NCBI RefSeq assembly: GCF_009659535.1
Contig: NZ_VJZZ01000001.1
Coordinates: forward strand, 573,424 to 637,423
Length of the DNA stretch: 64,000 nucleotides
Source of the DNA: Aggregicoccus sp. 17bor-14
Lineage (GTDB): Bacteria > Myxococcota > Myxococcia > Myxococcales > Myxococcaceae
Direction: 5' to 3'
Within the stretch, counting starts at the first letter, position 1. The number at the start of each line of letters is the position of its first letter. Below, in pieces: positions 1 to 64,000 of this stretch. A program made the position numbers and the translations under genes. Under the pieces are notes generated by a model. The model saw only the letters and a list, made by a program, of their open reading frames with translations, was not told the DNA's origin and did not search any database.

Positions 1-1
1 C

Positions 2-646
2 GTCGCCCACGGCAGCTACCTGGTGAACCTCGCCACCGAGGACGCCGGCCACCGCGAGCGCTCCCTCGCGTGCGTCACCGAGGAGCTCACCCGCTGCGAG
101 CGCCTGGGGGTGAGCCTGCTCGTGCTGCACCCGGGCGGCCACCCGGACGAGAAGCGCGGGCTGAGGCTCATCGCCGAGGGGATCGACGAGGTCCACGCCC
201 GCACGCCCGGCTTTCGCGCCCGCCTCTGCCTCGAGGTGACGGCCGGCCAGGGGAATTGCCTGGGCTGGCGCTTCGAGCACCTCGCGGAGATCTTGAATCA
301 GGTGAAGGCCGAGTCCCGCGTCTCTCTGTGCCTGGACACCTGCCACCTCTACGCGGCCGGCTACGATCTGGCCACCGAGCGCGGCTATGCGCAGGTGATG
401 GACGCGTGCGACCGGCTGGTGGGGCTCGAGCGCGTCGCCTGCTTCCACCTGAACGACTGCAAGAAGGGCCTCGGCTGCCGCGTGGACCGCCACGAGGAGA
501 TCGGCCGGGGAGCACTCGGGCTGACGGCCTTTCGCTGCCTCGTCAACGATCCCCGCTTCCGGGACACCGTCGGGGTCCTGGAAACGCCGGTTCCGGAGCG
601 TTATTCAGACGCTCTTCAGCTTCTCCACTCGCTGGTCCAGACGTAA
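2..646 (+). CDS. nfo: Endonuclease IV (AP endonuclease), C-terminal part
   Basis: Endonuclease IV is a zinc-dependent AP endonuclease of base excision repair in the cytoplasm. The gene runs in from the left edge, so only the last 214 residues are visible. The metal-ligand blocks of the family appear in order: HPGGH, the LCLE segment, LDTCH..AAGYD, FHLNDCK followed by VDRHEEIGRG, and GVLETP near the end. These correspond to His109, Glu145, Asp179/His182, His216, Asp229/His231 and Glu261 of E. coli Nfo. The N-terminal ligand region lies outside the window. The next gene starts 18 bp downstream on the same strand. Identification is firm. Confidence 0.95.
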   Translation, partial: VAHGSYLVNLATEDAGHRERSLACVTEELTRCERLGVSLLVLHPGGHPDEKRGLRLIAEGIDEVHARTPGFRARLCLEVTAGQGNCLGWRFEHLAEILNQVKAESRVSLCLDTCHLYAAGYDLATERGYAQVMDACDRLVGLERVACFHLNDCKKGLGCRVDRHEEIGRGALGLTAFRCLVNDPRFRDTVGVLETPVPERYSDALQLLHSLVQT

Positions 647-664
647 AAGCGTCCCTCGCCCGCC

Positions 665-1795
665 ATGCCTGTCTCCCCCACAGCCCCCGGCCGTAAGCCT
701 CCGGCCCCCGTCCCCGCGCCGCTCCCGGAGGACGGATCGGAGCCCCCGCCGAGGCTCGCGCACCTGCCGGCGCGCGACAAGCTCGAGCGCCTGCTGCGGG
801 TGGCCAAGGGTCACAAGCGCGCGCTCATCGTCACCCACGACAACCCGGACCCGGACTCCATCGCGGCCGCGGTGGCGCTGGGCCACGTGCTGGAGAGCTG
901 CGCGGGCGTGGAGGCGGAGGTCGGCTACGGGGGCATCATCGGGCGCGCGGAGAACATCGCCTTCGTGAAGGTGCTGCGCCTGCCCGTCACGCACATCAGC
1001 CAGCTGAACTTCGACGACTACGATCTCTTCGGCCTCGTGGACACGCAGCCGCCCGTGGGCAACCACTCGCTGCCCTCGCGAATCCGCACGGACATCGTCG
1101 TGGACCACCACCCCTTGCGCGACGAGAGCCTGCTCTGCCCCTTCGCGGACGTGGGCGGCGACTTCGGCGCCACCTCGACCATGCTGGTGGAGTACCTGCG
1201 CGCGGCGCGGCAGGAGCCCTCGGTGGAGGTGGCCACCGCGCTCTTCTACGGCATCAAGGCGGACACCCGGGACCTGGGCCGCGAGACGACCCAGACGGAC
1301 GTGGACAGCTACCTGTGGCTGTTCCCGCGCTGCGACAAGCAGCTGCTGGGGCAGATCGAGCACCCGGTGCTCCCCGCGCGCTACTTCCAGCTCTACCACA
1401 CGGCCTTCGAGCGGGCGAAGGTGCACGGCACCGCGATCGTGACGAACCTCGAGGAGGTCTACTCGCCGGACATGGTCGCCGAGGTCGCCGAGCGGATGAT
1501 GTTCCTCGAGGGGATGAAGTGGAGCCTCGCGTACGGGACCTTCCGCAACCAGCTCTTCGTCTCCCTGCGCGTGAAGGACCGCCGCATGAACGCGGGCCGC
1601 CTCATCCGCGAGATCTGCGACAACAAGGGCGGCTCCTCGGGCGGCCACGGGAGCATGGCGGGTGCGCGCCTGCCGCTCTCGGGCAACGCCGCGAAGCGCA
1701 AGGCCTTCAAGCGCGAGCTCGTGGCGCAGTTCCTCGAGGCCTTCGGCGTCTCCGAGGAGCGCCCGGTGGCCCTGCTGTCCGCGCAGGACACGTGA
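665..1795 (+). CDS. DHH/DHHA1 family phosphoesterase
   Basis: This 376-residue protein has the DHH phosphoesterase architecture found in NrnA-type nanoRNase/pAp phosphatases and RecJ relatives. After a proline-rich N-terminal extension of about 35 residues come motif I (THDNPDPDSIAAA, near residues 58-70), motif II (DTQPPVGN), motif III (DHHPLR) and a C-terminal DHHA1 glycine motif (GGSSGGHGSMAGA). The aspartates and histidines that bind the metal pair are intact. By family it should hydrolyse short oligonucleotides or phosphorylated nucleotides, but the substrate cannot be read from the sequence. Its stop codon overlaps the GTG start of the cysteine desulfurase gene by 4 bp, so the two are probably translationally coupled. 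Confidence 0.88.
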   Translation: MPVSPTAPGRKPPAPVPAPLPEDGSEPPPRLAHLPARDKLERLLRVAKGHKRALIVTHDNPDPDSIAAAVALGHVLESCAGVEAEVGYGGIIGRAENIAFVKVLRLPVTHISQLNFDDYDLFGLVDTQPPVGNHSLPSRIRTDIVVDHHPLRDESLLCPFADVGGDFGATSTMLVEYLRAARQEPSVEVATALFYGIKADTRDLGRETTQTDVDSYLWLFPRCDKQLLGQIEHPVLPARYFQLYHTAFERAKVHGTAIVTNLEEVYSPDMVAEVAERMMFLEGMKWSLAYGTFRNQLFVSLRVKDRRMNAGRLIREICDNKGGSSGGHGSMAGARLPLSGNAAKRKAFKRELVAQFLEAFGVSEERPVALLSAQDT

Positions 1796-2949
1796 TCTAC
1801 TGGGATCACAACGCGTCCACCCCCCTGCGCCCCGAGGTGGCCGCGCAGCTCGCGCAGGCGCTCTCTGCGGGCGCCCCCGCCGCGAACCCCTCGAGCACGC
1901 ACCGCGAGGGGCGCGCCGCCCGCGCGAGGCTCGATGCGGCGCGCGCCCGGGTGGCCCGCGTGCTGGGCTGCGAGCCGAAGGAGGTGTGCTTCACCGCCTC
2001 GGGCTCCGAGGCCGCCGCGCTCGCGCTCAAGGGAGCCTTCCTCGAGCGCACGCGGAAGGAGCCCGCGCGCCGGCGCATCGTCACCTCGAGCATCGAGCAC
2101 CCCGCGCTGCTCGCGGCGCTCGCGCAGCTCGAGCCCCACGGCGCCGAGCTGTTGAAGGTGGCGCCGGGGCCTGACGGCCAGGTGCCTCTCGCGCAGCTCG
2201 TGGCGGCGCTCGGCGAGGGCCCGGATGCCGCGGCCCTGTGCTCGCTGATGTGGGCGAACAACGAGACGGGCGTGGTGCAGCCGGTGCGTGCGCTCGCCCA
2301 GGCCTGCCGCGCGCGCGGCATCCCCTTCCACACGGACGCCGTGCAGGCCGCAGGCAAGCTGCCCTTGAGCTTTCGCGAGGTGGACGCGGACCTGCTCTCG
2401 CTCTCGGCGCACAAGTTCGGCGGGCCCGCGGGGGCCGGCGCGCTCGTCGTGCGCGGCGGCCTCGCGCTGCAGCCGCTCACCCCGGGACACCAGGAGGGCG
2501 GACGGCGCGGCGGCACCCAGGCGCTGGCCCTCCTCGAGGCGCTCGCGCTCGCGCTGGAGCTCGCCCAGGCGGCTCAGCCCGCGCACGCCGCGCGCGTGGG
2601 CGCCCTGCGCGACGCCTTCGAGGCCGAGCTCCTCGCGCGCCTGCCGGGGGTACGCGTCAACGGGGGCGGCGCGCCCCGCGTGGCCAACACGAGCAACCTG
2701 CACTTCGAGGGGGCGGACGGTGAGGCGCTGCTCATCGCGCTCGACCTGGAGGGCATCAGCGCGTCCGCGGGAGCCGCCTGCGCCTCGGGCTCCCTCTCCG
2801 CGTCGCACGTGCTGCGCGCGCAGGGGCTGAGCGAGGCCGAGGCCCGCGCGAGCCTGCGCTTCTCCCTCGGCCCCGAGGCGAGCGAGGCCGAGGTCGCGCG
2901 GGTGGTGGCCGCGCTCGTGGCCCACGTGCCCGCGGCGCGCGCGGCCTGA
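1792..2949 (+). CDS. Cysteine desulfurase (NifS/IscS family)
   Basis: This is a PLP-dependent class V aminotransferase-fold enzyme that takes sulfur from L-cysteine for Fe-S clusters or thio-modifications. The start is GTG at 1792, which overlaps the upstream TGA and puts the typical N-terminus IYWDHNAST at the beginning of a 385-residue protein, the usual family length. His103 (SIEHPALL) and Lys208 (SAHKFGG, the PLP Schiff-base lysine) are in place. The active-site loop carries Cys330 in SAGAACASGS, close to the consensus SAGSACSSG. No iscU, iscR or mnmA lies nearby, so whether it serves Fe-S assembly or tRNA thiolation is open. Confidence 0.93.
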   Translation: MIYWDHNASTPLRPEVAAQLAQALSAGAPAANPSSTHREGRAARARLDAARARVARVLGCEPKEVCFTASGSEAAALALKGAFLERTRKEPARRRIVTSSIEHPALLAALAQLEPHGAELLKVAPGPDGQVPLAQLVAALGEGPDAAALCSLMWANNETGVVQPVRALAQACRARGIPFHTDAVQAAGKLPLSFREVDADLLSLSAHKFGGPAGAGALVVRGGLALQPLTPGHQEGGRRGGTQALALLEALALALELAQAAQPAHAARVGALRDAFEAELLARLPGVRVNGGGAPRVANTSNLHFEGADGEALLIALDLEGISASAGAACASGSLSASHVLRAQGLSEAEARASLRFSLGPEASEAEVARVVAALVAHVPAARAA

Positions 2950-2953
2950 GCGG

Positions 2954-3166
2954 CTACCAGCCCTGATCGGGCAGCTTGTCCTTGCGCACCTCGGGAGGCG
3001 GCTCGCCGTAGCCCGGCTCGCCCTCGAGCGGCTCCTTCGTGAACGTCTCCTTGCGGTGCGCGCCCTCCTCGTCCTGGGCCTGCCGGCCCTGGCGCTGCTC
3101 GCCGCTCTCGTCCTGATCCTGGCGCAGCCCGTGCTCGCCGTCCGGGACCTTGGTGTTGTCGCCCAT
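2954..3166 (-). CDS. Small, highly charged hypothetical protein
   Basis: A 70-residue product (MGDNTKVPDGEHGLRQDQ...) rich in Asp, Glu, Gln, Lys and Gly, with no hydrophobic segment, so it is probably cytoplasmic and largely disordered. The ATG at 3166 is preferred over an in-frame upstream start at 3340 because a GGAGGAG ribosome site sits just before it and the upstream extension is Arg/Pro/Ala-rich GC background. It faces the cysteine desulfurase tail to tail, 4 bp apart. I do not recognise a family. Confidence 0.6.
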   Translation of the reverse strand: MGDNTKVPDGEHGLRQDQDESGEQRQGRQAQDEEGAHRKETFTKEPLEGEPGYGEPPPEVRKDKLPDQGW

Positions 3167-3347
3167 GGTGTGCTCCTCCGTGTCTCTCGAGTCCTCGCGC
3201 CCTCTCGCGGCGCGCACGGAGAAAGCTCGGCACGGCAGGTGGCCGCGCGCAGTGCCCGGCGCAGGCCACAGAGACACCGCTCGTCCGGGCGGCTGCTGTC
3301 CGGGAGGCCGCACGGCGAGCGCCCCTGCGCGCTCGGACATCGCTCGC

Positions 3348-4292
3348 TCAGCCCTCGTCGGAGGCGCCGAAGAGCCCGCGCACGAGGGCCGCGATGGCGA
3401 GCGGCGTGCCCACGCGCTCGTCGTAGTGGGGCGCGAGCGCCTCGGCGTACTCGGCGGCGGAGGCGAAGCGGTCCTCCACGCGCTCGGCGAAGCCGCGCGC
3501 CACCACGGCCTCCAGCGCCTCGGGGAGCTCGGGGCGCAGCGCGCGCAGCGGGCGGTAGCTGCGGCTGCGGATCGCCTGGAACACGGCCTCCGGCGTGGGG
3601 CCGGTGAAGGGGCGCTCGAGCGTGAGCAGCTCGTAGAGCACCACCGTGGCGGCCCACAGATCCAGCGGCGCCGAGACCTCGCCCTCCAGCGCCTCGGGCG
3701 AGAGGTAGTAGGGCTTGCCCAGCGTCTCCGCGCCCGAGTGCGCGCCGCCCACGCGCACGCGCGCCACGCCGAAGTCCCCCAGCTTCACCTCGCCGAGCCG
3801 CGAGATGAACACGTTGGAGGGGGACACGTCGCAGTGCACGATGCCCAGCGGCTGCCCGGCCGAGCCGCGCGCCCCGTGCGCGAAGGAGAGCGCCCCCAGC
3901 AGCACCTTCGCCAGGTACACGCCAAAGTCCACCGGCAGCGGGATGCCGCGCGACTTGCAGCGGCGCAGCACCTGGGCGAGGTCGCGCCCGTCCACCAGCT
4001 CCATCACGATGAAGTACTGGCCCGCGAGCGCGCCCACCTCGAGCACCCGCACGATGTTCGGGTGCGCGAGCGCCTGGGTGAGGTCCGCCTCGCTGAGGAA
4101 GCGCACCACGGTGTCCGCGTCTCCGGTGAGCGCGGGGTGCAGGCGCTTGAGCGCCACGGTCCAGCCCTCGCGGGGGCCGGAGAGCACGCGCGCGCGGAAC
4201 ACCTCGGCCATGCCCCCGCGGCCGAGCGCCGAGAGCAGCTCGTAGTTGCCGAAGAGCCGAAGGCTCTGGCGCGAGGGCGGCGGCGCGGTCAC
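3348..4292 (-). CDS. Serine/threonine protein kinase with HCD in place of HRD
   Basis: A 314-residue soluble Hanks-type kinase that is little more than a catalytic domain, with no membrane span. It has the Gly-rich loop GRGGMAEV (residues 24-31), Lys49 in VALK, the catalytic loop HCDVSPSN (His153-Cys154-Asp155, Asn160) and DFG (173-175). The Arg of HRD is replaced by Cys, which makes it a non-RD kinase that need not depend on activation-loop phosphorylation. All residues needed for phosphotransfer remain. The GTG start at 4292 overlaps the stop of the upstream TPR gene by 4 bp, so the pair is coupled and may work together. Confidence 0.92.
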   Translation of the reverse strand: MTAPPPSRQSLRLFGNYELLSALGRGGMAEVFRARVLSGPREGWTVALKRLHPALTGDADTVVRFLSEADLTQALAHPNIVRVLEVGALAGQYFIVMELVDGRDLAQVLRRCKSRGIPLPVDFGVYLAKVLLGALSFAHGARGSAGQPLGIVHCDVSPSNVFISRLGEVKLGDFGVARVRVGGAHSGAETLGKPYYLSPEALEGEVSAPLDLWAATVVLYELLTLERPFTGPTPEAVFQAIRSRSYRPLRALRPELPEALEAVVARGFAERVEDRFASAAEYAEALAPHYDERVGTPLAIAALVRGLFGASDEG

Positions 4293-5254
4293 GGCCTCGC
4301 GCGCCCTCGCCGCGCCTCGGCGCGCTGCTGCTCGTCCGCGCGCTTCACCAGCGCCTTGAACTCCGGATCGTTGCCCAGCAGGCGGTTCAGGTCCGCGTCC
4401 TGGCGCATCTCGTCCGGCAGGGCGAAGCCCAGCTCCACCGCGCGCCCCAGGTCGCGCAGGGCGCTCGCGCGATCCTTGAGCCGGCTGTGCGCGCAGGCGA
4501 GGTTGAAGAAGGTGGTGGGCTCGCGGGGGTTGAGCTCCGCGGAGTGCTCGTAGGCCGCGAGCGCCGCGGGCACGCGGCCGCGGAAGAACTCCGCCACCCC
4601 GAGCAGCTGGTAGGCCGCCCAGTTGCGCTCGTCGTAGGAGATGCCGACCTGCAGCTGCTGCGCGGCGCCCACGTAGTCGCGCGCGGCGAGCAGGCGCTGG
4701 CCCTTCTCGAAGGCGGCCTTCGCAGCCTCGGGGTTGCTCGTCCCGCGCACGGGCTCCGCCGCGCTCGCGCTGCCCGGCCGGGCGCCGGGGCCCGCGGCCA
4801 CCAGCACCAGCGCGCCGCCCTCCCCGAGCGCCGCCGAGCGGCACCCGGGCTCCAGCCGCACGTGGCCCGAGAGCGTGTGATCCGCAGGGTTGTAGAAGGC
4901 GAGCAGCGGGTAGCTGCGCTCCGGCGCGCACGCCGCGCCCGTCTGGCACAGGAGCACCGAGCCCACCAGCACCTGGCCCTGGAATTGGCCCTCCAGCACC
5001 CGGCGTTTCTCCTCGAAACCGCAGGCGCCTCCGCCCGCGGCGTGGCCGCTCACCCGGTCTCCCTCGCGGCTCAGGAGCAGGGGGCCGAGCGGGTCCGCCC
5101 GGTACAGGCCCTCGGGCGCGGGGGAGCCGGGCACGGGCGCCGCCGAGCCCACGGGCGCAGCGCCCAGGACGAGCAGTGCGAGCAACGGGAGGCAGGGGAG
5201 GCGCATCGGAAAGGGCTGCACCGGCGGCGAGATGTGCAAACTATCCGACAGCAT
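4289..5254 (-). CDS. Exported TPR-repeat protein
   Basis: A predicted exported protein of 321 residues. The ATG at 5254 is chosen because a near-perfect Shine-Dalgarno (GGGGAGGAGG) lies about 7 bases upstream. An inner ATG at 5206 (MRLPCLPLLALLVLG) lacks such a site but gives a more conventional signal peptide. A hydrophobic core and an Ala-rich cleavage region (GSAAP) follow. The first half is Cys-containing and has no family I recognise. The second half holds about three TPR units (GQRLLAARDYVGAAQQL, WAAYQLLGVAEFFRG, PTTFFNLACAHSRLKD). It is translationally coupled to the kinase downstream and may act as its periplasmic or scaffolding partner; that role is inferred. Confidence 0.82.
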   Translation of the reverse strand: MLSDSLHISPPVQPFPMRLPCLPLLALLVLGAAPVGSAAPVPGSPAPEGLYRADPLGPLLLSREGDRVSGHAAGGGACGFEEKRRVLEGQFQGQVLVGSVLLCQTGAACAPERSYPLLAFYNPADHTLSGHVRLEPGCRSAALGEGGALVLVAAGPGARPGSASAAEPVRGTSNPEAAKAAFEKGQRLLAARDYVGAAQQLQVGISYDERNWAAYQLLGVAEFFRGRVPAALAAYEHSAELNPREPTTFFNLACAHSRLKDRASALRDLGRAVELGFALPDEMRQDADLNRLLGNDPEFKALVKRADEQQRAEARRGRARP

Positions 5255-5391
5255 AGAGGTGCCTCCTCCCCCTGTAAACGCACGCACGACGCCTTGACCG
5301 GCGGCAGAGGCGTCCTTATCATTTCAGCAGGCAGCTTGACGTTTTGCCTGTGACTTCAGGAGTTTAGAGTAGAACGGGTTGTTAAAAGGCT

Positions 5392-5585
5392 GTCCCCTGC
5401 GGGGCGCGTGATGCCCAGCAGAAATTCGAACCGATACGTCCACTACGGGGTCCGTTTCGGGTTCCATGTGCAAGCCCTCCCCCTCACGGGGAGAGGGAAG
5501 CCTACGGAGCCATTCTCGGGTCCCACCTGGTTTCTACTGGGTTCAATGGACGCTTGGCACACGGCCATACGGCGGGGGACTTTTT
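5392..5585 (+). ncRNA. ssrS: Probable 6S RNA
   Basis: The 345-bp gap before ygfA holds an RNA-like element in the classic genomic position of 6S RNA. A closing stem pairs GTCCCCTGC (5392-5400) with GCGGGGGAC (5572-5580) over 9 bp, spans about 189 nt and is followed by TTTTT, as in an intrinsic terminator. Inside are a G+C-rich hairpin (CCCTCCCC/GGGGAGAGGG, 5475-5497) and a segment GGGTTCAATGGACGC that resembles the 3' side of E. coli 6S; the 5' GTCCCCTG also resembles the E. coli sequence. A TTGAC at 5336 and a TAGAGTAGAAC stretch at 5365 may form its promoter. 6S RNA sequesters the housekeeping RNA polymerase holoenzyme. This call is by eye, without a covariance model. Confidence 0.7.
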
Positions 5586-5603
5586 CTTCGGAGCGGCAAG
5601 GGC

Positions 5604-6227
5604 GTGAGCGAGACGGCGGTGGATCAGGGGGCGGCCCGGAAGGTGACGTTGCGCGAGGAGCTGACCGCGCGGCGCAAGGCGATGACGCCAGACGTCATCG
5701 ACGGGCGAGGGTTGAAGGTTCAGTCTCGTTTTTTGGCGTCACCGTACTACCAGAAGGCCCGGACCGTGGCGCTCTACGCGCCCATCCGGGGTGAAGTGCC
5801 CACGCGGGACATCCTGATCGCGGCGCTCGCCGACGAGAAGGTGGTCTGCTACCCGCTCTCGCACGTCCACGGCCGCATCCTCTCGTTCCGGGCGATCACG
5901 TCCGAGAGCGAGCTGGAGCCGGGCCGCCTGGGCGTGCGCGAGCCCAACAGCGCGAGCGAGCTGGTGCCGGTGGACCAGATCGATCTCTTCGTGGTGCCGG
6001 GGCTCGGCTTCACGCGCGACGGCAAGCGCCTGGGGCGCGGGGGCGGCTACTACGACGCCACCCTGCGCGCCGCGAGCGCCCGCAGCCGGCGCGTGGGCCT
6101 GGCCTTCTCGGACCAGGTAGTCAACGTGCTGCCCACCAACCAGGATGACGTGGACATGGACCTGGTGGTGACCGAGTCTGAGTCCCTTCGCGGGCTGTGC
6201 CGCGACTGGGAGTTCGGCGACGCGTGA
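5604..6227 (+). CDS. ygfA: 5-formyltetrahydrofolate cyclo-ligase
   Basis: A 207-residue cytoplasmic enzyme that uses ATP to convert 5-formyl-THF to 5,10-methenyl-THF in one-carbon metabolism. Motifs include the N-terminal LREELTARRKAM helix, YAPIRGEVPT, VVPGLGFTRDGKRLGRGGGYYDATL (the ATP/folate site) and the C-terminal VGLAFSDQVV and DVDMDLVVTE blocks. The GTG at 5604 is chosen because upstream in-frame sequence falls inside the predicted 6S RNA and a GGAG lies 10 bases before it. The 6S-ygfA arrangement is common in proteobacteria. Its stop overlaps the GTG of the next gene. Confidence 0.93.
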   Translation: MSETAVDQGAARKVTLREELTARRKAMTPDVIDGRGLKVQSRFLASPYYQKARTVALYAPIRGEVPTRDILIAALADEKVVCYPLSHVHGRILSFRAITSESELEPGRLGVREPNSASELVPVDQIDLFVVPGLGFTRDGKRLGRGGGYYDATLRAASARSRRVGLAFSDQVVNVLPTNQDDVDMDLVVTESESLRGLCRDWEFGDA

Positions 6228-7015
6228 AAGTCCTCTTCATGGGCGATGTGGTGGGCAAGCCGGGTCTGACGGCGGTGCGCACCCTGTTGCCCAAGCTCAT
6301 CGGCCGGCACTCCATCGATCTGGTCATCGCGAACGCGGAGAACAGCGAGGGGGGTGCCGGCATCTCCGGCGAGACGGCGGAGCACCTGCTGCAGAGTGAG
6401 GTGAACCTCCTCACCAGCGGCAACCACTTCTGGACCAAGAAGCAGATCCTGCCCTGGATCCAGGAGAACCCGGACCTGCTCCTGCGCCCCGCGAACTACC
6501 CCAAGGGCGCGCCGGGCAAGGGCCACACCGTCATCCAGACGCCGGGAGGCCGCAAGCTCGGGGTGATCAACCTCGAGGGGCGCGTCTTCATGAAGCCCCT
6601 GGACAACCCCTTCCCGCTCGCGCTGCAGCTCGTCGAGGAGCTCAAGAAGCAGACGAACTGCATCCTCGTGGACATGCACTGCGAGGCCACGAGCGAGAAG
6701 AATGCGATGGGCGCGCACCTCGACGGCAAGGTGAGCGCGGTGGTGGGCACCCACACCCACGTGCAGACGGCGGACGAGCGCATCCTCCCGGGCGGCACCG
6801 CCTTCATCACGGACGTGGGCATGTGCGGCCCGCTCGACTCGGTGATCGGCGTACGCAAGGAGCTCTCCGTGGAGCGCTTCGTCACGCTGCGCCACACCCC
6901 GTACGAGGTGGCCAAGAACCTGGTCTACCTGCAGGGCGTGGTCATCGACATCGACGACGCCAGCGGCCGCGCGCGCAGCATCGAGCGGGTGCGCGAGCAC
7001 CTGCCGGGCACCTAG
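6224..7015 (+). CDS. YmdB-type metallophosphoesterase
   Basis: A 263-residue member of the TIGR00282/YmdB family. Bacillus YmdB is a 2',3'-cyclic nucleotide phosphodiesterase that affects biofilm and sporulation decisions. Metal-binding blocks are intact: VLFMGDVVGKPG at the N-terminus, ANAENSEGG, SGNHFW, VDMHCEATSEK, GTHTHVQTAD and TAFITDVGMCGP. The GTG at 6224 overlaps the ygfA stop (GTGA), which implies coupled translation. No membrane segment is seen. The enzyme class is clear, but a role in myxobacterial development or signalling is only suggested by the Bacillus homologue. Confidence 0.92.
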   Translation: MKVLFMGDVVGKPGLTAVRTLLPKLIGRHSIDLVIANAENSEGGAGISGETAEHLLQSEVNLLTSGNHFWTKKQILPWIQENPDLLLRPANYPKGAPGKGHTVIQTPGGRKLGVINLEGRVFMKPLDNPFPLALQLVEELKKQTNCILVDMHCEATSEKNAMGAHLDGKVSAVVGTHTHVQTADERILPGGTAFITDVGMCGPLDSVIGVRKELSVERFVTLRHTPYEVAKNLVYLQGVVIDIDDASGRARSIERVREHLPGT

Positions 7016-7046
7016 ACGCGCTCGGCCAGTGCGCTAAAACGCGCCC

Positions 7047-8309
7047 ATGGCTTCAGACGCGCTGCGCAGAGCGACCCCCGAGGAGCAGTTCCAGGAAGTG
7101 ACCCGCGGCACGGTGGACCTGCAGGTCGCCGAGGAGCTGCAGAAGAAGCTCAAGCGCTCCTACGACTCAGGCAAGCCGCTGGTCATCAAGGCGGGCTTCG
7201 ATCCGACGCGGCCCGACCTGCACCTGGGGCACTCGCTGCTGCTCACGCGCATGCGGCGCTTCCAGGAGTTCGGCCACACGGTGGTGTTCCTGATCGGCGA
7301 CTTCACCGGGCTCATCGGTGACCCCACCGGCAAGAACGCGACCCGCCCTCCCCTCACCCGCGACGAGGTGGCGGCGAACGCGGAGACCTACAAGAAGCAG
7401 GTCTTCAAGGTGCTCGACCCGGCGGTGACGCAGGTGCGCTTCAACTCCGAGTGGCTCGACAAGCTCGGCACCGAGGGCACCATCCGCCTCGCCGCGCGCT
7501 ACTCGGTGGCGCGCATGCTCGAGCGCGACGACTTCAAGAAGCGCTTCCGCGACGGGCGCACCATCGCGATCCACGAGTTCCTCTACCCGCTGCTGCAGGG
7601 CTACGACTCGGTGGCGCTCAAGGCGGACGTGGAGCTGGGCGGAACGGATCAGCTCTTCAACCTGCTCGTGGGCAGGACGCTGATGAAGGAGAGCGAGATG
7701 GAGCCGCAGATCGTCATGACCGGGCCCATCCTCGAGGGCCTCGACGCGAAGGCGGTCGACGGGAAGATCGAGGGGAACAAGATGTCCAAGAGCCTCGACA
7801 ACTACGTGGGCGTCGACGAGCCGGCCGAGCAGATCTTCGGCAAGCTGATGAGCATCACGGACGACCTGATGTGGCGCTACTACGAGCTGCTGTCGGGCCG
7901 CTCGCTCGCAGAGGTGCAGCAGCTCAAGAGCGACGTGGCGAGCGGCAAGGCGCACCCCAAGGCCGCGAAGGTGGCCTTCGCGCAGGAGATCGCGAGCCGC
8001 TTCCAGGGCGCCGAGGCGGGCCGTAAGGCGGCCGAGGACTTCGAGAAGCGCTTCGCGGAGAAGAAGCTCGTGGTCGAGGACCTGCCGCTGGTGGAGGTGC
8101 CGCTCGCGGGCGCTGCGGCCATGGGCGTGGCGAAGGTCGCGACCGAGGCCAAGCTCACGGCGAGCGTCACCGAGGCGCGCAAGCTGATGGCCCAGGGCGG
8201 CGTGCGGGTGAACGGAGAGAAGGTCTCCGACCCGAAGGCGGAGCTGGGCCCCGGCGAGTACCTGGTGCAGGTGGGAAAGCTCAAGGCCGCCCGCGTCCGC
8301 ATCGCGTAG
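7047..8309 (+). CDS. tyrS: Tyrosyl-tRNA synthetase
   Basis: This 420-residue class I aminoacyl-tRNA synthetase charges tRNA-Tyr. The HIGH motif appears as HLGH within [15 protein letters not shown], and KMSKS is at residues 245-249 (NKMSKSLDN). The tyrosine-binding segment [26 protein letters not shown] is typical. The C-terminus is an S4 RNA-binding domain ([18 protein letters not shown]). Its sequence style matches the TyrZ-like subgroup. It begins 31 bp after the phosphodiesterase stop, with no strong ribosome site but the only sensible ATG. Confidence 0.96.
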
Positions 8310-8370
8310 TCGGCGTCGAGGGTGCCGGGCTCGCCACCGTGAGCCCGTGCGCACGCTACAGTGCGCCGCG

Positions 8371-9432
8371 ATGCGCACCCTCGCTCTCGTCATGCTGCTG
8401 CCCCTGCTCGCCCTCGCGCAGGGGTCCACCTACCGCGCCTCCGCTGCTGGCACGGCCGTCACCGAGCCCGGCTCGAAGCGCGAGGCCTTCGCGGTAGCGC
8501 CCGGCCACACGTACCCACTGCTCAAGCGCGGCGGCCCCGGCGGCGCCTGGTGCAAGCTGCAGGGGCCCGGGGGAAGCGCAGGCTGGGTGTTGTGCGCCAG
8601 TGCTGCCACGTCGGCGGCCCCGCCCGCGGACGAGGCTCGCTCGAGCCCGTCAGCAGCCTCGTCACCGCAGCAGGCGCCTCCCGCGCGCGCGCCGACGGCA
8701 GGAGCGCCCCCGTCGGCCTCCGCGCCTCGTGCCGTGACAACGGTTGGCAACGCCCACGGCTGTGCCACCTCCTGCAGCCGGCACCTGTTCTCGCAGCCTC
8801 CTGCGCTCTCGGCGGCGGACCGGGAGATTCTGGGCCTGTGCCCCGCCCGGCCGGACGCCTCGGTCAGCGCCGAGGACGCGCGCCGCTTCTTCGCCGCCCA
8901 CTACGACGACCCGCGCCTGCAGCGCGCCCTCTCCGCCGCGGGCCGCCCGGGTAACCGCGAGGCGAACGTGCAGTGGCTCACCTCGCTCTGGGTGGGCACT
9001 GGCCCGCGCAACGCGTTCACGCACGTGTTCTGCGGGGACGACTGGGGCCGCGAGCAGATCGGCGGGCTGCACTACCTGCCCCGCTACGCGCAGCTCGAGT
9101 CCGAGGGGAAGCTGTGCTTCGACGGTCCGGTGAGGGGCGGCGCACCGGTGCAGCGCGGCAGCTACCTCATCCGCTTCCACGCCGTGGCGCCGTGGTCCTG
9201 CGCGACGAAGCCGGTCGGCGGTTTTCCGCAGCAGTCGGATCCCGTACAGGTGGTGGCCATCGGGACGCGCGCCTTCGTGCGCTGCTGCGACCGAAGTGGA
9301 CGCGAGGGCGGCGTGTACAGCGCGCCGGACCTCGGCGGCGGGGCGTGGCAGGTGTTCTGCGGAACGCGCAACGGGACCTACGGGATCGCGACGCTGTACC
9401 CCACGGACGCGCGGGCGACGTGCGGGGAGTGA
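8371..9432 (+). CDS. Secreted EndoU-like nuclease with N-terminal SH3-like domain
   Basis: A 353-residue predicted secreted protein. The ATG at 8371 gives a clean signal peptide (MRTLALVMLLPLLALAQG). Residues about 20-75 form an SH3-like segment ending in GSAGWVLC, followed by a Pro/Ala/Ser-rich linker. The C-terminal domain carries the EndoU pattern: His218 in FTHVFCGDDWG, His234 in GGLHYLPRYAQLE and Lys280 in CATKPVGG. The 16- and 46-residue spacings equal those I recall for Xenopus XendoU (H162, H178, K224). EndoU enzymes cleave RNA after uridine, and bacterial ones are often toxins. No immunity gene is obvious next to it. The fold assignment is by motif only. Confidence 0.72.
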   Translation: MRTLALVMLLPLLALAQGSTYRASAAGTAVTEPGSKREAFAVAPGHTYPLLKRGGPGGAWCKLQGPGGSAGWVLCASAATSAAPPADEARSSPSAASSPQQAPPARAPTAGAPPSASAPRAVTTVGNAHGCATSCSRHLFSQPPALSAADREILGLCPARPDASVSAEDARRFFAAHYDDPRLQRALSAAGRPGNREANVQWLTSLWVGTGPRNAFTHVFCGDDWGREQIGGLHYLPRYAQLESEGKLCFDGPVRGGAPVQRGSYLIRFHAVAPWSCATKPVGGFPQQSDPVQVVAIGTRAFVRCCDRSGREGGVYSAPDLGGGAWQVFCGTRNGTYGIATLYPTDARATCGE

Positions 9433-9449
9433 CGCAGCTTCGCCCCGCA

Positions 9450-9482
9450 CCCTCACCCCGACCCTCTCCCAGGCGGAGAGGG
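9450..9482. terminator. Palindromic repeat between convergent genes
   Basis: The sequence CCCTCACCCC followed by CCCTCTCCC and GGAGAGGG forms a strong 8-bp hairpin with a short loop, 18 bases after the stop of the EndoU-like gene and just before the end of the convergent zinc-ribbon gene. A second copy of almost the same element lies at 44258-44290 in the same kind of place. It probably acts as a bidirectional terminator. It lacks a T-run on either strand. Confidence 0.5.
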
Positions 9483-9492
9483 AGGACGCTGC

Positions 9493-9732
9493 CTACGCGT
9501 GGACGGGGATGAGGACGCCCACGTACTCGGCCTCGGCGCGCTGCCGCTCGATGGGCGCCGAGGTCTTGTCGAAGGCGCCCAGCTCCCAGAGCTCCCCGCA
9601 GGTGGGGCACCAGTAGAGCGTGGCCATCGTCTCGGGGTGCGCGGCCAGCTCGCGCACGTGGCTCATCCGGATGCCCGCGAGTCCCTCGGCCTCCCGCTCC
9701 TCCGGCTTCACCTCGCAGCCCTCGCACGCCAT
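9493..9732 (-). CDS. Small zinc-ribbon protein
   Basis: A 79-residue product with two CxxC knuckles, CEGC near residue 3 and CPTC near residue 42 (LYWCPTCGELWEL), which together look like a four-cysteine zinc ribbon. The rest is acidic and has no membrane segment. The ATG at 9732 follows a GGAGG-like sequence (CCGAGGAGGTGCGTC on the coding strand). It lies 62 bp downstream of the alpha-2-macroglobulin gene on the same strand and may share its transcript. Function is unknown. Confidence 0.62.
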   Translation of the reverse strand: MACEGCEVKPEEREAEGLAGIRMSHVRELAAHPETMATLYWCPTCGELWELGAFDKTSAPIERQRAEAEYVGVLIPVHA

Positions 9733-9794
9733 GACGCACCTCCTCGGGACGCAGCGCGCTCGCCCGCGTGCCCGTCCCGGGAGGGTAAGCATCC

Positions 9795-12700
9795 TCAGGG
9801 GCGCGTGCCGACGCCCAGCGTGGCACCCGCCGAGTAGGCGTTGAACTCCGGCGCGTACATGGACTGCACCGTGGCGGGGCCCACCTTGAAGGTGCCCGCC
9901 ATGTTCGCCCGCAGCCGGTACTTGAAGGTGTACTCGCCGGCCGGAAGCCACTCGAAGAAGAAGTTCGTCCCCGAGTCGCGCGTCTCCTCGTACCAGACGA
10001 TGCCCAGGTCCCACTTGTGGCGGGACACCGCAGTCTCAGGCTCGAGGCCCGCGGCGCGCGGGTCGCGCAGGTGCACGTACTCGGCGGCGTGCTTCGCGCG
10101 CAGCGACAGCTGCACCTCCACCTCGTCTCCAGGCTCGAGCCGGGCCCCCTCCTCGAGCGGACGCAGCACGGCCTCCGTGCCCGAGCGCTCGCGCTTGAAG
10201 TAGCGGCGCGTCACCTGGAAGAAGTCGCCGCGCGCCTCCTCCGGCAGGCGCTCGGTGCTGAAGCTCCAGGTGGCCGAGGCGAAGGCGAGCCCCTTCGTCC
10301 CCTTCTCCACCACCACCCGGCTGTCCATGCCGGGCTTCAGCCGCTCGGCGGGCACCACCACCTGGTTCTTCTTGCCGGTGTACTGGTCCGGCTCGAAGAC
10401 GAACTGGGTCGTCTGGCCGGCCACGCTCACGCGCGCCTCCTCGCGGATGCCGAGCGCCCCCTCCTTCTCGAGGTACTTCACCAGCGCGTAGATGACCTCG
10501 GCGGTGGCGCGGGTGCTCTTCCAGTGGTTGAGCTTCTTGTCGAGCAGGAGCCACTGCACGAGCCCGTCGCGGCGCGGGTCCTTCGGACGCAGCTCGCTCA
10601 GCGTCTGCAGCGCGATGGCGTGCGTCTCGGTGGTGTCGTTGTACCAGAGCCAGCCGCGGTCCTCGGGCGCCCAGAAGGTCCCCAGCTCCTCGGTGGTCTT
10701 CGCCGAGTCCATCACGCTGTCCCAGACGAGCTGCGCGTCCTTCGTGCGGCCCGCGCGGTGGAGCGTGAGCGCGAGGTAGCCCTTGAGGTAGGGCGAGTGC
10801 TGCTTCCAGTGCTTGAAGCTGAAGGCGAGCATCTGCTCGCGCTCCTTCGCCGTGAGCGCATCGCCCGTGTAGGACGGGTCCGGGTAGGTCGAGGCCACGT
10901 AGTTGAGGAAGGTGACGAACTCCCAACCCGTGTCCTGCTTCGCGAGCTTGCCGGCGTACTGCTCGCGGTAGTGGCGCGCGAGGTAGGCCCAGGCGCGCTG
11001 GGTGACGTCGCGGGGCACCTGCACGCCGTGCTCCGCGGCGCGCGCGAGCCCGTGCACGATGTAGAGCGTCATGTACGGGGACGGAGGCCCGCCCGCCCAC
11101 CACGGGAAGCCGCCGCTGGAGGTCTGGGCCTTCTGCAGCTTCGCGAGCGCGCTGTCGCGCTCGGCCTTCGCGACGCGCGGGTCCAGCACCTTCACCAGAG
11201 GCGCGCCCGGGTCACGGCCGCCCTGCGCCTCCTGCAGCCACGGCGTCTCCTCGAGCGCCATCTTGCGGTTCGGGTCCGCGGCGTCCCAGGTCTCGAGGCG
11301 CGTGTCGCGCGTGCTCAGCTCCTTCGCCATCCGCGCCACGGCCGGGTAGTGGTCGAAGAGGCTGGTGACGATGCCGGTGGAGACGAAGCGGTTGAGGGTC
11401 TGCTCCGTGCACTCGTACGGGTAGTTCACGAGGTAGGGCAGCGCCTGCAACACCGAGTAGAAGAGCTGCGCGTCCACCGTCACCACGAGCTGCTCGTCGA
11501 TGCGGGTGGGATCATCCGTGCGCTCGAGATCCGCGAAGCGCATCTCCTTGCGGTCCGCGTTGCGCAGGGTGACGAAGCGGCTCTGCTGCAGGTGCATGCG
11601 CCCGGGCAGCACCGGCAGCGGGCGGAGCTCTCCGTCGCTGAAGGCGCCCGCGGTGGCCGTCACCTTGAAGGCCACCGTGCCCACCCGGCGCGGCGCGGTG
11701 AGCGGGAAGCGCAGGGACGTCCCCTTCCCCGCCGCGACGGTGAAGGGCTGCGTGAGGGCGCGCAGGCCGAAGTCCTGCGCGACGCTCACGTTGCGCTCCG
11801 GGTCCAGCACCTCCAGCTGCAGCGTGCCGCTCATGGCGCTGCTGCCCGCGTTGTTGACGACCACCTCGAGCACCGCCTGGTCTCCCTCGCGCAGGAAGCG
11901 AGGGAGGTAGGGGCGCACCATCAGCTCCTTCACGCTCTGCGCCTTGCGATTGACGGAGCCCCCCTGGAAGTCACGCGTGAGCGCGTGCACCCAGACACTC
12001 CAGGCCGTGACCGAGTCCGGCACCGTGAACTCGAGCGTGGCCGAGCCGTCCTTGTCGGTGAGCAGCTGCGGCACCCAGAACGCCGTCTCCGCGAAGTTGC
12101 TGCGCAGCTCGGGCGCCGGAGCGGGCGCGAGGGCCTCCTGCACCGACGCCTGCTTCAGCTGGGACTTGTCCTCCATCGCGTTCTCTGCGGACGTGGAGCG
12201 CGCGACCTTCGCCGGTGACGGCGGTGGAGGGGGCGGTGCGCCGGCCATCATCGGTTCCGCCATGACCCTCCCGTAGGCGCGACGTCCCGGGCCCCCGATG
12301 CCGTAGTTCTCGAAGAAGCGCAGGGTGTCTCCCTCGGGCATCGACCAGCCCTCGGGCGAGGACTCCGGCCCCCGGATCCACATCGCATTGGCCTGGCCCA
12401 GGGACACGCGCGTGTCCGAGCCCTGGCCGCGCTGCGGGTAGTACGCGAGCGGCGACGGCGGCGAGTGCTGGGCGAAGAGGTCCAGCGACTGATCGTACAT
12501 GTACGCGAGCAGCTCGGCCGCGCCGGCGCCCACCTTCGCGCCGTCGGGCCCGCGCACCGTCACCCGCCAGGTCTCCTTGCTCCCCGGGCGCAGCTTGTCG
12601 CGGAAGGTGGCGAACTCCACCTTCAGCTCCTTGTCGTCGTAGGGCACGAGCACCGTCTCGCTGAAGCGCATCGCCTGGTAGTCACGCACGGCGGTGACGC

Positions 12701-15700
12701 TCACGGTGAAGCCGCCGCGCAGGGCCTCGGTGACGGGCAGCTCCACCAGGGGCTGGCCCGCCTTGCCGAGCACGGTGCGCCGCTCCACGACGCGCCCTGC
12801 CTGCATCACCTCGAGGAACAGGGGCTGTCCCTCGAAGCCCGAGAGCGCGAGCACGCGGGCGCGATCTCCGACCTTCAGAGCGGTGCGCTCGAGCTGCATC
12901 AGCGCGGGGAGCCCCACGCCCGCGTCCTTGCCCGCGACGAGGTACTCGCGGCTCACCGTGAAGCGCGCGCCGAAGGCATCCTTCGTCTCGTAGGTGAGCC
13001 GGTACGCGCCGCTCGGCAGCGTGGGCAGCTCCAGCGTGGCAACGCCCTGCGCGTCGTGCGTCACGTCTCCGTGCGCGAGCTCCTTCCCGGCCGCCCAGCG
13101 GCGCAGCGTGGCGATCGGATCGTAGTCCGTCGTCCAGCGCGGGCGCAGCGAGTCCCCAGGCGTCGTCGCGCGCGGCTCACCGCCCGGGACCACCGGGGGA
13201 GGCTCGACGGGCTCCTCCGCAGGGAGCAGCGGCGTCGCAGGTGCCGTGAGTCGAGAGAGGGTCCAGTGCCCCGCGCCCGGGCGCGGAGAGCCATCCAGGT
13301 CCGAGCGCAGGAGGCGCAGCTGCCCGCGCTCTCCCTCGCGAAGGAAGGCCACGTCGCTGTCCACGCGCGCCTCCACCGCCACGAAGCCGAGGCGGAAGAT
13401 GCGCTCGGCGGAGCGCGTCTCGCCGCCCTCGTCGGTCACGTCCGCATCCAGGCGGTAACGGTAGGTGACGTCCTTCGCGCTTGCCTGGCGCACGTCCGCC
13501 TCGGGCGTGAAGTCCACCGGGAAGGAGCCGTCCGCCCCGAGCGAGGCGCTGCCCGTGGCGACCACCTCCCCCGTCCCGCCGACCTTGTCCGAGCGGTAGT
13601 AACCCCACCACGGCAGCACCGGCACGCGCGTGACGCGCCAGCGCACCGCGCCGCTCGCCACGGGCAGCCCGAAGTAGTAGCGGGCCTCGCCGCGGAAGTG
13701 CGCGATGCGGTTGAGGCGCAGCGGCTCGGTGGGCGCGGCGAGCGTCACCTCGAAGGTGGGCCGCTTGTACTCCTCCACGCGCACGGGCGCGGCGCCGCCC
13801 ACGCTGGTCTGCACGCGCCAGGCCCCCAGCAGACGCCCCGTGGGCACGGTGAACTCACCTGCCGCCGAGCCGAAGGCATTGGTGGTGACCGTGCGCGTCT
13901 CCACCGTCTGGTTGTTCGGGTCCATCAGCGACACGGTGAGCGTGCGCTGCGCCACGGTGCGGTAGCGCGCCTGGTCGCCGCGGCCCTCGAAGAGCACCGC
14001 CTTCCAGAGCACCCGCTGCTGGGGCCGGTACACGCTGCGGTCGGTGAACACGAGCGCCTGGGTCGTGGTGCCTGGGAGGCCCCGCTCGTAGAGGGTGTAC
14101 GTGCCGGGATCCAGCTCGGCCTCGCGCCCGCGCCCCGCGACGAGGAAGAGGCCGCGGTTTCGCAGCGAGGCATCCGCGAGGAAGGTGAGCTCGCCCTGCG
14201 CATCGCTCTTCTGCGACTGTGCCTCGTGGTGGTGGCGCTGGTAGTCCGCAACCACCAGGCGCACCTCCACGCCGGGAGCGGGCTTGCCCGTCTCGCCCTC
14301 GAGCACCCGCACCGCGATGCGCTCGCCCTGCTCCTCGTGGCTCACCAGCACCCAGCGGCCCACGGTGAAGAAGCTCCCCAGGACCGGGTTCTGCGCTGCG
14401 CGGAAGTCCTCGCGGGCGGAGGCCACCAGCAGGTACATGCCGGGCCCGAGCTTCGGAGGGACGACGAAGGTGCGGTGCGAGCGCAGGTCCGGCGTGCTGG
14501 GCAGCGCCTGGCGCCACTGCGCCGCAGGGGCGCTCGCGGCCATCAACCGCTGCAGGTCCTCACCGTAGGGCAGCAGGTTGTAGTCGTCCGCCTGGCGCAG
14601 CCGCGCCTCAAGGTCGAAGGCGTAGGTGCGGAAGAAGACCGCCGGGAGGTTGCGGTGCGTGACCTCCACCGAGCGCTTGCCCTGGCCGTCCACCACCATG
14701 GTGGAGAGGGAGAAGTCCGGGGCCTCGAGCTCTCGCACCAGCGCGGCGCAGCGCTTCGCACCCTCGCTCTTCGGGAAGGCCGCGAGCCCCTCGCGCGCGT
14801 GGGCCCGCGCCCTCACGGGCTGGTCCGCCTCGCGCTCCTGCTGGGCGAGCTGTCCCAGTCCCATCGCGCTCCAGGGCAGCGCCTTGTCCTTCAGGAGCCG
14901 CGCCTCGAGGTGGCGGCGCAGGCCGGCGCGGTCGTCCTGCTCGGTGAGGCTGTCGTGCAGGCGCGCCTCGCGGGTGAGCGCAGCCTCCAGCGCCGCCTCC
15001 TTGCGCCCGGCACCGGCGTGCCACGCCTCGAGGTCACCCAGCAGCGAGGCGAGCTTGAGCAGCGGGTGTACCGCCGGGTCCACGAGGTCCACCTGCGGCG
15101 TGCCCTCGAGCAGCGCGGGCAGGGACAGCCGGTGCACGCCGCTCGCGTGCTCGGGGCGCCAGGCGGAGCTGTCGGCGAGCTGCGCCACCCAGAGGTACGT
15201 CACGGCATCGCGCAGCGTGCCGCGGATGCCGGGCGGATAGGTGTTGGGCCGCACGTAGCGCTCGAGCACCGTCACGGGCTCGGTGCCCAGCGCCTCGCGC
15301 CCCTTCCACACCTCGAAGAAGGCGCGCTGCGCTTCGGTGTCCAGCTGCTCGCGCGTCCAGGACTTCAGGTCCACCGGCCCGCTCGAGGCCACGCGCTCGC
15401 GCTGCTGGATCTCCCAGCCGTACGCCTGCGCGTACTGCACGAGGCTCGAGGCGTAGAAGAGCTGCAGGGCGGCGCGGTGCACGGCGCCCTTGGGCCAGGG
15501 CTCCTCGCGCAGGAAGCGCACGGCGGTCTCGTAGCCGTGCAGCCCGATGCGCAGCTGCACGGTCTGGATGAGCGCCCGCGTCCACTCGGCCTCGTCCGGG
15601 CCCTTGCGCGCCGCGGCGAGGCGGGCCTCGGTGGCGCGTGCGGCCTCCTCGAACTTCTGCTCGTCGATGAGGCCGTCGATCTGCTTCCAGGAGGGCAGGC

Positions 15701-15779
15701 GCCCCTGGGCCGCGGCGGCGAGCGGCAGGACGAAGAGGGCGAGCAGCAGCAGCGTCAGCAGACGCGAGGCGAGGGGCAT
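9795..15779 (-). CDS. Bacterial alpha-2-macroglobulin family protein
   Basis: A 1994-residue secreted or periplasmic protein starting with the signal peptide MPLASRLLTLLLLALFVLPLAAAAQG. It lacks a lipobox cysteine, unlike E. coli YfhM. The macroglobulin (MG) domain series includes TDRSVYRPQQRVLWKAV in MG3, a long bait-like linker and the segment AETAFWVPQLLTDKDGSATLEFTVPDSVTAW typical of the domain before the thioester region. The thioester-type motif is YECTEQT with Cys1457 and Gln1460, followed by an alpha-toroid (TED) domain rich in aromatic helices. By family it would trap attacking proteases in the envelope. The usual partner, penicillin-binding protein 1C, is not adjacent. A Pro-rich MAGAPPPPPPSPAKV stretch interrupts it near residue 1180. 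Confidence 0.93.
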   Translation of the reverse strand: MPLASRLLTLLLLALFVLPLAAAAQGRLPSWKQIDGLIDEQKFEEAARATEARLAAARKGPDEAEWTRALIQTVQLRIGLHGYETAVRFLREEPWPKGAVHRAALQLFYASSLVQYAQAYGWEIQQRERVASSGPVDLKSWTREQLDTEAQRAFFEVWKGREALGTEPVTVLERYVRPNTYPPGIRGTLRDAVTYLWVAQLADSSAWRPEHASGVHRLSLPALLEGTPQVDLVDPAVHPLLKLASLLGDLEAWHAGAGRKEAALEAALTREARLHDSLTEQDDRAGLRRHLEARLLKDKALPWSAMGLGQLAQQEREADQPVRARAHAREGLAAFPKSEGAKRCAALVRELEAPDFSLSTMVVDGQGKRSVEVTHRNLPAVFFRTYAFDLEARLRQADDYNLLPYGEDLQRLMAASAPAAQWRQALPSTPDLRSHRTFVVPPKLGPGMYLLVASAREDFRAAQNPVLGSFFTVGRWVLVSHEEQGERIAVRVLEGETGKPAPGVEVRLVVADYQRHHHEAQSQKSDAQGELTFLADASLRNRGLFLVAGRGREAELDPGTYTLYERGLPGTTTQALVFTDRSVYRPQQRVLWKAVLFEGRGDQARYRTVAQRTLTVSLMDPNNQTVETRTVTTNAFGSAAGEFTVPTGRLLGAWRVQTSVGGAAPVRVEEYKRPTFEVTLAAPTEPLRLNRIAHFRGEARYYFGLPVASGAVRWRVTRVPVLPWWGYYRSDKVGGTGEVVATGSASLGADGSFPVDFTPEADVRQASAKDVTYRYRLDADVTDEGGETRSAERIFRLGFVAVEARVDSDVAFLREGERGQLRLLRSDLDGSPRPGAGHWTLSRLTAPATPLLPAEEPVEPPPVVPGGEPRATTPGDSLRPRWTTDYDPIATLRRWAAGKELAHGDVTHDAQGVATLELPTLPSGAYRLTYETKDAFGARFTVSREYLVAGKDAGVGLPALMQLERTALKVGDRARVLALSGFEGQPLFLEVMQAGRVVERRTVLGKAGQPLVELPVTEALRGGFTVSVTAVRDYQAMRFSETVLVPYDDKELKVEFATFRDKLRPGSKETWRVTVRGPDGAKVGAGAAELLAYMYDQSLDLFAQHSPPSPLAYYPQRGQGSDTRVSLGQANAMWIRGPESSPEGWSMPEGDTLRFFENYGIGGPGRRAYGRVMAEPMMAGAPPPPPPSPAKVARSTSAENAMEDKSQLKQASVQEALAPAPAPELRSNFAETAFWVPQLLTDKDGSATLEFTVPDSVTAWSVWVHALTRDFQGGSVNRKAQSVKELMVRPYLPRFLREGDQAVLEVVVNNAGSSAMSGTLQLEVLDPERNVSVAQDFGLRALTQPFTVAAGKGTSLRFPLTAPRRVGTVAFKVTATAGAFSDGELRPLPVLPGRMHLQQSRFVTLRNADRKEMRFADLERTDDPTRIDEQLVVTVDAQLFYSVLQALPYLVNYPYECTEQTLNRFVSTGIVTSLFDHYPAVARMAKELSTRDTRLETWDAADPNRKMALEETPWLQEAQGGRDPGAPLVKVLDPRVAKAERDSALAKLQKAQTSSGGFPWWAGGPPSPYMTLYIVHGLARAAEHGVQVPRDVTQRAWAYLARHYREQYAGKLAKQDTGWEFVTFLNYVASTYPDPSYTGDALTAKEREQMLAFSFKHWKQHSPYLKGYLALTLHRAGRTKDAQLVWDSVMDSAKTTEELGTFWAPEDRGWLWYNDTTETHAIALQTLSELRPKDPRRDGLVQWLLLDKKLNHWKSTRATAEVIYALVKYLEKEGALGIREEARVSVAGQTTQFVFEPDQYTGKKNQVVVPAERLKPGMDSRVVVEKGTKGLAFASATWSFSTERLPEEARGDFFQVTRRYFKRERSGTEAVLRPLEEGARLEPGDEVEVQLSLRAKHAAEYVHLRDPRAAGLEPETAVSRHKWDLGIVWYEETRDSGTNFFFEWLPAGEYTFKYRLRANMAGTFKVGPATVQSMYAPEFNAYSAGATLGVGTRP

Positions 15780-15815
15780 GGTGCGAGCTTAAACGCGCAG
15801 GCCCCGCCTTTCGGT

Positions 15816-16436
15816 CTATTCGGCGGGCGCTTTGGCCGGCGGCCGCTTGCGCAGCCCGACGATGTAGACCTCCATGCTGGCGCCGCGGGTCGCCTCGGGG
15901 CGGACGATCTTCACGTCCTCGTAGTGGCTGCGCACGAGGTTGCGGAACTCCTCGAAGTCCCCGCCCATGAAGAGCTTGGCGATGAAGTGCGAGCCGGGCT
16001 TGCCGCGCGCGAGCGCCACGTCCAGCGCCTTGCCGGCGAGCCGCAAGGAGCGCGCCTCGTCGGTGGTGCGGATGCCGCTGGTCTTCGGCGCGAGGTCCGA
16101 GACGACCACGTCCAGCGGGCCGTCGTAGAGCGCGGCGAGCTTCTGGTCGAAGTCGTCCGCGAGCACGTCCAGCACGGCGGTGGTGACGTAGGCCTGGCTG
16201 AAGGGGCGGATGGCGGCGAGGTCCACGCCGACGACGCGCCCCGAGGGGCCCACCGCGTCCGCGATGACCTGGAGGAAGCCTCCGGGCGCGGCCCCCATGT
16301 CCACGACCGCGGCGCCCTTCTTGAGGATGCCGAAGCGCTTGGCGATCTCGTCGATCTTGAAGGCGGAGCGGGCGCGGAACCCCTCCTGCTTCGCCTTCTG
16401 GAAGTAGTGGTCTTTCGGACGGTAGGGCTTGCCCAT
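15816..16436 (-). CDS. rlmE: 23S rRNA 2'-O-methyltransferase RlmE (FtsJ)
   Basis: A 206-residue SAM-dependent methyltransferase that modifies U2552 in the A-loop of 23S rRNA. The start MGKPYRPKDHYFQKAKQEG at 16436 matches the family; seven further in-frame residues upstream are possible but not typical. The SAM motif VDMGAAPGGFLQV (residues 45-57) and the catalytic tetrad Lys27, Asp114 (VSDLAPKTSG), Lys154 (AKLF) and Glu189 (SMEVYIV) are all present. It sits 36 bp upstream of the alpha-2-macroglobulin gene on the same strand, so the two may be co-transcribed. Functional linkage is not implied. Confidence 0.94.
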   Translation of the reverse strand: MGKPYRPKDHYFQKAKQEGFRARSAFKIDEIAKRFGILKKGAAVVDMGAAPGGFLQVIADAVGPSGRVVGVDLAAIRPFSQAYVTTAVLDVLADDFDQKLAALYDGPLDVVVSDLAPKTSGIRTTDEARSLRLAGKALDVALARGKPGSHFIAKLFMGGDFEEFRNLVRSHYEDVKIVRPEATRGASMEVYIVGLRKRPPAKAPAE

Positions 16437-16536
16437 GTCAGGGCTGGTCCCTACCATCGCCTACTGTTTCCGGAAAGGCGGAGCAGTCGCGGGTGTGTGA
16501 CGGTCCCACCCGCAGAGGTCTGCATCCGGAGGTCTC

Positions 16537-16983
16537 ATGCAAGCCCGCAGCGTCGTTGCCGCCGCCCTCTTCTCGGTCGCCTCCGCCGGCATCGCCGGCG
16601 CTTGCTTCTACCGGGCCGAGGTCCTGCGCGACGAGGCCGACTGGCTGCTGGTGCGCGGCAAGGCCCAGGCGGCCGAGTACAGCCAGAGCTTCGACTCGAA
16701 GATGGCGGACCAGCAGCTCAAGACCTTCGCCGCGCGCCGCGCCACGCTCGAGCGCGCGAACCTGTGGCAGCGCGGCCAGATGCTCGCCACGCTCCTGAGC
16801 GCGCTCGGGGCCGTGGCGACCTACGCCCTCTACCTCCTCAAGCGGCTGGACGATCAGCTCATCGACGCCGAGAGCGAGCTGCACGAGAACAGCGGCAGCG
16901 GCAGCAGCGGCGGCCGGGACTCCGACGAGCAGCCGCGCGACCCGCAGCGCGCCACCGCGCTCGCGCCCAGCCTCCTGCCCTGA
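16537..16983 (+). CDS. Hypothetical two-pass membrane protein
   Basis: A 148-residue protein. It has a hydrophobic N-terminal segment (residues 6-24, ending GIAGACFY), a polar stretch with alternating charge (residues 27-78, helical), a second membrane span (about 81-100, MLATLLSALGAVATYALYLL) and an acidic Ser/Gly/Asp-rich tail. The ATG is well supported by GGAGGT six bases upstream. It is divergent from rlmE and lies 32 bp before the small zinc-ribbon gene, so the two may be co-transcribed. I do not recognise the family. Confidence 0.72.
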   Translation: MQARSVVAAALFSVASAGIAGACFYRAEVLRDEADWLLVRGKAQAAEYSQSFDSKMADQQLKTFAARRATLERANLWQRGQMLATLLSALGAVATYALYLLKRLDDQLIDAESELHENSGSGSSGGRDSDEQPRDPQRATALAPSLLP

Positions 16984-17015
16984 CAGCGGCCCCCCGCTTC
17001 GGGTAGACAGGGCGC

Positions 17016-17303
17016 ATGCCCGGATGCGCTCACTGTGGACAGGTGCTGGACATCGTCGGCAACCAGGTCGGCCGCAGCGACGAGTGTCCCAAGTGCGGCG
17101 AGGAGATCCGCTCCTGCCGCAACTGCCGCCACTTCGATCCCGGCGTGGCCAAGGAGTGCAAGGAGCCGCTCGCCGAGGTGCCGCGCGACAAGGACCGCGC
17201 GAACTTCTGCGAGCTGTTCCAGATCGGCGAGGGCGGGCTCCACGCGAAGGAGAGCCGCTCGGCGCTGCTGAGCGCCGCCGAGGCACTGTTCGGAAAGAAG
17301 TGA
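17016..17303 (+). CDS. Small cysteine-rich zinc-ribbon protein
   Basis: A 95-residue cytoplasmic protein. Its first 65 residues carry paired cysteines CAHC (4-7), CPKC (23-26) and CRNC (33-36) plus two single cysteines (AKECKEP and NFCELF). This fits two zinc sites of a double zinc-ribbon or rubredoxin-like fold. The segment CRNCRHFDPGVAKECKEP..DKDRANFCELF is the kind of motif seen in small proteins annotated only as zinc-ribbon domain proteins. The C-terminus is a short helix. It faces the acyl-CoA dehydrogenase gene tail to tail, 22 bp apart. Confidence 0.75.
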   Translation: MPGCAHCGQVLDIVGNQVGRSDECPKCGEEIRSCRNCRHFDPGVAKECKEPLAEVPRDKDRANFCELFQIGEGGLHAKESRSALLSAAEALFGKK

Positions 17304-17325
17304 GGCGCCCCGCCGGCCGTCCCCT

Positions 17326-18465
17326 TCAGAAGCCGGAGAGCTTGGAGATGATCTCCTTCATCACCTCGGAGGTGCCGCCGCCGATGGTGATGAGGCGGAT
17401 GTCTCGCCAGGCGCGCGCCACCGGCGTCTCCTCGATGTAGCCCATGCCGCCGAAGAACTGCTGGCAGTCGTAGGCCACGCGCTGGGCGAGGTCTCCGGCG
17501 AAGAGCTTCGCCATGGAGATCTCCTTCACCGCGTCCTGCTTGCGGTCGAAGAGATCCACCGCGTAGTAGCAGAGCCGGCGCGCCGCCTCGATCGCGGTGA
17601 GGTGCTCCACGAACTTGTGGCGCCACACCTGGAACTTGATCAGGGGGCGCCCGAAGGCCTCGCGCTCCTGGCCGTAGCGCAGCGAGTCCTCCACCATGCG
17701 GTCCATGCCGGCCACCGTGGTGAGCGCCCCCACCAGGCGCTCGCCCTGGAAGTTCGTCATCACGTGGTAGAAGCCCTCGTTCTCCTCGCCCAGGATGTAG
17801 CGGCGCGGGATGCGGCAGTCCTCGAAGTAGAGGATGGCGGTGTCGGAGGAGAGGTTGCCCACCTTGTCGAGCTTCTTGGAGACCGAGAAGCCCTTCACGT
17901 CCGTGGGGAAGGTCACCAGCGAGATGCCGCCGTAGCCGGCCTCACCGGTGCGCACCGCGAGCGTGATGAAGTCCGCGCGCGTGCCGTTGGTGATCCACAT
18001 CTTCGAGCCGTTGATGACCAGGTCGTCGCCGTCGCGGCGCGCGGTGGTCTTGAGGCTCGCCACGTCCGAGCCGCAGCCCGGCTCGCTCACGCCCAGCGCC
18101 GCGATGCGCTCTCCGGCGAGCGCCGGCGCGAGGAACTCGCGCTTCTGCTCGTCCGAGCCGATCTCGTTGATGATGGGCGTGGCCATCTGGCTCTGCACCA
18201 GCAGCGCCATGTTCACGCCCGCGTTGCGGCTGCGGCTGAGCTCCTCGCAGAAGGCGGTCACGTACCAGTAGTCCAGCCCGCTGCCGCCGTACTTGGGATC
18301 GTGGTTGATGCCGAGGAAGCCCAGCTCGCCGAACTTCTTGAACACCTCGCGCGGGAAGATGCCCGCGCGATCCCACTCGAGCGCGTACGGGGTGAGCTCC
18401 TTCTCCACGACGGCGCGCACCGACTTGCGAAACGCCTCGTGCTCCTCGGTGAAGGGGTTCAGCAT
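17326..18465 (-). CDS. Acyl-CoA dehydrogenase
   Basis: A 379-residue flavoprotein that oxidises acyl-CoA to enoyl-CoA and passes electrons to ETF. Typical blocks are the N-terminal helical domain, [37 protein letters not shown] and the C-terminal [32 protein letters not shown]. The usual short/medium-chain catalytic Glu position in YEGTSE is Gly here (IGGGTSE). The likely base is the Glu in [10 protein letters not shown], the placement known for isovaleryl-CoA and long-chain acyl-CoA dehydrogenases, so branched or long-chain substrates are plausible. A GGAGG site supports the ATG. A palindromic operator lies 22 bp upstream. Confidence 0.94.
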
Positions 18466-18486
18466 GGCGCGGACCTCCGGCTCGGG

Positions 18487-18508
18487 GTGTTGACTCGCAA
18501 GTCAACAC
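18487..18508. promoter_or_regulatory. Palindromic operator TTGACT-N4-AGTCAA, copy 1
   Basis: A perfect inverted repeat with 9-bp arms (GTGTTGACT and AGTCAACAC) around a 4-base centre (CGCA), between the racemase-like gene and the start of the acyl-CoA dehydrogenase gene. The same core occurs before the SCP2 gene at 20190. The symmetry and spacing are typical of a TetR-type repressor site. The binding protein is not identifiable in this window. Confidence 0.68.
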
Positions 18509-18540
18509 CAGGCCCGGGGCCCGCGCAATGGCCCCCCGGG

Positions 18541-19731
18541 CTAGAGCCCGAGCGCGCGCAGGCGCTCGTCGGACACTCCGGCCTCGCGCAGGATCTCGCG
18601 CGAGTGCTGGCCGAGCCCGGGCGGCGGGCGCAGGGGCGTCTCCCCCAGGCGCAAGGGGGTGAGCAGGTGCGTGACCTGCTTGCCGCGCTGCGGGTCCTCC
18701 GCCTCCACGAAGAGCCCGCGCGCGCGCAGCTGCGCATCCTGCAGCACCTCGTCGCCCTCGAGCACGGGCTCCACGCAGAGATCCAGCGGGCGGAAGCGCT
18801 CCACCCAGTGCGCGAGCGGCTGCAGGGCGAAGCGGCGCGCGAGCTCGCCCTTCACGCGCTGGCCCGCCTCGCCGCCCGAGTACGCGTCCGCGAGCAGCTC
18901 GGGACAGCCCAGGGTCTCGAGCAGGCCGGTGAAGAACTTGGGCTCGAGCGCGCCGACGGAGAGGTAGCGCCCGTCCTGCGTGCGGTAGAGGCCGTAGCCC
19001 GCGAAGCCTCCGTTGAGCACCTCCTCGCCGCGGCGCAGCGCCGGGCCCTCGGCGCCCAGCGCGAGCCGCCCGGCCAGGTGCATGTGGAGGAAGGCGAGCG
19101 CACCGTCCGTCATGGACACGTCCACGAAGCGCCCGCGCCCCGTGCGCTCGCGCTCGTGCAGCGCTGCGAGGATGCCCACCAGCGCGAAGAGGCTGCCGCC
19201 GCCGATGTCCCCCAGCTGCACGCCGGGGAAGGCGGGCGCCCCACCCGCCTCGCCGCCGTAGCCCAGCACGCCGGCGCGAGCGGCGTAGTTGATGTCGTGC
19301 CCTGCGCGCAGCCGGTCCGGTCCGCTCGCGCCGTAGCCGCTGATGGCGCAGTAGATGAGTCGCGGGTGGCGCGCGCACAGGGCCTCCGCGCCCAGGCCCA
19401 GCTTGTCCATCACCCCGGGCCGGAAGCTCTCCACGAGGATGTCGTAGCGGCCCGCGAGCTCCTCGAGCACGGCGCGGCCCTCGGGGCGCTTCAGGTCCAG
19501 CGCGAGCGAGCGCTTGTTGCGGTTGAGGCCGTAGAAGAGCGCGCTCTCACCGGACTCCTGCAGCGGCGGCGAGTGGCGCAGGTAGTCGCCGCCCTGCGGG
19601 TCCTCCACCTTGTCCACCTGCGCGCCCAGGTCCGCGAGCACCAGCGTGGCGTAGGGCCCGGGCAGCAGCCGGGTGAGATCCAGGACCTTGAGCCCCTGCA
19701 GCGGCAGGCCCTGCGGCGACGAGGTGGACAT
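18541..19731 (-). CDS. CaiB/BaiF family enzyme, alpha-methylacyl-CoA racemase-like
   Basis: A 396-residue class III CoA-transferase-fold enzyme. It carries the racemase pattern: GHDINYAARAGVLGY, which supplies the catalytic His, and LGDIGGGSLFALVGILAALHERERTGRGRFVDVSMTDGAL, where the Asp of LGDIGG corresponds to the second catalytic residue of alpha-methylacyl-CoA racemase. The N-terminus (LKVLDLTRLLPGPYATLVLADLGAQVDKVE) is typical. Racemases of this type invert the 2-methyl centre so branched acyl-CoAs can enter beta-oxidation. It lies between the SCP2 and acyl-CoA dehydrogenase genes, all on the same strand. A plain CoA-transferase role cannot be excluded. Confidence 0.88.
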   Translation of the reverse strand: MSTSSPQGLPLQGLKVLDLTRLLPGPYATLVLADLGAQVDKVEDPQGGDYLRHSPPLQESGESALFYGLNRNKRSLALDLKRPEGRAVLEELAGRYDILVESFRPGVMDKLGLGAEALCARHPRLIYCAISGYGASGPDRLRAGHDINYAARAGVLGYGGEAGGAPAFPGVQLGDIGGGSLFALVGILAALHERERTGRGRFVDVSMTDGALAFLHMHLAGRLALGAEGPALRRGEEVLNGGFAGYGLYRTQDGRYLSVGALEPKFFTGLLETLGCPELLADAYSGGEAGQRVKGELARRFALQPLAHWVERFRPLDLCVEPVLEGDEVLQDAQLRARGLFVEAEDPQRGKQVTHLLTPLRLGETPLRPPPGLGQHSREILREAGVSDERLRALGL

Positions 19732-19834
19732 GGTGGGGGCGGCTCCGGGGACGGCGGGCTCACGAAACGCACGCGGCGCGGTCCCCGGCGGGGCCGGAGA
19801 GCGCGCCGCATGCGGTGCGACGGGGAAGGCTCGC

Positions 19835-20170
19835 CTAGGCGAGCAGCTTGCCCAGCTTCATCGCGAGGCCCATGTCCATGGGCTTGAACTTGAGCTTGCC
19901 CTGCATCGCGGCCATCTGCGGGTTGAGCTGCTTCTGGCGCAGCTTCACGAAGTCCTGGTCGCTCACGGTGACCGTCATCTTCGGCTCGCCGTTGAGGCCG
20001 GTGCTCACCCAGTCGGAAGGCTTGGTGAGGTCCACCGTCCACTGCCCGCCCTGGTCGCCCGTCACGTTGAAGTGGACGATGGCGTTGATCTCCTTGGCCA
20101 GCTCCGGCTTGGCCTTCAGGACGTTGGGGATCTCGGTCTCGAGGATGCTCTTCGCGGTCAGGTCGGCCAT
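19835..20170 (-). CDS. SCP2 sterol-transfer-domain protein
   Basis: A 111-residue single-domain protein of the SCP2 family, which binds lipids or acyl-CoAs in a hydrophobic tunnel. It shows the amphipathic first helix, the central strands (INAIVHFNVTGDQGGQWTVDLT and PKMTVTVSDQDFVKLRQKQLNPQMAAMQGKLKFKPMDMGLAMKL) and the short C-terminal helix, with no signal peptide. The ATG at 20170 is chosen over one 12 bases upstream because GGAGGA is correctly spaced for it. The gene heads a same-strand run with the racemase-like and dehydrogenase genes. A palindromic operator lies 20 bp upstream. Confidence 0.9.
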   Translation of the reverse strand: MADLTAKSILETEIPNVLKAKPELAKEINAIVHFNVTGDQGGQWTVDLTKPSDWVSTGLNGEPKMTVTVSDQDFVKLRQKQLNPQMAAMQGKLKFKPMDMGLAMKLGKLLA

Positions 20171-20189
20171 GCGTTCCTCCATGCAGCGG

Positions 20190-20205
20190 TTGACTGATGA
20201 GTCAA
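20190..20205. promoter_or_regulatory. Palindromic operator TTGACT-N4-AGTCAA, copy 2
   Basis: The core TTGACT-GATG-AGTCAA matches copy 1 in both half-sites and spacing and differs only in the central four bases. It lies about 20 bp before the SCP2 start codon, where a repressor would block transcription. Two identical 6-bp half-site pairs before two genes of one lipid pathway are unlikely to be chance. Confidence 0.68.
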
Positions 20206-20271
20206 TACGGGGCGGACCGTAACCACCGCCCCTGCGGAGATCAAGGCGCAGCTGACGCAGTCGCGTGCGCG

Positions 20272-20664
20272 TCAGCGCTGCGCGGGAACGGCGGACGGCT
20301 CGAGGGAGCGGCGCACCAGCTCGAGCAGATCGTTGAGCTCGAAGGGCTTGGCGAGGTGGCCCACCGCGCCGAGGTCCGTGGCCTTGCTGCCCACGTTGCG
20401 GTCCGCGCTGAGCACGATGATGGGGATGCGGGCGATCTCGGGCGGGCGCTGGCGCATGCGCTGCGCGAACTCCCAGCCGTCCATCACCGGCATCATCAGG
20501 TCCAGGAGGATGAGCTGGGGCGCATCCGGCTCCAGCCGCTCGAGCGCCTCCTTGCCATTGCGAGCGCGACGGATCTCGAAGCCCTCGGCCTCCAGGATTT
20601 CGGAGAGCGCTTCGAGGATGTCCGGGTCATCGTCGACGACGAGCACCGTGCTGGGACGTGTCAT
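20272..20664 (-). CDS. Single-domain response regulator
   Basis: A 130-residue receiver-domain protein with no output domain. Key residues are the acidic cluster Asp11-Asp12-Asp13, phospho-acceptor Asp55 (LILLDLMMPVMDGWEF), Ser86 and Lys106 (HLAKPF), all standard. It is divergent from a histidine-kinase-like gene, with 193 bp between them that must hold both promoters. Stand-alone receivers of this kind carry phosphate to other proteins or act as diffusible regulators. A cognate relation with the neighbouring kinase is plausible from position only. Confidence 0.92.
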   Translation of the reverse strand: MTRPSTVLVVDDDPDILEALSEILEAEGFEIRRARNGKEALERLEPDAPQLILLDLMMPVMDGWEFAQRMRQRPPEIARIPIIVLSADRNVGSKATDLGAVGHLAKPFELNDLLELVRRSLEPSAVPAQR

Positions 20665-20857
20665 TGAGGGAGTCGATGAGGAGGTCGAGGCGGCCAGGTG
20701 AGAGTTGCTCCGCGTGCAGCATGCGAATTGTCCCCGAGAAGGGCGACTGGCGGGTGAGAAATCGTGCCCGGGCGCCGGATGTTCTGCCCACGTTGCAAAC
20801 TCAACAGGGCCTCCCCACCTTCCCCAAGGGTCGGTGTGAGCCCCAGAGGAGGCGCGC

Positions 20858-21841
20858 GTGTGGAGTGAGGGGGTCGGGGCCGCAGGCGGCCTCATCGCAG
20901 GGGGCGCAGGCCCCGGGGTGGCCGTGTGCTCGCCGCAGGGCGTGCCGCGCACGGTGAGCGCTCGCCTGCTCTCGCTGCTGGGCCTCTCCGCCCTCCCCTC
21001 GCAGGTGCAGGGGCTCGCGCAGCTGCTGGAGGCCGCGGGGCTGCACCGCTCCGAGGGCTCGCTCTGGGTGAGCGCGGCGCGCGCGGTGTACGCGGGCGAG
21101 GAGCTGCTCGAGGACGGCTCCCGGCTGCTCTGGGTGCTGCCGGCGGCCCCCGAGGAGGCCGGGCGGCTCGCCCGGGTGCGCTACCTCTCGCTCGCCTCGC
21201 ACGACCTGCGCGGGGCGCTCGCGAACATCCGCTCCTATGCCGGGCTGCTGCTGGGGCCCCGCTACGCGCACGAGCCCCGGGTGCAGCGGGGGCTGGAGAC
21301 CATCCGGCGCAACGCAGACCGCGCACTCGGCTTCGCGCAGAACTTCTTCGATGCGAGCCGCGCGGAGCTCGGCGGGCTGAGCTTCGAGCGGGAGGTGCAG
21401 CCGCTCGCTCCCCTGCTCGCCGAGGCGCTCAAGCCCCTGCAGGAGGAGGCCTCGGCGGCCGGGGTGGAGCTCTCGCTCGCGCCGGTGCCCGAGCTGCCCG
21501 ACCTGCCGCTGGACGGGGGCCGGGTGCAGCACGCGGTGGAGGCCTTCATCGCGCACCACCTCACGCGCGCCCAGGCCGGCGAGCGCATCGAGGTGCGCTG
21601 CGCGCGGGACGTGACGGGCGTGCGCGTGGAGGTGCGCCGCCACGGCGTGCCCCTGGAGGCGGCCTTCGCCGCGCGCCTCTTCGAGCGCGAGGCGCGCGCC
21701 TTCGAGGAGAAGAAGCTGGAGGACCCGCTGCGCCTCTCGCTCGCGCGCCACGAGGTGGCGCTGCACGGCGGCGAGGTGGGCGCCTGGAGCGACGCGGGCG
21801 GGACCACCCTGTTCCTCACCCTCCCCTTCCAGGACCAATAA
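20858..21841 (+). CDS. Histidine-kinase-like protein with degenerate ATPase domain
   Basis: A 327-residue cytoplasmic protein. An N-terminal PAS-like region (about residues 15-100) is followed by a HisKA helix with the phospho-acceptor His115 (SLASHDLRGALANIRSYAGLL). The ATPase half is degenerate: the N-box helix reads DGGRVQHAVEAFIAHHL with no NLLxNA, and the DNGxG (G1) box is replaced by RRHGVPLE. A remnant G2 segment (LHGGEVGAWSDAGGTTLFLTLPF) remains. It may bind a partner histidine or pass phosphate rather than autophosphorylate. The GTG at 20858 has a GAGGAGG site 7 bases upstream. It is divergent from the response regulator. Confidence 0.82.
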   Translation: MWSEGVGAAGGLIAGGAGPGVAVCSPQGVPRTVSARLLSLLGLSALPSQVQGLAQLLEAAGLHRSEGSLWVSAARAVYAGEELLEDGSRLLWVLPAAPEEAGRLARVRYLSLASHDLRGALANIRSYAGLLLGPRYAHEPRVQRGLETIRRNADRALGFAQNFFDASRAELGGLSFEREVQPLAPLLAEALKPLQEEASAAGVELSLAPVPELPDLPLDGGRVQHAVEAFIAHHLTRAQAGERIEVRCARDVTGVRVEVRRHGVPLEAAFAARLFEREARAFEEKKLEDPLRLSLARHEVALHGGEVGAWSDAGGTTLFLTLPFQDQ

Positions 21842-21978
21842 GTCCGCCCGCGACCCTGCGCCGGGCATGCAGGCGGCCTCGCGCCGCATCGCGCTGGCGG
21901 CCGGGGGGTCCCCCCGGTATGCTCGCCGCGCCTTTTCCAGGCAGCCCCCTCCCGGGCACTTCGAAGGAGCATGTTGTG

Positions 21979-22221
21979 ATGGGCCTGAAACCGATGGAAA
22001 TGTTGCTGATCTTCGCAGTGCTGATGCTCCTCTTCGGAGGCAGCCGCCTGCCGCAGCTCGGCTCGTCGCTGGGCCAGGCCATCCGCAACTTCAAGCGGGG
22101 CTTTGGCGAGGGCATGGACGAGCAGCCCGAGCAGAAGCGCGCGCCGGACGCCCTCTCCAGTACGACGGCCGCGGGCGTGGAGCGCGACGTGCGCGAGAAG
22201 CAGCAGACGCGCCAGGGCTAG
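21979..22221 (+). CDS. tatA: Twin-arginine translocase subunit TatA/E
   Basis: An 80-residue membrane protein. It has one N-terminal span (MLLIFAVLMLLFGGSRLPQLGSSLGQAI) with the FGxxxLPxL hinge, then an amphipathic helix (RNFKRGFGEGMDE) and a charged tail. TatA oligomers form the pore for folded, twin-arginine substrates. GGAG lies about 10 bases upstream. No tatB or tatC is adjacent, so the other subunits are encoded elsewhere. Confidence 0.93.
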   Translation: MGLKPMEMLLIFAVLMLLFGGSRLPQLGSSLGQAIRNFKRGFGEGMDEQPEQKRAPDALSSTTAAGVERDVREKQQTRQG

Positions 22222-22251
22222 TCCGCCCTCGCGGCACCCGAAGCACCCGAG

Positions 22252-22284
22252 GCCCGGGCCCCCGCTCAACGGCGGGACCCGGGC
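22252..22284. terminator. Strong hairpin between convergent tatA and fadD
   Basis: The arms GCCCGGG-CCCCGC and GGCGGG-A-CCCGGGC pair over 13 bp around the loop TCAAC, in the 78-bp space where tatA and fadD converge. No T-run follows on either strand, so termination would rest on the stem alone. Confidence 0.5.
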
Positions 22285-22299
22285 TTCGTGCTGTGCGCC

Positions 22300-24165
22300 C
22301 TACTCCACCCGCTCGTTGTCGTAGAGCGCGTCGATCGTCTTCGCGTACTTCTGCGAGCAGAACTTGCGCTTCACCTTCAGGGTCGGGGTGATCTCGCCGG
22401 ACTCCTGGCTGAAGTCCGCCTCCATCACCGCGAAGCGCTTGAGGGTGTTGTAGGGCGGCTGCTCCGCGTTGACGCGGTTGAGCACGTCCTGCACCGCGGC
22501 CTGCACCTCGGGGTGCTTGGCCACCTCGGCGTAGGAGGCCGGCACGCTCACGCCCTTGTCCGCGAGCAGCTTGCGCGCGACCTCCTCGTTCACGGTGATG
22601 AGGACGACGAGGTACTTGCGCTTGTCGCCCACCACCATCGCCTGCGAGACGAGCGGGAAGGTCTTGAGCGTGTTCTCGAGGTTCTGCGGCGCCACGTTCT
22701 TGCCGCCGGCCGTGACGATGATGTCCTTCTTGCGGTCCGTGATGCGCAGGAAGTTCTCCGCATCCAGCTCGCCGATGTCACCGGTGTGGAACCAGCCGTC
22801 CGCCTCGAGCGCCTCGGCGCTGGCCTCCGGCTTCTTGTAGTAGCCCTTCATCACGCCGGGGCCGCGGATGAGGATCTCGCCATCCGGGGCGATCTTGATC
22901 TCGGTGCCCGGGAAGGGCGCGCCCACGGTGCCGATCTTGATGCGGTCGATGCGGTTCACCGTCGTGCCGGCGGCCGTCTCGGTGAGGCCGTAGCCCTCGA
23001 GCACCTTGAAGCCGAGCAGGTCGAAGAAGTAGGCGATCTTGCGCGAGAGCGGCGCGCCGCCCGAGACGAACACGCGCATCTGGCCGCCCAGCTTCTGCTC
23101 GAGCGCGGGGCGGATCTTCCCGTGGAAGACGAGCTTCTGCGCGAGCGTCCAGCCCAGGTTCGCGTACTCGCGGCCCTGGGTGCGCGCCTCCACGTACTCG
23201 TCGAAGAGGCGGAAGGCCCAGCGCGCGAGCTTGCCCTTGAGGCCGGCCTGGCTGGTGCCGTCGCTGAGCACCTTGTTGTAGACCTTCTCGAAGACGCGCG
23301 GCACCGAGGGCAGCACCGTGGGGCGCGTCTCGGCGAGGTTCGCGAGCAGCTTGTCCACCGACTCCGCGAAGATCAGCCGGTAGCCGAGGCTGAGCCACGC
23401 CGCCTTCACCACCTGCGCGAAGGAGTGCGCGAGCGGCAGGAAGAGCATCACCGAGTCGGTGGCGGTCATCAGGCCGATGGCCTTCGCGCCCTGCGCCTCG
23501 TAGGTCCAGTTGCCGTGGGTGAGGATGACGCCCTTGGGGTCACCGGTGGTGCCCGAGGTGTAGAGGAAGCAGCAGGGGTCGTCCGACTTCACCGACCCCA
23601 CGCGCTGCTCGAAGGCGCCCGGGCTCGCGGCGTGCGCGGCGGCGCCCTGCTGCACCAGGTCCGCGAGCGCGAGCTCCTGGCTCCCCTGCAGCGCGCCCTC
23701 GAAGAGCACCACGCGCTGCACCGCCGGGCACTCGCCGAGGCGCTGGCGCACGCGGCTGATGCGGCCCGCCTGCTTCGCGTCGCGCTCGTCGTTGTCCACG
23801 AAGAGCACGGTCGCGCCGGAGTCGTTGAGGATGTAGCGCACCTCGTCCGGGGTGTTCGAGGCGTAGATGGGCACGGTGATGCCCTGCGCCGCGGACACCG
23901 CGAGGTCGCACACCAGCCACTGCAGGCTCGTGTTCGCGAAGATGGCGACGCGGTCTCCGGGCTTCACGCCCAGCTGCACCAGGCCCGCGGACACGGCCTT
24001 CACGTCCTCGAGGATGCGCGCCCAGGAGACGTCCTCCCAGCGCCCGCCGACCTTGTGGGTCGCCCCCGGCGTGCTCGCGCTGGCGGCGCGCTCGAGCAGC
24101 AGCTCCACCACGTTCTGCGCCCCGCGGCTGTTCGCCTGGGCGCTCAGCTGACTCTCTGCCCTCAT
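22300..24165 (-). CDS. fadD: Long-chain fatty acid--CoA ligase
   Basis: A 621-residue AMP-forming acyl-CoA synthetase that activates fatty acids with ATP and CoA. The P-loop-like motif YTSGTTGDPKG lies at residues 202-212, followed by LEGYGLTET and DGWFHTGDIGELDAENFLRITDRKKDIIVTAGGKNVAPQNLE. The C-terminal lid lysine region (ITPTLKVKRKF) is present. The length and the LPLAHSFAQV segment fit the eukaryote-like long-chain subfamily common in actinobacteria and myxobacteria. The ATG at 24165 has GAGGAGG before it. It is the activating step for the beta-oxidation genes to its left, though it has its own promoter region. Confidence 0.94.
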   Translation of the reverse strand: MRAESQLSAQANSRGAQNVVELLLERAASASTPGATHKVGGRWEDVSWARILEDVKAVSAGLVQLGVKPGDRVAIFANTSLQWLVCDLAVSAAQGITVPIYASNTPDEVRYILNDSGATVLFVDNDERDAKQAGRISRVRQRLGECPAVQRVVLFEGALQGSQELALADLVQQGAAAHAASPGAFEQRVGSVKSDDPCCFLYTSGTTGDPKGVILTHGNWTYEAQGAKAIGLMTATDSVMLFLPLAHSFAQVVKAAWLSLGYRLIFAESVDKLLANLAETRPTVLPSVPRVFEKVYNKVLSDGTSQAGLKGKLARWAFRLFDEYVEARTQGREYANLGWTLAQKLVFHGKIRPALEQKLGGQMRVFVSGGAPLSRKIAYFFDLLGFKVLEGYGLTETAAGTTVNRIDRIKIGTVGAPFPGTEIKIAPDGEILIRGPGVMKGYYKKPEASAEALEADGWFHTGDIGELDAENFLRITDRKKDIIVTAGGKNVAPQNLENTLKTFPLVSQAMVVGDKRKYLVVLITVNEEVARKLLADKGVSVPASYAEVAKHPEVQAAVQDVLNRVNAEQPPYNTLKRFAVMEADFSQESGEITPTLKVKRKFCSQKYAKTIDALYDNERVE

Positions 24166-24355
24166 GTGCGCTCCTCCTCGATCCCCGCCTGCTCGAAGGA
24201 AGGCCTGCCGGAGGGGTGCGTGCCCGTCCGACGGCGTCCCCATGCGCCCAACCTGCCCTCCCTGCGGCAAACTGCCAGGGAAATCAGGTGTCTATGACGG
24301 ATCTAGCACGCGCTATTCGGCGCCAGCAACAGTCCTTCTGGCGCAGAAAAATGAA

Positions 24356-24386
24356 GCGGCACACCCCGGGTGCCGGGATGTGCCGC
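24356..24386 (-). terminator. Rho-independent terminator of the sigma factor gene
   Basis: Read on the minus strand, GCGGCACA pairs with TGTGCCGC, and an inner CCCGG/CCGGG extends the stem. It is followed by TTCATTTTTCTG, a T-rich tract. It lies 63 bp after the stop of the sigma factor gene and upstream of fadD on the same strand, so it should separate the two transcripts. Confidence 0.65.
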
Positions 24387-24448
24387 AGAGGACTGAGGAC
24401 GGAGTGAGGAAGGGGAGAGGCGCGGGCGCAGCGCTCGGGCTGCGTCCC

Positions 24449-25198
24449 TCAAGCGGCGTCGGACGACGCCAGCTCCAGACCGCTCTCCTCGTCCTGGTTG
24501 AAGGCCTCCAGGTAGCGCTGGAGGAAGTGCTTCGTCTTCAGCTCCACCTGGCGCACGCGCTCGCGCGAGACGCCCCAGCGCTGGCCCAGCTCCTCGAGCG
24601 TGCGCGGCTTGTCCTGCGTGAGACGCTCTTGGAGGATGTCCCAGCCGAGGTCGCCGATGCGCTTGCGCACCTTGGCGAGCGCCTCCTGGACCTCGGTGTT
24701 CTGCTCGCGCACCAGGTACGTGTCCTGGGGCGAGGGGCCGTTGTCCTCGAGCCGGTCGAGGAACGTGGTCTCGCCGTCCTCGTCGATGGAGGCGTCGAGC
24801 GAGAAGTCGCTCATGCTGCCGCGCTCGGCCTCGCCGCCGCGCACCTGGCTGCGGTTGTCCTTGAGGTAGCGCGTGATGTACGCGCGGATCCACCACACGG
24901 CGTAGGTGGCGAAGCGCACGTTCTTCTTCGGATCGAAGTGCTCGATGGCCTTCATCAGGCCGACGTTGCCCTCCTGGATGAGGTCGTCCAACCGCGCGCC
25001 GCGATTGGCGAACTTCTTCGCCACCGCGACCACGAAGGCCAGGTTGGACTGGGCCAGGATCTGCCGGGCCGCCTCCTCGCCCTTGCGAGCGCGGCGCGCC
25101 AGATCGTACTCCTGCTCACGCGTCAGCTGCGGGCGGCCCCCGAGGTGACGCAGGTAGTGCGACAGACCCTCTGCCGCGTACTTTGTCGTGGATGCCAT
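24449..25198 (-). CDS. RNA polymerase sigma factor, RpoH/SigB-like
   Basis: A 249-residue sigma-70 family factor without region 1.1. Region 1.2-2 begins LSHYLRHLGGRPQLTREQEYDLARRAR. Core-binding and -10 recognition are in LVVAVAKKFANRGARLDDLIQEGNVGLMKAIEHFDPKKNVRFATYAVWWIRAYI. Region 4 carries the helix-turn-helix TLEELGQRWGVSRERVRQVELKTKHFLQRYL. It resembles RpoH and the alternative factors SigB/SigC of Myxococcus xanthus, which act in development and heat shock; which one it equals cannot be told. A GGGAGGA site precedes the ATG. The 212-bp upstream gap carries two small palindromes. Confidence 0.9.
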   Translation of the reverse strand: MASTTKYAAEGLSHYLRHLGGRPQLTREQEYDLARRARKGEEAARQILAQSNLAFVVAVAKKFANRGARLDDLIQEGNVGLMKAIEHFDPKKNVRFATYAVWWIRAYITRYLKDNRSQVRGGEAERGSMSDFSLDASIDEDGETTFLDRLEDNGPSPQDTYLVREQNTEVQEALAKVRKRIGDLGWDILQERLTQDKPRTLEELGQRWGVSRERVRQVELKTKHFLQRYLEAFNQDEESGLELASSDAA

Positions 25199-25298
25199 GA
25201 AACGCGTCCTCCCTTTCCTCAGTCGTAGCGGACGCGTCCGACATATCGGTGCGGCGCGCCCTGCCATGACTAGGACGCCTAACGAGCGGAGTGGTTTC

Positions 25299-25315
25299 GC
25301 ATTCCGTTCGAATGC
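25299..25315. promoter_or_regulatory. Inverted repeat upstream of the sigma factor gene
   Basis: GCATTC-CGTTC-GAATGC is a perfect 6-bp inverted repeat about 100 bp before the sigma factor start codon, followed by a third CATTC half-site. A 12-bp palindrome CGGACGCGTCCG lies nearer the gene at 25229. Either could be a regulator site; nothing further supports this. Confidence 0.3.
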
Positions 25316-25410
25316 CCCATTCGACCGCCTTACCCGTGTCACAAGACGATCGGGGCCGCACCGTGCCGAGCCGGCCTGCGGGAGGCCGGGCGCGCCCTGC
25401 GACTTCAGCC

Positions 25411-26817
25411 CTATCCAACCGCGGAAGGCGGAAAGATCTTGCCGGGATTGAGCAGCCCGCTCGGGTCCAGCACGCCCTTGAGCCGAGCCTGCAGGCGCAG
25501 CAGCGGCTCGGACTGCTCGAGCGCGAGGTAGCCCCGCTTCGCGTAGCCCACGCCGTGCTCGCCGGTGATGGTGCCCCCCAGCTCCACGGTGAGGCGCAGC
25601 ATGCGCTCGATCGCCTGCTCCACCTTCGCGCGCTCGTGCGGACCGTCGTAGAGGATGTTGGCGTGCAGGTTGCCGTCGCCCGCGTGGCCGTAGCTGGCCA
25701 CGGTGAGGCCCAGCTCCGCGCCCATGGCCTTGTAGCGCTCGATGAACTCCGGGATGCGCGAGCGCGGCACCACGATGTCCTCGGAGACCTTCGCCCGCGC
25801 CAGCGTGCGCAGCGCGGGCGAGATGGCGCGCCGAGCGCCCCACAGCCGCTCGCGCTGCGACTCGTCCTGCGCCACCAGCACCTGCTGGGCGCCCAGGCCC
25901 TCGCAGAGCTCCGCGAGCTGGGCGAGCTCCGCGTAGAGCCCCTCCTCCACGCTGCCGTCCACCTCGACGATGAGCGAGGAGCCCGCGCCCTTCGGGAAGT
26001 CGAAGCCGCGCCCGTCCACCGCGCGCAGCGCCACCTCGTCGATGAGCTCCAGCGTGCGCGGGAGGATGCCCGCGGCGAGCACCGCGGACACCGCGCGCGC
26101 GGCCGCGAGCACCGAGTCGAACACCACGAGCGCCGTCTTCACGTGCCGCGGGAGCGGGATGAGCTGCAGGGTGATCTCGGTGGCCACCCCCAGCGTGCCC
26201 TCGGAGCCGACGAAGAGCCCCACCAGGTCGTAGCCCGCCACGCCCTTGATGGTCTGCCGGCCCACGCGCACGCGCTCGCCGTCCGGCAGCACCCACTCCA
26301 GCCCGATGACGTAGTCGCGCGTGACGCCGTACTTCAGCGCGCGCGGGCCCCCGGCGTTCTCGGCCACGTTGCCGCCCAGCGTGCACCACTCCCAGGAGTT
26401 GGGGTCGGGCGGGTAGAAGAGCCCTTGCGCCTCCACGGCCTTCATCAGGTCGCCCGTCACCACGCCCGGCTCCACCACCGCGGTGAGATCCTCGGGCGAG
26501 ATGCGCAGGATGCGCTTCATGCGCTCGAGGCTCACCGACACCCCGCCGTGCAGCGCGAGGCAGCCGCCGCTCTTGCCGCTGCGCGCGCCCACCGGAGTGA
26601 AGGGCACGCCCGACGCCTGACAGGCGCGAAACACCGCCGAGACCTGGTCGGCCGTCTCCGGGAACACGACGAGATCCGGCGGGAACTCACCGCTGTCCGA
26701 CTCGTCCTTCGCGAAGGCCTGGCGCACCTCGGCGTCGTCGCGCACCTGTCCGGGCGAGAGCACCCCCACGAGCGTGCGCCGCAGCTCGACGAGCCGTGCC
26801 GGGTCCACCTTGCTCAC
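25411..26817 (-). CDS. FAD-linked oxidase, GlcD/D-lactate dehydrogenase type
   Basis: A 468-residue flavoprotein of the PCMH/vanillyl-alcohol-oxidase fold that oxidises a 2-hydroxyacid such as glycolate or D-lactate. FAD-binding blocks are VVFPETADQVSAVFRACQASGVPFTPVGARSGKSGG, LGGNVAENAGGPRALKYGVTRDYVIGLEWVLPDG and GYDLVGLFVGSEGTLGV. The C-terminal cap has SYGHAGDGNLHANIL and GTITGEHGVGYAKRGYL. No glcE or glcF is next to it, so it resembles stand-alone D-lactate or 2-hydroxyglutarate dehydrogenases. The GTG at 26817 overlaps the stop of folE by 4 bp. Confidence 0.9.
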   Translation of the reverse strand: MSKVDPARLVELRRTLVGVLSPGQVRDDAEVRQAFAKDESDSGEFPPDLVVFPETADQVSAVFRACQASGVPFTPVGARSGKSGGCLALHGGVSVSLERMKRILRISPEDLTAVVEPGVVTGDLMKAVEAQGLFYPPDPNSWEWCTLGGNVAENAGGPRALKYGVTRDYVIGLEWVLPDGERVRVGRQTIKGVAGYDLVGLFVGSEGTLGVATEITLQLIPLPRHVKTALVVFDSVLAAARAVSAVLAAGILPRTLELIDEVALRAVDGRGFDFPKGAGSSLIVEVDGSVEEGLYAELAQLAELCEGLGAQQVLVAQDESQRERLWGARRAISPALRTLARAKVSEDIVVPRSRIPEFIERYKAMGAELGLTVASYGHAGDGNLHANILYDGPHERAKVEQAIERMLRLTVELGGTITGEHGVGYAKRGYLALEQSEPLLRLQARLKGVLDPSGLLNPGKIFPPSAVG

Positions 26818-27449
26818 CGCCGCGCTCCGAGCCGCGCCCACAGCTCGCGCCGCAGCGGGCCGTCCTTGCGCAGCGCGCCCTCGTAGGCCTCGGCGTGGGT
26901 GGTGGCGTCGCGCTGCAGGTCTCCGCGGATGCGCAGGCAGGCCTGCTTCGCCTCGATGATGCACGCGGTGGAGGGGCTGCCCAGCACGCGCGCGAGCGAG
27001 CCGGCCACCTCGCGCGCGAGGTCCTCCTGCAGGATGAGGCGGTGCGCGAAGCAGTCCACGAGCGCGGAGAGGCGCCCGAAGCCCACCACGCGCTTGGCCG
27101 GCACGTAGGCCACGTGCGCGCGCCCCTCGAAGGGCAGCAGGTGGTGCGGACACATGGACTGGAAGCGCAGGTCGCTCACCACCACCATCTCGCCCGCGGA
27201 GCCCGGGGGCGCGGGGAAGCTCTCCCCCAGCGCCTCCTCCGGCGTCTGCGCGTAGCCGTCCAGGAATTCACTCGCCCAGGCTTGGGCGACGCGGGTGGGG
27301 GTCTCGGCGAGGTTCGGGTCCTGCATCGGCAGGCCCGCGGCGCGCAGGAAGTCCTCCACGGCGCGCGCCATGGCGGCAGTGTCGGGGCGGGTAGGCGCGG
27401 GGCGCGCAGCGGAGCGGCGGGAGCGGGAGGCGGTCACGGCCCCATGCAT
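26814..27449 (-). CDS. folE: GTP cyclohydrolase I
   Basis: A 211-residue enzyme that converts GTP to 7,8-dihydroneopterin triphosphate for folate or queuosine synthesis. The zinc and active-site block SDLRFQSMCPHHLLPFEGRAHVAYVP holds the first zinc Cys and the HH pair, and the third zinc ligand lies in EAKQACLRIRGDLQRDATTHA. The second Cys/His segment is less canonical than in E. coli, where the text reads HLCMxxRG. The first 28 residues are Arg/Ala-rich, and GTG at 27435 is an alternative start; neither has a good ribosome site. It is coupled to glcD. Confidence 0.88.
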   Translation of the reverse strand: MHGAVTASRSRRSAARPAPTRPDTAAMARAVEDFLRAAGLPMQDPNLAETPTRVAQAWASEFLDGYAQTPEEALGESFPAPPGSAGEMVVVSDLRFQSMCPHHLLPFEGRAHVAYVPAKRVVGFGRLSALVDCFAHRLILQEDLAREVAGSLARVLGSPSTACIIEAKQACLRIRGDLQRDATTHAEAYEGALRKDGPLRRELWARLGARR

Positions 27450-27513
27450 AGCGCGCCCTGCGCGCGAGCGCGCGCACCGGGTGAATGGGGCAGACGCTCG
27501 CCACGTCCTTCGC

Positions 27514-27543
27514 TTGACACGCCCCCGGCGCCGTCGCTACGTC
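27514..27543 (+). promoter_or_regulatory. Sigma-70-like promoter of the metal uptake operon
   Basis: A consensus -35 TTGACA (27514-27519) is followed after 18 bases by TACGTC (27538-27543), 20 bp before the small His-rich gene that begins the operon. No A+T-rich Zur-type box is visible around it, so metal control of this promoter is unproven. Confidence 0.5.
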
Positions 27544-27562
27544 TACTCGCCCTACCCCACCC

Positions 27563-27991
27563 ATGCGCGCCCTCCTGCCCCGCCTCGGACGTACCGCAGC
27601 GCTGCTGCTGCTGGCGCTCTGGGCCGTGGAGCCGGTGGCCACCTGGGTGCACTACGGGGACCACACCCACCTCTACTGCGCCACGCACCAGACCTTCGAG
27701 GAGGGTCAGCGCTTTGGGCCTGCGCAGGCGGCGTGGACGCCCGCGGCCGAGGCGGTGGCACAGCTCACCCAGGCCCCGCCGGCCGCGCTGGACACCGCGC
27801 CGCGCCTGCACGAGGCCTGCAGCGTGCCCGGCTGCGGGGCGCGGCACCTCGCCGTGCTGGGCGCCCGCGTGGAGCGGGTGCTCGGCCCCTCGCTTCTCTC
27901 CTCGTCGGGCGTTGCGCCGCGCACCGTCCCCGCCCCGCCCCTCTCGGCCCTCGACACCGCTCCCAAGGCCTCGCCTCCGGCACGCGCGTAG
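27563..27991 (+). CDS. Small His/Cys-rich membrane or exported protein of the zinc operon
   Basis: A 142-residue protein. A hydrophobic N-terminal segment (residues 11-26, AALLLLALWAVEPVATW) is followed at once by VHYGDHTHLYCATHQ, with four His and one Cys within 13 residues, and later by CSVPGCGARH. The spacing suggests an extracytoplasmic metal site. The C-terminus is Pro/Ala-rich. It sits 20 bp after a good promoter and is the first gene before the outer-membrane protein and znuACB, so a metal chaperone, sensor or relay is plausible. I do not recognise a named family. Confidence 0.7.
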   Translation: MRALLPRLGRTAALLLLALWAVEPVATWVHYGDHTHLYCATHQTFEEGQRFGPAQAAWTPAAEAVAQLTQAPPAALDTAPRLHEACSVPGCGARHLAVLGARVERVLGPSLLSSSGVAPRTVPAPPLSALDTAPKASPPARA

Positions 27992-28072
27992 CGCGCGTCG
28001 TCGAGTCGCAGTGGTCTTGAGTCGGGCGCACCCGCGTGGCGGGCGGCGTCCGGTGTCCGAGGAGCTCCTTCC

Positions 28073-29461
28073 GTGTTCAGTCAGACGTGCCGGTGCGCCG
28101 GCGTGGTCGCAGCGTTGTGCTGCAGTGTCCCGGCGTGGGCCCAGGCCCAGCAGTCACCTCCCGAGCAGAGCCCCGCGCCGCAGCAGGCGCCTCCCGCAGA
28201 GGCCACCCCCCCCGGGCAGGAGCCGCCGCCGCAGGGTGAGCCGGCCCCCCTGAGCCCCGAGGAGCAGGCGGAGATCAACCAGGCGCTCGGCGCGGACGCC
28301 AAGAGCGGCGACGCGCCAGGGGCGCAGCAGCAGCCGTCGCAGCAGCAGCCCGAGAGTGCAGGCACCCAGGCGCCACCGAGCGTGGGCATCCACGGGCTGG
28401 ACATCAGCCTCATCCTCGATGTGGCCGGCGCGGCGTTCACCAGCGATGCGCCGCTGCAGACGGGAGACCACGATCCCTCGCAGCGCGGCTTCAACCTGCA
28501 GCAGCTGGAGCTCTCCGTCGGCAGCGTGGTGGACCCCTACTTCCGCTTCGACTCCAACATCGTCTTCCACCAGGACGGCGTGGAGATCGAGGAGGCGTAC
28601 GCGACCACGCTCGCGCTGCCTGCCAATCTCCAGGTGCGCGCAGGCCAGTTCCTCACCAAGTTCGGTCGGCTCAACGCGACGCACCCGCACGCCTGGGAGT
28701 TCGTGGACCAGCCCTTCGCCATCGGCCGCGTCTTCGGCGGCGAAGGCAACCGCGGCCTGGGCATCGAGGCGTCCTGGCTCAGCCCCCTGCCCTGGTACCT
28801 CGAGGTGGTGGGCTCGGTGACGGACGCGCACGGCGAGGGCTCCGCGCGCAGCTTCCTCGGGGATGCGGACCACCCGGTGCAGCGCTTCGACGACTTCCAG
28901 TTCACCGGCGCGGTGAAGCAGTTCTTCTCCCTGAGCGACGATCTCTCGCTGCTCTGGGGCCTCTCCGCTGCGAACGGCCCGAACCCCGCGGGTGACCCCA
29001 CCGAGGCGAACCCGGTGGCCTCGCACACGCGCACGCAGGTGTACGGCACGGATCTCTACCTGCGCTACCGCCCGACGACCCAGGGTAACCAGACCACGGT
29101 CACCTGGCAGACCGAGCTGCTCTACCGCCACCGCGACCTCGTCGGCGACTCGCTGCACGACTACGACGGCTACTCGCAGCTGGCCTGGCACTTCAACCGG
29201 CGCTGGGCGGTGGCGGGACGCTACGAGCTGGGCACCGCGGCGAAGAACGCGGCGGGCCAGGTCGTCGAGGACCCGCTGGATCCCGAGTGGACGAAGCTGC
29301 GTCAGCGCATCTCCACCAACGTCACCTACTACCCCACCGAGTTCTCGCGCCTGCGCCTGCAGGGCGCGACCGACCGCGCCGGTTGGCGCGACTCGCCCGA
29401 CTACTCCCTCTTCCTCGCCTTCGAAGTGGTGGTGGGCGCGCACGGCGCCCACACCTTCTGA
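28073..29461 (+). CDS. Outer-membrane beta-barrel protein, probable zinc-linked porin
   Basis: A 462-residue protein with a signal peptide ending at AWAQA, a Pro/Gln-rich low-complexity spacer (residues 25-105) and a long beta-barrel-like region. The barrel has alternating strands, for example LQQLELSVGSVVDPYFRFDSNIVFHQDGVEIEEAY and TWQTELLYRHRDLVG, and ends in F (GAHTF), the outer-membrane insertion signal. It lacks a TonB box and plug domain, so it looks like a porin rather than a TonB receptor. Position just before znuA suggests it lets zinc or manganese across the outer membrane. The GTG has GAGGAG about 9 bases upstream. Confidence 0.78.
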   Translation: MFSQTCRCAGVVAALCCSVPAWAQAQQSPPEQSPAPQQAPPAEATPPGQEPPPQGEPAPLSPEEQAEINQALGADAKSGDAPGAQQQPSQQQPESAGTQAPPSVGIHGLDISLILDVAGAAFTSDAPLQTGDHDPSQRGFNLQQLELSVGSVVDPYFRFDSNIVFHQDGVEIEEAYATTLALPANLQVRAGQFLTKFGRLNATHPHAWEFVDQPFAIGRVFGGEGNRGLGIEASWLSPLPWYLEVVGSVTDAHGEGSARSFLGDADHPVQRFDDFQFTGAVKQFFSLSDDLSLLWGLSAANGPNPAGDPTEANPVASHTRTQVYGTDLYLRYRPTTQGNQTTVTWQTELLYRHRDLVGDSLHDYDGYSQLAWHFNRRWAVAGRYELGTAAKNAAGQVVEDPLDPEWTKLRQRISTNVTYYPTEFSRLRLQGATDRAGWRDSPDYSLFLAFEVVVGAHGAHTF

Positions 29462-29484
29462 CCCCTTTGCCCTGGAGACTCCTC

Positions 29485-30405
29485 ATGAAGTCCCTCTCTC
29501 TTCCGGCCTTCCTGGCCTCCCTGCTGTGCCTCCTCTCCCTCCCTGCGCGCGCCGACCTGAAGGTGGTGGCGACGGTGCCGGACCTCGCCGCGCTCGCCAA
29601 GGCGGTGGGCGGTGACAAGGTCTCGGTGCAGAGCCTCGCGGTCTCCACGCAGGACCCGCACTTCGTGGACGCGCGCCCCAGCCTGATGTTGGATCTCAAC
29701 AAGGCGGACCTGCTGCTCGCGGTGGGGCTGCAGCTGGAGGTGGGCTGGCTCCCGGCGCTGCAGACCGGCGCGCGCAACGAGAAGATCCTCAGCGGTGGCA
29801 CGGGCTTCCTGGACTGCTCGCAGTTCGTGAAGCTGCTCGAGGTGCCGCCGGTGCCGCAGGACCGCAGCCACGGGGACGTGCACCCCGGCGGCAACCCGCA
29901 CTACCTCTACGATCCGCGCGCGGCCGTGCCGGTGGCGCGCGGCATCGCGGCGCGCATGAGCCAGCTGGACCCGAAGAACGCGCAGGCCTTCCAGGCGAAC
30001 CTCGCGCGCTTCACGCAGGAGCTCGAGGCGGCGCGCAAGGGCTGGGAGCAGCGGCTCGCCCCGCTCAAGGGCGCGCCGATCGTCGCCTTCCACAAGAGCC
30101 TCCCCTACCTCGCGGACTGGGTGGGCTTCGACACGGTGGCCTTCCTCGAGCCCAAGCCCGGCATCCCGCCCAACCCCTCGCACGTGGCCGAGGTGCTGGG
30201 GCTCGCGCGCTCGCGCAAGGCGCGGATGCTGGTGCAGGAGGAGTACTACCCCACGAACACCTCGCGCCTGGTCGCCACGAAGATCCCCGCGCCGCTGGTG
30301 GTGTTGCCGGGCGGCACCGACTTCCGCAGCGGACAGACCTACGTGCAGCGCATCGAGGAGCTGGTGAAGCGGCTCGAGCAGGGCCTGCAGGGAAAGGGGA
30401 CCTAG
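29485..30405 (+). CDS. znuA: Zinc/manganese ABC transporter substrate-binding protein
   Basis: A 306-residue periplasmic cluster 9 binding protein starting with a signal peptide (MKSLSLPAFLASLLCLLSLPARA). Metal-ligand positions are seen in STQDPHFVDARPS, GGNPHYLYDP and VAFHKSLPYLADW, giving three conserved His, with a fourth acidic ligand expected near the C-terminus. A short extra motif DRSHGDVHPGG lies just before the second His, in place of the longer His-rich loop of E. coli ZnuA. It captures metal for the permease encoded by the two overlapping genes downstream. Confidence 0.9.
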   Translation: MKSLSLPAFLASLLCLLSLPARADLKVVATVPDLAALAKAVGGDKVSVQSLAVSTQDPHFVDARPSLMLDLNKADLLLAVGLQLEVGWLPALQTGARNEKILSGGTGFLDCSQFVKLLEVPPVPQDRSHGDVHPGGNPHYLYDPRAAVPVARGIAARMSQLDPKNAQAFQANLARFTQELEAARKGWEQRLAPLKGAPIVAFHKSLPYLADWVGFDTVAFLEPKPGIPPNPSHVAEVLGLARSRKARMLVQEEYYPTNTSRLVATKIPAPLVVLPGGTDFRSGQTYVQRIEELVKRLEQGLQGKGT

Positions 30406-30408
30406 CCC

Positions 30409-31194
30409 ATGCTGAGCACCGAAGCACAGGCCCCGCTCGAGGAGACGCCGCTCATCTCCTGTGAGCGGCTGGTGGTGGGCTACCACGGCAAGGCGCTGCT
30501 GCCCGCGTTCGACCTGCACGTGAACCGCGGCTCCTTCGTGGTGGTGGTGGGCCGCAACGGCAGCGGCAAGAGCACCTGGTTCAAGACGCTGCTGGGCATG
30601 CAGGCGCCGGTGTCCGGCGCGGTGGTGAAGGGGCCGGGCCTGCGCAGCGCGTACGTGCCGCAGACCTCGGCCATCGACAGCCTGCTGCCCCTGCGCGCGC
30701 AGGAGGTGGTGCTGTGGGGCCGCCTCAACGGCTGGGGCTTCCTGCGCCCCTTCGCCACGCGCGCGGACCGCGCCGCCACCGAGCGCGCGATCGCCACCGC
30801 GGGGGCGACCGCCTTCGCGCACCGGCCCTACCGCGAGCTGTCCGAGGGACAGAAGCAGCGCATCCTGCTCGCGCGCGTGCTGGCCACCGAGGCGGAGCTG
30901 GTGCTGCTGGACGAGCCCACCGCCGCGATGGACGCGGTGGCCGAGCGCGAGACGATGGAGCGCCTGAGCGGGCTTGCACGCGGGCACCGCATCGGGGTGG
31001 TGGTGGTGAGCCACCAGCTGCGCGTGGCGAGCGAGTACGCCGACACCGTTCTGTTCATGGACCGCGTGGGGCCCACCGTGCTGGTGGGCGACGCGCGCAC
31101 CGTGTTCTGCCACGAGGCCTTCATCCGCCAGTACGGCGACGACTACTGCAACCACCTCAACTCGGGAACCCACCGTGGCCCTGGCTCTCACTGA
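30409..31194 (+). CDS. znuC: Zinc/manganese ABC transporter ATPase
   Basis: A 261-residue ABC ATPase with Walker A GRNGSGKST, Q-loop PQTSAID, signature LSEGQKQ and Walker B LVLLDEP followed by a His switch (VVSHQL). It begins 4 bp after znuA and its last 20 bp overlap the permease gene. It powers the metal uptake system. The assignment to zinc over manganese is based on family resemblance only. Confidence 0.92.
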   Translation: MLSTEAQAPLEETPLISCERLVVGYHGKALLPAFDLHVNRGSFVVVVGRNGSGKSTWFKTLLGMQAPVSGAVVKGPGLRSAYVPQTSAIDSLLPLRAQEVVLWGRLNGWGFLRPFATRADRAATERAIATAGATAFAHRPYRELSEGQKQRILLARVLATEAELVLLDEPTAAMDAVAERETMERLSGLARGHRIGVVVVSHQLRVASEYADTVLFMDRVGPTVLVGDARTVFCHEAFIRQYGDDYCNHLNSGTHRGPGSH

Positions 31195-32047
31195 CGCCCC
31201 CACGCTCGGGCGCTTCCTCGAGGCGTACGAGCTCTTCCACGACGCCATCCTCTGCGCGCTGGTGGCCGGTGCGGTGCTCGGCTTCCTCAGCGTCTACGTG
31301 GTGCTGCGGCGCATGGTGTTCGTCAGCGCCGCGGTGACCCAGTCCGCGGGCCTCGGCGTGGCGCTCGCGTTCTTCGCGGAGATCCACCTGGGGATGCACG
31401 TGCACCCCGTGGTGGGCGCGGCGCTGCTCTCCCTGCTCGCCACGCTGCTCTTGATGATGGACCCCGCGCGGCTGCGGCTCAGCCGCGAGAGCCTGCTGGG
31501 GCTCGCGTACGCGCTCGCCGGCGGCGCCGCCGTGCTGGTGGGCGACCGCATCTCGCAGGAGGCGCACGACATCGAGAACATCCTCTTCGGCACCGGCGTG
31601 GTGGTGGACCGGGTGGACCTGGTGATGGTCGCGTGCGTGGCGGTGGTGACGCTGCTCGTGCACCTGTGGTGGTTTCGCGCCCTCACCTTCTCGTCCTTCG
31701 ATCGCACGGGCGCCGCGGTGCAGGGCCTTCCCGTGCGGATGCTGGACGCGGTGCTGATGATTTCCATCGGCATCACGGTGGGCGTGTCCGCGAAGGCGCT
31801 GGGCGCCCTGCCCGTCTTCGCCTTCTCCACGCTCTCGGCCGTGGCGGCGCTGGTGCTGGACCTGCGCCTGCCCTGGACCTTCGCGGTGGCCACCCTGGCC
31901 GGCGCGCTCGCGGGCGTGGGCGGCTACTTCTTCGCCTACTTCTTCGAGTTCCCGGTCGGTGGCTCGCAGACGGTGTTCGCAGGCGCGCTGGTGCTGCTCG
32001 CGCTGGGCGTGCGCGCGCTCACCGGACTGAGGGGGGCGCCGCGCTAG
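31175..32047 (+). CDS. znuB: Zinc/manganese ABC transporter permease
   Basis: A 290-residue inner-membrane protein of the ABC-3 permease family with about eight hydrophobic segments. The coupling region includes EAHDIENILFGTGVVVD and the KALGALPVFAFSTLSAVAALVL helix. The GTG at 31175 lies inside the end of znuC (20-bp overlap), so the two are translationally linked. It ends one base before the convergent isochorismatase-like gene. Confidence 0.92.
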   Translation: MALALTDAPTLGRFLEAYELFHDAILCALVAGAVLGFLSVYVVLRRMVFVSAAVTQSAGLGVALAFFAEIHLGMHVHPVVGAALLSLLATLLLMMDPARLRLSRESLLGLAYALAGGAAVLVGDRISQEAHDIENILFGTGVVVDRVDLVMVACVAVVTLLVHLWWFRALTFSSFDRTGAAVQGLPVRMLDAVLMISIGITVGVSAKALGALPVFAFSTLSAVAALVLDLRLPWTFAVATLAGALAGVGGYFFAYFFEFPVGGSQTVFAGALVLLALGVRALTGLRGAPR

Positions 32048-32596
32048 CTACTTCACGGCGGCCGACACGCGCTTGAACTCGGGGGAGCCGGCGCGACCGA
32101 GCAGGTCGAAGAGCGCCGCCTCCACCGTGCTCAGGCGCGCGCCCGCCTCGCGGCACAGCTCGAGCCCCACCTGGCGGTCCTCCGCGGTGCGCGAGAGGAC
32201 CGCGTCCACCAGCAGGTGGGGCGCGTAGCCCGCGTCCGCCAGGGCGCGCGCCGTCTGGAAGACGCACACGTGCGTCTCCATCCCGGCGATGAGCACCTGC
32301 TTGCGCGCCCCCAGCGCCCCCAGCACGTCCGGCACCGCGGCGCTGAAGTCCAGCTTCTCCACCGGCGTGAAGGCCCCGAGCCGCAGCTTCAGCAGCGAGT
32401 GCGTGGGCCCCAGGCCCTTGGGGTACTGCTCGGTGACGAGCACCGGCAGGCCCAGCGCGCGCGCACCCTCGACCGCCGCGGCGGTGCGGGCGAGGAGCCG
32501 GTCCAGCGCGTCGCGCTCCATCGCGGCGCACAGCCGCTCCTGCACGTCCACCACGAGGAGCGCGGCCTGGTCCACCTGCAGTCGCTGCACGGACAT
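32048..32596 (-). CDS. Isochorismatase-like cysteine hydrolase
   Basis: A 182-residue cytoplasmic hydrolase of the isochorismatase/nicotinamidase superfamily. The catalytic triad is complete: Asp17 (LVVDVQERL), Lys81 (VEKLDFSA) and Cys111 (AGMETHVCVFQTA), with the cis-peptide region just before the Cys. Its pattern fits the YcaC-like group of unknown substrate better than pncA, since the metal-binding His set of nicotinamidases is not evident. AGGAG lies 5 bases before the ATG at 32596. The TPR gene upstream on the same strand is 22 bp away. Confidence 0.87.
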   Translation of the reverse strand: MSVQRLQVDQAALLVVDVQERLCAAMERDALDRLLARTAAAVEGARALGLPVLVTEQYPKGLGPTHSLLKLRLGAFTPVEKLDFSAAVPDVLGALGARKQVLIAGMETHVCVFQTARALADAGYAPHLLVDAVLSRTAEDRQVGLELCREAGARLSTVEAALFDLLGRAGSPEFKRVSAAVK

Positions 32597-32618
32597 CGGG
32601 GCTCCTGGACGCGAGTGC

Positions 32619-34541
32619 TCAGTGGGTGCTGCCGCGGGCACGGCGCCGGGGCGGCTTGGCGTCCGTTGGCGCGTCCGCGGGCGCGCTGTCCGCGGGAGCG
32701 GGCGCAGGCGTGCCATCCGCCCCGGCCTTGCCCCGCAGCGCCGCCGGGGAGAGCCGCATCCCCGTCACCGCCGCCTTCATGGGCATCCCATCCACGGACG
32801 GGCGCACGGGCGGGCGTGCCATCGCCGGAGTGACCGGCGCTGGCGTCACCGGCGCCGGCGTCACCGGCGCCGGCGTCACCGCGGGGGCCGCCACGCGGCC
32901 CGAGGCCCGCGCCTCGAGGAAGCCGCGCGCGCGCTGCAGCTCGGGCAGCGGCTCGTCCGCATGAGCCCAGAGCGCGAGGAAGGCCGAGAAGGCCTCGGCG
33001 GCCTCGTCCGCGGCGCCGGAGCGCGCGAGCACGTCCGCGAGGAGGAAGCGCGCGTGGCCACAGCCCGGGCGCTCCTGCACCAGCGCCTCGGCCGTCTCGC
33101 GCGCCTTCGCCCAGCGCGCCCCGCGCAGCGCCGTGCGCGTGAGCACCTCGAGCGCGGGCCGCGAGAAGGCCGCGGGCTCGGCGCGCCGCAGCCGCCGCTC
33201 GCGGCGCAGCGCGTGCACCGCGCAGGCCTCCGCACGGCCGAGGTCGCCGCGGCGCAGCTCGATCGCCGCCTCCAGCTCCACGCCGGCCAGGTCCGTCACG
33301 CGGCCCACGTCGCGCGGGCACAGCCCCTCCTCGGACTTGGGCGCATCCGAGAGCGTGGGGTGCAGCGCCTCGAGCGTGGCGCGGCAGCGCTGCGCCTCCT
33401 CGCTGCGCCCGGCCTCGAGCGCGAGCAGCCCGTGGGTGTACGCGCGCAGCCCGTCGCGGAAGCCGCGGGCGGCGAGCGGCGCCTCGTCGTCCACCGCGAG
33501 CGGCACGTCCGCCGCGGCCTTGAGGAAGCCGAAGCGCAGGTGCAGCGCCGACAGGGTGCCGGCGACGAAGACGGAGCCAGCCGCGTCCATGCCGGCCGCC
33601 TCCACGCGCGCGCGCAGCCGGGCGCCCCAGGCCTGCGCCTCGCGGTAGGCCCCCGCGTCCGAGCAGGCCTGCACCAGCAGGCGCAGGGTGTCGAAGGCGG
33701 CGGGGGCGGCGCGGGGGGAGAGCCCCTCGCGGGCGAGCAGCGCGTCGTCCGCGGCGAGCGCGGCGCGCAGCGCCTCCGCCGCCTCGGCGTGGGCCCCGGC
33801 GCGCAGCAGCAGCCTTCCCGCGGACTGCAGGACGCGGCCCGAGCCGGGCGCGAGCTGCACGAGCTTGCGTGCGCTCTCGAGCGCGAGCTCCGGACGGCGG
33901 CCCTCCAGCACCGCATGCACCCAGGCGTGGTGCACGCCCACGTGCTCGGGGTGCGTGCGCAGCAGCTCGCGCAGCAGCGCCTGGGCGTAGGGCTGGCCGA
34001 GGCCGGGGCGCCCGTCCAGCTCGTAGCCGTCCAGCAGGAAGCCGGCGAGGAAGAGCCGCGCCTCGGCGTCCTGGACCGGGTAGAACTCGATGAGCGCCTC
34101 CAGCTCGCGCACGAAGCCGTTGCGCCCGTTGTAGGGGCCCTTGTCGACGAGGTGGGTGGCGGCGACGATGAAGCGCTGCTCCAGGTCGCTCGCGTGCTCG
34201 CTCGCTGCGCGCGCGTGGCTCAGCGCCTCGGCCTTGGCGGCCGCGTGGCGGCGGCCCGGCCCCAGCGCGAGCGCGAGGCCCCAGTGCGCCATGGCCAGCC
34301 GCGGGTCCAGCCGCGCGGCGTGGGCGAAGGCGCGCCGCGCCTCGGGCAGCTCCGAGGCGTGCAGCAGGTTCAGCCCCTGGTCGAAGTAGCGCTGCGCCTC
34401 GGCGCTGCCGGTGCTCACCGCGAGGTGCGCCGTGCCGATGCCCTCGCGCAGCGGGGGGACCGGGAGCTCCGTCGCGGGCGCACCCGGCCACGCCCCGTCC
34501 AGGAACAGACCTGGCTCTGGTGGGAAATAGGGCCCGAACAT
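32619..34541 (-). CDS. TPR-repeat protein
   Basis: A 640-residue soluble protein made almost wholly of helical TPR-like repeats (for example LNLLHASELPEARRAFAHAARLDPRLAMAHWGLALAL and GHARFLLADVLARSGAADEAAEAFSAFLAL). It has a Pro-rich tail holding a short PVTPA repeat, then a basic end (PPRRRARGSTH). The start at 34541 is the best supported ATG, with a weak GAGG before it. TPR proteins of this size mediate protein-protein contacts. The Pro-rich tail might be a linker or a ligand for other domains. No function can be given. Confidence 0.8.
   Translation of the reverse strand: MFGPYFPPEPGLFLDGAWPGAPATELPVPPLREGIGTAHLAVSTGSAEAQRYFDQGLNLLHASELPEARRAFAHAARLDPRLAMAHWGLALALGPGRRHAAAKAEALSHARAASEHASDLEQRFIVAATHLVDKGPYNGRNGFVRELEALIEFYPVQDAEARLFLAGFLLDGYELDGRPGLGQPYAQALLRELLRTHPEHVGVHHAWVHAVLEGRRPELALESARKLVQLAPGSGRVLQSAGRLLLRAGAHAEAAEALRAALAADDALLAREGLSPRAAPAAFDTLRLLVQACSDAGAYREAQAWGARLRARVEAAGMDAAGSVFVAGTLSALHLRFGFLKAAADVPLAVDDEAPLAARGFRDGLRAYTHGLLALEAGRSEEAQRCRATLEALHPTLSDAPKSEEGLCPRDVGRVTDLAGVELEAAIELRRGDLGRAEACAVHALRRERRLRRAEPAAFSRPALEVLTRTALRGARWAKARETAEALVQERPGCGHARFLLADVLARSGAADEAAEAFSAFLALWAHADEPLPELQRARGFLEARASGRVAAPAVTPAPVTPAPVTPAPVTPAMARPPVRPSVDGMPMKAAVTGMRLSPAALRGKAGADGTPAPAPADSAPADAPTDAKPPRRRARGSTH
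32827..32880. repeat. 15-bp in-frame tandem repeat inside the TPR gene
   Basis: About 3.6 copies of the 15-base unit GGCGTCACCGGCGCC. Each copy encodes five residues (PVTPA on the coding strand) and the last two full copies are identical, so copy number can change without breaking the reading frame. It lies in the low-complexity tail before the basic C-terminus. Confidence 0.8.
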
Positions 34542-34931
34542 GGGGTCAGCCTCGCACAGTCGAGAAAGGACGGGAAAGCCCGTCGGCCAGGGGGCCCCCC
34601 ACACCGCACGCCGCCCCTCGGGCCTCCACTGCGCACAACGAGGGGCGAGGCGCCGCTGTTTCCGACGGAGCGGCCCAGAGCTGGGGAGATGTCATGCGCA
34701 TGGCATTGTGACCTGGGAGCTCCGTGCTGCACAGGAGTCGCACCTGCCCCAGATCCAACCCCCCGTGAGAGTCCAGGGGCACGCAGGCTCGCTCCCAGGA
34801 CGCCCGGAACGGCACAACGGCCACTGACATACCGGCGTGCCGCAGCAGCGTCGGGCACGCGGTCCGGCCCTGCGCCCCGCGTGCGGCGCGGCCTATAGAC
34901 GACCCTCCCCCCGAGCGCAAGCAGGGCCGCC
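34542..34931. other. 390-bp gap without a gene, with two hairpins
   Basis: No convincing gene lies between the TPR start and the end of the thiamine-diphosphate enzyme gene; the longest reading frame here (from 34858 leftward) looks like GC background. Two inverted repeats stand out: CGCCCCTCG with CGAGGGGCG (34612-34647), and GCACGCGG with CCGCGTGC (34855-34884), the second likely acting as a terminator for the enzyme gene. The TPR promoter probably lies here. Confidence 0.6.
34855..34884 (-). terminator. Probable terminator of the thiamine-diphosphate enzyme gene
   Basis: An 8-bp perfect inverted repeat (GCACGCGG and CCGCGTGC) with a 14-nt loop, 47 bp after the stop codon. No T-run is seen, so efficiency is uncertain. 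Confidence 0.4.
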
Positions 34932-36584
34932 CTAGACGGCGTAGCCCATGGCGCCGGCCTTCACGGGGGCCTCCGGGTCCAGCGCCACGTTGACGCAGGC
35001 CACGGTGCCGCTGGCGAGCGCGCGCTCGAGCGCCGGGCGGATCTGCGCAGGCTCGGTCACGTGCTCGCCGTGGCCGCCCAGCGCCTCCACCACGCGATCG
35101 TAGCGGGTGGGTGCGAGCAGGGTCCCGGGGGACTTCTCCTCGCCGAACATGCCCACCTGCGGGATGCGGATCTGCCCCCAGGCTGCGTCGTTGCCCACCA
35201 CGCAGACCATCGGGAGCATGAAGCGCAGCGCCGTGTCGAAGTCCATGCCGTTGAGGCCGAAGGAGCCATCGCCCTGCACCACCCAGCAGGTGCGCTCCGG
35301 GTGCAGCACCTTGCTCGCGATGGCAAAGGGGGCGCCCACCCCGAGGCAGCCCAGGGGCCCCGGGTCCAGCCAGCGCCCCGGGCGCCTGAGCTCGATGACC
35401 TTCGCCGCCATGGCCACCCAGTTGCCGCCGTCCGCGACGAACACCGGGTCCTGCCCGGCCGCATTCGCGACGACCGAGAGCTCGCGCGCGAGCCGGTAGT
35501 GGTGGATGGGCACGCTGTCGCTGCGGGTCCACTCCTCGAGCGCCTGCGCACGCTTGCGCTCGCTCTGGCGCAAGGCGGCGAGGAAGGGCTCGCGCGAGGT
35601 GGCGGGAGCGGCGCGCGCGAAGGCCTCCAGCGCGCTGCGGCTGTCGGCCACGATGCCCACGTCCACGGCGCGGTTGCGCCCCACCTCCACCGGGTCCACG
35701 TCCACCTGCACGATGCGCGAGGCCGCGCCGAAGGTGGGCTCGGCGCCGTAGTTGAGGCGGAAGTCGAAGGGCGTGCCGATGACGAAGACGAGGTCCGCGC
35801 CGCTCAGCGCCTCCTTGCGCGTGTGCTGGAAGAAGAGCGGATGGTCCGGCGGCATGCAGCCGCGCCCCGCGCCGTTGAGGAACACGGGCAGCTGGGCGCG
35901 CTCGCAGAAGGCGCGCAGCGGCTCCCAGGCCTCGTCCCAGTACACCGAGGAGCCGGCGATGACGGCGGGGCGCTCGGCCGCGGCGAGCAGCGCCATCGCC
36001 TCGTCCACCTTGCGCGGGTCCGGCGGCAGGCGCGCGTCCGTGCGGTAGCGGCGCGGCAGGGGCGTGCTCTCCTCGTCCACCGCGTTGCAGAGCACGTCCC
36101 AGGCGAGCTCGAGGAACACGGGGCCCGGGCGCCCGGAGAGCGCCACCCGGAAGGCCTTGGCGAGGTACGCGGGCACGAGCTCCGGGGTGGGCACGCGGTC
36201 CGACCACTTGGAGATGCGGTGGAAGAGGTCCACCTGCTCCATCTCCTGCAGCGAGCCGCGGCTCTGGTTGAAGATGGGCGCGGCTCCCCCGAGCAGGAGA
36301 AGCGGGGAGCTTGCCGCGTGGGCGTTGGCCACCCCGGTGAGCGCGTCGGTGACGCCGGGCCCGGCCGTCACCACCGCCACCCCCACCCCGCGGGTGATGC
36401 GCGCGTAGGCGTCCGCCGCGTGCGCGGCCGCCTGCTCGTGCCGGGTGTCGATGACCTGGATGCCCTCCTCCACGCAGCCGGCGTAGATGGGGGCCACGTG
36501 CAGGCCCGAGAGGGTGAAGATGTGCCGGACGCCCTCTGCCTTCAGCATCCGCGCGACGAGCTGCCCACCGCTGACCATCGCCAT
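34932..36584 (-). CDS. Thiamine-diphosphate enzyme, ILVBL/HACL2-like
   Basis: A 550-residue enzyme with the three-domain POX/acetolactate-synthase fold. The catalytic Glu is in IDTRHEQAAAHAADA. The ThDP/Mg motif is QGDGSFGLNGMDFDTALRF..VVGNDAAWGQIR. The N-terminal block (GGQLVARMLKAEGVRHIFTLSGLHVAPIY.. VVTAGPGVTDALTGVANAHAASSPLLLLGGAA..QSRGSLQEMEQVDLFH) resembles human ILVBL (2-hydroxyacyl-CoA lyase 2) more than IlvB. This suggests cleavage of 2-hydroxyacyl-CoA in alpha-oxidation rather than branched-chain amino-acid synthesis, since no ilvN or ilvC is near. The specific activity is inferred from resemblance. Confidence 0.82.
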   Translation of the reverse strand: MAMVSGGQLVARMLKAEGVRHIFTLSGLHVAPIYAGCVEEGIQVIDTRHEQAAAHAADAYARITRGVGVAVVTAGPGVTDALTGVANAHAASSPLLLLGGAAPIFNQSRGSLQEMEQVDLFHRISKWSDRVPTPELVPAYLAKAFRVALSGRPGPVFLELAWDVLCNAVDEESTPLPRRYRTDARLPPDPRKVDEAMALLAAAERPAVIAGSSVYWDEAWEPLRAFCERAQLPVFLNGAGRGCMPPDHPLFFQHTRKEALSGADLVFVIGTPFDFRLNYGAEPTFGAASRIVQVDVDPVEVGRNRAVDVGIVADSRSALEAFARAAPATSREPFLAALRQSERKRAQALEEWTRSDSVPIHHYRLARELSVVANAAGQDPVFVADGGNWVAMAAKVIELRRPGRWLDPGPLGCLGVGAPFAIASKVLHPERTCWVVQGDGSFGLNGMDFDTALRFMLPMVCVVGNDAAWGQIRIPQVGMFGEEKSPGTLLAPTRYDRVVEALGGHGEHVTEPAQIRPALERALASGTVACVNVALDPEAPVKAGAMGYAV

Positions 36585-36794
36585 GGCGTGCCCCCGGAGG
36601 CCCTCACGGTGGGAGCGCCCCTGGGAGGGACCCTCCCACCTCCGGGGCGGGCCTGCCAGCAGGGCGTGGGGGGCGGCGTTGACTGGCCGATCCGGGCTGG
36701 CACCCGGGCGCCCGGAGTGCGAGAAGACGGGCGGCGCGCGGCCCGGGCCCCCTCCGGGGCGCGCCTTCTTCCGTTACCCGAGGACCTGCGGACC

Positions 36795-38279
36795 GTGAGC
36801 CAGAGTGTCGCGAACGAACTGATGGATGTGCTGCGGCGCCAGGCGCGCCACTTCGGCCCCGAGCTGGCGCGCACGGCCCACGCGCGCGGGCTCGCGGTGA
36901 CGCAGAAGGACGGCAGCACGCGCGCGATCCCCGTCACCGCGACGCCCGTCATCCTCGAGGCCGCGGAGATCCGCCGCCGCGCCGAGCTGTCACGGCACCT
37001 CGCGACCGCGACGGTGAAGATGACCCGCGCGATGCTCGGCGGCGCCCTGTCCGAGCGGCTGCTAGGCGCGATGAGTCCGCTGGAGCGCCGGCTCGTGGAG
37101 GGTACCTGGCCCGCGCTCACCCGGCTCGCCACCACGCGCGTGGACTTCTTCGTAGACGCAAGCGGCCCGCGCGCGCTCGAGGTCAACGCCACCATCCCGG
37201 CGATGCAGGGCTACTCGGACATCGCGGCGCGCACCTTCCTCGAGGTGGTGGGGCGCCACTTCCGCTACCCCGAGCGCGCCCTGCCCGCGCTCATCGCGGC
37301 CAACGGCAGCAACGCGCTCGCCCTCTACCGCGCGCTCATCGACGGGTACGCCGCCGAGCGCAACGGCGCGCACCCGGAGACGATCGCGCTCCTGTGCCGC
37401 CGCAACGACGCGCAGATCACCGAGCAGCGCTACCTCGCCGAGCGCTTCCGCGAGTTCGGGGCGGACGCGGACGTGGTGCACCCCGACGAGCTCTCGGGTG
37501 ACGACGCGGTGCGCGCGCGCGGCAAGACCTACCAGCTCGTCTACCGCCACCTCTTCGTGCGCCGGCTCGAGGAGACGCCGAACGCATACGTGAAGGGGCT
37601 CTTCGCCGAGGTGCCCGGGCGCCGCTGCGTGCTGCTCAACCCGCCCGCTTCCCAGGTGGAGGTGAAGACCACCTTCGCGCTGCTCTCCAAGGCGCTCGAG
37701 GACGGGGCGCTCGCGGAAGGAGCGGGGCTCTCGCCCGAGGAGCTCGAGGCCATCCGCGGCTCGGTGCCCTGGACCCGCCCCTTCGAGCGCGGCCCTGCGC
37801 GAGGGCCCGGCGGCGAGCGCGTGGCGGACCTGGTGGCCCACGTGGCCGCGGACCCGGCGCGCTACGTGCTCAAGCGCGCGTGGGACTACGGCGGGCGCAC
37901 GGTGTTCCTCGGGCGCTCGGTGGGCGTGGCCTCGTACGAGGAGCGCGTGCGCGCGGCCTACGGCGAGCACCTCTCGTGGGCCCAGCTGTGCGAGCGCGCG
38001 GCCGAGGACCGCGCCGGCGGCGGCTTCGTGGTGCAGGAGATCGTGGACACCCACCCCGAGCCGCACCTGCTGTGCGGCGAGCAGGGCAACACCCCCCTGG
38101 ACCTGTACGTGGACTACTCCTCGTACGCCTCGGTGGGGCTCGAGCGGCAGCCCGCGTGGGGCGGCGTGTGCCGCGGCTCCTCGTCCGAGATCGTGAACAT
38201 CGTGGGCGGCGGCGGCGTGCTCCCCCTGCTCACCGCCGAGGTCGCCCAGAAGCTGCTCACCGCCTGGAAGGCGCTGTAG
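36795..38279 (+). CDS. ATP-grasp-like protein of unknown function
   Basis: A 494-residue cytoplasmic protein that I cannot name. Its middle and C-terminal halves look like a glutathionylspermidine-synthase or circularly permuted ATP-grasp fold. The sequence runs VDFFVDASGPRALEVNATIPAMQGYSDIAARTFLE, a Rossmann-like half (ETIALLCRRNDAQITEQRYLAERFREFG), LLNPPASQVEVKTTFALLSKALEDG, then the nucleotide-binding part YVLKRAWDYGGRTVFLGRS and VVQEIVDTHPEP, ending in GGVCRGSSSEIVNIVGGGGVLPLL. Such folds ligate a carboxylate to an amine. The GTG at 36795 has GAGG upstream. It is divergent from the HACL2-like gene. Confidence 0.72.
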   Translation: MSQSVANELMDVLRRQARHFGPELARTAHARGLAVTQKDGSTRAIPVTATPVILEAAEIRRRAELSRHLATATVKMTRAMLGGALSERLLGAMSPLERRLVEGTWPALTRLATTRVDFFVDASGPRALEVNATIPAMQGYSDIAARTFLEVVGRHFRYPERALPALIAANGSNALALYRALIDGYAAERNGAHPETIALLCRRNDAQITEQRYLAERFREFGADADVVHPDELSGDDAVRARGKTYQLVYRHLFVRRLEETPNAYVKGLFAEVPGRRCVLLNPPASQVEVKTTFALLSKALEDGALAEGAGLSPEELEAIRGSVPWTRPFERGPARGPGGERVADLVAHVAADPARYVLKRAWDYGGRTVFLGRSVGVASYEERVRAAYGEHLSWAQLCERAAEDRAGGGFVVQEIVDTHPEPHLLCGEQGNTPLDLYVDYSSYASVGLERQPAWGGVCRGSSSEIVNIVGGGGVLPLLTAEVAQKLLTAWKAL

Positions 38280-38344
38280 AGCGCGGGGCGCCCGGGCCGG
38301 TTAGAATCCTCCGCACGTACCTGTCGAAAGGACCCGAACCCTCC

Positions 38345-39061
38345 ATGAGCTACTCCCCCTCCCCCGAGTTCCCCGGCGCCGCGCAGGCGGACAGCGTGGA
38401 CCGCATCCTCATCCAGGAGTCGCAGCGCGCCTTCATGGCCCGCGTGTACCGCCAGATGTTCATGGGGCTCGCGCTCACCGGCCTCGTCGCCCTGTACACC
38501 GCGAGCAACGCCTCGATGCTGCGCTTCGTGCTCGAGTGGCGCTGGGGCATCTTCGCCGCGCAGATCGGCACCGTGCTGCTGTTCAGCGGGCTCGCGCGCC
38601 GGCTCTCCGGCGGCGTCGCCGAGGCGGTGTTCCTCGGCTACTCGGCCCTCACCGGCCTGACGATGTCCTTCATCTTCCTCGTCTACCAGCTGGGCTCCAT
38701 CGGCCAGGTCTTCCTCATCAGCTCGGCCACCTTCCTCGCGATGAGCGTCTACGCGAACGTGACGAAGAAGGACCTGAGCACCTGGGGCACCTTCCTGATG
38801 ATGGGCCTGGTGGGCATCGTGCTCGCGGGGATCGCGAACATCTTCATCAAGAGCGAGGGCCTGAGCTTCGTGGGCGCCTGCGCGGGCGTGCTCGTGTTCG
38901 CGGGCCTGACCGCGTACGACACGCAGAAGCTCAAGGCGCTGCACGCGGACAGCGGCTACAGCAGCTCGGGCGCGGTGAGCACCGTGGGCGCGCTGGAGCT
39001 CTACCTCGACTTCGTGAACCTGTTCCTCTCGCTGCTGCGCCTGCTGGGGCGCCGCCGCTAG
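38345..39061 (+). CDS. Bax inhibitor-1 / YccA family membrane protein
   Basis: A 238-residue inner-membrane protein. It has a soluble N-terminus (about 35 residues) and seven predicted spans, including VALYTASNASML, FAAQIGTVLLFSGLAR and ALTGLTMSFIFLVYQLGSIGQVFLISSATFLAMSVYANVTKKDLS, the family's characteristic block. It ends LELYLDFVNLFLSLLRLLGRR with the conserved acidic residues. Bacterial members act as proton-sensitive calcium leak channels or interact with FtsH. It has its own AAAGGA ribosome site. Confidence 0.93.
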   Translation: MSYSPSPEFPGAAQADSVDRILIQESQRAFMARVYRQMFMGLALTGLVALYTASNASMLRFVLEWRWGIFAAQIGTVLLFSGLARRLSGGVAEAVFLGYSALTGLTMSFIFLVYQLGSIGQVFLISSATFLAMSVYANVTKKDLSTWGTFLMMGLVGIVLAGIANIFIKSEGLSFVGACAGVLVFAGLTAYDTQKLKALHADSGYSSSGAVSTVGALELYLDFVNLFLSLLRLLGRRR

Positions 39062-39105
39062 CGAAGGCGCAGCACACCGGGCAGCACGCGAGGAGGCGGC
39101 GGACT

Positions 39106-39447
39106 CTACGGAGTCCCCGCCTCCTTCTTCTTGAGGGGCATGAGCAGCCGCTCCACGGGGCGGCCGCCCACGAGGTGCTCCTCGATGATGGTGGGCACGT
39201 CCGCCGGAGTGACGCCGCCGTACCAGGTGCCCTCGGGGTAGACGACCACCGAGACGCCGTAGGCGCAGGTGTCGAGGCAGCCGGCGGCGTTCGCGCGCAT
39301 GGTGCCCTTGAGGCCGCGCTTGGAGAGCTCCTCCTTGAACAGCGCGCGCACCTCCTCGCCGCCCTTGGAGGCGCAGCAGCCCTTGGGGTTCCCCTCCGGG
39401 CGGCGGTTGGTGCAGACGAAGACGTGGCGGGCAAAGGGAGGAGCCAT
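39106..39447 (-). CDS. [2Fe-2S] ferredoxin, thioredoxin-fold type
   Basis: A 113-residue protein with the thioredoxin-like [2Fe-2S] ferredoxin pattern. VFVCTNRRPEGNPKGCCASKGG supplies the first ligand. AAGCLDTCAYGVSVVVYPEGTWYGGVTPADVPTIIEEHLVGGRPVERL supplies the last two. The CxxNRR/GCC/GCLDTC arrangement is typical of the Aquifex-type ferredoxins and of stand-alone relatives of NuoE. The ATG follows GGAGGGGG. It faces the Bax inhibitor gene tail to tail. Confidence 0.9.
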   Translation of the reverse strand: MAPPFARHVFVCTNRRPEGNPKGCCASKGGEEVRALFKEELSKRGLKGTMRANAAGCLDTCAYGVSVVVYPEGTWYGGVTPADVPTIIEEHLVGGRPVERLLMPLKKKEAGTP

Positions 39448-39576
39448 GGCCCCCTCCTGTAACGCAGCGCGGCCCGGTTTGCCCCGGTGATCCAGGGGGG
39501 ACTGGATCACCTGCCCCTCCGTGCACACACTTCCAGCAAACATCCAGCAGTGATCACCCGGGAGTTGCTCCCCATG

Positions 39577-39622
39577 ACCCTACATGACTCGTCACGCGCT
39601 GGCTTTTCGCGCCACGTAGGGT
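39577..39622. promoter_or_regulatory. Inverted repeat touching the nrdJ promoter
   Basis: ACCCTACATG (39577-39586) and CACGTAGGGT (39613-39622) are inverted repeats with one mismatch, separated by 26 bases that hold an inner GCGC/GCGC pair. The right arm ends on the first base of the -35 box, a suitable place for a repressor or cooperative activator. Confidence 0.42.
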
Positions 39623-39650
39623 TGATTGCCGAACAGAGCGGATCTAGAAA
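39622..39650 (+). promoter_or_regulatory. nrdJ: Sigma-70-like promoter of nrdJ
   Basis: TTGATT (39622-39627) and TAGAAA (39645-39650) are separated by exactly 17 bases and stand out in an otherwise GC-rich stretch. Transcription would start near 39657. Confidence 0.55.
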
Positions 39651-39979
39651 GCCTGCCTCCCCACCCACCGAGCGGAGGGTCCACCTCTGCACGGCTCGGA
39701 CGGCTCAGCGTTGGATAACTCAACCCATGGGTGCGCATCCAACGGATGGGCCCCAGATCTGGGGGGCGGCTTTCTTGACGACTCCGACGCCTGCGGCATC
39801 AGGGAGCGGCCGGGTGGCAGCCATGCCAGCGGCCGACCGGCAGCACTCCCGTGCGCCAGCCGAGCGACGAAACCGACACGACGACGTCACGGATTGATCG
39901 CGCGGGGGCGCGAGCGATCCCGGCAGCTTGAGGCAGCGCAAAATTCGCAGTCACACTCTCAGTGAATCGGAGGACGGTC

Positions 39980-42760
<2,781 letters not shown>

Positions 42761-42820
42761 GTCTCCCTGCGCGGGGCCGTGCCCTCACGGCCCCGCGCAG
42801 CAGTATGGTGCGCGGCGCGC

Positions 42821-44233
42821 ATGCGCCCCTCCCCTCCTGACTCACGACTCGCCGGTGTGTTCGCGCTGGGGACCTTCCTCGCGCTCGCGGCCTGCACCTG
42901 GGTGCGCCACTCGGACTTCGGCGACGCGCAGCTGTACCGCGTGCTGGTGCGCCACCTGCTCGAGGACGGAACATGGCTGCAGCTGCGCTACCTGCCCGGC
43001 GTCTACCCGCGCTTCTACGAGCACCTGCCCTTCGGCCTCTGGCCCTACGCGCTCGCGGCGCGCGCCTTCGGTGAGGCGGCGCTCCCACCGCTCGCGCTGC
43101 TGATGTGGACGGGGACGCTGCTGCTGGTGCGCCGCGGCGCTGCGCAGCTCGCAGGGCCCTGGGGCGGCGTGGCGGCGATGCTCTCGCTCGCGCTCTGCGA
43201 CAACGTGTTCCTGCGCGCGGGGCAGCCCTTCCTGGATGCGCCGCTGGTGCTGCTCGCGACGGCGGCTGCCCTGCCTCCGCTCCTGGGTGTTCCGCGCGCT
43301 CGCGGCTGGGGCCTCGCGGGGCTGTGCGCCGCGGGCGCCGTCGCGGTGAAGGGCCCTTTCGGGCTGGTGCCCTTCGCGGCCGCGGTGCTCGCGCGGGCGC
43401 TCGTGGAGCGGCGCTGGCGACCTCTGCTCGTGGGCGCGGCGGTGGGGGTGCTCGCGTCCCTGCCCACCCTGCTCTTCCTGCTGCTCAGCCCCGAGTGGCG
43501 GGAGGGCTACGGGCGCCAGCAGCTGCTCGCCTCGGCGGCGGGGCTGCGCACGGATGGGCGCGGCGGGCCCCTCATGCCCTTTCGCACCGCCGTCTCGCGC
43601 TTCTGGCCCGGGCTGCCTCTGGCGCTCGCCGGAGGCGTGGTGGCGCTGGGACGGCCGCGCGCGCTCGCGCAGCGCCTGGAGGCGGGGCGCACGGAGGCGC
43701 GGGGCGGGGCGCGCGTGCTGCTGCTCGCCGTGGTGCTCGCGCTCGCGGCGCTGTGCCTGCCGCGCCGCAAGCTCTGGTACCACGCGCTCGTCGCCTTCCC
43801 GCTGCTCGCGATGCTCGCGGGCGCGGGCGTGGGTCCGTGGCTCGAGCGGGCGCTCGCGGCGCCTCAGCGCGCACGCCGCGCGGTGTTGGGGCTCGGGCTG
43901 CTCTTCGTGCTCGCCGCGGGGGCCTCACTCGCGGGGCTTCGCAGTGTGCTGATGAGCGCGCCATGCGTCGTGTCCCGGGAGCTCTCCGGGGCGTTCGACC
44001 GCGTGCCCGCGGGGACGGCGCTCCTCGTGGTGAGCGAGAAGCCTGACTGGGACATGCTCTCCACGCTCGCGGCGGAGCGGCGGCTGGTGCCGTGGCCCGT
44101 GGGGTCCATCTCCGAGCCGCTGCCCACGGGGGTTGAAGAGCCGCGGCTTGCGCTGGTGCGCGCGGAGCTGCCAGTGGCGGCGGAGTGGACGTTGATCGCA
44201 GAAGCACGTGGGTGGCGGCTCGTGCAGCGATGA
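42821..44233 (+). CDS. ArnT-like integral membrane glycosyltransferase
   Basis: A 470-residue membrane protein of the GT-C type (dolichyl-phosphate-mannose or ArnT-like). It has about ten hydrophobic segments and the luminal acidic motif after the first span (WVRHSDFGDAQLYRVLVRHLLEDG), which in this superfamily holds the catalytic Asp. A second conserved part reads FYEHLPFGLWPYALAARAFGEAALPPLALL. It probably moves a sugar from a polyprenyl carrier to a lipid or protein on the outer face of the inner membrane. The ATG at 42821 has no strong ribosome site. Confidence 0.82.
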   Translation: MRPSPPDSRLAGVFALGTFLALAACTWVRHSDFGDAQLYRVLVRHLLEDGTWLQLRYLPGVYPRFYEHLPFGLWPYALAARAFGEAALPPLALLMWTGTLLLVRRGAAQLAGPWGGVAAMLSLALCDNVFLRAGQPFLDAPLVLLATAAALPPLLGVPRARGWGLAGLCAAGAVAVKGPFGLVPFAAAVLARALVERRWRPLLVGAAVGVLASLPTLLFLLLSPEWREGYGRQQLLASAAGLRTDGRGGPLMPFRTAVSRFWPGLPLALAGGVVALGRPRALAQRLEAGRTEARGGARVLLLAVVLALAALCLPRRKLWYHALVAFPLLAMLAGAGVGPWLERALAAPQRARRAVLGLGLLFVLAAGASLAGLRSVLMSAPCVVSRELSGAFDRVPAGTALLVVSEKPDWDMLSTLAAERRLVPWPVGSISEPLPTGVEEPRLALVRAELPVAAEWTLIAEARGWRLVQR

Positions 44234-44257
44234 GGGATGCGCGGGAAGGACGCACTT

Positions 44258-44290
44258 CCCTCACCCTTTCCCTCTCCCAGGGGGAGAGGG
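44258..44290. terminator. Palindromic repeat between convergent genes, second copy
   Basis: CCCTCACCC then CCCTCTCCC-AG-GGGGAGAGGG, almost the same as the element at 9450-9482 and again about 25 bases after a plus-strand stop codon and just before a minus-strand gene end. The 9-bp arms leave a 3-base loop. A bidirectional terminator or dispersed repeat is likely. Confidence 0.5.
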
Positions 44291-44324
44291 GACGGCTGCG
44301 CTCACTCGCCGTCAGGAAAAGGCC

Positions 44325-44789
44325 TCAGCGGCGGTACACGTCCGGGTCCCAGCGCTCCATGAAGCGATCCGGCGCGGAGAGCGGCGTGAAGCCGTGCTTC
44401 GCGTAGAGGCCGTGCGCATCGCGCGTGGCGAGCATGAAGCGCCGGAAGCCCTGCAGCTGCGGGTGCGCGAAGAGCACCTCCATCAGCCACTGGCCGAGGC
44501 CCTGGCCACGCAAGCCCTCGTCCACGAACACGTCCGCGAGGTAGCCGAAGGTGGCGCAGTCCGTGACCACCCGGGCGAAGCCCACCTGGCGCGCCGGCCG
44601 CCCCTCCTCCGTCCGGTAGAGCCCGAAGCAGAGTGAGTGCTCGATCGCGCGCTGCACCGTCTCCAACGGCACGCCCGGAGACCAGTAGGTGTGCGTGAGG
44701 AACGCGTGGATCAAGGGCACATCCAGCAGCGCCCGCTCCGTGCTCACCAGGAACTCGCCGCGGCGCTGCTCGTAGGGCGCGGAGCGCAT
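44325..44789 (-). CDS. GNAT family N-acetyltransferase
   Basis: A 154-residue acetyltransferase. The acetyl-CoA-binding motif is ADVFVDEGLRGQGLGQWLMEVL, where R/Q-x-x-G-x-G/A appears as RGQGLG. The C-terminal strand is MLATRDAHGLYAKHGFTPL. The substrate is unknown. It follows the sugar transferase gene on the same strand after a gap of only 4 bp, so it belongs to the same transcript and may acetylate a sugar or a small molecule of the surface pathway. Confidence 0.88.
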   Translation of the reverse strand: MRSAPYEQRRGEFLVSTERALLDVPLIHAFLTHTYWSPGVPLETVQRAIEHSLCFGLYRTEEGRPARQVGFARVVTDCATFGYLADVFVDEGLRGQGLGQWLMEVLFAHPQLQGFRRFMLATRDAHGLYAKHGFTPLSAPDRFMERWDPDVYRR

Positions 44790-44793
44790 CGCG

Positions 44794-46185
44794 CTAGTAC
44801 GCGTTCTTCGAGAGGAAGCCGCCCAGCGCGGTGCGGGTGAGGATCTTCAGGTCCATCATCAGCGACCAGTTCTCGATGTAGTACAGGTCGTACTCGATGC
44901 GCTTCTGGATGGACGTCTGGCCGCGCAGCCCGTTCACCTGGGCCCAGCCGGTGATGCCCGCCTTCACCTTGTGGCGCAGGTGGTAGCGCGGGATCTGCCG
45001 CTTGAACTCCTCGATGAACACGGGGCGCTCGGGGCGCGGGCCCACGAGGCTCATGTCCCCCACCAGCACGTTGAGCAGCTGGGGCAGCTCGTCGATGGAG
45101 GTGCGGCGCAGGAAGGTCCCGATGGGCGTGCGGCGCGGGTCGTCCTTCCGGGCCATGGCGGCGCCCGCGAGCTCGGCGTCCACGCGCATGGTGCGGAACT
45201 TGAGGATGTGGAAGGTGCGCCCGTCCAGCCCCATCCGCTCCTGCTTGTAGAGCACGGGGCCTGCGCTGGTGAGCTTCACCAGCAGCGCCGTCACCGCCAT
45301 CACGGGCGCGGCGAGCAGCAGCGCGAGCAGCGAGAAGAGGACGTCGAAGGCGCGCTTGGCGACGAGGTTCCAGCCGTCCAGCGGCGCGCTCTGCAGGTTG
45401 ATGATGGGCAGCCCGCCGAACTCCTCGAGCCCGCCGCACAGCGTGATGTACTGGTAGAGGTCCGGCACCACCTTCACGTCCACGGTGCGCAGCGCCAGCT
45501 GCTCCATCAGCCGCTTCACCAGGGACTGGTCCTCGATGGGCAGCGCGATGACCACCTGGTCCACCGGCTGGCGGTCCAGCACCTCGTCCACCGCGTCTGC
45601 CGTGGCCACCACCGGGACGCCGGCGAGCTGGCCCCCGACCTGCTCGGCGCGCTGGCCGAGCACGCCGGTGACGCGGAAGCCCAGCTCGCGGTGGCTCTCC
45701 ACCGTGCGGATAACGCGCTCGCCCAGGTCCCCCGCGCCGACCACCAGGATGGTCTTCAGGTTGTAGCCGCGGCGGCGCACCTCGGCGAGCGCCTGGCGGA
45801 ACAGGAGCCGCGTCACCGACACGCCCACGAAGGCGTAGCCCACGAAGAGCGCGAGCGTGAGGCGGCTGTAGCGATCCCGCGTGAAGTAGGTCAGCGCGAC
45901 CAGGATGAGGGCCGCGGTGATGGTGGCCTTGAAGACCTCGAACACCTCGCCGATGTTCGTGCGCACCCGGTTGGTGACGTAGAGGCGCGCCTTGTTGAAG
46001 GTCACCGGGAAGATGACCAGCACCATGGCGAGCGACACCAGCGTGTCCTGCCAGGTGGGCAGCGTCTCGTAGGGCAGCAGCCCCGAGAAGCGGGTGAGGA
46101 ACGCGAGCGCGAAGGCGAATGCGAGCACCACCACGTCGGTGGCGATCTTGACGGACGTGTAGAAGCGCTGGAACCGACTGAACAC
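44794..46185 (-). CDS. Undecaprenyl-phosphate glucose phosphotransferase (WcaJ/EpsZ type)
   Basis: A 463-residue inner-membrane protein that loads the first sugar phosphate onto undecaprenyl phosphate for exopolysaccharide synthesis. The N-terminal half has four or five spans and a CoA-binding-like Rossmann domain (TILVVGAGDLGERVIRTVESHRELGFRVTGVLG). The catalytic domain is the bacterial sugar-transferase module: KRAFDVLFSLLALLLAAPVM, GPVLYKQERMGLDGRTFHILKFRTM, SLVGPRPERP and KAGITGWAQVNGLRG. The GTG at 46185 has AGGAG 8 bases upstream and skips 31 in-frame residues of poor quality. In M. xanthus such a protein (EpsZ) starts exopolysaccharide synthesis. Confidence 0.92.
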   Translation of the reverse strand: MFSRFQRFYTSVKIATDVVVLAFAFALAFLTRFSGLLPYETLPTWQDTLVSLAMVLVIFPVTFNKARLYVTNRVRTNIGEVFEVFKATITAALILVALTYFTRDRYSRLTLALFVGYAFVGVSVTRLLFRQALAEVRRRGYNLKTILVVGAGDLGERVIRTVESHRELGFRVTGVLGQRAEQVGGQLAGVPVVATADAVDEVLDRQPVDQVVIALPIEDQSLVKRLMEQLALRTVDVKVVPDLYQYITLCGGLEEFGGLPIINLQSAPLDGWNLVAKRAFDVLFSLLALLLAAPVMAVTALLVKLTSAGPVLYKQERMGLDGRTFHILKFRTMRVDAELAGAAMARKDDPRRTPIGTFLRRTSIDELPQLLNVLVGDMSLVGPRPERPVFIEEFKRQIPRYHLRHKVKAGITGWAQVNGLRGQTSIQKRIEYDLYYIENWSLMMDLKILTRTALGGFLSKNAY

Positions 46186-46360
46186 GCCTGATGCTCCTGT
46201 GGGCGCGGCGAAGGGCCACGCCCGGACCTGCAAGAGCCGAACCTGCCAGAGCCCTCTGCAGCGCGCGCGATGTACCACGCCAAATCACGCAAATCCAGCC
46301 AACCTCCCCGGCTGGAGGGGGTTCAGCCACGGGAGGCTGAGGGCTGCCCTGACAGCCCTG

Positions 46361-47485
46361 TCAGGGCGTGCGCGGCTCCGAGAGCAGCGCGTCGACGTGG
46401 CGCTGCACGGCCGCCTGGAACGCGGCCACGGAGAAGCGCTCCGCCTGCCTGCGGGCGTGGGCCGGCTGGAAGCCTGCCTCCCAGGCGTCGAAGGCGCGCA
46501 CCGCCTGGGCGAGCGAGGCGGGGGTCTGCTCGGCGAAGAAGAGGCCGGTCTCTGCGGTCACCGTCTCCAGCGCCCCACCCCGCCCCAGCGCAATCACGGG
46601 CCGGCCGGTGGCCTGCGCCTCGAGCGGGGTGAGGCCGAAGTCCTCCTCGGCGGTGAAGACGAGCGCGCGCGCGTCCCGGTACAGCGAGGGCAGCTGCGCG
46701 TCCGGCACGGGCCCGAGGAAGCGGATGTTCGCGGGCAGCGGTCCCGAGGTGAGGCGCGCGGCCTCCTGGCCGGTGCCCACCACCCACAGCGGCGCGCCCA
46801 GCTGCGCGAAGGCCTCGAGCGCCACGTCCAGCCGCTTGTAGGGCGCGAAGGCGCCGAGCCAGAGGAAGTAGCCGCCCTGGCCGGTGCCCTCGAGCGGCGC
46901 GGCGCAGAAGCGCGAGAGCTCCACCGGCGGGTGGACGACGGCCGCGTCGCGGTCCCAGAAGCGGCGGATCTTGGCGGCGATGTGGTGGCTGTTGGCGAGG
47001 ATGCGGTCCACGCGCGCGCTGCTGCTGCTCGTGCGATCCCATGCCTGCAGCCAGGGGCGCACCGCGCGCGCTGCGGTGCGCACGGGCAGCGAGGCGCGGC
47101 CCGGGCCGAAGTAGTCGTCGAAGAGATCCCACATGTAGCGCATGGGCGCGTGCACGTAGGCGAGGTGGCGCGCGCCCTCGGGCACGCGGATGCCCTTGGC
47201 CACGCAGTGACTCGAGGAGAGCACCAGGTCGTAGCCCTCGAGCCGGAAGGACTCGATGGCGCGGGGGAACAGCGGCAGGAAGTGGCGGTAGCGCTGCTGG
47301 ATGCCCGGGATGTGCTGAAGGAACGAGGTGTGGATGCGCCGGTCCTCGATGCGCGGCGACACGCTGCCCTTCTTGTAGACCAGGGTGTACAGGTCCGCGG
47401 TGGGGAACAGCTCGCAGAGCGCATCGAGCACGCGCTCGCCGCCGCGGTTGGTGACGAGCCAGTCGTGGACGAGGGCGACCTTCAC
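46361..47485 (-). CDS. GT4 glycosyltransferase
   Basis: A 374-residue cytoplasmic GT-B enzyme. The N-terminal KVALVHDWLVTNRGGERVLDAL segment is the acceptor-side Rossmann start. The donor domain holds YFLWLGAFAPYKRLDVALEAF, ANIRFLGPVPDAQLPSLYRDARALVFTAEEDFGLTPLEAQATGRPVIALGRGGALETV, with the E-x7-E motif of family 4. The GTG at 47485 gives the standard N-terminus. The gene is divergent from the next glycosyltransferase, with 117 bp between them. It probably extends the repeat unit started by the sugar transferase. Confidence 0.9.
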   Translation of the reverse strand: MKVALVHDWLVTNRGGERVLDALCELFPTADLYTLVYKKGSVSPRIEDRRIHTSFLQHIPGIQQRYRHFLPLFPRAIESFRLEGYDLVLSSSHCVAKGIRVPEGARHLAYVHAPMRYMWDLFDDYFGPGRASLPVRTAARAVRPWLQAWDRTSSSSARVDRILANSHHIAAKIRRFWDRDAAVVHPPVELSRFCAAPLEGTGQGGYFLWLGAFAPYKRLDVALEAFAQLGAPLWVVGTGQEAARLTSGPLPANIRFLGPVPDAQLPSLYRDARALVFTAEEDFGLTPLEAQATGRPVIALGRGGALETVTAETGLFFAEQTPASLAQAVRAFDAWEAGFQPAHARRQAERFSVAAFQAAVQRHVDALLSEPRTP

Positions 47486-47602
47486 GGGGCGCGCCTTGTA
47501 GCACCAGGCCCTGAAGATGCCACACGAGATGCCACGCGCCGTCGCGCGCGCAAGGCCGCTCCCCTTCCCACCGGGCGCGCCGGGTGTGCTAGGCCGCGAG
47601 GC

Positions 47603-48694
47603 GTGCCGAGCGTCCTCCTCGATTTGCGCATGGTGCACGGCCGTCTGCACGGCATTGCCCGCTACGCCCTGGAGCTGGCGCGGCGGCTGCCCGCGCTCGC
47701 CCCCGACTGGCGCTTCAGCGCGCTGGTGCCCGCGGGCGGCCTTCCCGCGGGGCTCGGCGCGCTCGCCCCGCGCATCTCGCTGCACCCGAGCCGCGCCCCC
47801 TTCCTCTCGCTCCTCGAGCAGCCCCTGCTGCTCGCCGAGCTCACGCGGCTCTCGCCGGACCTCTTCCACGCGACGAGCTTCTCGCTCCCGTTGCTGTGGC
47901 CGGGGAAGCTCGTCGCCACGCTGCACGACGCGAACCACCTCGCGCTGCCCGAGCTCTACGGCCCGGGGCGCCGCGCCTACTACCGGCTCGTGGTGGGGCC
48001 GCGCGCGCGCCGCGCCTCGGCGCTGCTCACCGTCTCCGACTTCTCGCGCGAGGAGCTCGCGCGCCACCTCGGGCTCAGCCCCTACCGGCTGCAGGTGATC
48101 GCCCCCGGCGTGGACGCGGGCTTCGCGCCCCCCACCGCGGCCCAGGCGCAGGCCTTCCGCGCAGCGCACGGGCTGCCCGCGCGCTACCTCGCGGTGGTGG
48201 GCAACCCCAAGCCCCACAAGAACCTCGCCCTGCTCGCGCAGCTCGCGGCGGAGTGGCCCGTGCCCCTGGTGCTGCTCGCGGGCCAGGGCACGCGCGAGGC
48301 GCTCGGCTTTCCCGCGAGCACGCGCGAGCTCGCAGACCTCCCCGAGGAGCAGATGCCGCTGTTCTACGGGGCCGCGACCGCCCTCCTGATGCCCTCGCGC
48401 TACGAGGGCTTCGGCCTGCCTGCGCTCGAGGCGCTCGCCTGCGGCTGCCCGGTCGTGGCCTCCACGGGCTCGGCGGTGCACGAGGTGACGGGCAGCGCAG
48501 CGGTGCTGCTGCCACCGGACGACGAGGGAGCCTGGCGCGAGGCGGTGCTGCACCTGCTGCGAGACGACGCCCAGCGTGCGGACCTGCGCGCGCGCGGCCT
48601 GGAGCGCGCGGCCCGCTTCAGCTGGGAGGACTGTGCGCGGCGGACCCTGGCGGCATATGCGCGCGCACTCGAGGCACCAGCGCGAGCCCCATGA
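47603..48694 (+). CDS. GT4 glycosyltransferase
   Basis: A 363-residue GT-B enzyme. It starts VPSVLLDLRMVHGRLHGIARYALELARRLP (GTG at 47603, in frame with typical family N-termini). The donor site is YLAVVGNPKPHKNLALLAQLA and MPLFYGAATALLMPSRYEGFGLPALEALACGCPVVAS, with E-x7-E. The last 77 bp of the gene overlap the end of the O-antigen ligase gene on the other strand. Sugar specificity cannot be told. Confidence 0.9.
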   Translation: MPSVLLDLRMVHGRLHGIARYALELARRLPALAPDWRFSALVPAGGLPAGLGALAPRISLHPSRAPFLSLLEQPLLLAELTRLSPDLFHATSFSLPLLWPGKLVATLHDANHLALPELYGPGRRAYYRLVVGPRARRASALLTVSDFSREELARHLGLSPYRLQVIAPGVDAGFAPPTAAQAQAFRAAHGLPARYLAVVGNPKPHKNLALLAQLAAEWPVPLVLLAGQGTREALGFPASTRELADLPEEQMPLFYGAATALLMPSRYEGFGLPALEALACGCPVVASTGSAVHEVTGSAAVLLPPDDEGAWREAVLHLLRDDAQRADLRARGLERAARFSWEDCARRTLAAYARALEAPARAP

Positions 48695-49880
48695 CCAGCG
48701 GCAGCGCCGCGGACACCTGCGCGTGGAAGAGCGGATCGTGCACGGCGCTCAGCACGCAGAAGAAGGCGAGCGCGCCCAGGCCTGCGAGCCCCTCGGCGCT
48801 GTCGCGCGACATCCGCCGGGCGAGCGCCACCCCGAGCAGCACGAAGAGCAGCGCCCCCACCATCCCGGTCTCCGCCGCCATGCTCAGCAGCTGGTTGTGC
48901 GCCTTGCCGGCGTTGCTCAGCACGTAGTCGGGCGTGTCCGGCCCGGCGAAGCGCGAGGGCCGGAAGCGCCCGGGCCCCACCCCCGCGATGGGGTGCGCCC
49001 GCACGGCGCGCAGGCCCGTGGCCAGGATGGCGCTGCGATCCCCCGAGCCCTCGGACGTGAGGCTCGAGCGGAAGCGCTCGCGCAGCGGCGCGACCAGCCC
49101 CAGCGCGAGCACGGCCGCCAGCGCGAGCGCCGCGCAGGCCGCGAGCGCCGTCCTGCGGGGCAACCCCAGCAGCAGCATCAGCCCCAGCGCCACGACGAGG
49201 CTCGCCGCCGCCGCGCGCGCGTAGGGAAAGAGCCCGACCGACACCAGCCCCACCAGGGCCACCGCGAGCGCGAAGGCGCGCTCGCGCCCACGCAGCCGCA
49301 GCCCGAGCGCGAAGGCCGCCACCACCGCGAAGCCGCCGACGTGCGCGAACTTGAGCCGGTGCAGCGGCAGCCCGCCGCCCATGAAGCGCCCGGGCGCGCC
49401 CGGCACCTCCTCGTAGACGCGGTCGAGGGGAAGCCGCGTCCAGCGCAGCCACTGCAGCCGCTCGAGCGAGGGCCATAGCCCGTAGTACTGCAGCGCCGCG
49501 AGCGCGCACGAGACGAGGAAGAGCGCGCCCAGCCCCAGCGCGAGGCGCCGCCGCTGCGCGGGCGCGAGCAGCGCGAGCGCGAGCGCCGCGACCGGGATGC
49601 CCAGGAAGTCGAGGGTGCGCGCGACGCCCGTGCCGCTGGGCGGGTGGCCCGCGAGCGTGGGGGCGAGCAGCGCCCAGAGCAGGAACGCGAGCAGCGCGGC
49701 CCCCTCGCGCAGCAACGGGCGCGGCGCGGGCCGCACCGCGCGCAGCCAGGCGAGCGCGCCCACCGCGCACAGGGCCATTCCCACGGGCGCGAGCGCCTCG
49801 AGCCAGAGGCAGCCGGCGCCCCACAGCGCGAGCCCTCCCGCGAAGAGGGTGGAGAGCGGCGAAGCGCGCGCAGGGCTCAT
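48618..49880 (-). CDS. O-antigen ligase/polymerase family membrane protein
   Basis: A 420-residue protein with about ten hydrophobic spans and one large periplasmic loop carrying RAILATGLRAVRAHPIAGVGPGRFR and NAGKAHNQLLSMAAETGMVGALLFVLLGVAL, the Wzy_C/WaaL signature region with the His of H-N-x-x-L. It either ligates O-antigen to lipid A-core or polymerises repeat units; ligase is favoured because it is co-transcribed with lptF and lptG. The ATG overlaps the lptG stop by 4 bp. Its 3' end overlaps a glycosyltransferase gene on the other strand by 77 bp. Confidence 0.85.
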   Translation of the reverse strand: MSPARASPLSTLFAGGLALWGAGCLWLEALAPVGMALCAVGALAWLRAVRPAPRPLLREGAALLAFLLWALLAPTLAGHPPSGTGVARTLDFLGIPVAALALALLAPAQRRRLALGLGALFLVSCALAALQYYGLWPSLERLQWLRWTRLPLDRVYEEVPGAPGRFMGGGLPLHRLKFAHVGGFAVVAAFALGLRLRGRERAFALAVALVGLVSVGLFPYARAAAASLVVALGLMLLLGLPRRTALAACAALALAAVLALGLVAPLRERFRSSLTSEGSGDRSAILATGLRAVRAHPIAGVGPGRFRPSRFAGPDTPDYVLSNAGKAHNQLLSMAAETGMVGALLFVLLGVALARRMSRDSAEGLAGLGALAFFCVLSAVHDPLFHAQVSAALPLVMGLALVPRVRAHMPPGSAAHSPPS

Positions 49881-50977
49881 CGGGCGGCCCGGCGCTGGAT
49901 GCCCTCGGTGCGAAGCCACAGCACCGCGCTCGCCACCGCCAGCACCAGCGTGGGAGCCCACGCCGCGAGCCACGGGGGCAGGTGCTGGTTGGTGGCCAGC
50001 GTGCGGCCCACCACCATCATTCCCCAGAGCACCACCACCACCACCAGGCCCTCCACCATGGCCATGGTGAGGTGGCCGCGGCGCCCCGGCCTCAGCGCGA
50101 GCCCCACGGCGAGCAGCGCCGCGGGCAGGCCTGCAATCCCGTAGGCGAAGCGGTTGTGCAGCGCGAGGCTGAACAGCGCGGTGGGCAGGCCCACCTCCTT
50201 GCGCGCGTCGAGCTGCTGGCGCAACTGCGGCACGCGCATCTGCTCCGGACGCCCCGGGCGGATGCGGAAGGCGCCCCCGGCCACGCCCAGGTCCACCACC
50301 TCGTGCGCCGCGGAGCGCAGGTGCGTCGCGCCCTCGGGCGTGAAGGTGCGCTCCACCACGCCGGTCAGCTCCCACTGCGTGCCCGCCAGCGGGCGCATCC
50401 GCTGCGCGTCCAGGCGCCGCGCGAGCCGGAAGTCCGAGGTGAGCGTGAGCACCGTCGCGTCCTCGAAGCCCGCCTGGGCGTCGCCGCCGCGCAGGTAGAA
50501 GACGCGGTCGCCCCGGCGAAACCACTGCTTCGGGGTGTAGTAGAAGCGCCAGTCGCCCCAGCGGTTGAAGCGCTGGGTGTTGATCTCGTCGATGCGCCGC
50601 CCCGCGCGCACCACCACGCTCTCGTCGAAGGCGATGAGCCCCAGCCCCAGCACCAGCGCGCACAGCCCGATGGGCAGATACAGCGCCGCGGGGCCGAAGG
50701 TGAGCGCGCGGATCGCCGTCACCTCGCCGCGCTTGCGCAGCGAGGACACCGTGGCCCCGGCCGCGAGCAGCATCGCCGCAGGGCCGAGCTGGTGCGCCGC
50801 GACCAGGGCCTTGTTCGCATAGAGCAGCGCCGCGGCGGCCACCCAGCCCTCGCCGGTGAAGTTGCGGCCCCGGTCCACGAAGTCCGCCACCAGGAAGATG
50901 GCGAGCACCGCGCCGAGGATGCCCACGAAGAACTGGAGATAGGTGCGCACCACGTAGCGCAGCAGCGTGCCCCTCAT
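49877..50977 (-). CDS. lptG: LPS export permease LptG
   Basis: A 366-residue member of the YjgP/YjgQ family. It has two N-terminal spans (YLQFFVGILGAVLAIFLVADFVD), a large periplasmic beta-jellyroll region (about residues 125-255) and four C-terminal spans. With LptF and the LptB ATPase it extracts lipopolysaccharide from the inner membrane. The ATG at 50977 overlaps the lptF stop by 4 bp (ATGA), and its own stop overlaps the ligase start in the same manner. F and G are told apart by order and resemblance only. Confidence 0.87.
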   Translation of the reverse strand: MRGTLLRYVVRTYLQFFVGILGAVLAIFLVADFVDRGRNFTGEGWVAAAALLYANKALVAAHQLGPAAMLLAAGATVSSLRKRGEVTAIRALTFGPAALYLPIGLCALVLGLGLIAFDESVVVRAGRRIDEINTQRFNRWGDWRFYYTPKQWFRRGDRVFYLRGGDAQAGFEDATVLTLTSDFRLARRLDAQRMRPLAGTQWELTGVVERTFTPEGATHLRSAAHEVVDLGVAGGAFRIRPGRPEQMRVPQLRQQLDARKEVGLPTALFSLALHNRFAYGIAGLPAALLAVGLALRPGRRGHLTMAMVEGLVVVVVLWGMMVVGRTLATNQHLPPWLAAWAPTLVLAVASAVLWLRTEGIQRRAAR

Positions 50978-52089
50978 GACGCCGCCCCCTGGCGCCCCAG
51001 CCGCGCGAGCGCGACGAGCCCCAGCCCCGTGAAGAGCACGTTGGGCAGCTGCGCGGCGAGCAGCACCGGCAGGTGGCCCGCCATGGCCTGGGTCTCGAAC
51101 AGCCGCGAGAGCACGTAGTAGGCGACGTAGCTGGAGAGCGTGAGCAGGTAGCCCCGCGCGCGCCCGCCGCGGCGCCGGCCGATGGCCAGGGGTGTGCCCA
51201 GCAGCGCGAAGGACAGCGGCGCGAGCGCGTTGCCGAGCCGGCTGTGGAAGTGCATGAGGAACTGGCGCGGGTCCTCGCCCGCCGCCTCGGCCTCGCGCGC
51301 GGCCTGCAGCAGCTCGCCCGGGGTGAGCTCCTCCTTCGGAGAGCGGAAGCGCTGGTTCTTGCGCCGCAGGGACTCGTCCACGCCCACCGCGATCTCCCCG
51401 CGCTCGAAGTGCACCACGGCGTAGTCGCTCGCGGTGAGGTTCGCGCGGTGCGCCTCGCCGTCCTGCAGCCCCAGGGTCAGCGCCGCGCCGCGCCCCGCGG
51501 TGTTCACCTGGCCCTCGCGCGCGAGCACGAGCAGCGGGGAGGCCGGGTCGCGGTCGTCGTGCATGAGCACGTGCGTCCAGCGCTGGCTCGCCGGCTCCAC
51601 CCCTTCCGCGTACAGCGTGAGATTGCTCAGGTCCTCGTAGAAGACGCCGGGCTTCACGTCCCCCACCACGTTCTTCTTGATGACCTCCTCCACCAGCTGC
51701 TTCATCTGGGTGAGGCCCCAGGGCTCCGCGCTGTAGGCGAGCAGCAGCATCACCCCGCACAGCGCCGAGCCGATGAGCACCGGCGCGCGCACCAGCTGCA
51801 GCGGGCTCACTCCCAGCGCCTGCAGCGCCGTGAGCTCCCGGTCCTCGCTCAGGCGCCCCAGCCCCAGCAGGATGGCCAGCAGGAAGGCGATGGGCAGCGC
51901 CATCACCAGGAAGTGGGGCCCGAGGTAGAGCAGCAGCCTCCCGAAGTCCCCGAGCGTGACGGCCGAGCCCAGCAGCACCTCCGTGCCGCGCAGGAACTGC
52001 ATCACGAAGAGCAGCAGGAACAGGAAGGCCACCCACACCACCAGCGGGACGAGCAGCTCCTCCAGGATGTAGCGCGCGAGCAGCTTCAC
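50974..52089 (-). CDS. lptF: LPS export permease LptF
   Basis: A 371-residue YjgP/YjgQ-family permease. The first span block is LARYILEELLVPLVVWVAFLFLLLFVMQFL. A conserved cytoplasmic-facing segment reads LGLGRLSEDRELTALQALGVSPLQLVRAP, where the LptB ATPase docks. Then follow a periplasmic jellyroll and three C-terminal spans. It starts at GTG 52089, which overlaps the purD stop by 4 bp, so LPS export genes are translated directly behind a purine gene. Confidence 0.88.
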   Translation of the reverse strand: MKLLARYILEELLVPLVVWVAFLFLLLFVMQFLRGTEVLLGSAVTLGDFGRLLLYLGPHFLVMALPIAFLLAILLGLGRLSEDRELTALQALGVSPLQLVRAPVLIGSALCGVMLLLAYSAEPWGLTQMKQLVEEVIKKNVVGDVKPGVFYEDLSNLTLYAEGVEPASQRWTHVLMHDDRDPASPLLVLAREGQVNTAGRGAALTLGLQDGEAHRANLTASDYAVVHFERGEIAVGVDESLRRKNQRFRSPKEELTPGELLQAAREAEAAGEDPRQFLMHFHSRLGNALAPLSFALLGTPLAIGRRRGGRARGYLLTLSSYVAYYVLSRLFETQAMAGHLPVLLAAQLPNVLFTGLGLVALARLGRQGAAS

Positions 52090-53378
52090 GACCCGCCGTG
52101 CCGCATCCCGCGCGCGCCGATGTCCCGGCGCAGGTGCGCCCCCTCGAAGCTCACCCCGGCCGCCGCCGCGTACGCACGCTCTCGGGCCTGGGCGAGGTCG
52201 CGCCCGCGCGCACACACGGTGAGCACGCGGCCGCCCGCCGTGAGCAGCGCGCCCTCGCGCTCCTCCACCCCGGCGAAGAAGATCGGAGCCTCGGGCGCGA
52301 GCGCCCCCTGCCCCTCCAGGCCGCGGATGGGCTGGCCGCGGCGCGGCGCCTCGGGATAGCCCTGCGCCGCCATCACCACGGCCACCGAGGCGCCCGGGTG
52401 CATGCGCAGCGTGCGCGCCTCGAGACTCCCGCGCGCGCAGGCATCCAGCAGCGGCAGCAGGTCCTCGTCCAGCTGCAGCATCAGCACCTGGGTCTCGGGG
52501 TCACCGAAGCGGGCGTTGAACTCGACCACCTTGGGCCCCTCGCGGGTGAGCATCAGCCCCGCGTAGAGCGCGCCGCAGAAGGGCGTGCCGCGCCGGCGCA
52601 TGGTGGCGAGCATGGGGGCGATGATCGTCTCGCCCACGCGCGCGAGCTGCGCCTCGTCCAGGAAGGGCACGGGCGAGTAGGCGCCCATCCCGCCCGTGTT
52701 CGGGCCGGTGTCCCCCTCCCCCACCCGCTTGTGATCCTGCGCGGTGGGCATCAGTGCGTAGCGCTCGCCGTCGCACAGGGCGATGAGCGACACCTCCTCG
52801 CCCTCCATCAGCTCCTCGAGCACCAGCTGCTGGCTCGCGGCGCCCATGGCCCCCACCGCGCGCACCGCCTCGCGCGCCGAGGCCACGTCCGGCGCCACGA
52901 TGACGCCCTTGCCCGCGGCGAGCCCGTCCGCCTTCACCACGATGCGGCCCTGCGCCACCGCGTAGGCCTCGGCGGCCTGCAGCTCCTGCGGCGTGTTGCG
53001 GAAGACGCGGAACGCGGCGGTGGGCACGCCCGCCTCGGCCATCACCTCCTTGGCGAAGGCCTTGGAGCCCTCGAGCTGCGCGGCCGCGGCGCGCGGGCCG
53101 AAGCAGGGAATGCCCGCCTCCACCAGCGGGTCCGCCACGCCTGCCACGAGCGGGGCCTCGGGCCCCACCACCACCAGGTCCACGCGCTCGGCGCGCGCGA
53201 GCGCGAGCACGGCCGAGGGGGAGTCCGGCGCCACGGCCACGTGCCGCACGCGGGGGCCCAGCCGCGCGGTGCCCGGGTTTCCGGGAGCACACAGCAGCTC
53301 CGTCAGCCGCGGGCTCTGCACGAGCTTCCATGCGAGCGCGTGCTCGCGGCCACCTGAGCCCAGGAGAAGCACCTTCAC
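52086..53378 (-). CDS. purD: Phosphoribosylamine--glycine ligase
   Basis: A 430-residue ATP-grasp enzyme of purine synthesis that joins glycine to phosphoribosylamine. It has LLLGSGGREHALAWKL at the N-terminus, the ATP-grasp blocks IVVKADGLAAGKGV and LVLEELMEGEEVSLIALCDG, GPNTGGMGAYSPVP and VVEFNARFGDPETQVLMLQLDEDL. The GTG at 53378 has GAGG 6 bases upstream. It follows the TPR gene after 7 bp and is coupled to lptF. Confidence 0.96.
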   Translation of the reverse strand: MKVLLLGSGGREHALAWKLVQSPRLTELLCAPGNPGTARLGPRVRHVAVAPDSPSAVLALARAERVDLVVVGPEAPLVAGVADPLVEAGIPCFGPRAAAAQLEGSKAFAKEVMAEAGVPTAAFRVFRNTPQELQAAEAYAVAQGRIVVKADGLAAGKGVIVAPDVASAREAVRAVGAMGAASQQLVLEELMEGEEVSLIALCDGERYALMPTAQDHKRVGEGDTGPNTGGMGAYSPVPFLDEAQLARVGETIIAPMLATMRRRGTPFCGALYAGLMLTREGPKVVEFNARFGDPETQVLMLQLDEDLLPLLDACARGSLEARTLRMHPGASVAVVMAAQGYPEAPRRGQPIRGLEGQGALAPEAPIFFAGVEEREGALLTAGGRVLTVCARGRDLAQARERAYAAAAGVSFEGAHLRRDIGARGMRHGGS

Positions 53379-53385
53379 GTCTGCC

Positions 53386-56100
53386 TCACTGTTCCAGCGC
53401 GAAGAGCGCGCGCTTGGCCACGAGGTACGCCGGGTCCAGCCCCACCGTCCTCAGCAGGCGCGTGCGCGCCGAGTCCACTGACGAGCCCGCCTCCAGCTGC
53501 GCGAGCCGAACCTCCGCCGACAGCAGCGAGGGGGAGAGCGCGAGCGCCTCGCGCAGCGCGCGCTGGGCGGGCTCCGCCTTCCCCTGCGCCGCGAGCGCGA
53601 GCCCCAGGGCGAGCTGCGCCACCGGGTAGCGGCGGTCCTGCGCCACGGCGCGCTCGGCGAGCGGCCGCGCGGCGGCCGCGCCCGCGGTCCCGCCCCGCTC
53701 CAGCGCCACGAGCGCGCGGTAGGCGAGCGCCTGCGCGTTGTTCAGGTCCCGCGCGAGCACCCGCTGCAGCAGCGCGTCCGCCTCCGGAAGCTGCCCCTGG
53801 TAGAAGCGCAGGGCCCCCGCGTAGAGGTCCGGCACCATGTCCTCCGGACCGCTGCGCAGCCCCGCGAGCGCTCCGTCCACGCCCCGCAGCAGCTCGTGGG
53901 GCTGCAGGTAGAAGTCCGTCACCACGGGCCGGGGCGGCGGGCGCAGCGGATCGGCCTGCAGCACCTGCGCGAGCACGCGCGCCGCATCCTCGCGCTGCCC
54001 GGCGCTGGCCGCCGCGAGCCCCTCGAGCAGCAGCGCATCGCTGCGGCGCGCATCGAGCCGGTAGGCCTCGAGGAAGGCCTCGCGTGCCTTGTCAGGGGCG
54101 GCCTGCAGCAGGGCGAGCCGCCCCGCGAGCAGCTGCCCCAGGGCCGGGTCCGCGAGGCCCGCGCGCGCCGGAGCGAGGTGCGCGGCGGCGACCGCGGCGT
54201 CGCGGCGATCCAGGGCGAGGAGGAAGCGCTGCAGGTGCGCCGCCGGCAGCGCCGCGTCCAGCGCCAGCGCCTCGTCCGCGGCGCGCTCGGCCTGCGCGGC
54301 ATGCCCCGCGGCGCGCTCGGCGGCCGCGAGGTGGACGAGCGCCGAGGCCACGTCGCGCGCGGGCTGCTGCTCGCGCTCGCGCAGCAGGCTGCGCAGGCTC
54401 GCGACCGCGGGCGCCGGCGCCCCGTCCACCTGGTAGCGAAGCACCGCGAGCGGCACCTGGGCGCGCAGCTCCTTCGGGTAGGCGCGCGCCTGGGACTCGT
54501 AGAGGGCGCGCGCCCGCGGCACGTCGCCCACCTCGAGCAGCACGCGCGCGAGCGCCTCGATGCTCTCGCGGTGGCCGGGGTCCAGCTGCAGGCGCCGCTC
54601 GAGTGCCGCGATGGCCTGGCGGTAGTCGCCCGCGGCCTCGGCCGCCAGCGCCCGCTCGCGGTGCACGATCACCAGCTTCGGGTTCAGCGCGAGGGCCTCG
54701 TCGAAGTGCTGCGTCGCGAGCGCGAAGGAGCCGTGGGCGTAGCCGTGCCCCAGCACCCGGTGGGCCTCGGCCTGGTCCGCGGCCGAGACGTCCTTCGCGG
54801 CGAGCACCGCCTCGGCCAGCTGCCGTGCGCGCTCCTGCTCCGTGTCGCCCGCGCGCGTCTGCAGCAGCGCGGCGCAGGCGAGCTGCACGGCGGGGTTGGC
54901 CCCTGCGCGGCCCTTCGCCGCCTGGATCAGCGCCAGCGCCTCCGCGTACGCGTCCTGCTCCAGCGCAGCGCCGCGGCCCAGCGCGAGCGCACGCACGTAG
55001 CCGGCGATGGCCGCGTCGCTCTTCGGGTCGAGGAGCAGCGCGCGCTGGAAGGCCTCCTCGGCCTCGAGGTAGGCGCCCTGCTCGTCCTGCGCCATCAGCC
55101 GCGTCCCCTCGGCGAGCTGCTGCGCGGCGCTGCCCTGCACGTCCACGTGCATCAGCCGCCAGCGCGGGAGCACCGCCTGCACCGCCTGCGGCAGGGGCTG
55201 CTCGCGCGCCGCCTCCCGCTGGGTGCGCGCGCGCTCGCGCAGCATGTATGCCGCCGCTCCACCGAGCACGAGCACGCCCAGTCCCGCTGCCGCGAGCACC
55301 CGCGGCCAGCGGACGCCGGGGCGGTCGCGCTGCAGCGCGATGGGCGCCATGGGCAGCGTGCGCTCGGTGCGCGCGTCCCCCGGAGGCGAGCTGCCCGCGC
55401 CGCGCTGCGAAGGCGCTGCCCCGAGCGGGATGCGCAGCGTCGGCGTGGAGGCGGACGCCTCCTCCGCAGCGCTGCGACACGCCTCGCAGGTGCCCAGCGC
55501 CTGAGAAACCGGATCCTCCAGTCGCCCACCACAGCGGTCGCAGGCCACCGGGAGCTCCAGCCGCTCGACGGGCGCGGCCGGCTGCTCGCGTGTCACCCGC
55601 CGCGCGCGCCCCCCGGCAGAGGGAGGCGGCTGCGCGGGGTCCTCGGGGGCCAGGTCCTGGAAGGCCAGGTCATCGGAGCCGAGGCCAGGAGGCGGGCTGT
55701 CCGCGACGGGCACCTGCGGCGGCGGCGCCACCGTGCGCGGGGCGGGCCCGGGCCGCGGCTCGGGCGCCGGCGCGCCGGCTGCGGGAGCGGGTCGCGGCGA
55801 CTCGGGCGCACGAGGCCGGGCGGCCTGCGCGCGCTCGGGCGGCCCCTCCGGCCGCGGCCGGGCCGAGGGGGCCAGCGGAACGGGCGCTACGGCCGGGGGC
55901 GGGGGTGCAGCGCTCGCGCGCTCGGGTGCAGGGGGAGGCGCGGCAGGAGACTGCGCGGGCGGGGCAGTCGCTGCGTCCGGCTCGCGCCGCACCACCTGCT
56001 GGTGGCGGCAGCGCGGGCACTGGGCGCGCACGCCCCGCGGCGTGACGTGCCGATCGTCGATGGCATACGCGGCCGAGCAGCTCTGGCAGACGATCCGCAT
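53386..56100 (-). CDS. Zinc-ribbon, single-pass membrane TPR protein
   Basis: A 904-residue protein between purH and purD. It begins with an MJ0042-type zinc ribbon (Cys5, Cys8, Cys28, Cys31), then a 150-residue Pro/Ala-rich linker, a second four-cysteine ribbon (CDRCGGRLEDPVSQALGTCEAC, about 185-207), one membrane span (VLAAAGLGVLVLGGAAAYML, about 282-301) and some 600 residues of TPR repeats on the outer side. This cytoplasmic zinc-ribbon to periplasmic TPR layout is common in myxobacterial envelope and motility proteins. I cannot name a specific one. It starts 3 bp after purH with no ribosome site, so its translation may depend on purH. Confidence 0.83.
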   Translation of the reverse strand: MRIVCQSCSAAYAIDDRHVTPRGVRAQCPRCRHQQVVRREPDAATAPPAQSPAAPPPAPERASAAPPPPAVAPVPLAPSARPRPEGPPERAQAARPRAPESPRPAPAAGAPAPEPRPGPAPRTVAPPPQVPVADSPPPGLGSDDLAFQDLAPEDPAQPPPSAGGRARRVTREQPAAPVERLELPVACDRCGGRLEDPVSQALGTCEACRSAAEEASASTPTLRIPLGAAPSQRGAGSSPPGDARTERTLPMAPIALQRDRPGVRWPRVLAAAGLGVLVLGGAAAYMLRERARTQREAAREQPLPQAVQAVLPRWRLMHVDVQGSAAQQLAEGTRLMAQDEQGAYLEAEEAFQRALLLDPKSDAAIAGYVRALALGRGAALEQDAYAEALALIQAAKGRAGANPAVQLACAALLQTRAGDTEQERARQLAEAVLAAKDVSAADQAEAHRVLGHGYAHGSFALATQHFDEALALNPKLVIVHRERALAAEAAGDYRQAIAALERRLQLDPGHRESIEALARVLLEVGDVPRARALYESQARAYPKELRAQVPLAVLRYQVDGAPAPAVASLRSLLREREQQPARDVASALVHLAAAERAAGHAAQAERAADEALALDAALPAAHLQRFLLALDRRDAAVAAAHLAPARAGLADPALGQLLAGRLALLQAAPDKAREAFLEAYRLDARRSDALLLEGLAAASAGQREDAARVLAQVLQADPLRPPPRPVVTDFYLQPHELLRGVDGALAGLRSGPEDMVPDLYAGALRFYQGQLPEADALLQRVLARDLNNAQALAYRALVALERGGTAGAAAARPLAERAVAQDRRYPVAQLALGLALAAQGKAEPAQRALREALALSPSLLSAEVRLAQLEAGSSVDSARTRLLRTVGLDPAYLVAKRALFALEQ

Positions 56101-56103
56101 CGC

Positions 56104-57645
56104 TCAGTGCCGGAAGTGTCGGACTCCCGTGAGCACCATCGCCATGCCGTGCTCGTCCGCTGCGGCGATGATCTCCGCGTCGCGCACCGAGCCTCCCGGC
56201 TGGACGACGCAGCTGGCGCCCGCGCGCGCGGCCTCGTCGAGCCCATCCCGGAAGGGGAAGAAGGCGTCGGAGGCGACGGCACTGCCCTCGAGCGCCTTGC
56301 CGCCCTTGCCGGTGGCGATCTTCGCGGAGTCCACGCGGCTCGTCTGGCCGCCGCCCGAGGCGAGCATCCGGTCCTCCGCCGCGAACACGATCGCGTTGCT
56401 CTTCACGTGCTTGCACACCCGCCAGGCGAAGCGCAGCGCGCGCTCCTCCGCCGGCGTGGGGGCGCGCTTGGAGACCACCTTCCACTCCAGCTCCGGCTCG
56501 CGCGCATCCTTGTCCTGCAGCAGGAGTCCGCCGGACACCGTGCGCGCCTCGAGCTGCGCGCGCGGGCGGGCGCTGGTCGCGGCGAGGCCGGCGCCGGCCT
56601 CCAGCAGGCGCAGGTTCTTCTTCGCCGAGAGCACCTGCAGCGCAGCCGCCGAGTAGCCCGGAGCAATCACCGCCTCGAGGAAGGTCTCCGCGAGCGCGCG
56701 CGCCACCGCCTCGTCCACCTCGCGGTTGAGCGCCACGATGCCGCCGAAGGCAGACACCTCGTCCGCGGCGCGCGCGGTGCGGTACGCGCGCTCGAGCGAG
56801 TCGTCACAGGCCACGCCGCACGGGGTGTTGTGCTTGATGATCACCGCGCAGGGGCGCTCGGGGAACTCGAGCACCAGGCCCAGCGCCGCATCCAGGTCCA
56901 GCAGGTTGTTGTACGAGAGCTCCTTGCCCTGCAGCACCTTCGAGAAGGCCACGGTGGGCTCCGCGGGCGGGGCGAACTCGCGGTAGAACGCGCCCTTCTG
57001 GTGCGGGTTCTCGCCGTAGCGCAGCGCCTGCACCTTCTGGAAGCTGAGGGAGAGCTCCTCCGGGAAGGACTCACCGCCGCGCTCGGCGAGGTAGGCGGCG
57101 ATGGAGGCGTCGTAGGCGGCCGTGTGCGCGAAGGCCTTGCGCATCAGGCGCCGGCGCGTCTCCTCGCCCACGCGGCCCCCCTGCAGCTCCGCGAGCACCG
57201 CCTCGTAGTCGCCCGGGTCCACCACGATGGACACGTGGCGGAAGTTCTTCGCCGAGGCGCGCACCATCGCGGGCCCCCCGATGTCGATCTGCTCGATGAC
57301 CTCGGGCTCGGCCGCCCCGGACGCCACCGTCTGGCGGAAGGGGTACAGGTTCACCGCGACGAGCGAGATGGGCTCGATGCCCTGCGCCTGCATCTCCGCC
57401 TGGTCGCTCGCCAGGTCGGGGCGGCCCAGGATGCCGCCGTGGATGCGGGGGTGCAGGGTCTTCACCCGGCCGCCGAGGATCTCGGGGCTCTGGGTGTGCT
57501 CGGAGACCTTGGTCGCCGGGACGCCCGCCTTCTTGAGGGCGTCCAGCGTGCCGCCCGTGGACAGGAGCCGGAAGCCGAGCTTCACCAGTCCCTGGGCGAA
57601 TGGAACCAGACCGCGCTTGTCGGAAACGCTGAGTAGGGCCAGCAC
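56104..57645 (-). CDS. purH: AICAR transformylase / IMP cyclohydrolase
   Basis: A 513-residue bifunctional enzyme that completes IMP synthesis. The N-terminal cyclohydrolase domain has [17 protein letters not shown] and [16 protein letters not shown]. The C-terminal transformylase domain holds [11 protein letters not shown] (Lys-His pair), [13 protein letters not shown] and [35 protein letters not shown]. The start is GTG at 57645 with GAGG 11 bases upstream. It is the first gene of a six-gene run that continues into LPS export. Confidence 0.96.
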
Positions 57646-57738
57646 GTGCTTGCGCGCCTCGCTGTGTGGGAGGGGGCCCGTCTAGCAACCACCCCCCGGG
57701 GTGTCAACGCGCTGCGCAGCGGCGGCAGTCCCCGCTTT

Positions 57739-58251
<513 letters not shown>

Positions 58252-58298
58252 GTCCCCTCCGATGGAACGACAGTGGCCGGCGCCCCGGGGCCGGCATT

Positions 58299-58838
58299 CT
58301 ATTGCGAACGGATCGTTTCGTCTGCATGCGATGTCACCGCGCTCCCCAGCCGGGCCACGTCCCGGACCAGATCTTGCGCGCGGCGGCGCAAAGTTTCCAG
58401 CTCGGCCTCGAGCGCGCGCCGTCGCTCCGAGCCCAGTCCCCGCTCCTCGAGCTCCCCTTGTAGCCCGTCGAGCAGCCCGGCCAGCTCACGCTGCAGCTGG
58501 TCGATGTGCCCCTTGTAGAAGACGAAGGAGCGCCGGATGTCCTCGAGCGTGTGCCCCTCGGCCATCATCCGCTTGATGGCGTTGATGCGGCGCACGGCCT
58601 CCACCGGGTACAGCCCGCGACTGCCCTGGTGCTTGCCCTTGCGCCCCACCCGGCGGCTGCGCGGCAAGAGCCCCACCTGCACGTACTTGCGGAAGGTCCC
58701 CTCCGACAGCTGAACGCCGCGCGGCCGGAAGATCTCCAGGATCGCGCTCGCCGGCAGCCCCGCCGCGTAGTCGCGCTCGATCCGCTCGAGCTCGGCCGCG
58801 TCCAGTGGCCGATATGTAGTCCATTCAGTGGAGCCCAT
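58299..58838 (-). CDS. MerR-family transcriptional regulator
   Basis: A 179-residue regulator. After a short lead it has a MerR-type winged helix ([57 protein letters not shown]), with an unusual helical insert before the wing, then a long coiled coil (residues 105-165, [28 protein letters not shown]) for dimerisation. The end lacks an obvious effector domain or metal cysteines. The ATG at 58838 is favoured, with GTG at 58862 also possible, and neither has a Shine-Dalgarno. Its start overlaps repeated half-sites that may be an operator. Confidence 0.82.
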
Positions 58839-58858
58839 TGAATATGCGCTACTGAATG
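58822..58858. promoter_or_regulatory. Inverted half-sites at the MerR gene start, possible autoregulatory operator
   Basis: CATTCAGT (58822-58829) and ACTGAATG (58851-58858) are perfect inverted repeats 21 bases apart, with a third related half-site ATTGAAT between them. They overlap the proposed start codon, a position suited to feedback control of the gene. Confidence 0.45.
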
Positions 58859-58981
58859 CCACAGGCAGGCAAGCGGCGTCAAGGGTGCGCGGACGTGCGC
58901 GCGCACCGGGGGCGCGAAGTGATCAGCGGTGGACGGAGCGCTACGACGTCGCGGCAGGAGGCCGCGGGCCCGCGCGGGCGG

Positions 58982-60811
58982 CTACTTCAGCCGCGCGCGG
59001 AACGGGACCTTCACCGTCTTGCCGGACTCGACCGTGGCCACGCGCGTCTCGGCCGGGGAGTTCGGGTGCTTGAAGCTCACGGTGTGTCTGCCGGGCGCGA
59101 GCGCGAAGGTGGCCGTGCCCTGCACCACGCCCTCGGAGCGGCCGTCGACGAAGACGGTGGCGTAGGGATAGACGAGCACCTGGAGGCTGCCGGGCTGCTG
59201 GGTGAGCTCCTCGATCTCCGGGTCCACGCCGGCGTCCGCCGCCTCCGCAGGCTCGGGCGACGCGCTCGGCGCGGAGACCGCGGCCACCGGCGGCTGCACG
59301 GCGGGCGGCGCCCCACCCTCCTCGGCCCTCGCGGCGACGGACGGCGCCACGGACGCAGGAGACGCAGGGTGTCGAGGGCGCAGCGCCGCTGCACCGGCCA
59401 CCACCACCCCGAGCCCGAGGCCGCAGGCGGCGAGCAGCGCCCAGCGCCGCCGGGGCGCGGGCGGGGGCGGAGGCTGCACGGCAGGCAGGCCCTGGTCCGT
59501 GGGAGCCCGCGCCGCCTCGGAGAGCGCGGGGCGCGGCGGCAGGACGAAGGTGGGCGCGTGCACGTCCTCGTCCGCCGAGGCCGGCGCGAGCGGGGGTGCT
59601 GCGGGCGGCCCGGTGCGCGCGGCCCCCCGCTCCGCAGGCGCGGGCGCAGACGCCACCCCCGGGCGCGGTGCCTCCGGCGGTGGCAACCCCTCTGCGCGCG
59701 GCGCCTCGGGCTGCGAGGGACGCCGCGGGGACGCCGCCTCGCCGCGGCCCCGGCCGCCCGGCATCACCGCTGTGGGCTCGCGCACGGCGCGCACCGCGGG
59801 GGCCGCGGCCTCGCCGGCCGGGGGCGCCGCAGCGTGCGTTCCGGCGAGCTCGAGGGAGAACCCCGTGGGGAGCTCGGCCAGCTGGGTGGGCCCGTCGTGC
59901 AGCACGCTGCGCACGAACTCGCCCACGTCCGTGTCGTCCACGGAGGCGGCGTGCACGAGCACGCACTGGGCGAGCGCCCGCTCGAGCTCCCCGGCGCTCG
60001 CGAAGCGGGCAGCGGGGTCGCGCTGCAGGGCGCGCATCACGGCGGCGTCCAGGTCCGCCGGCACGTCCGGGTTGAGGCGCGCGGGCGGCACGATGAGGCA
60101 CTCCTGCACGGCGCGCAGCACGGCCACGTCGGTGTCGCCCTCGAAGAGGCGGCCTCCGGTGAGCATCTCCCAGAGCACGATGCCCAGCGCGAAGATGTCC
60201 GTGCGCGCGTCCACGACGTCGCCGCGGGCCTGCTCCGGCGCCATGTACGCGAACTTGCCCTTGAGCATGCCGGGCGCGGTGAGCTGGTTGCCCGCCTTGG
60301 CGATGCCGAAGTCGGTGAGCTTCACCGCGCCCTCGAGGCTGAGCAGCACGTTGTGCGGCGTCACGTCCCGGTGGACGAGCTGCAGCGGCTGGCCGCGGTC
60401 GCTGAGGCGGTGGGCGTAGTGCAGCCCGCGGGCGACCTCCGCGCCGATGTGCGCGACGAGCGTGGGCGGCATGGGGCGCAGCAGCGCCTTGCAGCGCTTG
60501 CGCAGCTCCCACAGCGAGCAGCCGCGCACGTACTCCATCGCGAGGTAGTAGCTGTCGTCGTGCTTGTCGAAGTCGAAGATCTGCACCACGTTCGCGTGGT
60601 TCAGCCGCGAGGCGAGCCGGGCCTCGGCCTTGAACATCTCCACGAAGGCGGGGTCGTCCGCGAGGAACGAGCGCACCCGCTTGATCACGACCTCCTTCTC
60701 GAAGCCCTCCACCCCGCGCGCGGTGCACAGGTAGATCTCGGCCATCCCGCCCTCGGCGAGCTTGCGCCGCACGAGGTACTTGCCGATGGGGGTCCCGGCC
60801 GCGAGCGTCAC
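58982..60811 (-). CDS. Membrane Ser/Thr protein kinase with C-terminal PEGA domain
   Basis: A 609-residue kinase. The catalytic domain (residues 10-275) shows [16 protein letters not shown], the VVIKRV lysine, HRDVTPHN and TDFGIAK with the activation segment [14 protein letters not shown] long Pro/Ala-rich linker leads to one membrane span (about 491-510, [21 protein letters not shown]) and an outer PEGA domain ([41 protein letters not shown]). PEGA modules are common in myxobacterial surface and kinase proteins. The GTG at 60811 has GGAG 9 bases upstream. It senses or binds something outside and phosphorylates inside; the signal is unknown. Confidence 0.93.
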
Positions 60812-60973
60812 GCGCGACTCCCCGGCGGGGCGCGGTGGGAGCAGGGGCGGCGGCAGGAGCGGTGGCGAAGGTCGAGGGACACGATGCGTCTGGCAGGAGG
60901 GGCGCCTGCCTGCCCCCGGAGCGCGCGGCAGCGTACGCGCGAGCGCGGAAGCGGGTCAAACGTCGCGGCCGCC

Positions 60974-61336
60974 CTACCCTCCGCGCCGCACCCGGCGCAC
61001 TTCACGCGTCTCGCGCATGAGCGCCTCGAGCTCGTCCAGCTGGCGGCGCAGCACGGGCATCAGCGCGGGCACCTGGTCCACCCGGTCGAAGAGCTCGAGG
61101 ATGCGGTCCACGCGCCCCTCGATCTCCTCGGCGCGCACGGAGGAGATGCGGCGCAGGAGCAGGTCCGCGCCCGCCTCCAGCAGCACCCGCACCACCGCGT
61201 CGCGCGAGCCCAGCGGCTCCTCCTGGCGGCGCTGGCCACCGCCGGGCAGCACCCGCAGGCGCGCACCCGGGGCGTGGCCGGCGCGGCGCGCGCTCGGGAG
61301 CTGCTGCTGGGAATCTCCGGAGTTGCTCTGGCTCAC
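60974..61336 (-). CDS. Small helical hypothetical protein
   Basis: A 120-residue protein. It has a low-complexity N-terminus and a helical C-terminal two thirds (EEIEGRVDRILELFDRVDQVPALMPVLRRQLDELEALMRETREV) that looks like a short coiled coil. It has no membrane span or cysteines. GGAGG lies 8 bases before the GTG at 61336. It is upstream of the PEGA kinase on the same strand with a 162-bp gap. No family is recognised. Confidence 0.6.
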   Translation of the reverse strand: MSQSNSGDSQQQLPSARRAGHAPGARLRVLPGGGQRRQEEPLGSRDAVVRVLLEAGADLLLRRISSVRAEEIEGRVDRILELFDRVDQVPALMPVLRRQLDELEALMRETREVRRVRRGG

Positions 61337-61502
61337 CCGACGCCTCCTCGGCTGCTGCAGGGACGAGCGGAAGGTACAGACTGCGGGCGAAGCTCCAACT
61401 TTCCGGTCATCTAAACAGGCCGCTGCACACCTGTAGCAGCCAGCCCTGTCACGCTGCGGCGGGGCCTGTTTCTCGGCCCTCGCCGCCCATTCCTAACGGC
61501 CG

Positions 61503-64000
61503 CTAGCTGCAGGCGCGACGGTACGAGACGGCGATCTTGGCGCCCGGCGGCGGGGTCACGTCGAAGACCACGCTCTGGGTGTCCGCGTCGTAGTGCCAGC
61601 CGGTGGCCGGGGTGCCGTTGACCGTGACCTGGATGCTCCCCGAGGTCGCCGGGCTGCTCAGCGGGAAGGTGTTCTGCGGAGAGAACGCCTTGTTGGCCAC
61701 CGTGCGCAGCAGGGGCGCGTAGTCGCCCGCGCAGATGGACTGCACCTCGCCGCCGGTGAGCTTGGCGATCTCCGCGTAGCGCTGCCCGCCCGCGCCGGCG
61801 CTCGCGCACCCGGTCTTGGTGGGCGCGATGGCGTAGACGGTGACGCGCTGGGGCTGGTTCTCGCCCTTCTTCTCCTGGAGGAACTTCACGTACGTGAGCA
61901 CCTCGTCCGGCGAGTTGTCGTCCTCGTCGCCCACGAACACCACCGCGAGCGCCGCCTCGTCGCGCAGGAAGCCGGCGTTGCCGTCCTTGGGCGTCGCCGT
62001 GCGCGGGTCGTCCGCGTTGTTGACGAGCGGCACGGAGAGCGCGCGGCGCATCGCCTCGAAGCCCTCCTCGCGCAGCGAGCACAGGCCCACCTGCGAGTTG
62101 TTCTGCAGCACGCCGGCGAGGTTCGGGGTGTTCTGGTTCACGATGCGCGGCGAGCTGTTGTCCACGGGGAAGAAGCGCCCCGCCTCGCCGCCCTGCGCGC
62201 CGCCCGGGCAGGCGTTGCTCGCCGGGTCGATGCCGGTGGTGGTGACGGCGGCGTGCATGTCCACGCCCTTCTGCAGGGCCGCGTCCACGAAGGCCGGCAG
62301 CGCCGCGGTGAAGCGCGGCTGCTCCTCGACCATGGTGGGCGTGTTGTCCACGACGAAGAGCACGTCCACCTTCGCGGCGTCCTGCTGGATGAAGGTGTCC
62401 GTCTTCTCCGTGCGGTCCGAGGACTCGCCGATGAGCGGCACCATCAGGGGCGCCGCGAGGTCCACCGTGTCCACGTAGAGCGGCGAGAGGTTCATGCCCG
62501 GCACCTTGGCCGCGTAGTCCACGGCGACGGTGAAGGCCTCGCCCGGCGCCAGCGTGAAGGGCAGCGTCTTGGGCCCATCGGTGATCTTGAACTCGCCGTC
62601 CGTGGTGCCCGCACCAATCGCGACGTCGCGGATGGTGAGCGTGTCCGAGCAGGCGTTGAGGAAGTTCACCTCGCGCGCGGGCGGCGGGCAGATGTTGAGC
62701 TCCGCGCCGAAGTCCAGGTAGCGCGGCGAGGCCACGAGGCAGGCACTCTGCACGTTGGCGCGCAGCGGCAGGAGGATGAGCGGGTCGGCGGGGTTCGCCT
62801 GCTGGATCTGCATCATCCCCTCGAAGCGGCCGCTCGCCTCCGGTGCGGTGAAGCCCACCTGGAAGCTGAAGTAGTTGCCCGGCGGGATGATGAGGCCGTC
62901 GAAGGCGCCGCCCGGCATGTTGAAGGTGCCGCCGCCGTCGTCGCGCAGGCGCAGGTTCTTCACCGCGCAGTCGGACTGGCCCTGGTTGAGCACCTTGAAG
63001 CCGAGCACCGCGCCCTTGCGCGGCGGCACGGTGCCGAAGTCCAGGCCCGCCTCGGGGGTGATCTTCAGGTCGCAGGGGGGCAGCGCCACCGCGCTGCCGC
63101 GCACGTTGAGCTTCACGGTGGCGCCGTTGTAGGCGTCCGTGCGGATGACGAGCACGTCGCTCGCGGGGCCCTCGCGCACCGGCTCGTAGAAGATCTTGAA
63201 GGTCACCTCCTCGCCCTGCTGCAGGACGTAGGGGGTGGCGAGGGGCGCGTTGGTGAACTGGCCATCCGCGGGCCGCGCGGCGTCACCCCACGAGAGCCCG
63301 AGCAGGCGCAGCGGGCCACCGTTGTCCGCGCCGCAGTTCTTCACCGTCACCAGGCGGAAGGTCTTGGAGCCCAGGGGCTTCTCGCCGAAGAGCACCTCGC
63401 CGCCGGAGGGCGAGAGGCACACCTCGGAAGCGCCACCGAAGCCGCGCATCGTGATCTCGGTGGTGGGGTGGCGCTTGCTCTGGACCGTGAAGCGCGCCGA
63501 GTCCTCGGCGAGGTTCGGGTGGCCCGGGCTGTAGGTCATGGTCCAGCTGCGGGTCTCCCCCGGCTGCAGCACCAGCGGCAGCCCGGTCACCTCGCCGGAG
63601 AAGGACGCGTCCTTGCCGTCGCGCACGAAGCCCGTCACCGTCACCGGCTCGGTGCTGATGTTCTTGATGCTCATGGGCTGCTGCGCGTCGCGGTCCAGCG
63701 GCACCGCGCCGAAGTCGATGTCCGGCGGCACCGCGATCACCGCCTGCTCGAGCGCCTCGGCGGCCACCTGCACCGGCACGTCCGCGCAGCCGCGGCACGG
63801 GGTGATGGCGAGCACCACGTTCTTGATGCCCACCTCGTGCGGCGAGAAGGTGACCGGCACCTCGCGCTTCTCGAAGGGGGCGAGCGTCAGCGGCGCCATG
63901 CTGAACTCGGCCTGCTGCTCCTTGGTGCCGAGGAACTTGGGGTTGACCTCCACCGGCAGGTCCGAGGGGTTCTCCAGCGCGAGCTGCAGCGTCTTGCTCG
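61503..64000 (-). CDS. Choice-of-anchor-D / VWA-like surface protein, C-terminal part
   Basis: The gene runs in from the right edge, so the start is missing and about 832 residues are seen. The N-terminal 500 visible residues are repeated immunoglobulin-like choice-of-anchor-D modules (for example PPDIDFGAVPLDRDAQQPMSIKNIS and ASPRYLDFGAELNICPPPAREVNFLN). The C-terminal part is a von Willebrand A-like domain starting VDVLFVVDNTPTMVEEQ, where the MIDAS DxSxS appears as D-N-T-P-T, followed by AVVFVGDEDDNS. Many cysteines suggest a disulfide-rich surface location. Related proteins are frequent in myxobacteria; function is not known. Confidence 0.85.
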   Translation of the reverse strand, partial: SKTLQLALENPSDLPVEVNPKFLGTKEQQAEFSMAPLTLAPFEKREVPVTFSPHEVGIKNVVLAITPCRGCADVPVQVAAEALEQAVIAVPPDIDFGAVPLDRDAQQPMSIKNISTEPVTVTGFVRDGKDASFSGEVTGLPLVLQPGETRSWTMTYSPGHPNLAEDSARFTVQSKRHPTTEITMRGFGGASEVCLSPSGGEVLFGEKPLGSKTFRLVTVKNCGADNGGPLRLLGLSWGDAARPADGQFTNAPLATPYVLQQGEEVTFKIFYEPVREGPASDVLVIRTDAYNGATVKLNVRGSAVALPPCDLKITPEAGLDFGTVPPRKGAVLGFKVLNQGQSDCAVKNLRLRDDGGGTFNMPGGAFDGLIIPPGNYFSFQVGFTAPEASGRFEGMMQIQQANPADPLILLPLRANVQSACLVASPRYLDFGAELNICPPPAREVNFLNACSDTLTIRDVAIGAGTTDGEFKITDGPKTLPFTLAPGEAFTVAVDYAAKVPGMNLSPLYVDTVDLAAPLMVPLIGESSDRTEKTDTFIQQDAAKVDVLFVVDNTPTMVEEQPRFTAALPAFVDAALQKGVDMHAAVTTTGIDPASNACPGGAQGGEAGRFFPVDNSSPRIVNQNTPNLAGVLQNNSQVGLCSLREEGFEAMRRALSVPLVNNADDPRTATPKDGNAGFLRDEAALAVVFVGDEDDNSPDEVLTYVKFLQEKKGENQPQRVTVYAIAPTKTGCASAGAGGQRYAEIAKLTGGEVQSICAGDYAPLLRTVANKAFSPQNTFPLSSPATSGSIQVTVNGTPATGWHYDADTQSVVFDVTPPPGAKIAVSYRRACS

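Follow-up and report, generated by a model that had tools for sequence, protein, structure and literature searches.

Two copies of one palindrome, TTGACT-N4-AGTCAA, are located upstream of genes of lipid metabolism within a 64-kb stretch of DNA, here called the window, and raise the question of whether they are control sites, which protein would read them and which genes it would govern. The first copy, TTGACTCGCAAGTCAA, occupies positions 18490-18505, 24 bp upstream of the start codon of an acyl-CoA dehydrogenase gene (acd; 17326-18465, minus strand, 379 aa; Pfam PF02771, PF02770 and PF00441), and is embedded in a longer perfect 10-4-10 palindrome, GGTGTTGACT-CGCA-AGTCAACACC, covering 18486-18509. 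The second, TTGACTGATGAGTCAA, at 20190-20205, lies upstream of a gene encoding a SCP2 sterol-carrier-domain protein (19835-20182, minus strand, 115 aa; PF02036), 7 bp from its first ATG and about 19 bp from an internal start at 20170, which has GGAGG and is likely the true one. Both copies match the motif exactly and are assigned to neither strand. Between them is also a gene for a CaiB/BaiF-type family III CoA-transferase (18541-19731, minus strand, 396 aa; PF02515, 352 bits), probably part of one transcription unit with SCP2; the SCP2-CaiB gene order is retained beside the site in relatives. The initial annotation had reported two exact copies, with identical half-sites and spacing, before a SCP2 and an acyl-CoA dehydrogenase gene. 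Both copies are present, the gene identities are borne out by the Pfam matches, and the range originally given is correct for the second site, but starts at 18487, three bases before the actual beginning of the first.

The base composition of the window (72.6% GC) predicts 0.00014 exact copies in a stretch of this length and 0.015 in the 6.92-Mb genome; 2 are observed in the window and 3 in the genome (G000), against none for a control of identical composition, obtained by reversing the pattern. No third match with up to 2 mismatches is present within the 64 kb, the next best having 3. Perfect 6-N4-6 palindromes are common as such, 57 being found in the window against 47 expected, and the outstanding feature is the recurrence of this AT-rich half-site, not palindromy itself. 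The third exact copy of the genome is located on contig C14 (95183-95198; L016:8184), 166 bp after dnaA and 257 bp before the gene of an amidase-golvesin protein. It forms a perfect ATTGACT-N4-AGTCAAT palindrome, within a mnmE-yidC-rnpA-dnaA region where no lipid gene is found alongside.

When the genome was searched with the looser form TGAYT-N4-ARTCA, 7 copies were detected, against 2 for the reversed pattern. The two window sites, a site before a second acyl-CoA dehydrogenase gene (C15) and one before a lipase/thioesterase-like gene (C3) are associated with lipid genes; for the other three, located near dnaA on C14, on C11 and on C20, inspection of the neighbours revealed no clear lipid gene, and their number is near that predicted by the control. 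In addition, a copy with one mismatch, TTGACCCGAAAGTCAA, lies before two successive genes, the first encoding a FadN-type 3-hydroxyacyl-CoA dehydrogenase/crotonase and the second a thiolase. The site is absent from FadI and from 9 of the 11 acyl-CoA dehydrogenase paralogues of this genome, so that the regulon falls short of including all of beta-oxidation. A small regulon for acyl-CoA catabolism had been proposed initially: its link to lipid genes stands, but the set is wider than two genes and variable between species, and the sites on C14, C11 and C20 lack a clear connection of this kind.

The motif was also searched in 96 species of Myxococcaceae: 61 genomes carry it, with 83 exact copies in all, and the reversed pattern occurs 4 times, a difference of about 20-fold. 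A set of 80 distinct exact copies, from Myxococcaceae and three more genomes of the order, was inspected. For 70 of them a reference protein starts within 200 bp downstream; about 67 have a lipid-catabolism gene at this distance, a figure obtained by subtracting S15 hydrolases (2) and TetR (1) from the 70, with families verified by Pfam. The genes behind the 70 sites encode acyl-CoA dehydrogenases of several kinds (27), FadI thiolase (14), FadN (11), SCP2 (6), lipase-like proteins (5), S15 hydrolases (2) and, one each, EtfB, MFE-2, an iron-sulphur oxidoreductase, a carboxyltransferase and TetR itself. Since the reference proteins were picked from these very sites, this tally only describes what is there, and the enrichment rests on the reversed-pattern control and on the footprint described below. 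At one locus (L054, genome G011) the motif precedes a gene whose product, a membrane iron-sulphur oxidoreductase, resembles FadF; genes of the FadF type belong to the Bacillus FadR regulon. At three Myxococcaceae fadN loci (L046, L063 and L076) the site separates fadN from a divergently oriented gene (MARLDPHSYND...), which starts near the site and may be co-regulated.

Exact copies precede beta-oxidation genes in related genomes too, and looser ones recur at comparable positions. The form YTGAYT-N4-ARTCAR is found, with no mismatch, 31-71 bp upstream of the acd orthologues in 15 of 17 family genomes, and a loose site is located upstream of the SCP2 orthologues, at matching distances, in 18 of 19 relatives carrying the tetR gene described below. 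In a comparison between genera of the acd, SCP2 and tetR sites, half-sites are 89-90% identical, as against 32-34% for the 60 flanking bases, a value close to chance at such GC content: the flanks are saturated, while the half-sites are retained. The two palindromes of the window are very probably real switch sites, placed before genes for fat breakdown.

As the initial annotation had stated, no TetR gene is present in the window: all 18 genes with a TetR_N domain found in the genome map elsewhere. The candidate regulator is the product of one of them, P0001; this gene, at C1:722136-722870, begins on the contig about 85 kb after the last position of the window, and is the counterpart of a TetR gene of genome G024 carrying the exact motif directly upstream. 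P0001 has orthologues in 88 of the 96 family genomes and in 113 of the 145 genomes of the order, in single copy with one exception. The loose motif, with few mismatches, is located just upstream of tetR in most of the first 24 orthologue loci inspected. In 79 tetR loci from named records, which include Myxococcus xanthus, Corallococcus, Archangium, Anaeromyxobacter and Myxococcota MAGs, YTGAYT-N4-ARTCAR is present upstream without mismatch in 46, against 0 for the reversed pattern, and with at most one mismatch in 60, against 1. Nearly all of the Myxococcaceae examined have the site before tetR; it persists in some Myxococcota MAG relatives at 39-41% protein identity, and at several Anaeromyxobacter loci it is weak or missing. 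In G000 itself the tetR site is degenerate (CCGATTGGAAAATCAA), differing from the exact form by 4 mismatches, and matches nearer to that form, with 3 mismatches, are present at three further TetR loci of this genome (L034, L040 and L041); for these reasons, the assignment to P0001 rests on the relatives. The initial reading of the palindrome as a TetR-type operator is supported by the existence of a candidate TetR protein with a site before its own gene, to which it would bind. The check proposed with that reading, a genome scan looking for lipid genes and a tetR gene beside the motif and for its retention in related genomes, turned out largely in its favour.

The TetR_N domain of P0001 is recognized by PF00440 with 62.7 bits, against a cut-off of 24. 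The best NCBIfam model is that of Bacillus FadR (NF053878), which gives 90.4 bits, below its cut-off of 200, and the protein is therefore named FadR-like, not FadR. When a profile built on 27 relatives was compared to PDB sequences, the top four matches were all Bacillus FadR, with E values around 1e-32, the next one being at 1e-20. Modelled with AlphaFold (pLDDT 86, pTM 0.80), the M. xanthus orthologue is all helical, and its best fold match is again Bacillus FadR, at Z 22.5 and 26% identity, with an rmsd of 1.8 over 184 residues; Z is 19-20 for other TetR proteins. The lead of FadR is modest by fold, as TetR folds are alike, and clear by sequence. By profile and predicted structure, P0001 is classified as a FadR-like TetR protein.

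Regulator and sites tend to occur together. The SCP2 site is found in 18 of 19 TetR carriers, against 0 of 8 other genomes (Fisher p = 4e-6), and the acd site in 15 of 18 carriers, against 1 of 6 others (p = 0.007), both values being uncorrected for shared ancestry. The sole TetR carrier without the SCP2 site matched just a 42%-identical paralogue. In genome G001 the TetR gene is absent, and so are the sites before acd, SCP2 and fadN; similarly, both TetR and sites are absent from the examined genomes of families f7, f8 and f9. Three genomes (G010, G027 and G033) have the TetR gene and no acd site. In G005 the acd site is present, together with a SCP2 site with one mismatch, and the TetR gene was not found in the draft assembly.

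The wiring described so far is made up of the sites and their conservation, the enrichment for lipid genes, the site at tetR in relatives, the co-occurrence and the similarity to FadR. From these elements we infer, with high confidence, that the window palindromes are operators of P0001, which would act as an autoregulated FadR-like repressor released by long-chain acyl-CoA. When fatty acids are lacking, a P0001 dimer would sit on TTGACT-N4-AGTCAA, or more generally on YTGAYT-N4-ARTCAR, near the promoters of the acyl-CoA dehydrogenase, SCP2-CaiB and fadN-thiolase genes, of further lipid genes and of its own gene, and would block their transcription. Once fatty acids are available, the long-chain acyl-CoA formed would bind the C-terminal domain of P0001 and free the protein from DNA, thereby switching beta-oxidation on, while the site before its own gene would close the regulatory loop. 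Acyl-CoA is proposed as the signal because of the kinship to FadR and of the nature of the targets.

P0001 might also act through the same sites as an activator, or sense a signal other than long-chain acyl-CoA, such as a branched- or short-chain one, although we consider this unlikely. AibR, which we take to be a M. xanthus protein, is a TetR regulator solved with isovaleryl-CoA, according to the title of PDB entry 5k7z, and myxobacteria are rich in iso-branched fatty acids; on the other hand, the closest solved relatives of P0001 are FadR regulators, one of which was solved with stearoyl-CoA, and for most sites the distance to the start codon is about 10-70 bp, so that a bound protein would block transcription there. 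It is considerably less probable that the sites, while being operators of the lipid regulon, are read by another TetR protein or by a regulator of a different family, P0001 being just one of the targets. Regulator genes can themselves be controlled by other regulators, exact copies of the motif are also found before unrelated TetR genes in two genomes (G010 and G019), and the matches at L034, L040 and L041 are closer to the exact form than the P0001 site of the same genome. These three matches, however, are single asymmetric or differently shaped ones, and two of them fall inside the gene, whereas P0001 is the TetR protein whose presence tracks the sites, whose own site is kept down to 39-41% identity, and whose nearest solved relatives control beta-oxidation. 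Chance, or a non-regulatory element such as a transcription terminator or a -35 box, is hardly credible as the origin of the palindromes: TTGACT does resemble the -35 hexamer TTGACA, and the first site, located between two genes, could form a hairpin, but a consensus scan for sigma-70 promoters and terminators over positions 17200-20800 detected nothing promoter- or terminator-like, both arms are conserved while the flanks diverged, the sites lie upstream of gene starts, and a chance origin is refuted by the footprint and by the excess over the reversed pattern.

Two of the loci with other TetR genes can be described further. In G010 the exact motif (L047:1501-1516) is located 19 bp upstream of a TetR gene whose product has a weak BetI-like C-terminal match, and which is divergent from an acyl-CoA dehydrogenase-like gene. 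The exact motif is also found in two genomes of 2-3 Mb without P0001 (L057 in G019 and L138 in G104); the copy at L057 is just before a different TetR gene, probably coding for an unrelated regulator with a similar operator.

With P0001 retained as the probable reader of the sites in Myxococcaceae, sister family f7, from which it is absent, provides a term of comparison. In two f7 genomes (G029 and G035) another palindrome, TGAATGA-N4-TCATTCA, precedes both acd and SCP2 by about 20-55 bp, at L171:1448-1465, L174:2669-2686, L199:1848-1865 and L201:1449-1466, and these are its only occurrences among 347 loci. We take this palindrome to be the operator of Bacillus FadR, the consensus of which reportedly derives from work by Matsuoka in 2007. 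The arrangement suggests that acd and SCP2 continued to be controlled together through a change of operator and, probably, of regulator. Whether the regulon was in fact rewired between two operators with its targets kept, P0001 acting at TTGACT-N4-AGTCAA in Myxococcaceae and some other regulator reading TGAATGA-N4-TCATTCA in f7, appears evenly balanced; if true, f7 would be a naturally occurring example of one operator being exchanged for another at the same target genes.

For fatty-acid breakdown in Myxococcaceae, M. xanthus included, both an operator and a strong candidate for its regulator can now be named, and the comparison of about 140 related genomes outlines a fat-burning gene set shared across the family. 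M. xanthus uses up its lipid bodies as the spores mature, and its fadI/fadJ pair, MXAN5372/5371, shows an increase in the course of development (PMC4048283). In the literature searched, no regulator of this kind is described for M. xanthus, and neither the motif nor a myxobacterial FadR came up in text searches, which covered few subscription journals. The regulon itself is new, while the type of system is already known, and the way in which myxobacteria switch on beta-oxidation becomes directly testable.

Several known systems are similar, to different extents, to the one described here. PsrA, described for several proteobacterial groups, and FadP, described for betaproteobacteria, are TetR-type regulators of fatty-acid degradation, whose regulons were reconstructed by comparative genomics (PMC5343134). 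FadR of Thermus thermophilus, a TetR regulator of fatty-acid degradation, binds TTRNACYNRGTNYAA (PMC5597230), a palindromic operator with TTG-like and CAA-like ends, which differs by its length of 15 bp and its shorter centre, and the protein is not among the best sequence or fold matches of P0001. AibR (5k7z) provides an example of a TetR protein bound to both acyl-CoA and operator DNA, but ranks lower as a fold match, at 21% identity, and its ligand is isovaleryl-CoA. The closest system is that of Bacillus FadR (YsiA; B. subtilis and B. halodurans; PDB 1vi0, 3whb, 3whc, 5gp9, 5gpa and 5gpc), the best match of P0001 both by fold and by sequence profile, the latter over nearly its full length. 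Bacillus FadR, a repressor of beta-oxidation that acyl-CoA frees from its DNA, controls targets of the same kinds, namely genes for acyl-CoA dehydrogenase, for a FadN-type 3-hydroxyacyl-CoA dehydrogenase with thiolase, and for ETF. Identity is about 26%, and its operator, TGAATGAMTANTCATTCA, has half-sites unlike those of P0001; the corresponding palindrome, TGAATGA-N4-TCATTCA, is absent from every locus with P0001-type sites. Unlike that of Bacillus FadR, the regulon assigned to P0001 adds SCP2-CaiB, MFE-2 and lipase-like genes to these common targets.

Follow-up and report, generated by a model that had tools for sequence, protein, structure and literature searches.

The window, the 64,000-nucleotide stretch of Aggregicoccus sp. 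17bor-14 DNA analyzed here, harbors a head-to-tail series of five forward-strand genes that forms a single operon. The first gene (27563-27991) encodes a 142-residue exported or membrane protein of no named family, for which we propose a role as a metal-sensing arrest leader and which we call the leader throughout. It is followed by omp (28073-29461, GTG start), which encodes a 462-residue porin-like outer-membrane barrel without a TonB plug, and by the genes of an ABC importer: znuA for its periplasmic metal-binding protein (29485-30405; PF01297, E 3.3e-49), a znuC-type ATPase gene (30409-31194; PF00005, ABC_tran, E 9.1e-24) and a znuB-type permease gene (31175-32047; PF00950, ABC-3, E 1.4e-38) that starts with GTG and overlaps the ATPase gene. 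All three importer domains lie above the curated Pfam cut-offs, confirming the metal-uptake operon of zinc type named in the preliminary description. The gene order, with folE pointing away from leader-omp-znuA-...-znuC-znuB, is maintained among relatives. The folE gene itself (26814-27449, reverse strand; PF01227, E 8.6e-48) encodes GTP cyclohydrolase I and is a neighbor to which we assign no part in the mechanism.

The omp product matches the Pfam BBP2 porin model below threshold (22.6 vs 26.2 bits), and a Pfam search for a Plug domain gave no match. Its AlphaFold2 model (mean pLDDT 68.5) contains a barrel of about 16 strands whose closest structural matches in the PDB list are the porins OprO/OprP (Z 27). 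These three results speak against a TonB-dependent receptor, which would combine a Plug with a 22-strand barrel, and bear out the earlier description of a plug-less barrel ahead of the znu genes. The PDB list contains no zinc-specific outer-membrane channel, to which we give no weight as evidence.

The leader has a single hydrophobic stretch, a putative signal peptide or membrane anchor at about residues 8-29 (27584-27649), with a best 15-residue mean hydropathy of 2.03 from residue 12 and an AlphaFold2 helix over residues 4-33. Directly after it comes the His/Cys cluster for which the protein was first singled out, VHYGDHTHLYCATH (residues 29-42), which is part of a first putative metal site, HYGDHTHLYCATHQTFEE (residues 30-47; 27650-27703). 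A second putative site, HEAC, occupies residues 83-86 (27809-27820). In the first site, H30, H36, C39, H42 and E46 are invariant in 12/12 first-round homologues and the three histidines and the cysteine across 32/32 leaders; in the second, which takes the form HxxC or HxHC across the family, H83 and C86 are invariant in the same 12 homologues and C86 in all 32 leaders. The His/Cys residues are thus invariant or nearly so to an extent that exceeds chance, and the linkage to znuA is kept in relatives.

No named family could be assigned to this protein, in agreement with the preliminary description: it has no match in Pfam at E<=1 and no credible match in NCBIfam or PHROGs, the NCBIfam hit to tyramine oxidase subunit B being a chance one (14.4 vs 362 bits). 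DUF2946 (PF11162) matches 0/32 leaders at E<=1 and is found in 1/117 Myxococcota genomes, the window's own not among them; the single match (L174 in genome G183) falls in a frame-disturbed stretch and was not accepted as a real member. The leader family is nevertheless widespread, being present in 106 of the 195 Myxococcota genomes searched.

Besides the metal site, the most conserved part of the leader is its extreme C-terminus. The window protein ends with LDTAPKASPP (27950-27979), which we propose to cause arrest, with only ARA and the stop codon behind it, and all 12 first-round leaders end with APK[AS]SPP plus a few residues. The motif [AS]PKxSPP is found in 80/80 leaders collected, but 64 of these were gathered with an APKxSPP + H..C..H pattern, so that their motif counts hold by construction. 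Counts free of this selection come from the first-round homologues and from a profile of the N-terminus only, which is blind to the C-terminus; among the 40 matching loci examined, the APKxSPP ending is present in 30/30 close and 10/10 more distant ones, and five more distant loci were examined in the 195-genome survey. One leader, L093, carries SPKTSPP and escapes the pattern. The codons for Ala, Ser and Pro in the motif drift synonymously among leaders, which places the constraint at the level of the peptide and rules out an RNA element as the sole cause of the conservation. The family is therefore defined by a hydrophobic N-terminus, which precedes the metal motif in 80/80 leaders by hydropathy, an H/C cluster, a second HxxC/HxHC site and the invariant C-terminal motif.

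The distance between the second metal site and the C-terminal motif is nearly constant. The site-2 Cys and the motif Lys are 48 residues apart (47 intervening) in 61/80 leaders and 46-50 apart (45-49 intervening) in all 80; over 39 non-redundant leaders the standard deviation of the spacer length is 0.80, vs 3.50 for the linker joining the two metal sites. The sequence of the spacer (residues 87-129; 27821-27949) is near-random, with a per-position entropy of 2.2-3.4 bits across its approximately 42 residues in 22 non-redundant leaders with spacing 48, and the AlphaFold2 model predicts it to be largely disordered.

The genes behind the leaders were tabulated for 78 unique loci with at least 1.4 kb of downstream DNA (81 rows, of which three are repeats: L009/L021, L011/L019 and L012/L023; L091 and L165 fell short of this length). 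A porin-like omp is the first gene after the leader in 55 of them, and znuA follows omp in 32/32 such loci with more than 2.5 kb of downstream sequence. The others have another porin with znuA (1/78), znuC directly after the leader (3/78), a TonB receptor or ExbB plus receptor (6/78), a Cys-less ribosomal protein L33 with a CobW GTPase and DUF1826 (5/78) or no recognized zinc gene directly downstream (8/78: six lipoCEHL loci, L086 and L023). Judged by gene content, nearly all leader-headed operons appear to be zinc-starvation operons of varied kinds: porin-znuABC, znuCBA, TonB receptors and Cys-less L33-CobW-DUF1826.

Upstream of the leader lies a promoter (27514-27543, forward strand; TTGACA at 27514-27519 and TACGTC at 27538-27543) that ends about 20 nt ahead of the leader start, which itself lacks a Shine-Dalgarno (SD) sequence. 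The pattern is shared by the window's subgroup of leaders, 19 of which are preceded by cTTGAC[AT]-N17/18-TAGAGC or close variants, L026 being a clear exception; the window's -10 element is a weaker match than the TAGAGC of its relatives. Inspection by eye of the 19 upstream regions revealed no shared dyad or Zur box. That the promoter is near consensus and that no common operator is evident suggest control after initiation.

The RNA around the leader's 3' end offers elements on which such control may act. The omp SD sequence, CGAGGAG (28058-28064), is conserved in position among relatives, and just upstream of it a hairpin (28022-28053) is predicted in the window and in relatives, with a mean z of -1.0 over 43 leaders (18/43 below -1) and compensatory changes across 22 aligned sequences. 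The 3' foot of the hairpin stops 1-6 nt before the SD in 38/43 cases; hence the hairpin itself does not pair with the SD, and simple sequestration by it was rejected. Pairing of the SD with the KASPP codons was likewise rejected because their third positions vary. The surviving candidate only is pairing with a CUC codon farther upstream: CCTCG (27949-27953), a putative anti-SD element that contains the CTC codon of Leu130, is predicted to pair with CGAGGAG. The codon of this leucine, at position -5, is CTC in 44/44 subgroup leaders, vs 245/663 (37%) of their other Leu codons; in leaders of other operon types the codon is mixed and the CCUCG element is absent. About 20 nt separate the element from the proposed stall codon downstream, which puts it at or past the ribosome edge. 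Other partners are also predicted to mask the SD in many sequences, and in three relatives CGCGGAG replaces CGAGGAG with the loss of one pair. L006, in which no SD was found, was left out of the hairpin, pairing and codon counts, and L033, for which the wrong SD was picked, out of the hairpin and SD-pairing analyses, whereas the codon counts use 44 leaders.

Together with the protein features, this makes it probable in our view that the operon begins with an upstream ORF acting in cis, a leader whose nascent chain senses zinc, both arrest and the response to zinc being what we infer. According to hydropathy, the hydrophobic N-terminus would engage the Sec translocon during translation. Once translation has advanced to the C-terminal APKxSPP, metal site 2 lies 48 residues back; as this roughly equals the combined length of the ribosome tunnel and the membrane channel, the geometry may mean that both metal sites have just arrived on the periplasmic side. 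With little zinc, the ribosome would pause at SPP, and the pause would leave the ribosome-binding site of omp unmasked by the 3' RNA of the leader, deny Rho access to the C-rich transcript, or do both, so that omp-znuA-znuC-znuB are made. With ample zinc, the metal would bind the two His/Cys sites, the emerging chain would fold and be pulled, and the pause would end; the leader would then be completed and discarded and the uptake genes would fall silent.

For the last step, Rho-dependent termination in the intergenic region, with the SD masking incidental, is a variant compatible with the leader mechanism and holds an appreciable, though less than even, chance of being correct. Over its final 147 nt the leader RNA is C-rich and G-poor (C exceeds G in 61/64 leaders, and C/G exceeds 1.3 in 52/64, vs 2/64 for the preceding 250 nt), the covarying hairpin could pause RNA polymerase, and attenuation has been proposed for the copper-sensing leader CruR (PMC9426467). 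However, this C-richness partly follows from Pro/Ala/Ser/Leu codons, omp of the window locally attains an equal C/G (1.68), and in the window's subgroup the SD-complementary CTC codon, being invariant, favors control of translation.

The myxobacterial leaders appear, by analogy, to be kin in kind though not in sequence to CruR and CutF. CruR (Bp2923, DUF2946) of Bordetella pertussis is described as a copper-sensing arrest leader with CXXC and RAPP motifs 45 residues apart, a distance constant to 1-2 residues and whose extension by five residues impaired regulation (PMC9426467). In both systems, as far as that account goes, the first gene of a metal-uptake operon encodes an export signal (putative in the leaders here), metal-binding residues and then a proline motif few residues ahead of the stop, at near-constant spacing (45 residues in CruR, 47 intervening here). 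They differ in that CruR combines copper, CXXC and RAPP and is followed by a TonB receptor, whereas the myxobacterial leaders have two metal sites, His-rich and HxxC or HxHC, a zinc setting and APKxSPP, lack a DUF2946 match in 32 leaders and, in the window, precede a porin and znuABC. CutF of Rhodobacter capsulatus, where copper raises the downstream product, has relatives that are sorted into 29 sequence clusters; those described are reported to adjoin copper genes, or HupE/UreJ for His-only motifs, and the main text of that paper contains none of the terms 'zinc', 'znu' and 'myxococc' (PMC9973294). The traits given there for CutF-like proteins recur here: fewer than 150 residues, a proline motif in the last 15, a hydrophobic N-terminus, a same-strand downstream gene (within 1,000 nt) and a predicted stem-loop near the next ribosome-binding site. 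The window leader has 142 residues, PP at residues 138-139 and the omp start 82 nt past its stop. The CutF filters also ask for an N-terminal signal peptide, to which the hydrophobic segment of 80/80 leaders may correspond, and the CutF stem-loop shields the SD of the next gene; here the covarying hairpin adjoins the SD and the SD is predicted to pair with the leader's 3' end, a pattern that is uneven among relatives.

Several points weigh against this reading, the arrest motif and the RNA among them. Like the RAPP-type arrest peptides (ApdA, ApdP, ApcA; SecM), the leaders are small exported proteins with a C-terminal core ending in PP (PMC12992588, PMC10987492, PMC10951233), and RSPP is reported as arrest-permissive among such peptides (PMC12992588, PMC10987492). 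APKxSPP nevertheless differs from the proven RAPP/RGPP motif: its core is K-x-S-P-P without Arg before S, that position being held by A/S/Q/G/N/L/T, and neither RAPP nor RGPP is present in the 80 leaders collected. The RAPP-type peptides are described as regulating Sec/YidC genes, whereas zinc genes lie behind the myxobacterial leaders. The RNA evidence, for its part, is uneven among relatives. The weak -10 element of the window, the eight loci with no recognized zinc gene next to the leader and the two FUR-family proteins of the genome, which leave some probability to ordinary Zur control, also count against it.

The same leader mechanism could serve manganese, copper or nickel, which we think improbable. 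The znu-type importer family includes manganese transporters too, and the first NCBIfam hit for ZnuA is to a manganese-type protein, although its 76.5 bits fall far short of the 400-bit cut-off. For the ATPase and the permease the highest scores come from the zinc models AztA/AztB, whose cut-offs are not reached either, and operons with Cys-less L33, a CobW GTPase or TonB/ExbB indicate zinc starvation; although all NCBIfam zinc and manganese models stay below cut-off, the gene contexts argue that the metal of the importer is probably zinc.

We give similarly little credence to regulation of the operon by Zur, with a first protein that would be exported, bind zinc and soon be degraded but regulate nothing. 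Two FUR-family proteins are encoded in the genome, and the gene contexts are those of known Zur regulons, which according to the review consulted include znuABC, TonB receptors, ExbB/D, COG0523/CobW and paralogue ribosomal proteins (PMC6103462). Zur, however, is a DNA-binding repressor, whereas what marks the myxobacterial operons is a common leader peptide; around the conserved promoter no shared dyad was seen, and neither the C-terminal motif nor the fixed spacing is explained.

No more likely is the periplasmic relay of the preliminary description, in which the finished exported protein would bind zinc and hand it from the porin to ZnuA, completing an outer-to-inner route: the protein is exported or anchored, its His/Cys residues are conserved and zinc-uptake genes are always nearby in znu-type loci, but the relay goes unsupported, since the invariant APKxSPP, the random, fixed-length spacer with predicted disorder, and the leaders of L33-CobW-DUF1826 operons, whose products are no envelope transporters, agree with a leader that acts in cis and not with a carrier.

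The leaders reveal a conserved family for which Pfam and NCBIfam have no model. We lean, with little more than even confidence, toward a phylum-wide reading for the Myxococcota: nascent exported leaders that use [AS]PKxSPP as a new arrest sequence would sense zinc and together govern a zinc-starvation regulon, each acting in cis on its own operon, alongside or instead of a Zur repressor. The regulon would comprise ABC systems for uptake, porins, TonB receptors, zinc-free L33 and a CobW GTPase. Our searches of open-licence PubMed Central papers brought up no report of a nascent leader that senses zinc. As the authors of the CruR study note, riboswitches are not known for either copper or zinc, a gap that for copper they suggest is filled by nascent proteins (PMC9426467). 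If our reading is true, this family would fill the same gap for zinc with a different arrest sequence, [AS]PKxSPP would be an addition to the short list of arrest motifs, and a bacterium could control its zinc regulon through leader peptides that detect the metal outside the cytoplasm, beyond the reach of Zur.

The leader (27563-27991, + strand; a 142-aa ORF) is the first of five genes whose existence and order, as given in the preliminary description, were confirmed by ORF calling and Pfam searches. It is followed by the barrel gene omp (28073-29461; 462 aa), znuA (29485-30405), an ABC ATPase gene (30409-31194) and an ABC-3 permease gene (31175-32047). The barrel had been described as plug-less, which is borne out: it has no Plug domain and was modeled as a porin of ~16 strands, with OprO/OprP as its best structural matches (Z 27). 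Divergent from the leader, in relatives as well as in the window, lies folE (26814-27449, - strand), whose promoter is within the intergenic region common to both genes; its product, GTP cyclohydrolase I, is a zinc-dependent enzyme.

Used as a single query, the window leader matched 12 times, in 10 of the 40 relative genomes, its own included. One profile, built from those 12 leaders, matched in 71 of 96 family genomes; another, built from 32 leaders, matched in 106 of 195 genomes across the phylum (41 of 90 genera). Named homologues come from Myxococcus, Corallococcus, Pyxidicoccus, Archangium, Hyalangium and Citreicoccus, by which the window genome is of Myxococcaceae type. None of the 32 leaders matched DUF2946 or any other credible Pfam family, in agreement with the earlier remark that the first protein belongs to no named family. 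In the alignment of the first 12 leaders the invariant residues are the first Met, W20, H30, H36, C39, H42 and E46 in the N-terminal part and, from metal site 2 onward, H83, C86, L130, A133, P134, K135, S137, P138 and P139; the His and Cys residues, whose conservation had been proposed as a check, are thus invariant or nearly so. The leader therefore has three conserved blocks: a hydrophobic stretch with metal site 1 (residues 30-47), metal site 2 (HEAC, residues 83-86) and, at the extreme C-terminus with only a few residues beyond it, the motif APKxSPP. The AlphaFold2 model (mean pLDDT 66) has a helix followed, at metal site 1, by a small beta-hairpin, and residues 75-114 mostly have pLDDT below 50.

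The conserved C-terminus is no artefact of selection. APKxSPP occurs in all first-round leaders (12/12), and a leader profile restricted to the N-terminus (A3), which stops three residues past metal site 2 and is blind to the C-terminus, matched 85 of 145 genomes when searched across the order; the motif is terminal in 30/30 close loci and 10/10 more distant loci (L154-L163) examined from that search. Five extra members from the full-profile search (L164-L168) all carry it, and the divergent member L093 has SPKTSPP in its place. When 21 genomes were scanned at the DNA level for the bare APKxSPP pattern, 57 places came up; among 30 loci inspected, 7 were leaders, and in the remainder of those inspected the motif was internal or the frame short or doubtful.

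The distance from the Cys of metal site 2 to the motif Lys is nearly fixed, at 48 residues in 61 of 80 leaders, 49 in 12, 47 in 4, 46 in 2 and 50 in 1. Among 39 leaders with pairwise identity <50% over spacer and motif, the standard deviation of spacer length is 0.80 vs 3.50 for the linker from metal site 1 to metal site 2. In 22 non-redundant leaders, all with a spacing of 48, entropy is 2.2-3.4 bits at positions -47 to -6; 95% have L(-5), and the A, P, K, S, P and P of the motif are each at 100%. Because length is held while the spacer sequence is free, the spacing appears to act as a ruler, as expected if what matters is the distance from the active centre of the ribosome to a point beyond the tunnel or membrane.

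In the mechanism that we propose, the ribosome would pause at the SPP of the leader when zinc is low, leaving the downstream Shine-Dalgarno sequence (SD) free and/or keeping Rho off, so that the operon would be expressed; in this position both His/Cys sites would lie just outside the membrane. At high zinc the two sites would bind the metal, and the resulting fold or pull would end the pause and stop expression. The sign is that of CruR for uptake genes, where metal ends arrest and the genes go off; CruR has been demonstrated to arrest in vitro, its two prolines occupying the P and A sites (PMC12992588; PMC10987492). In these accounts RAPP and RGPP are the arrest motifs tested so far and RSPP is arrest-permissive. 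APKxSPP is close to all three but not identical, and arrest at it is proposed. CutF of Rhodobacter is organised in broadly the same way, with a stem-loop ahead of the gene that follows (PMC9973294), but is opposite in sign to the proposed response. The leader passes CutF-like filters for length, proline and position but lacks the domain, the CXXC and the RAPP of CruR/DUF2946 proteins; it is therefore set apart as a variant, and the family is best read by comparison as metal-sensing nascent leaders of the CruR/CutF type with different sequence features. We found no example of a zinc-sensing nascent leader in the open-licence literature, and the main text of the CutF survey (PMC9973294) never mentions "zinc", "znu" or "myxococc".

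Selection on the motif acts at the peptide level: its Ala, Ser and both Pro codons vary at the third position, in the first 12 leaders and in the 44 leaders of the window's subgroup with an assigned omp ribosome-binding site. The Leu(-5) codon is CTC in 44/44 of the latter vs 245/663 other Leu codons of the same genes, a comparison of related sequences and thus not of independent samples. Together with the base before it, which is mostly C, the codon forms CCUCG, the complement of CGAGG in the omp SD; leaders heading other kinds of operon do not hold to one codon (e.g., CTG in 5/5 L33-type leaders). With a ribosome stalled at SPP and all RNA up to it removed, the computed mean unpaired SD rises from 0.17 to 0.31, the SD being freed by >0.1 in 25 of 43 sequences and lowered in 1, and its predicted pairing partner varies from sequence to sequence. 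Directly 5' of the omp SD is a hairpin of ~8 pairs with compensatory changes (G-C/A-U, C-G/U-A and C-G/G-C among others), of modest stability relative to shuffles (mean z -1.0; <-1 in 18/43). The hairpin, the CTC codon and the SD pairing support an RNA layer but are no proof of one mechanism.

In most of 19 upstream regions from the same subgroup, TTGAC[AT] is separated by 17-18 nt from TAGAGC or a close variant of it, ~20 nt 5' of the leader start, where there is no SD; L026 departs from this pattern, and the window -10 is TACGTC. A promoter this strong and constitutive-looking fits control after initiation. Control of the leader operon by Zur is possible, given that two FUR-family proteins are encoded in the window genome; by eye, no shared dyad was seen in the 19 regions.

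In several relatives (L013, L014, L016-L018, L020, L022) a lipoprotein-like gene with frames of 267-299 aa lies between znuA and znuC, its product having a CH[GN]GHCH motif and no Pfam family. The window junction (30402-30409) holds a few bases only and no lipoprotein gene, and a search of the window genome, run without a positive control, gave no match. Many relatives (L078-L082, L016) also carry a second leader ~10 kb off, divergent on the other strand, preceding a lipoprotein that has the motif C[EA]HLQ[EK]GP and a tail rich in His; the matching window site (34604-34932) is ~330 bases only, with no second leader. L037, whose record bears the title Comamonas sp. KCTC 72670, is almost identical to the Myxococcus loci, and that genome is probably mislabelled. 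At L165 the repeat gggcggttcgcgaaccgccc occurs twice within ~100 nt 3' of the leader stop.

The genes behind the leaders were surveyed for 78 unique leaders whose downstream sequence extends over 1.4 kb or more. The gene queries were either typed or drawn from the loci themselves; a Pfam check covered ten of them, and both lipoproteins and two of the barrels matched no Pfam family. The porin-like omp is the first gene in 55/78, and znuA comes after it in 32/32 such loci with >2.5 kb of downstream DNA. The leader is otherwise followed by another porin and znuA (1/78), znuC (3/78), a TonB-dependent receptor with or without ExbB (6/78), a Cys-less ribosomal protein L33 and then a CobW GTPase and DUF1826 (5/78; L083, L084, L085, L088, L019), an exported lipoprotein with a His tail (6/78; these are the second leader loci, ~10 kb away from the first ones), a distant CobW (1/78; L086) or a small membrane protein (1/78; L023). 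The last, whose leader stops at 6187 on the - strand, we take to be MerC-like and not a recognised zinc gene; an extra ORF 2.4 kb downstream at L088 is presumably ribosomal protein S14. The housekeeping L33 of the window genome has cysteines, and the leader-linked L33 has none. At L159 (1464-4049) the receptor starts with a TonB C-terminal domain, ahead of its Plug domain (Pfam), and the L093 receptor is of the same type by similarity; such proteins are receptors fused to their own TonB part.

According to a review of Zur regulons (PMC6103462), the typical zinc-starvation set comprises znuABC, TonB receptors, ExbB/D, COG0523/CobW and, among paralogue ribosomal proteins, rpmG. Zinc shortage is what the leader operons have in common, and some of their genes have products that move no metal across any membrane. 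The leader is the constant first gene before all of these, which argues for a cis regulator and disfavours the periplasmic relay role first suggested for it.
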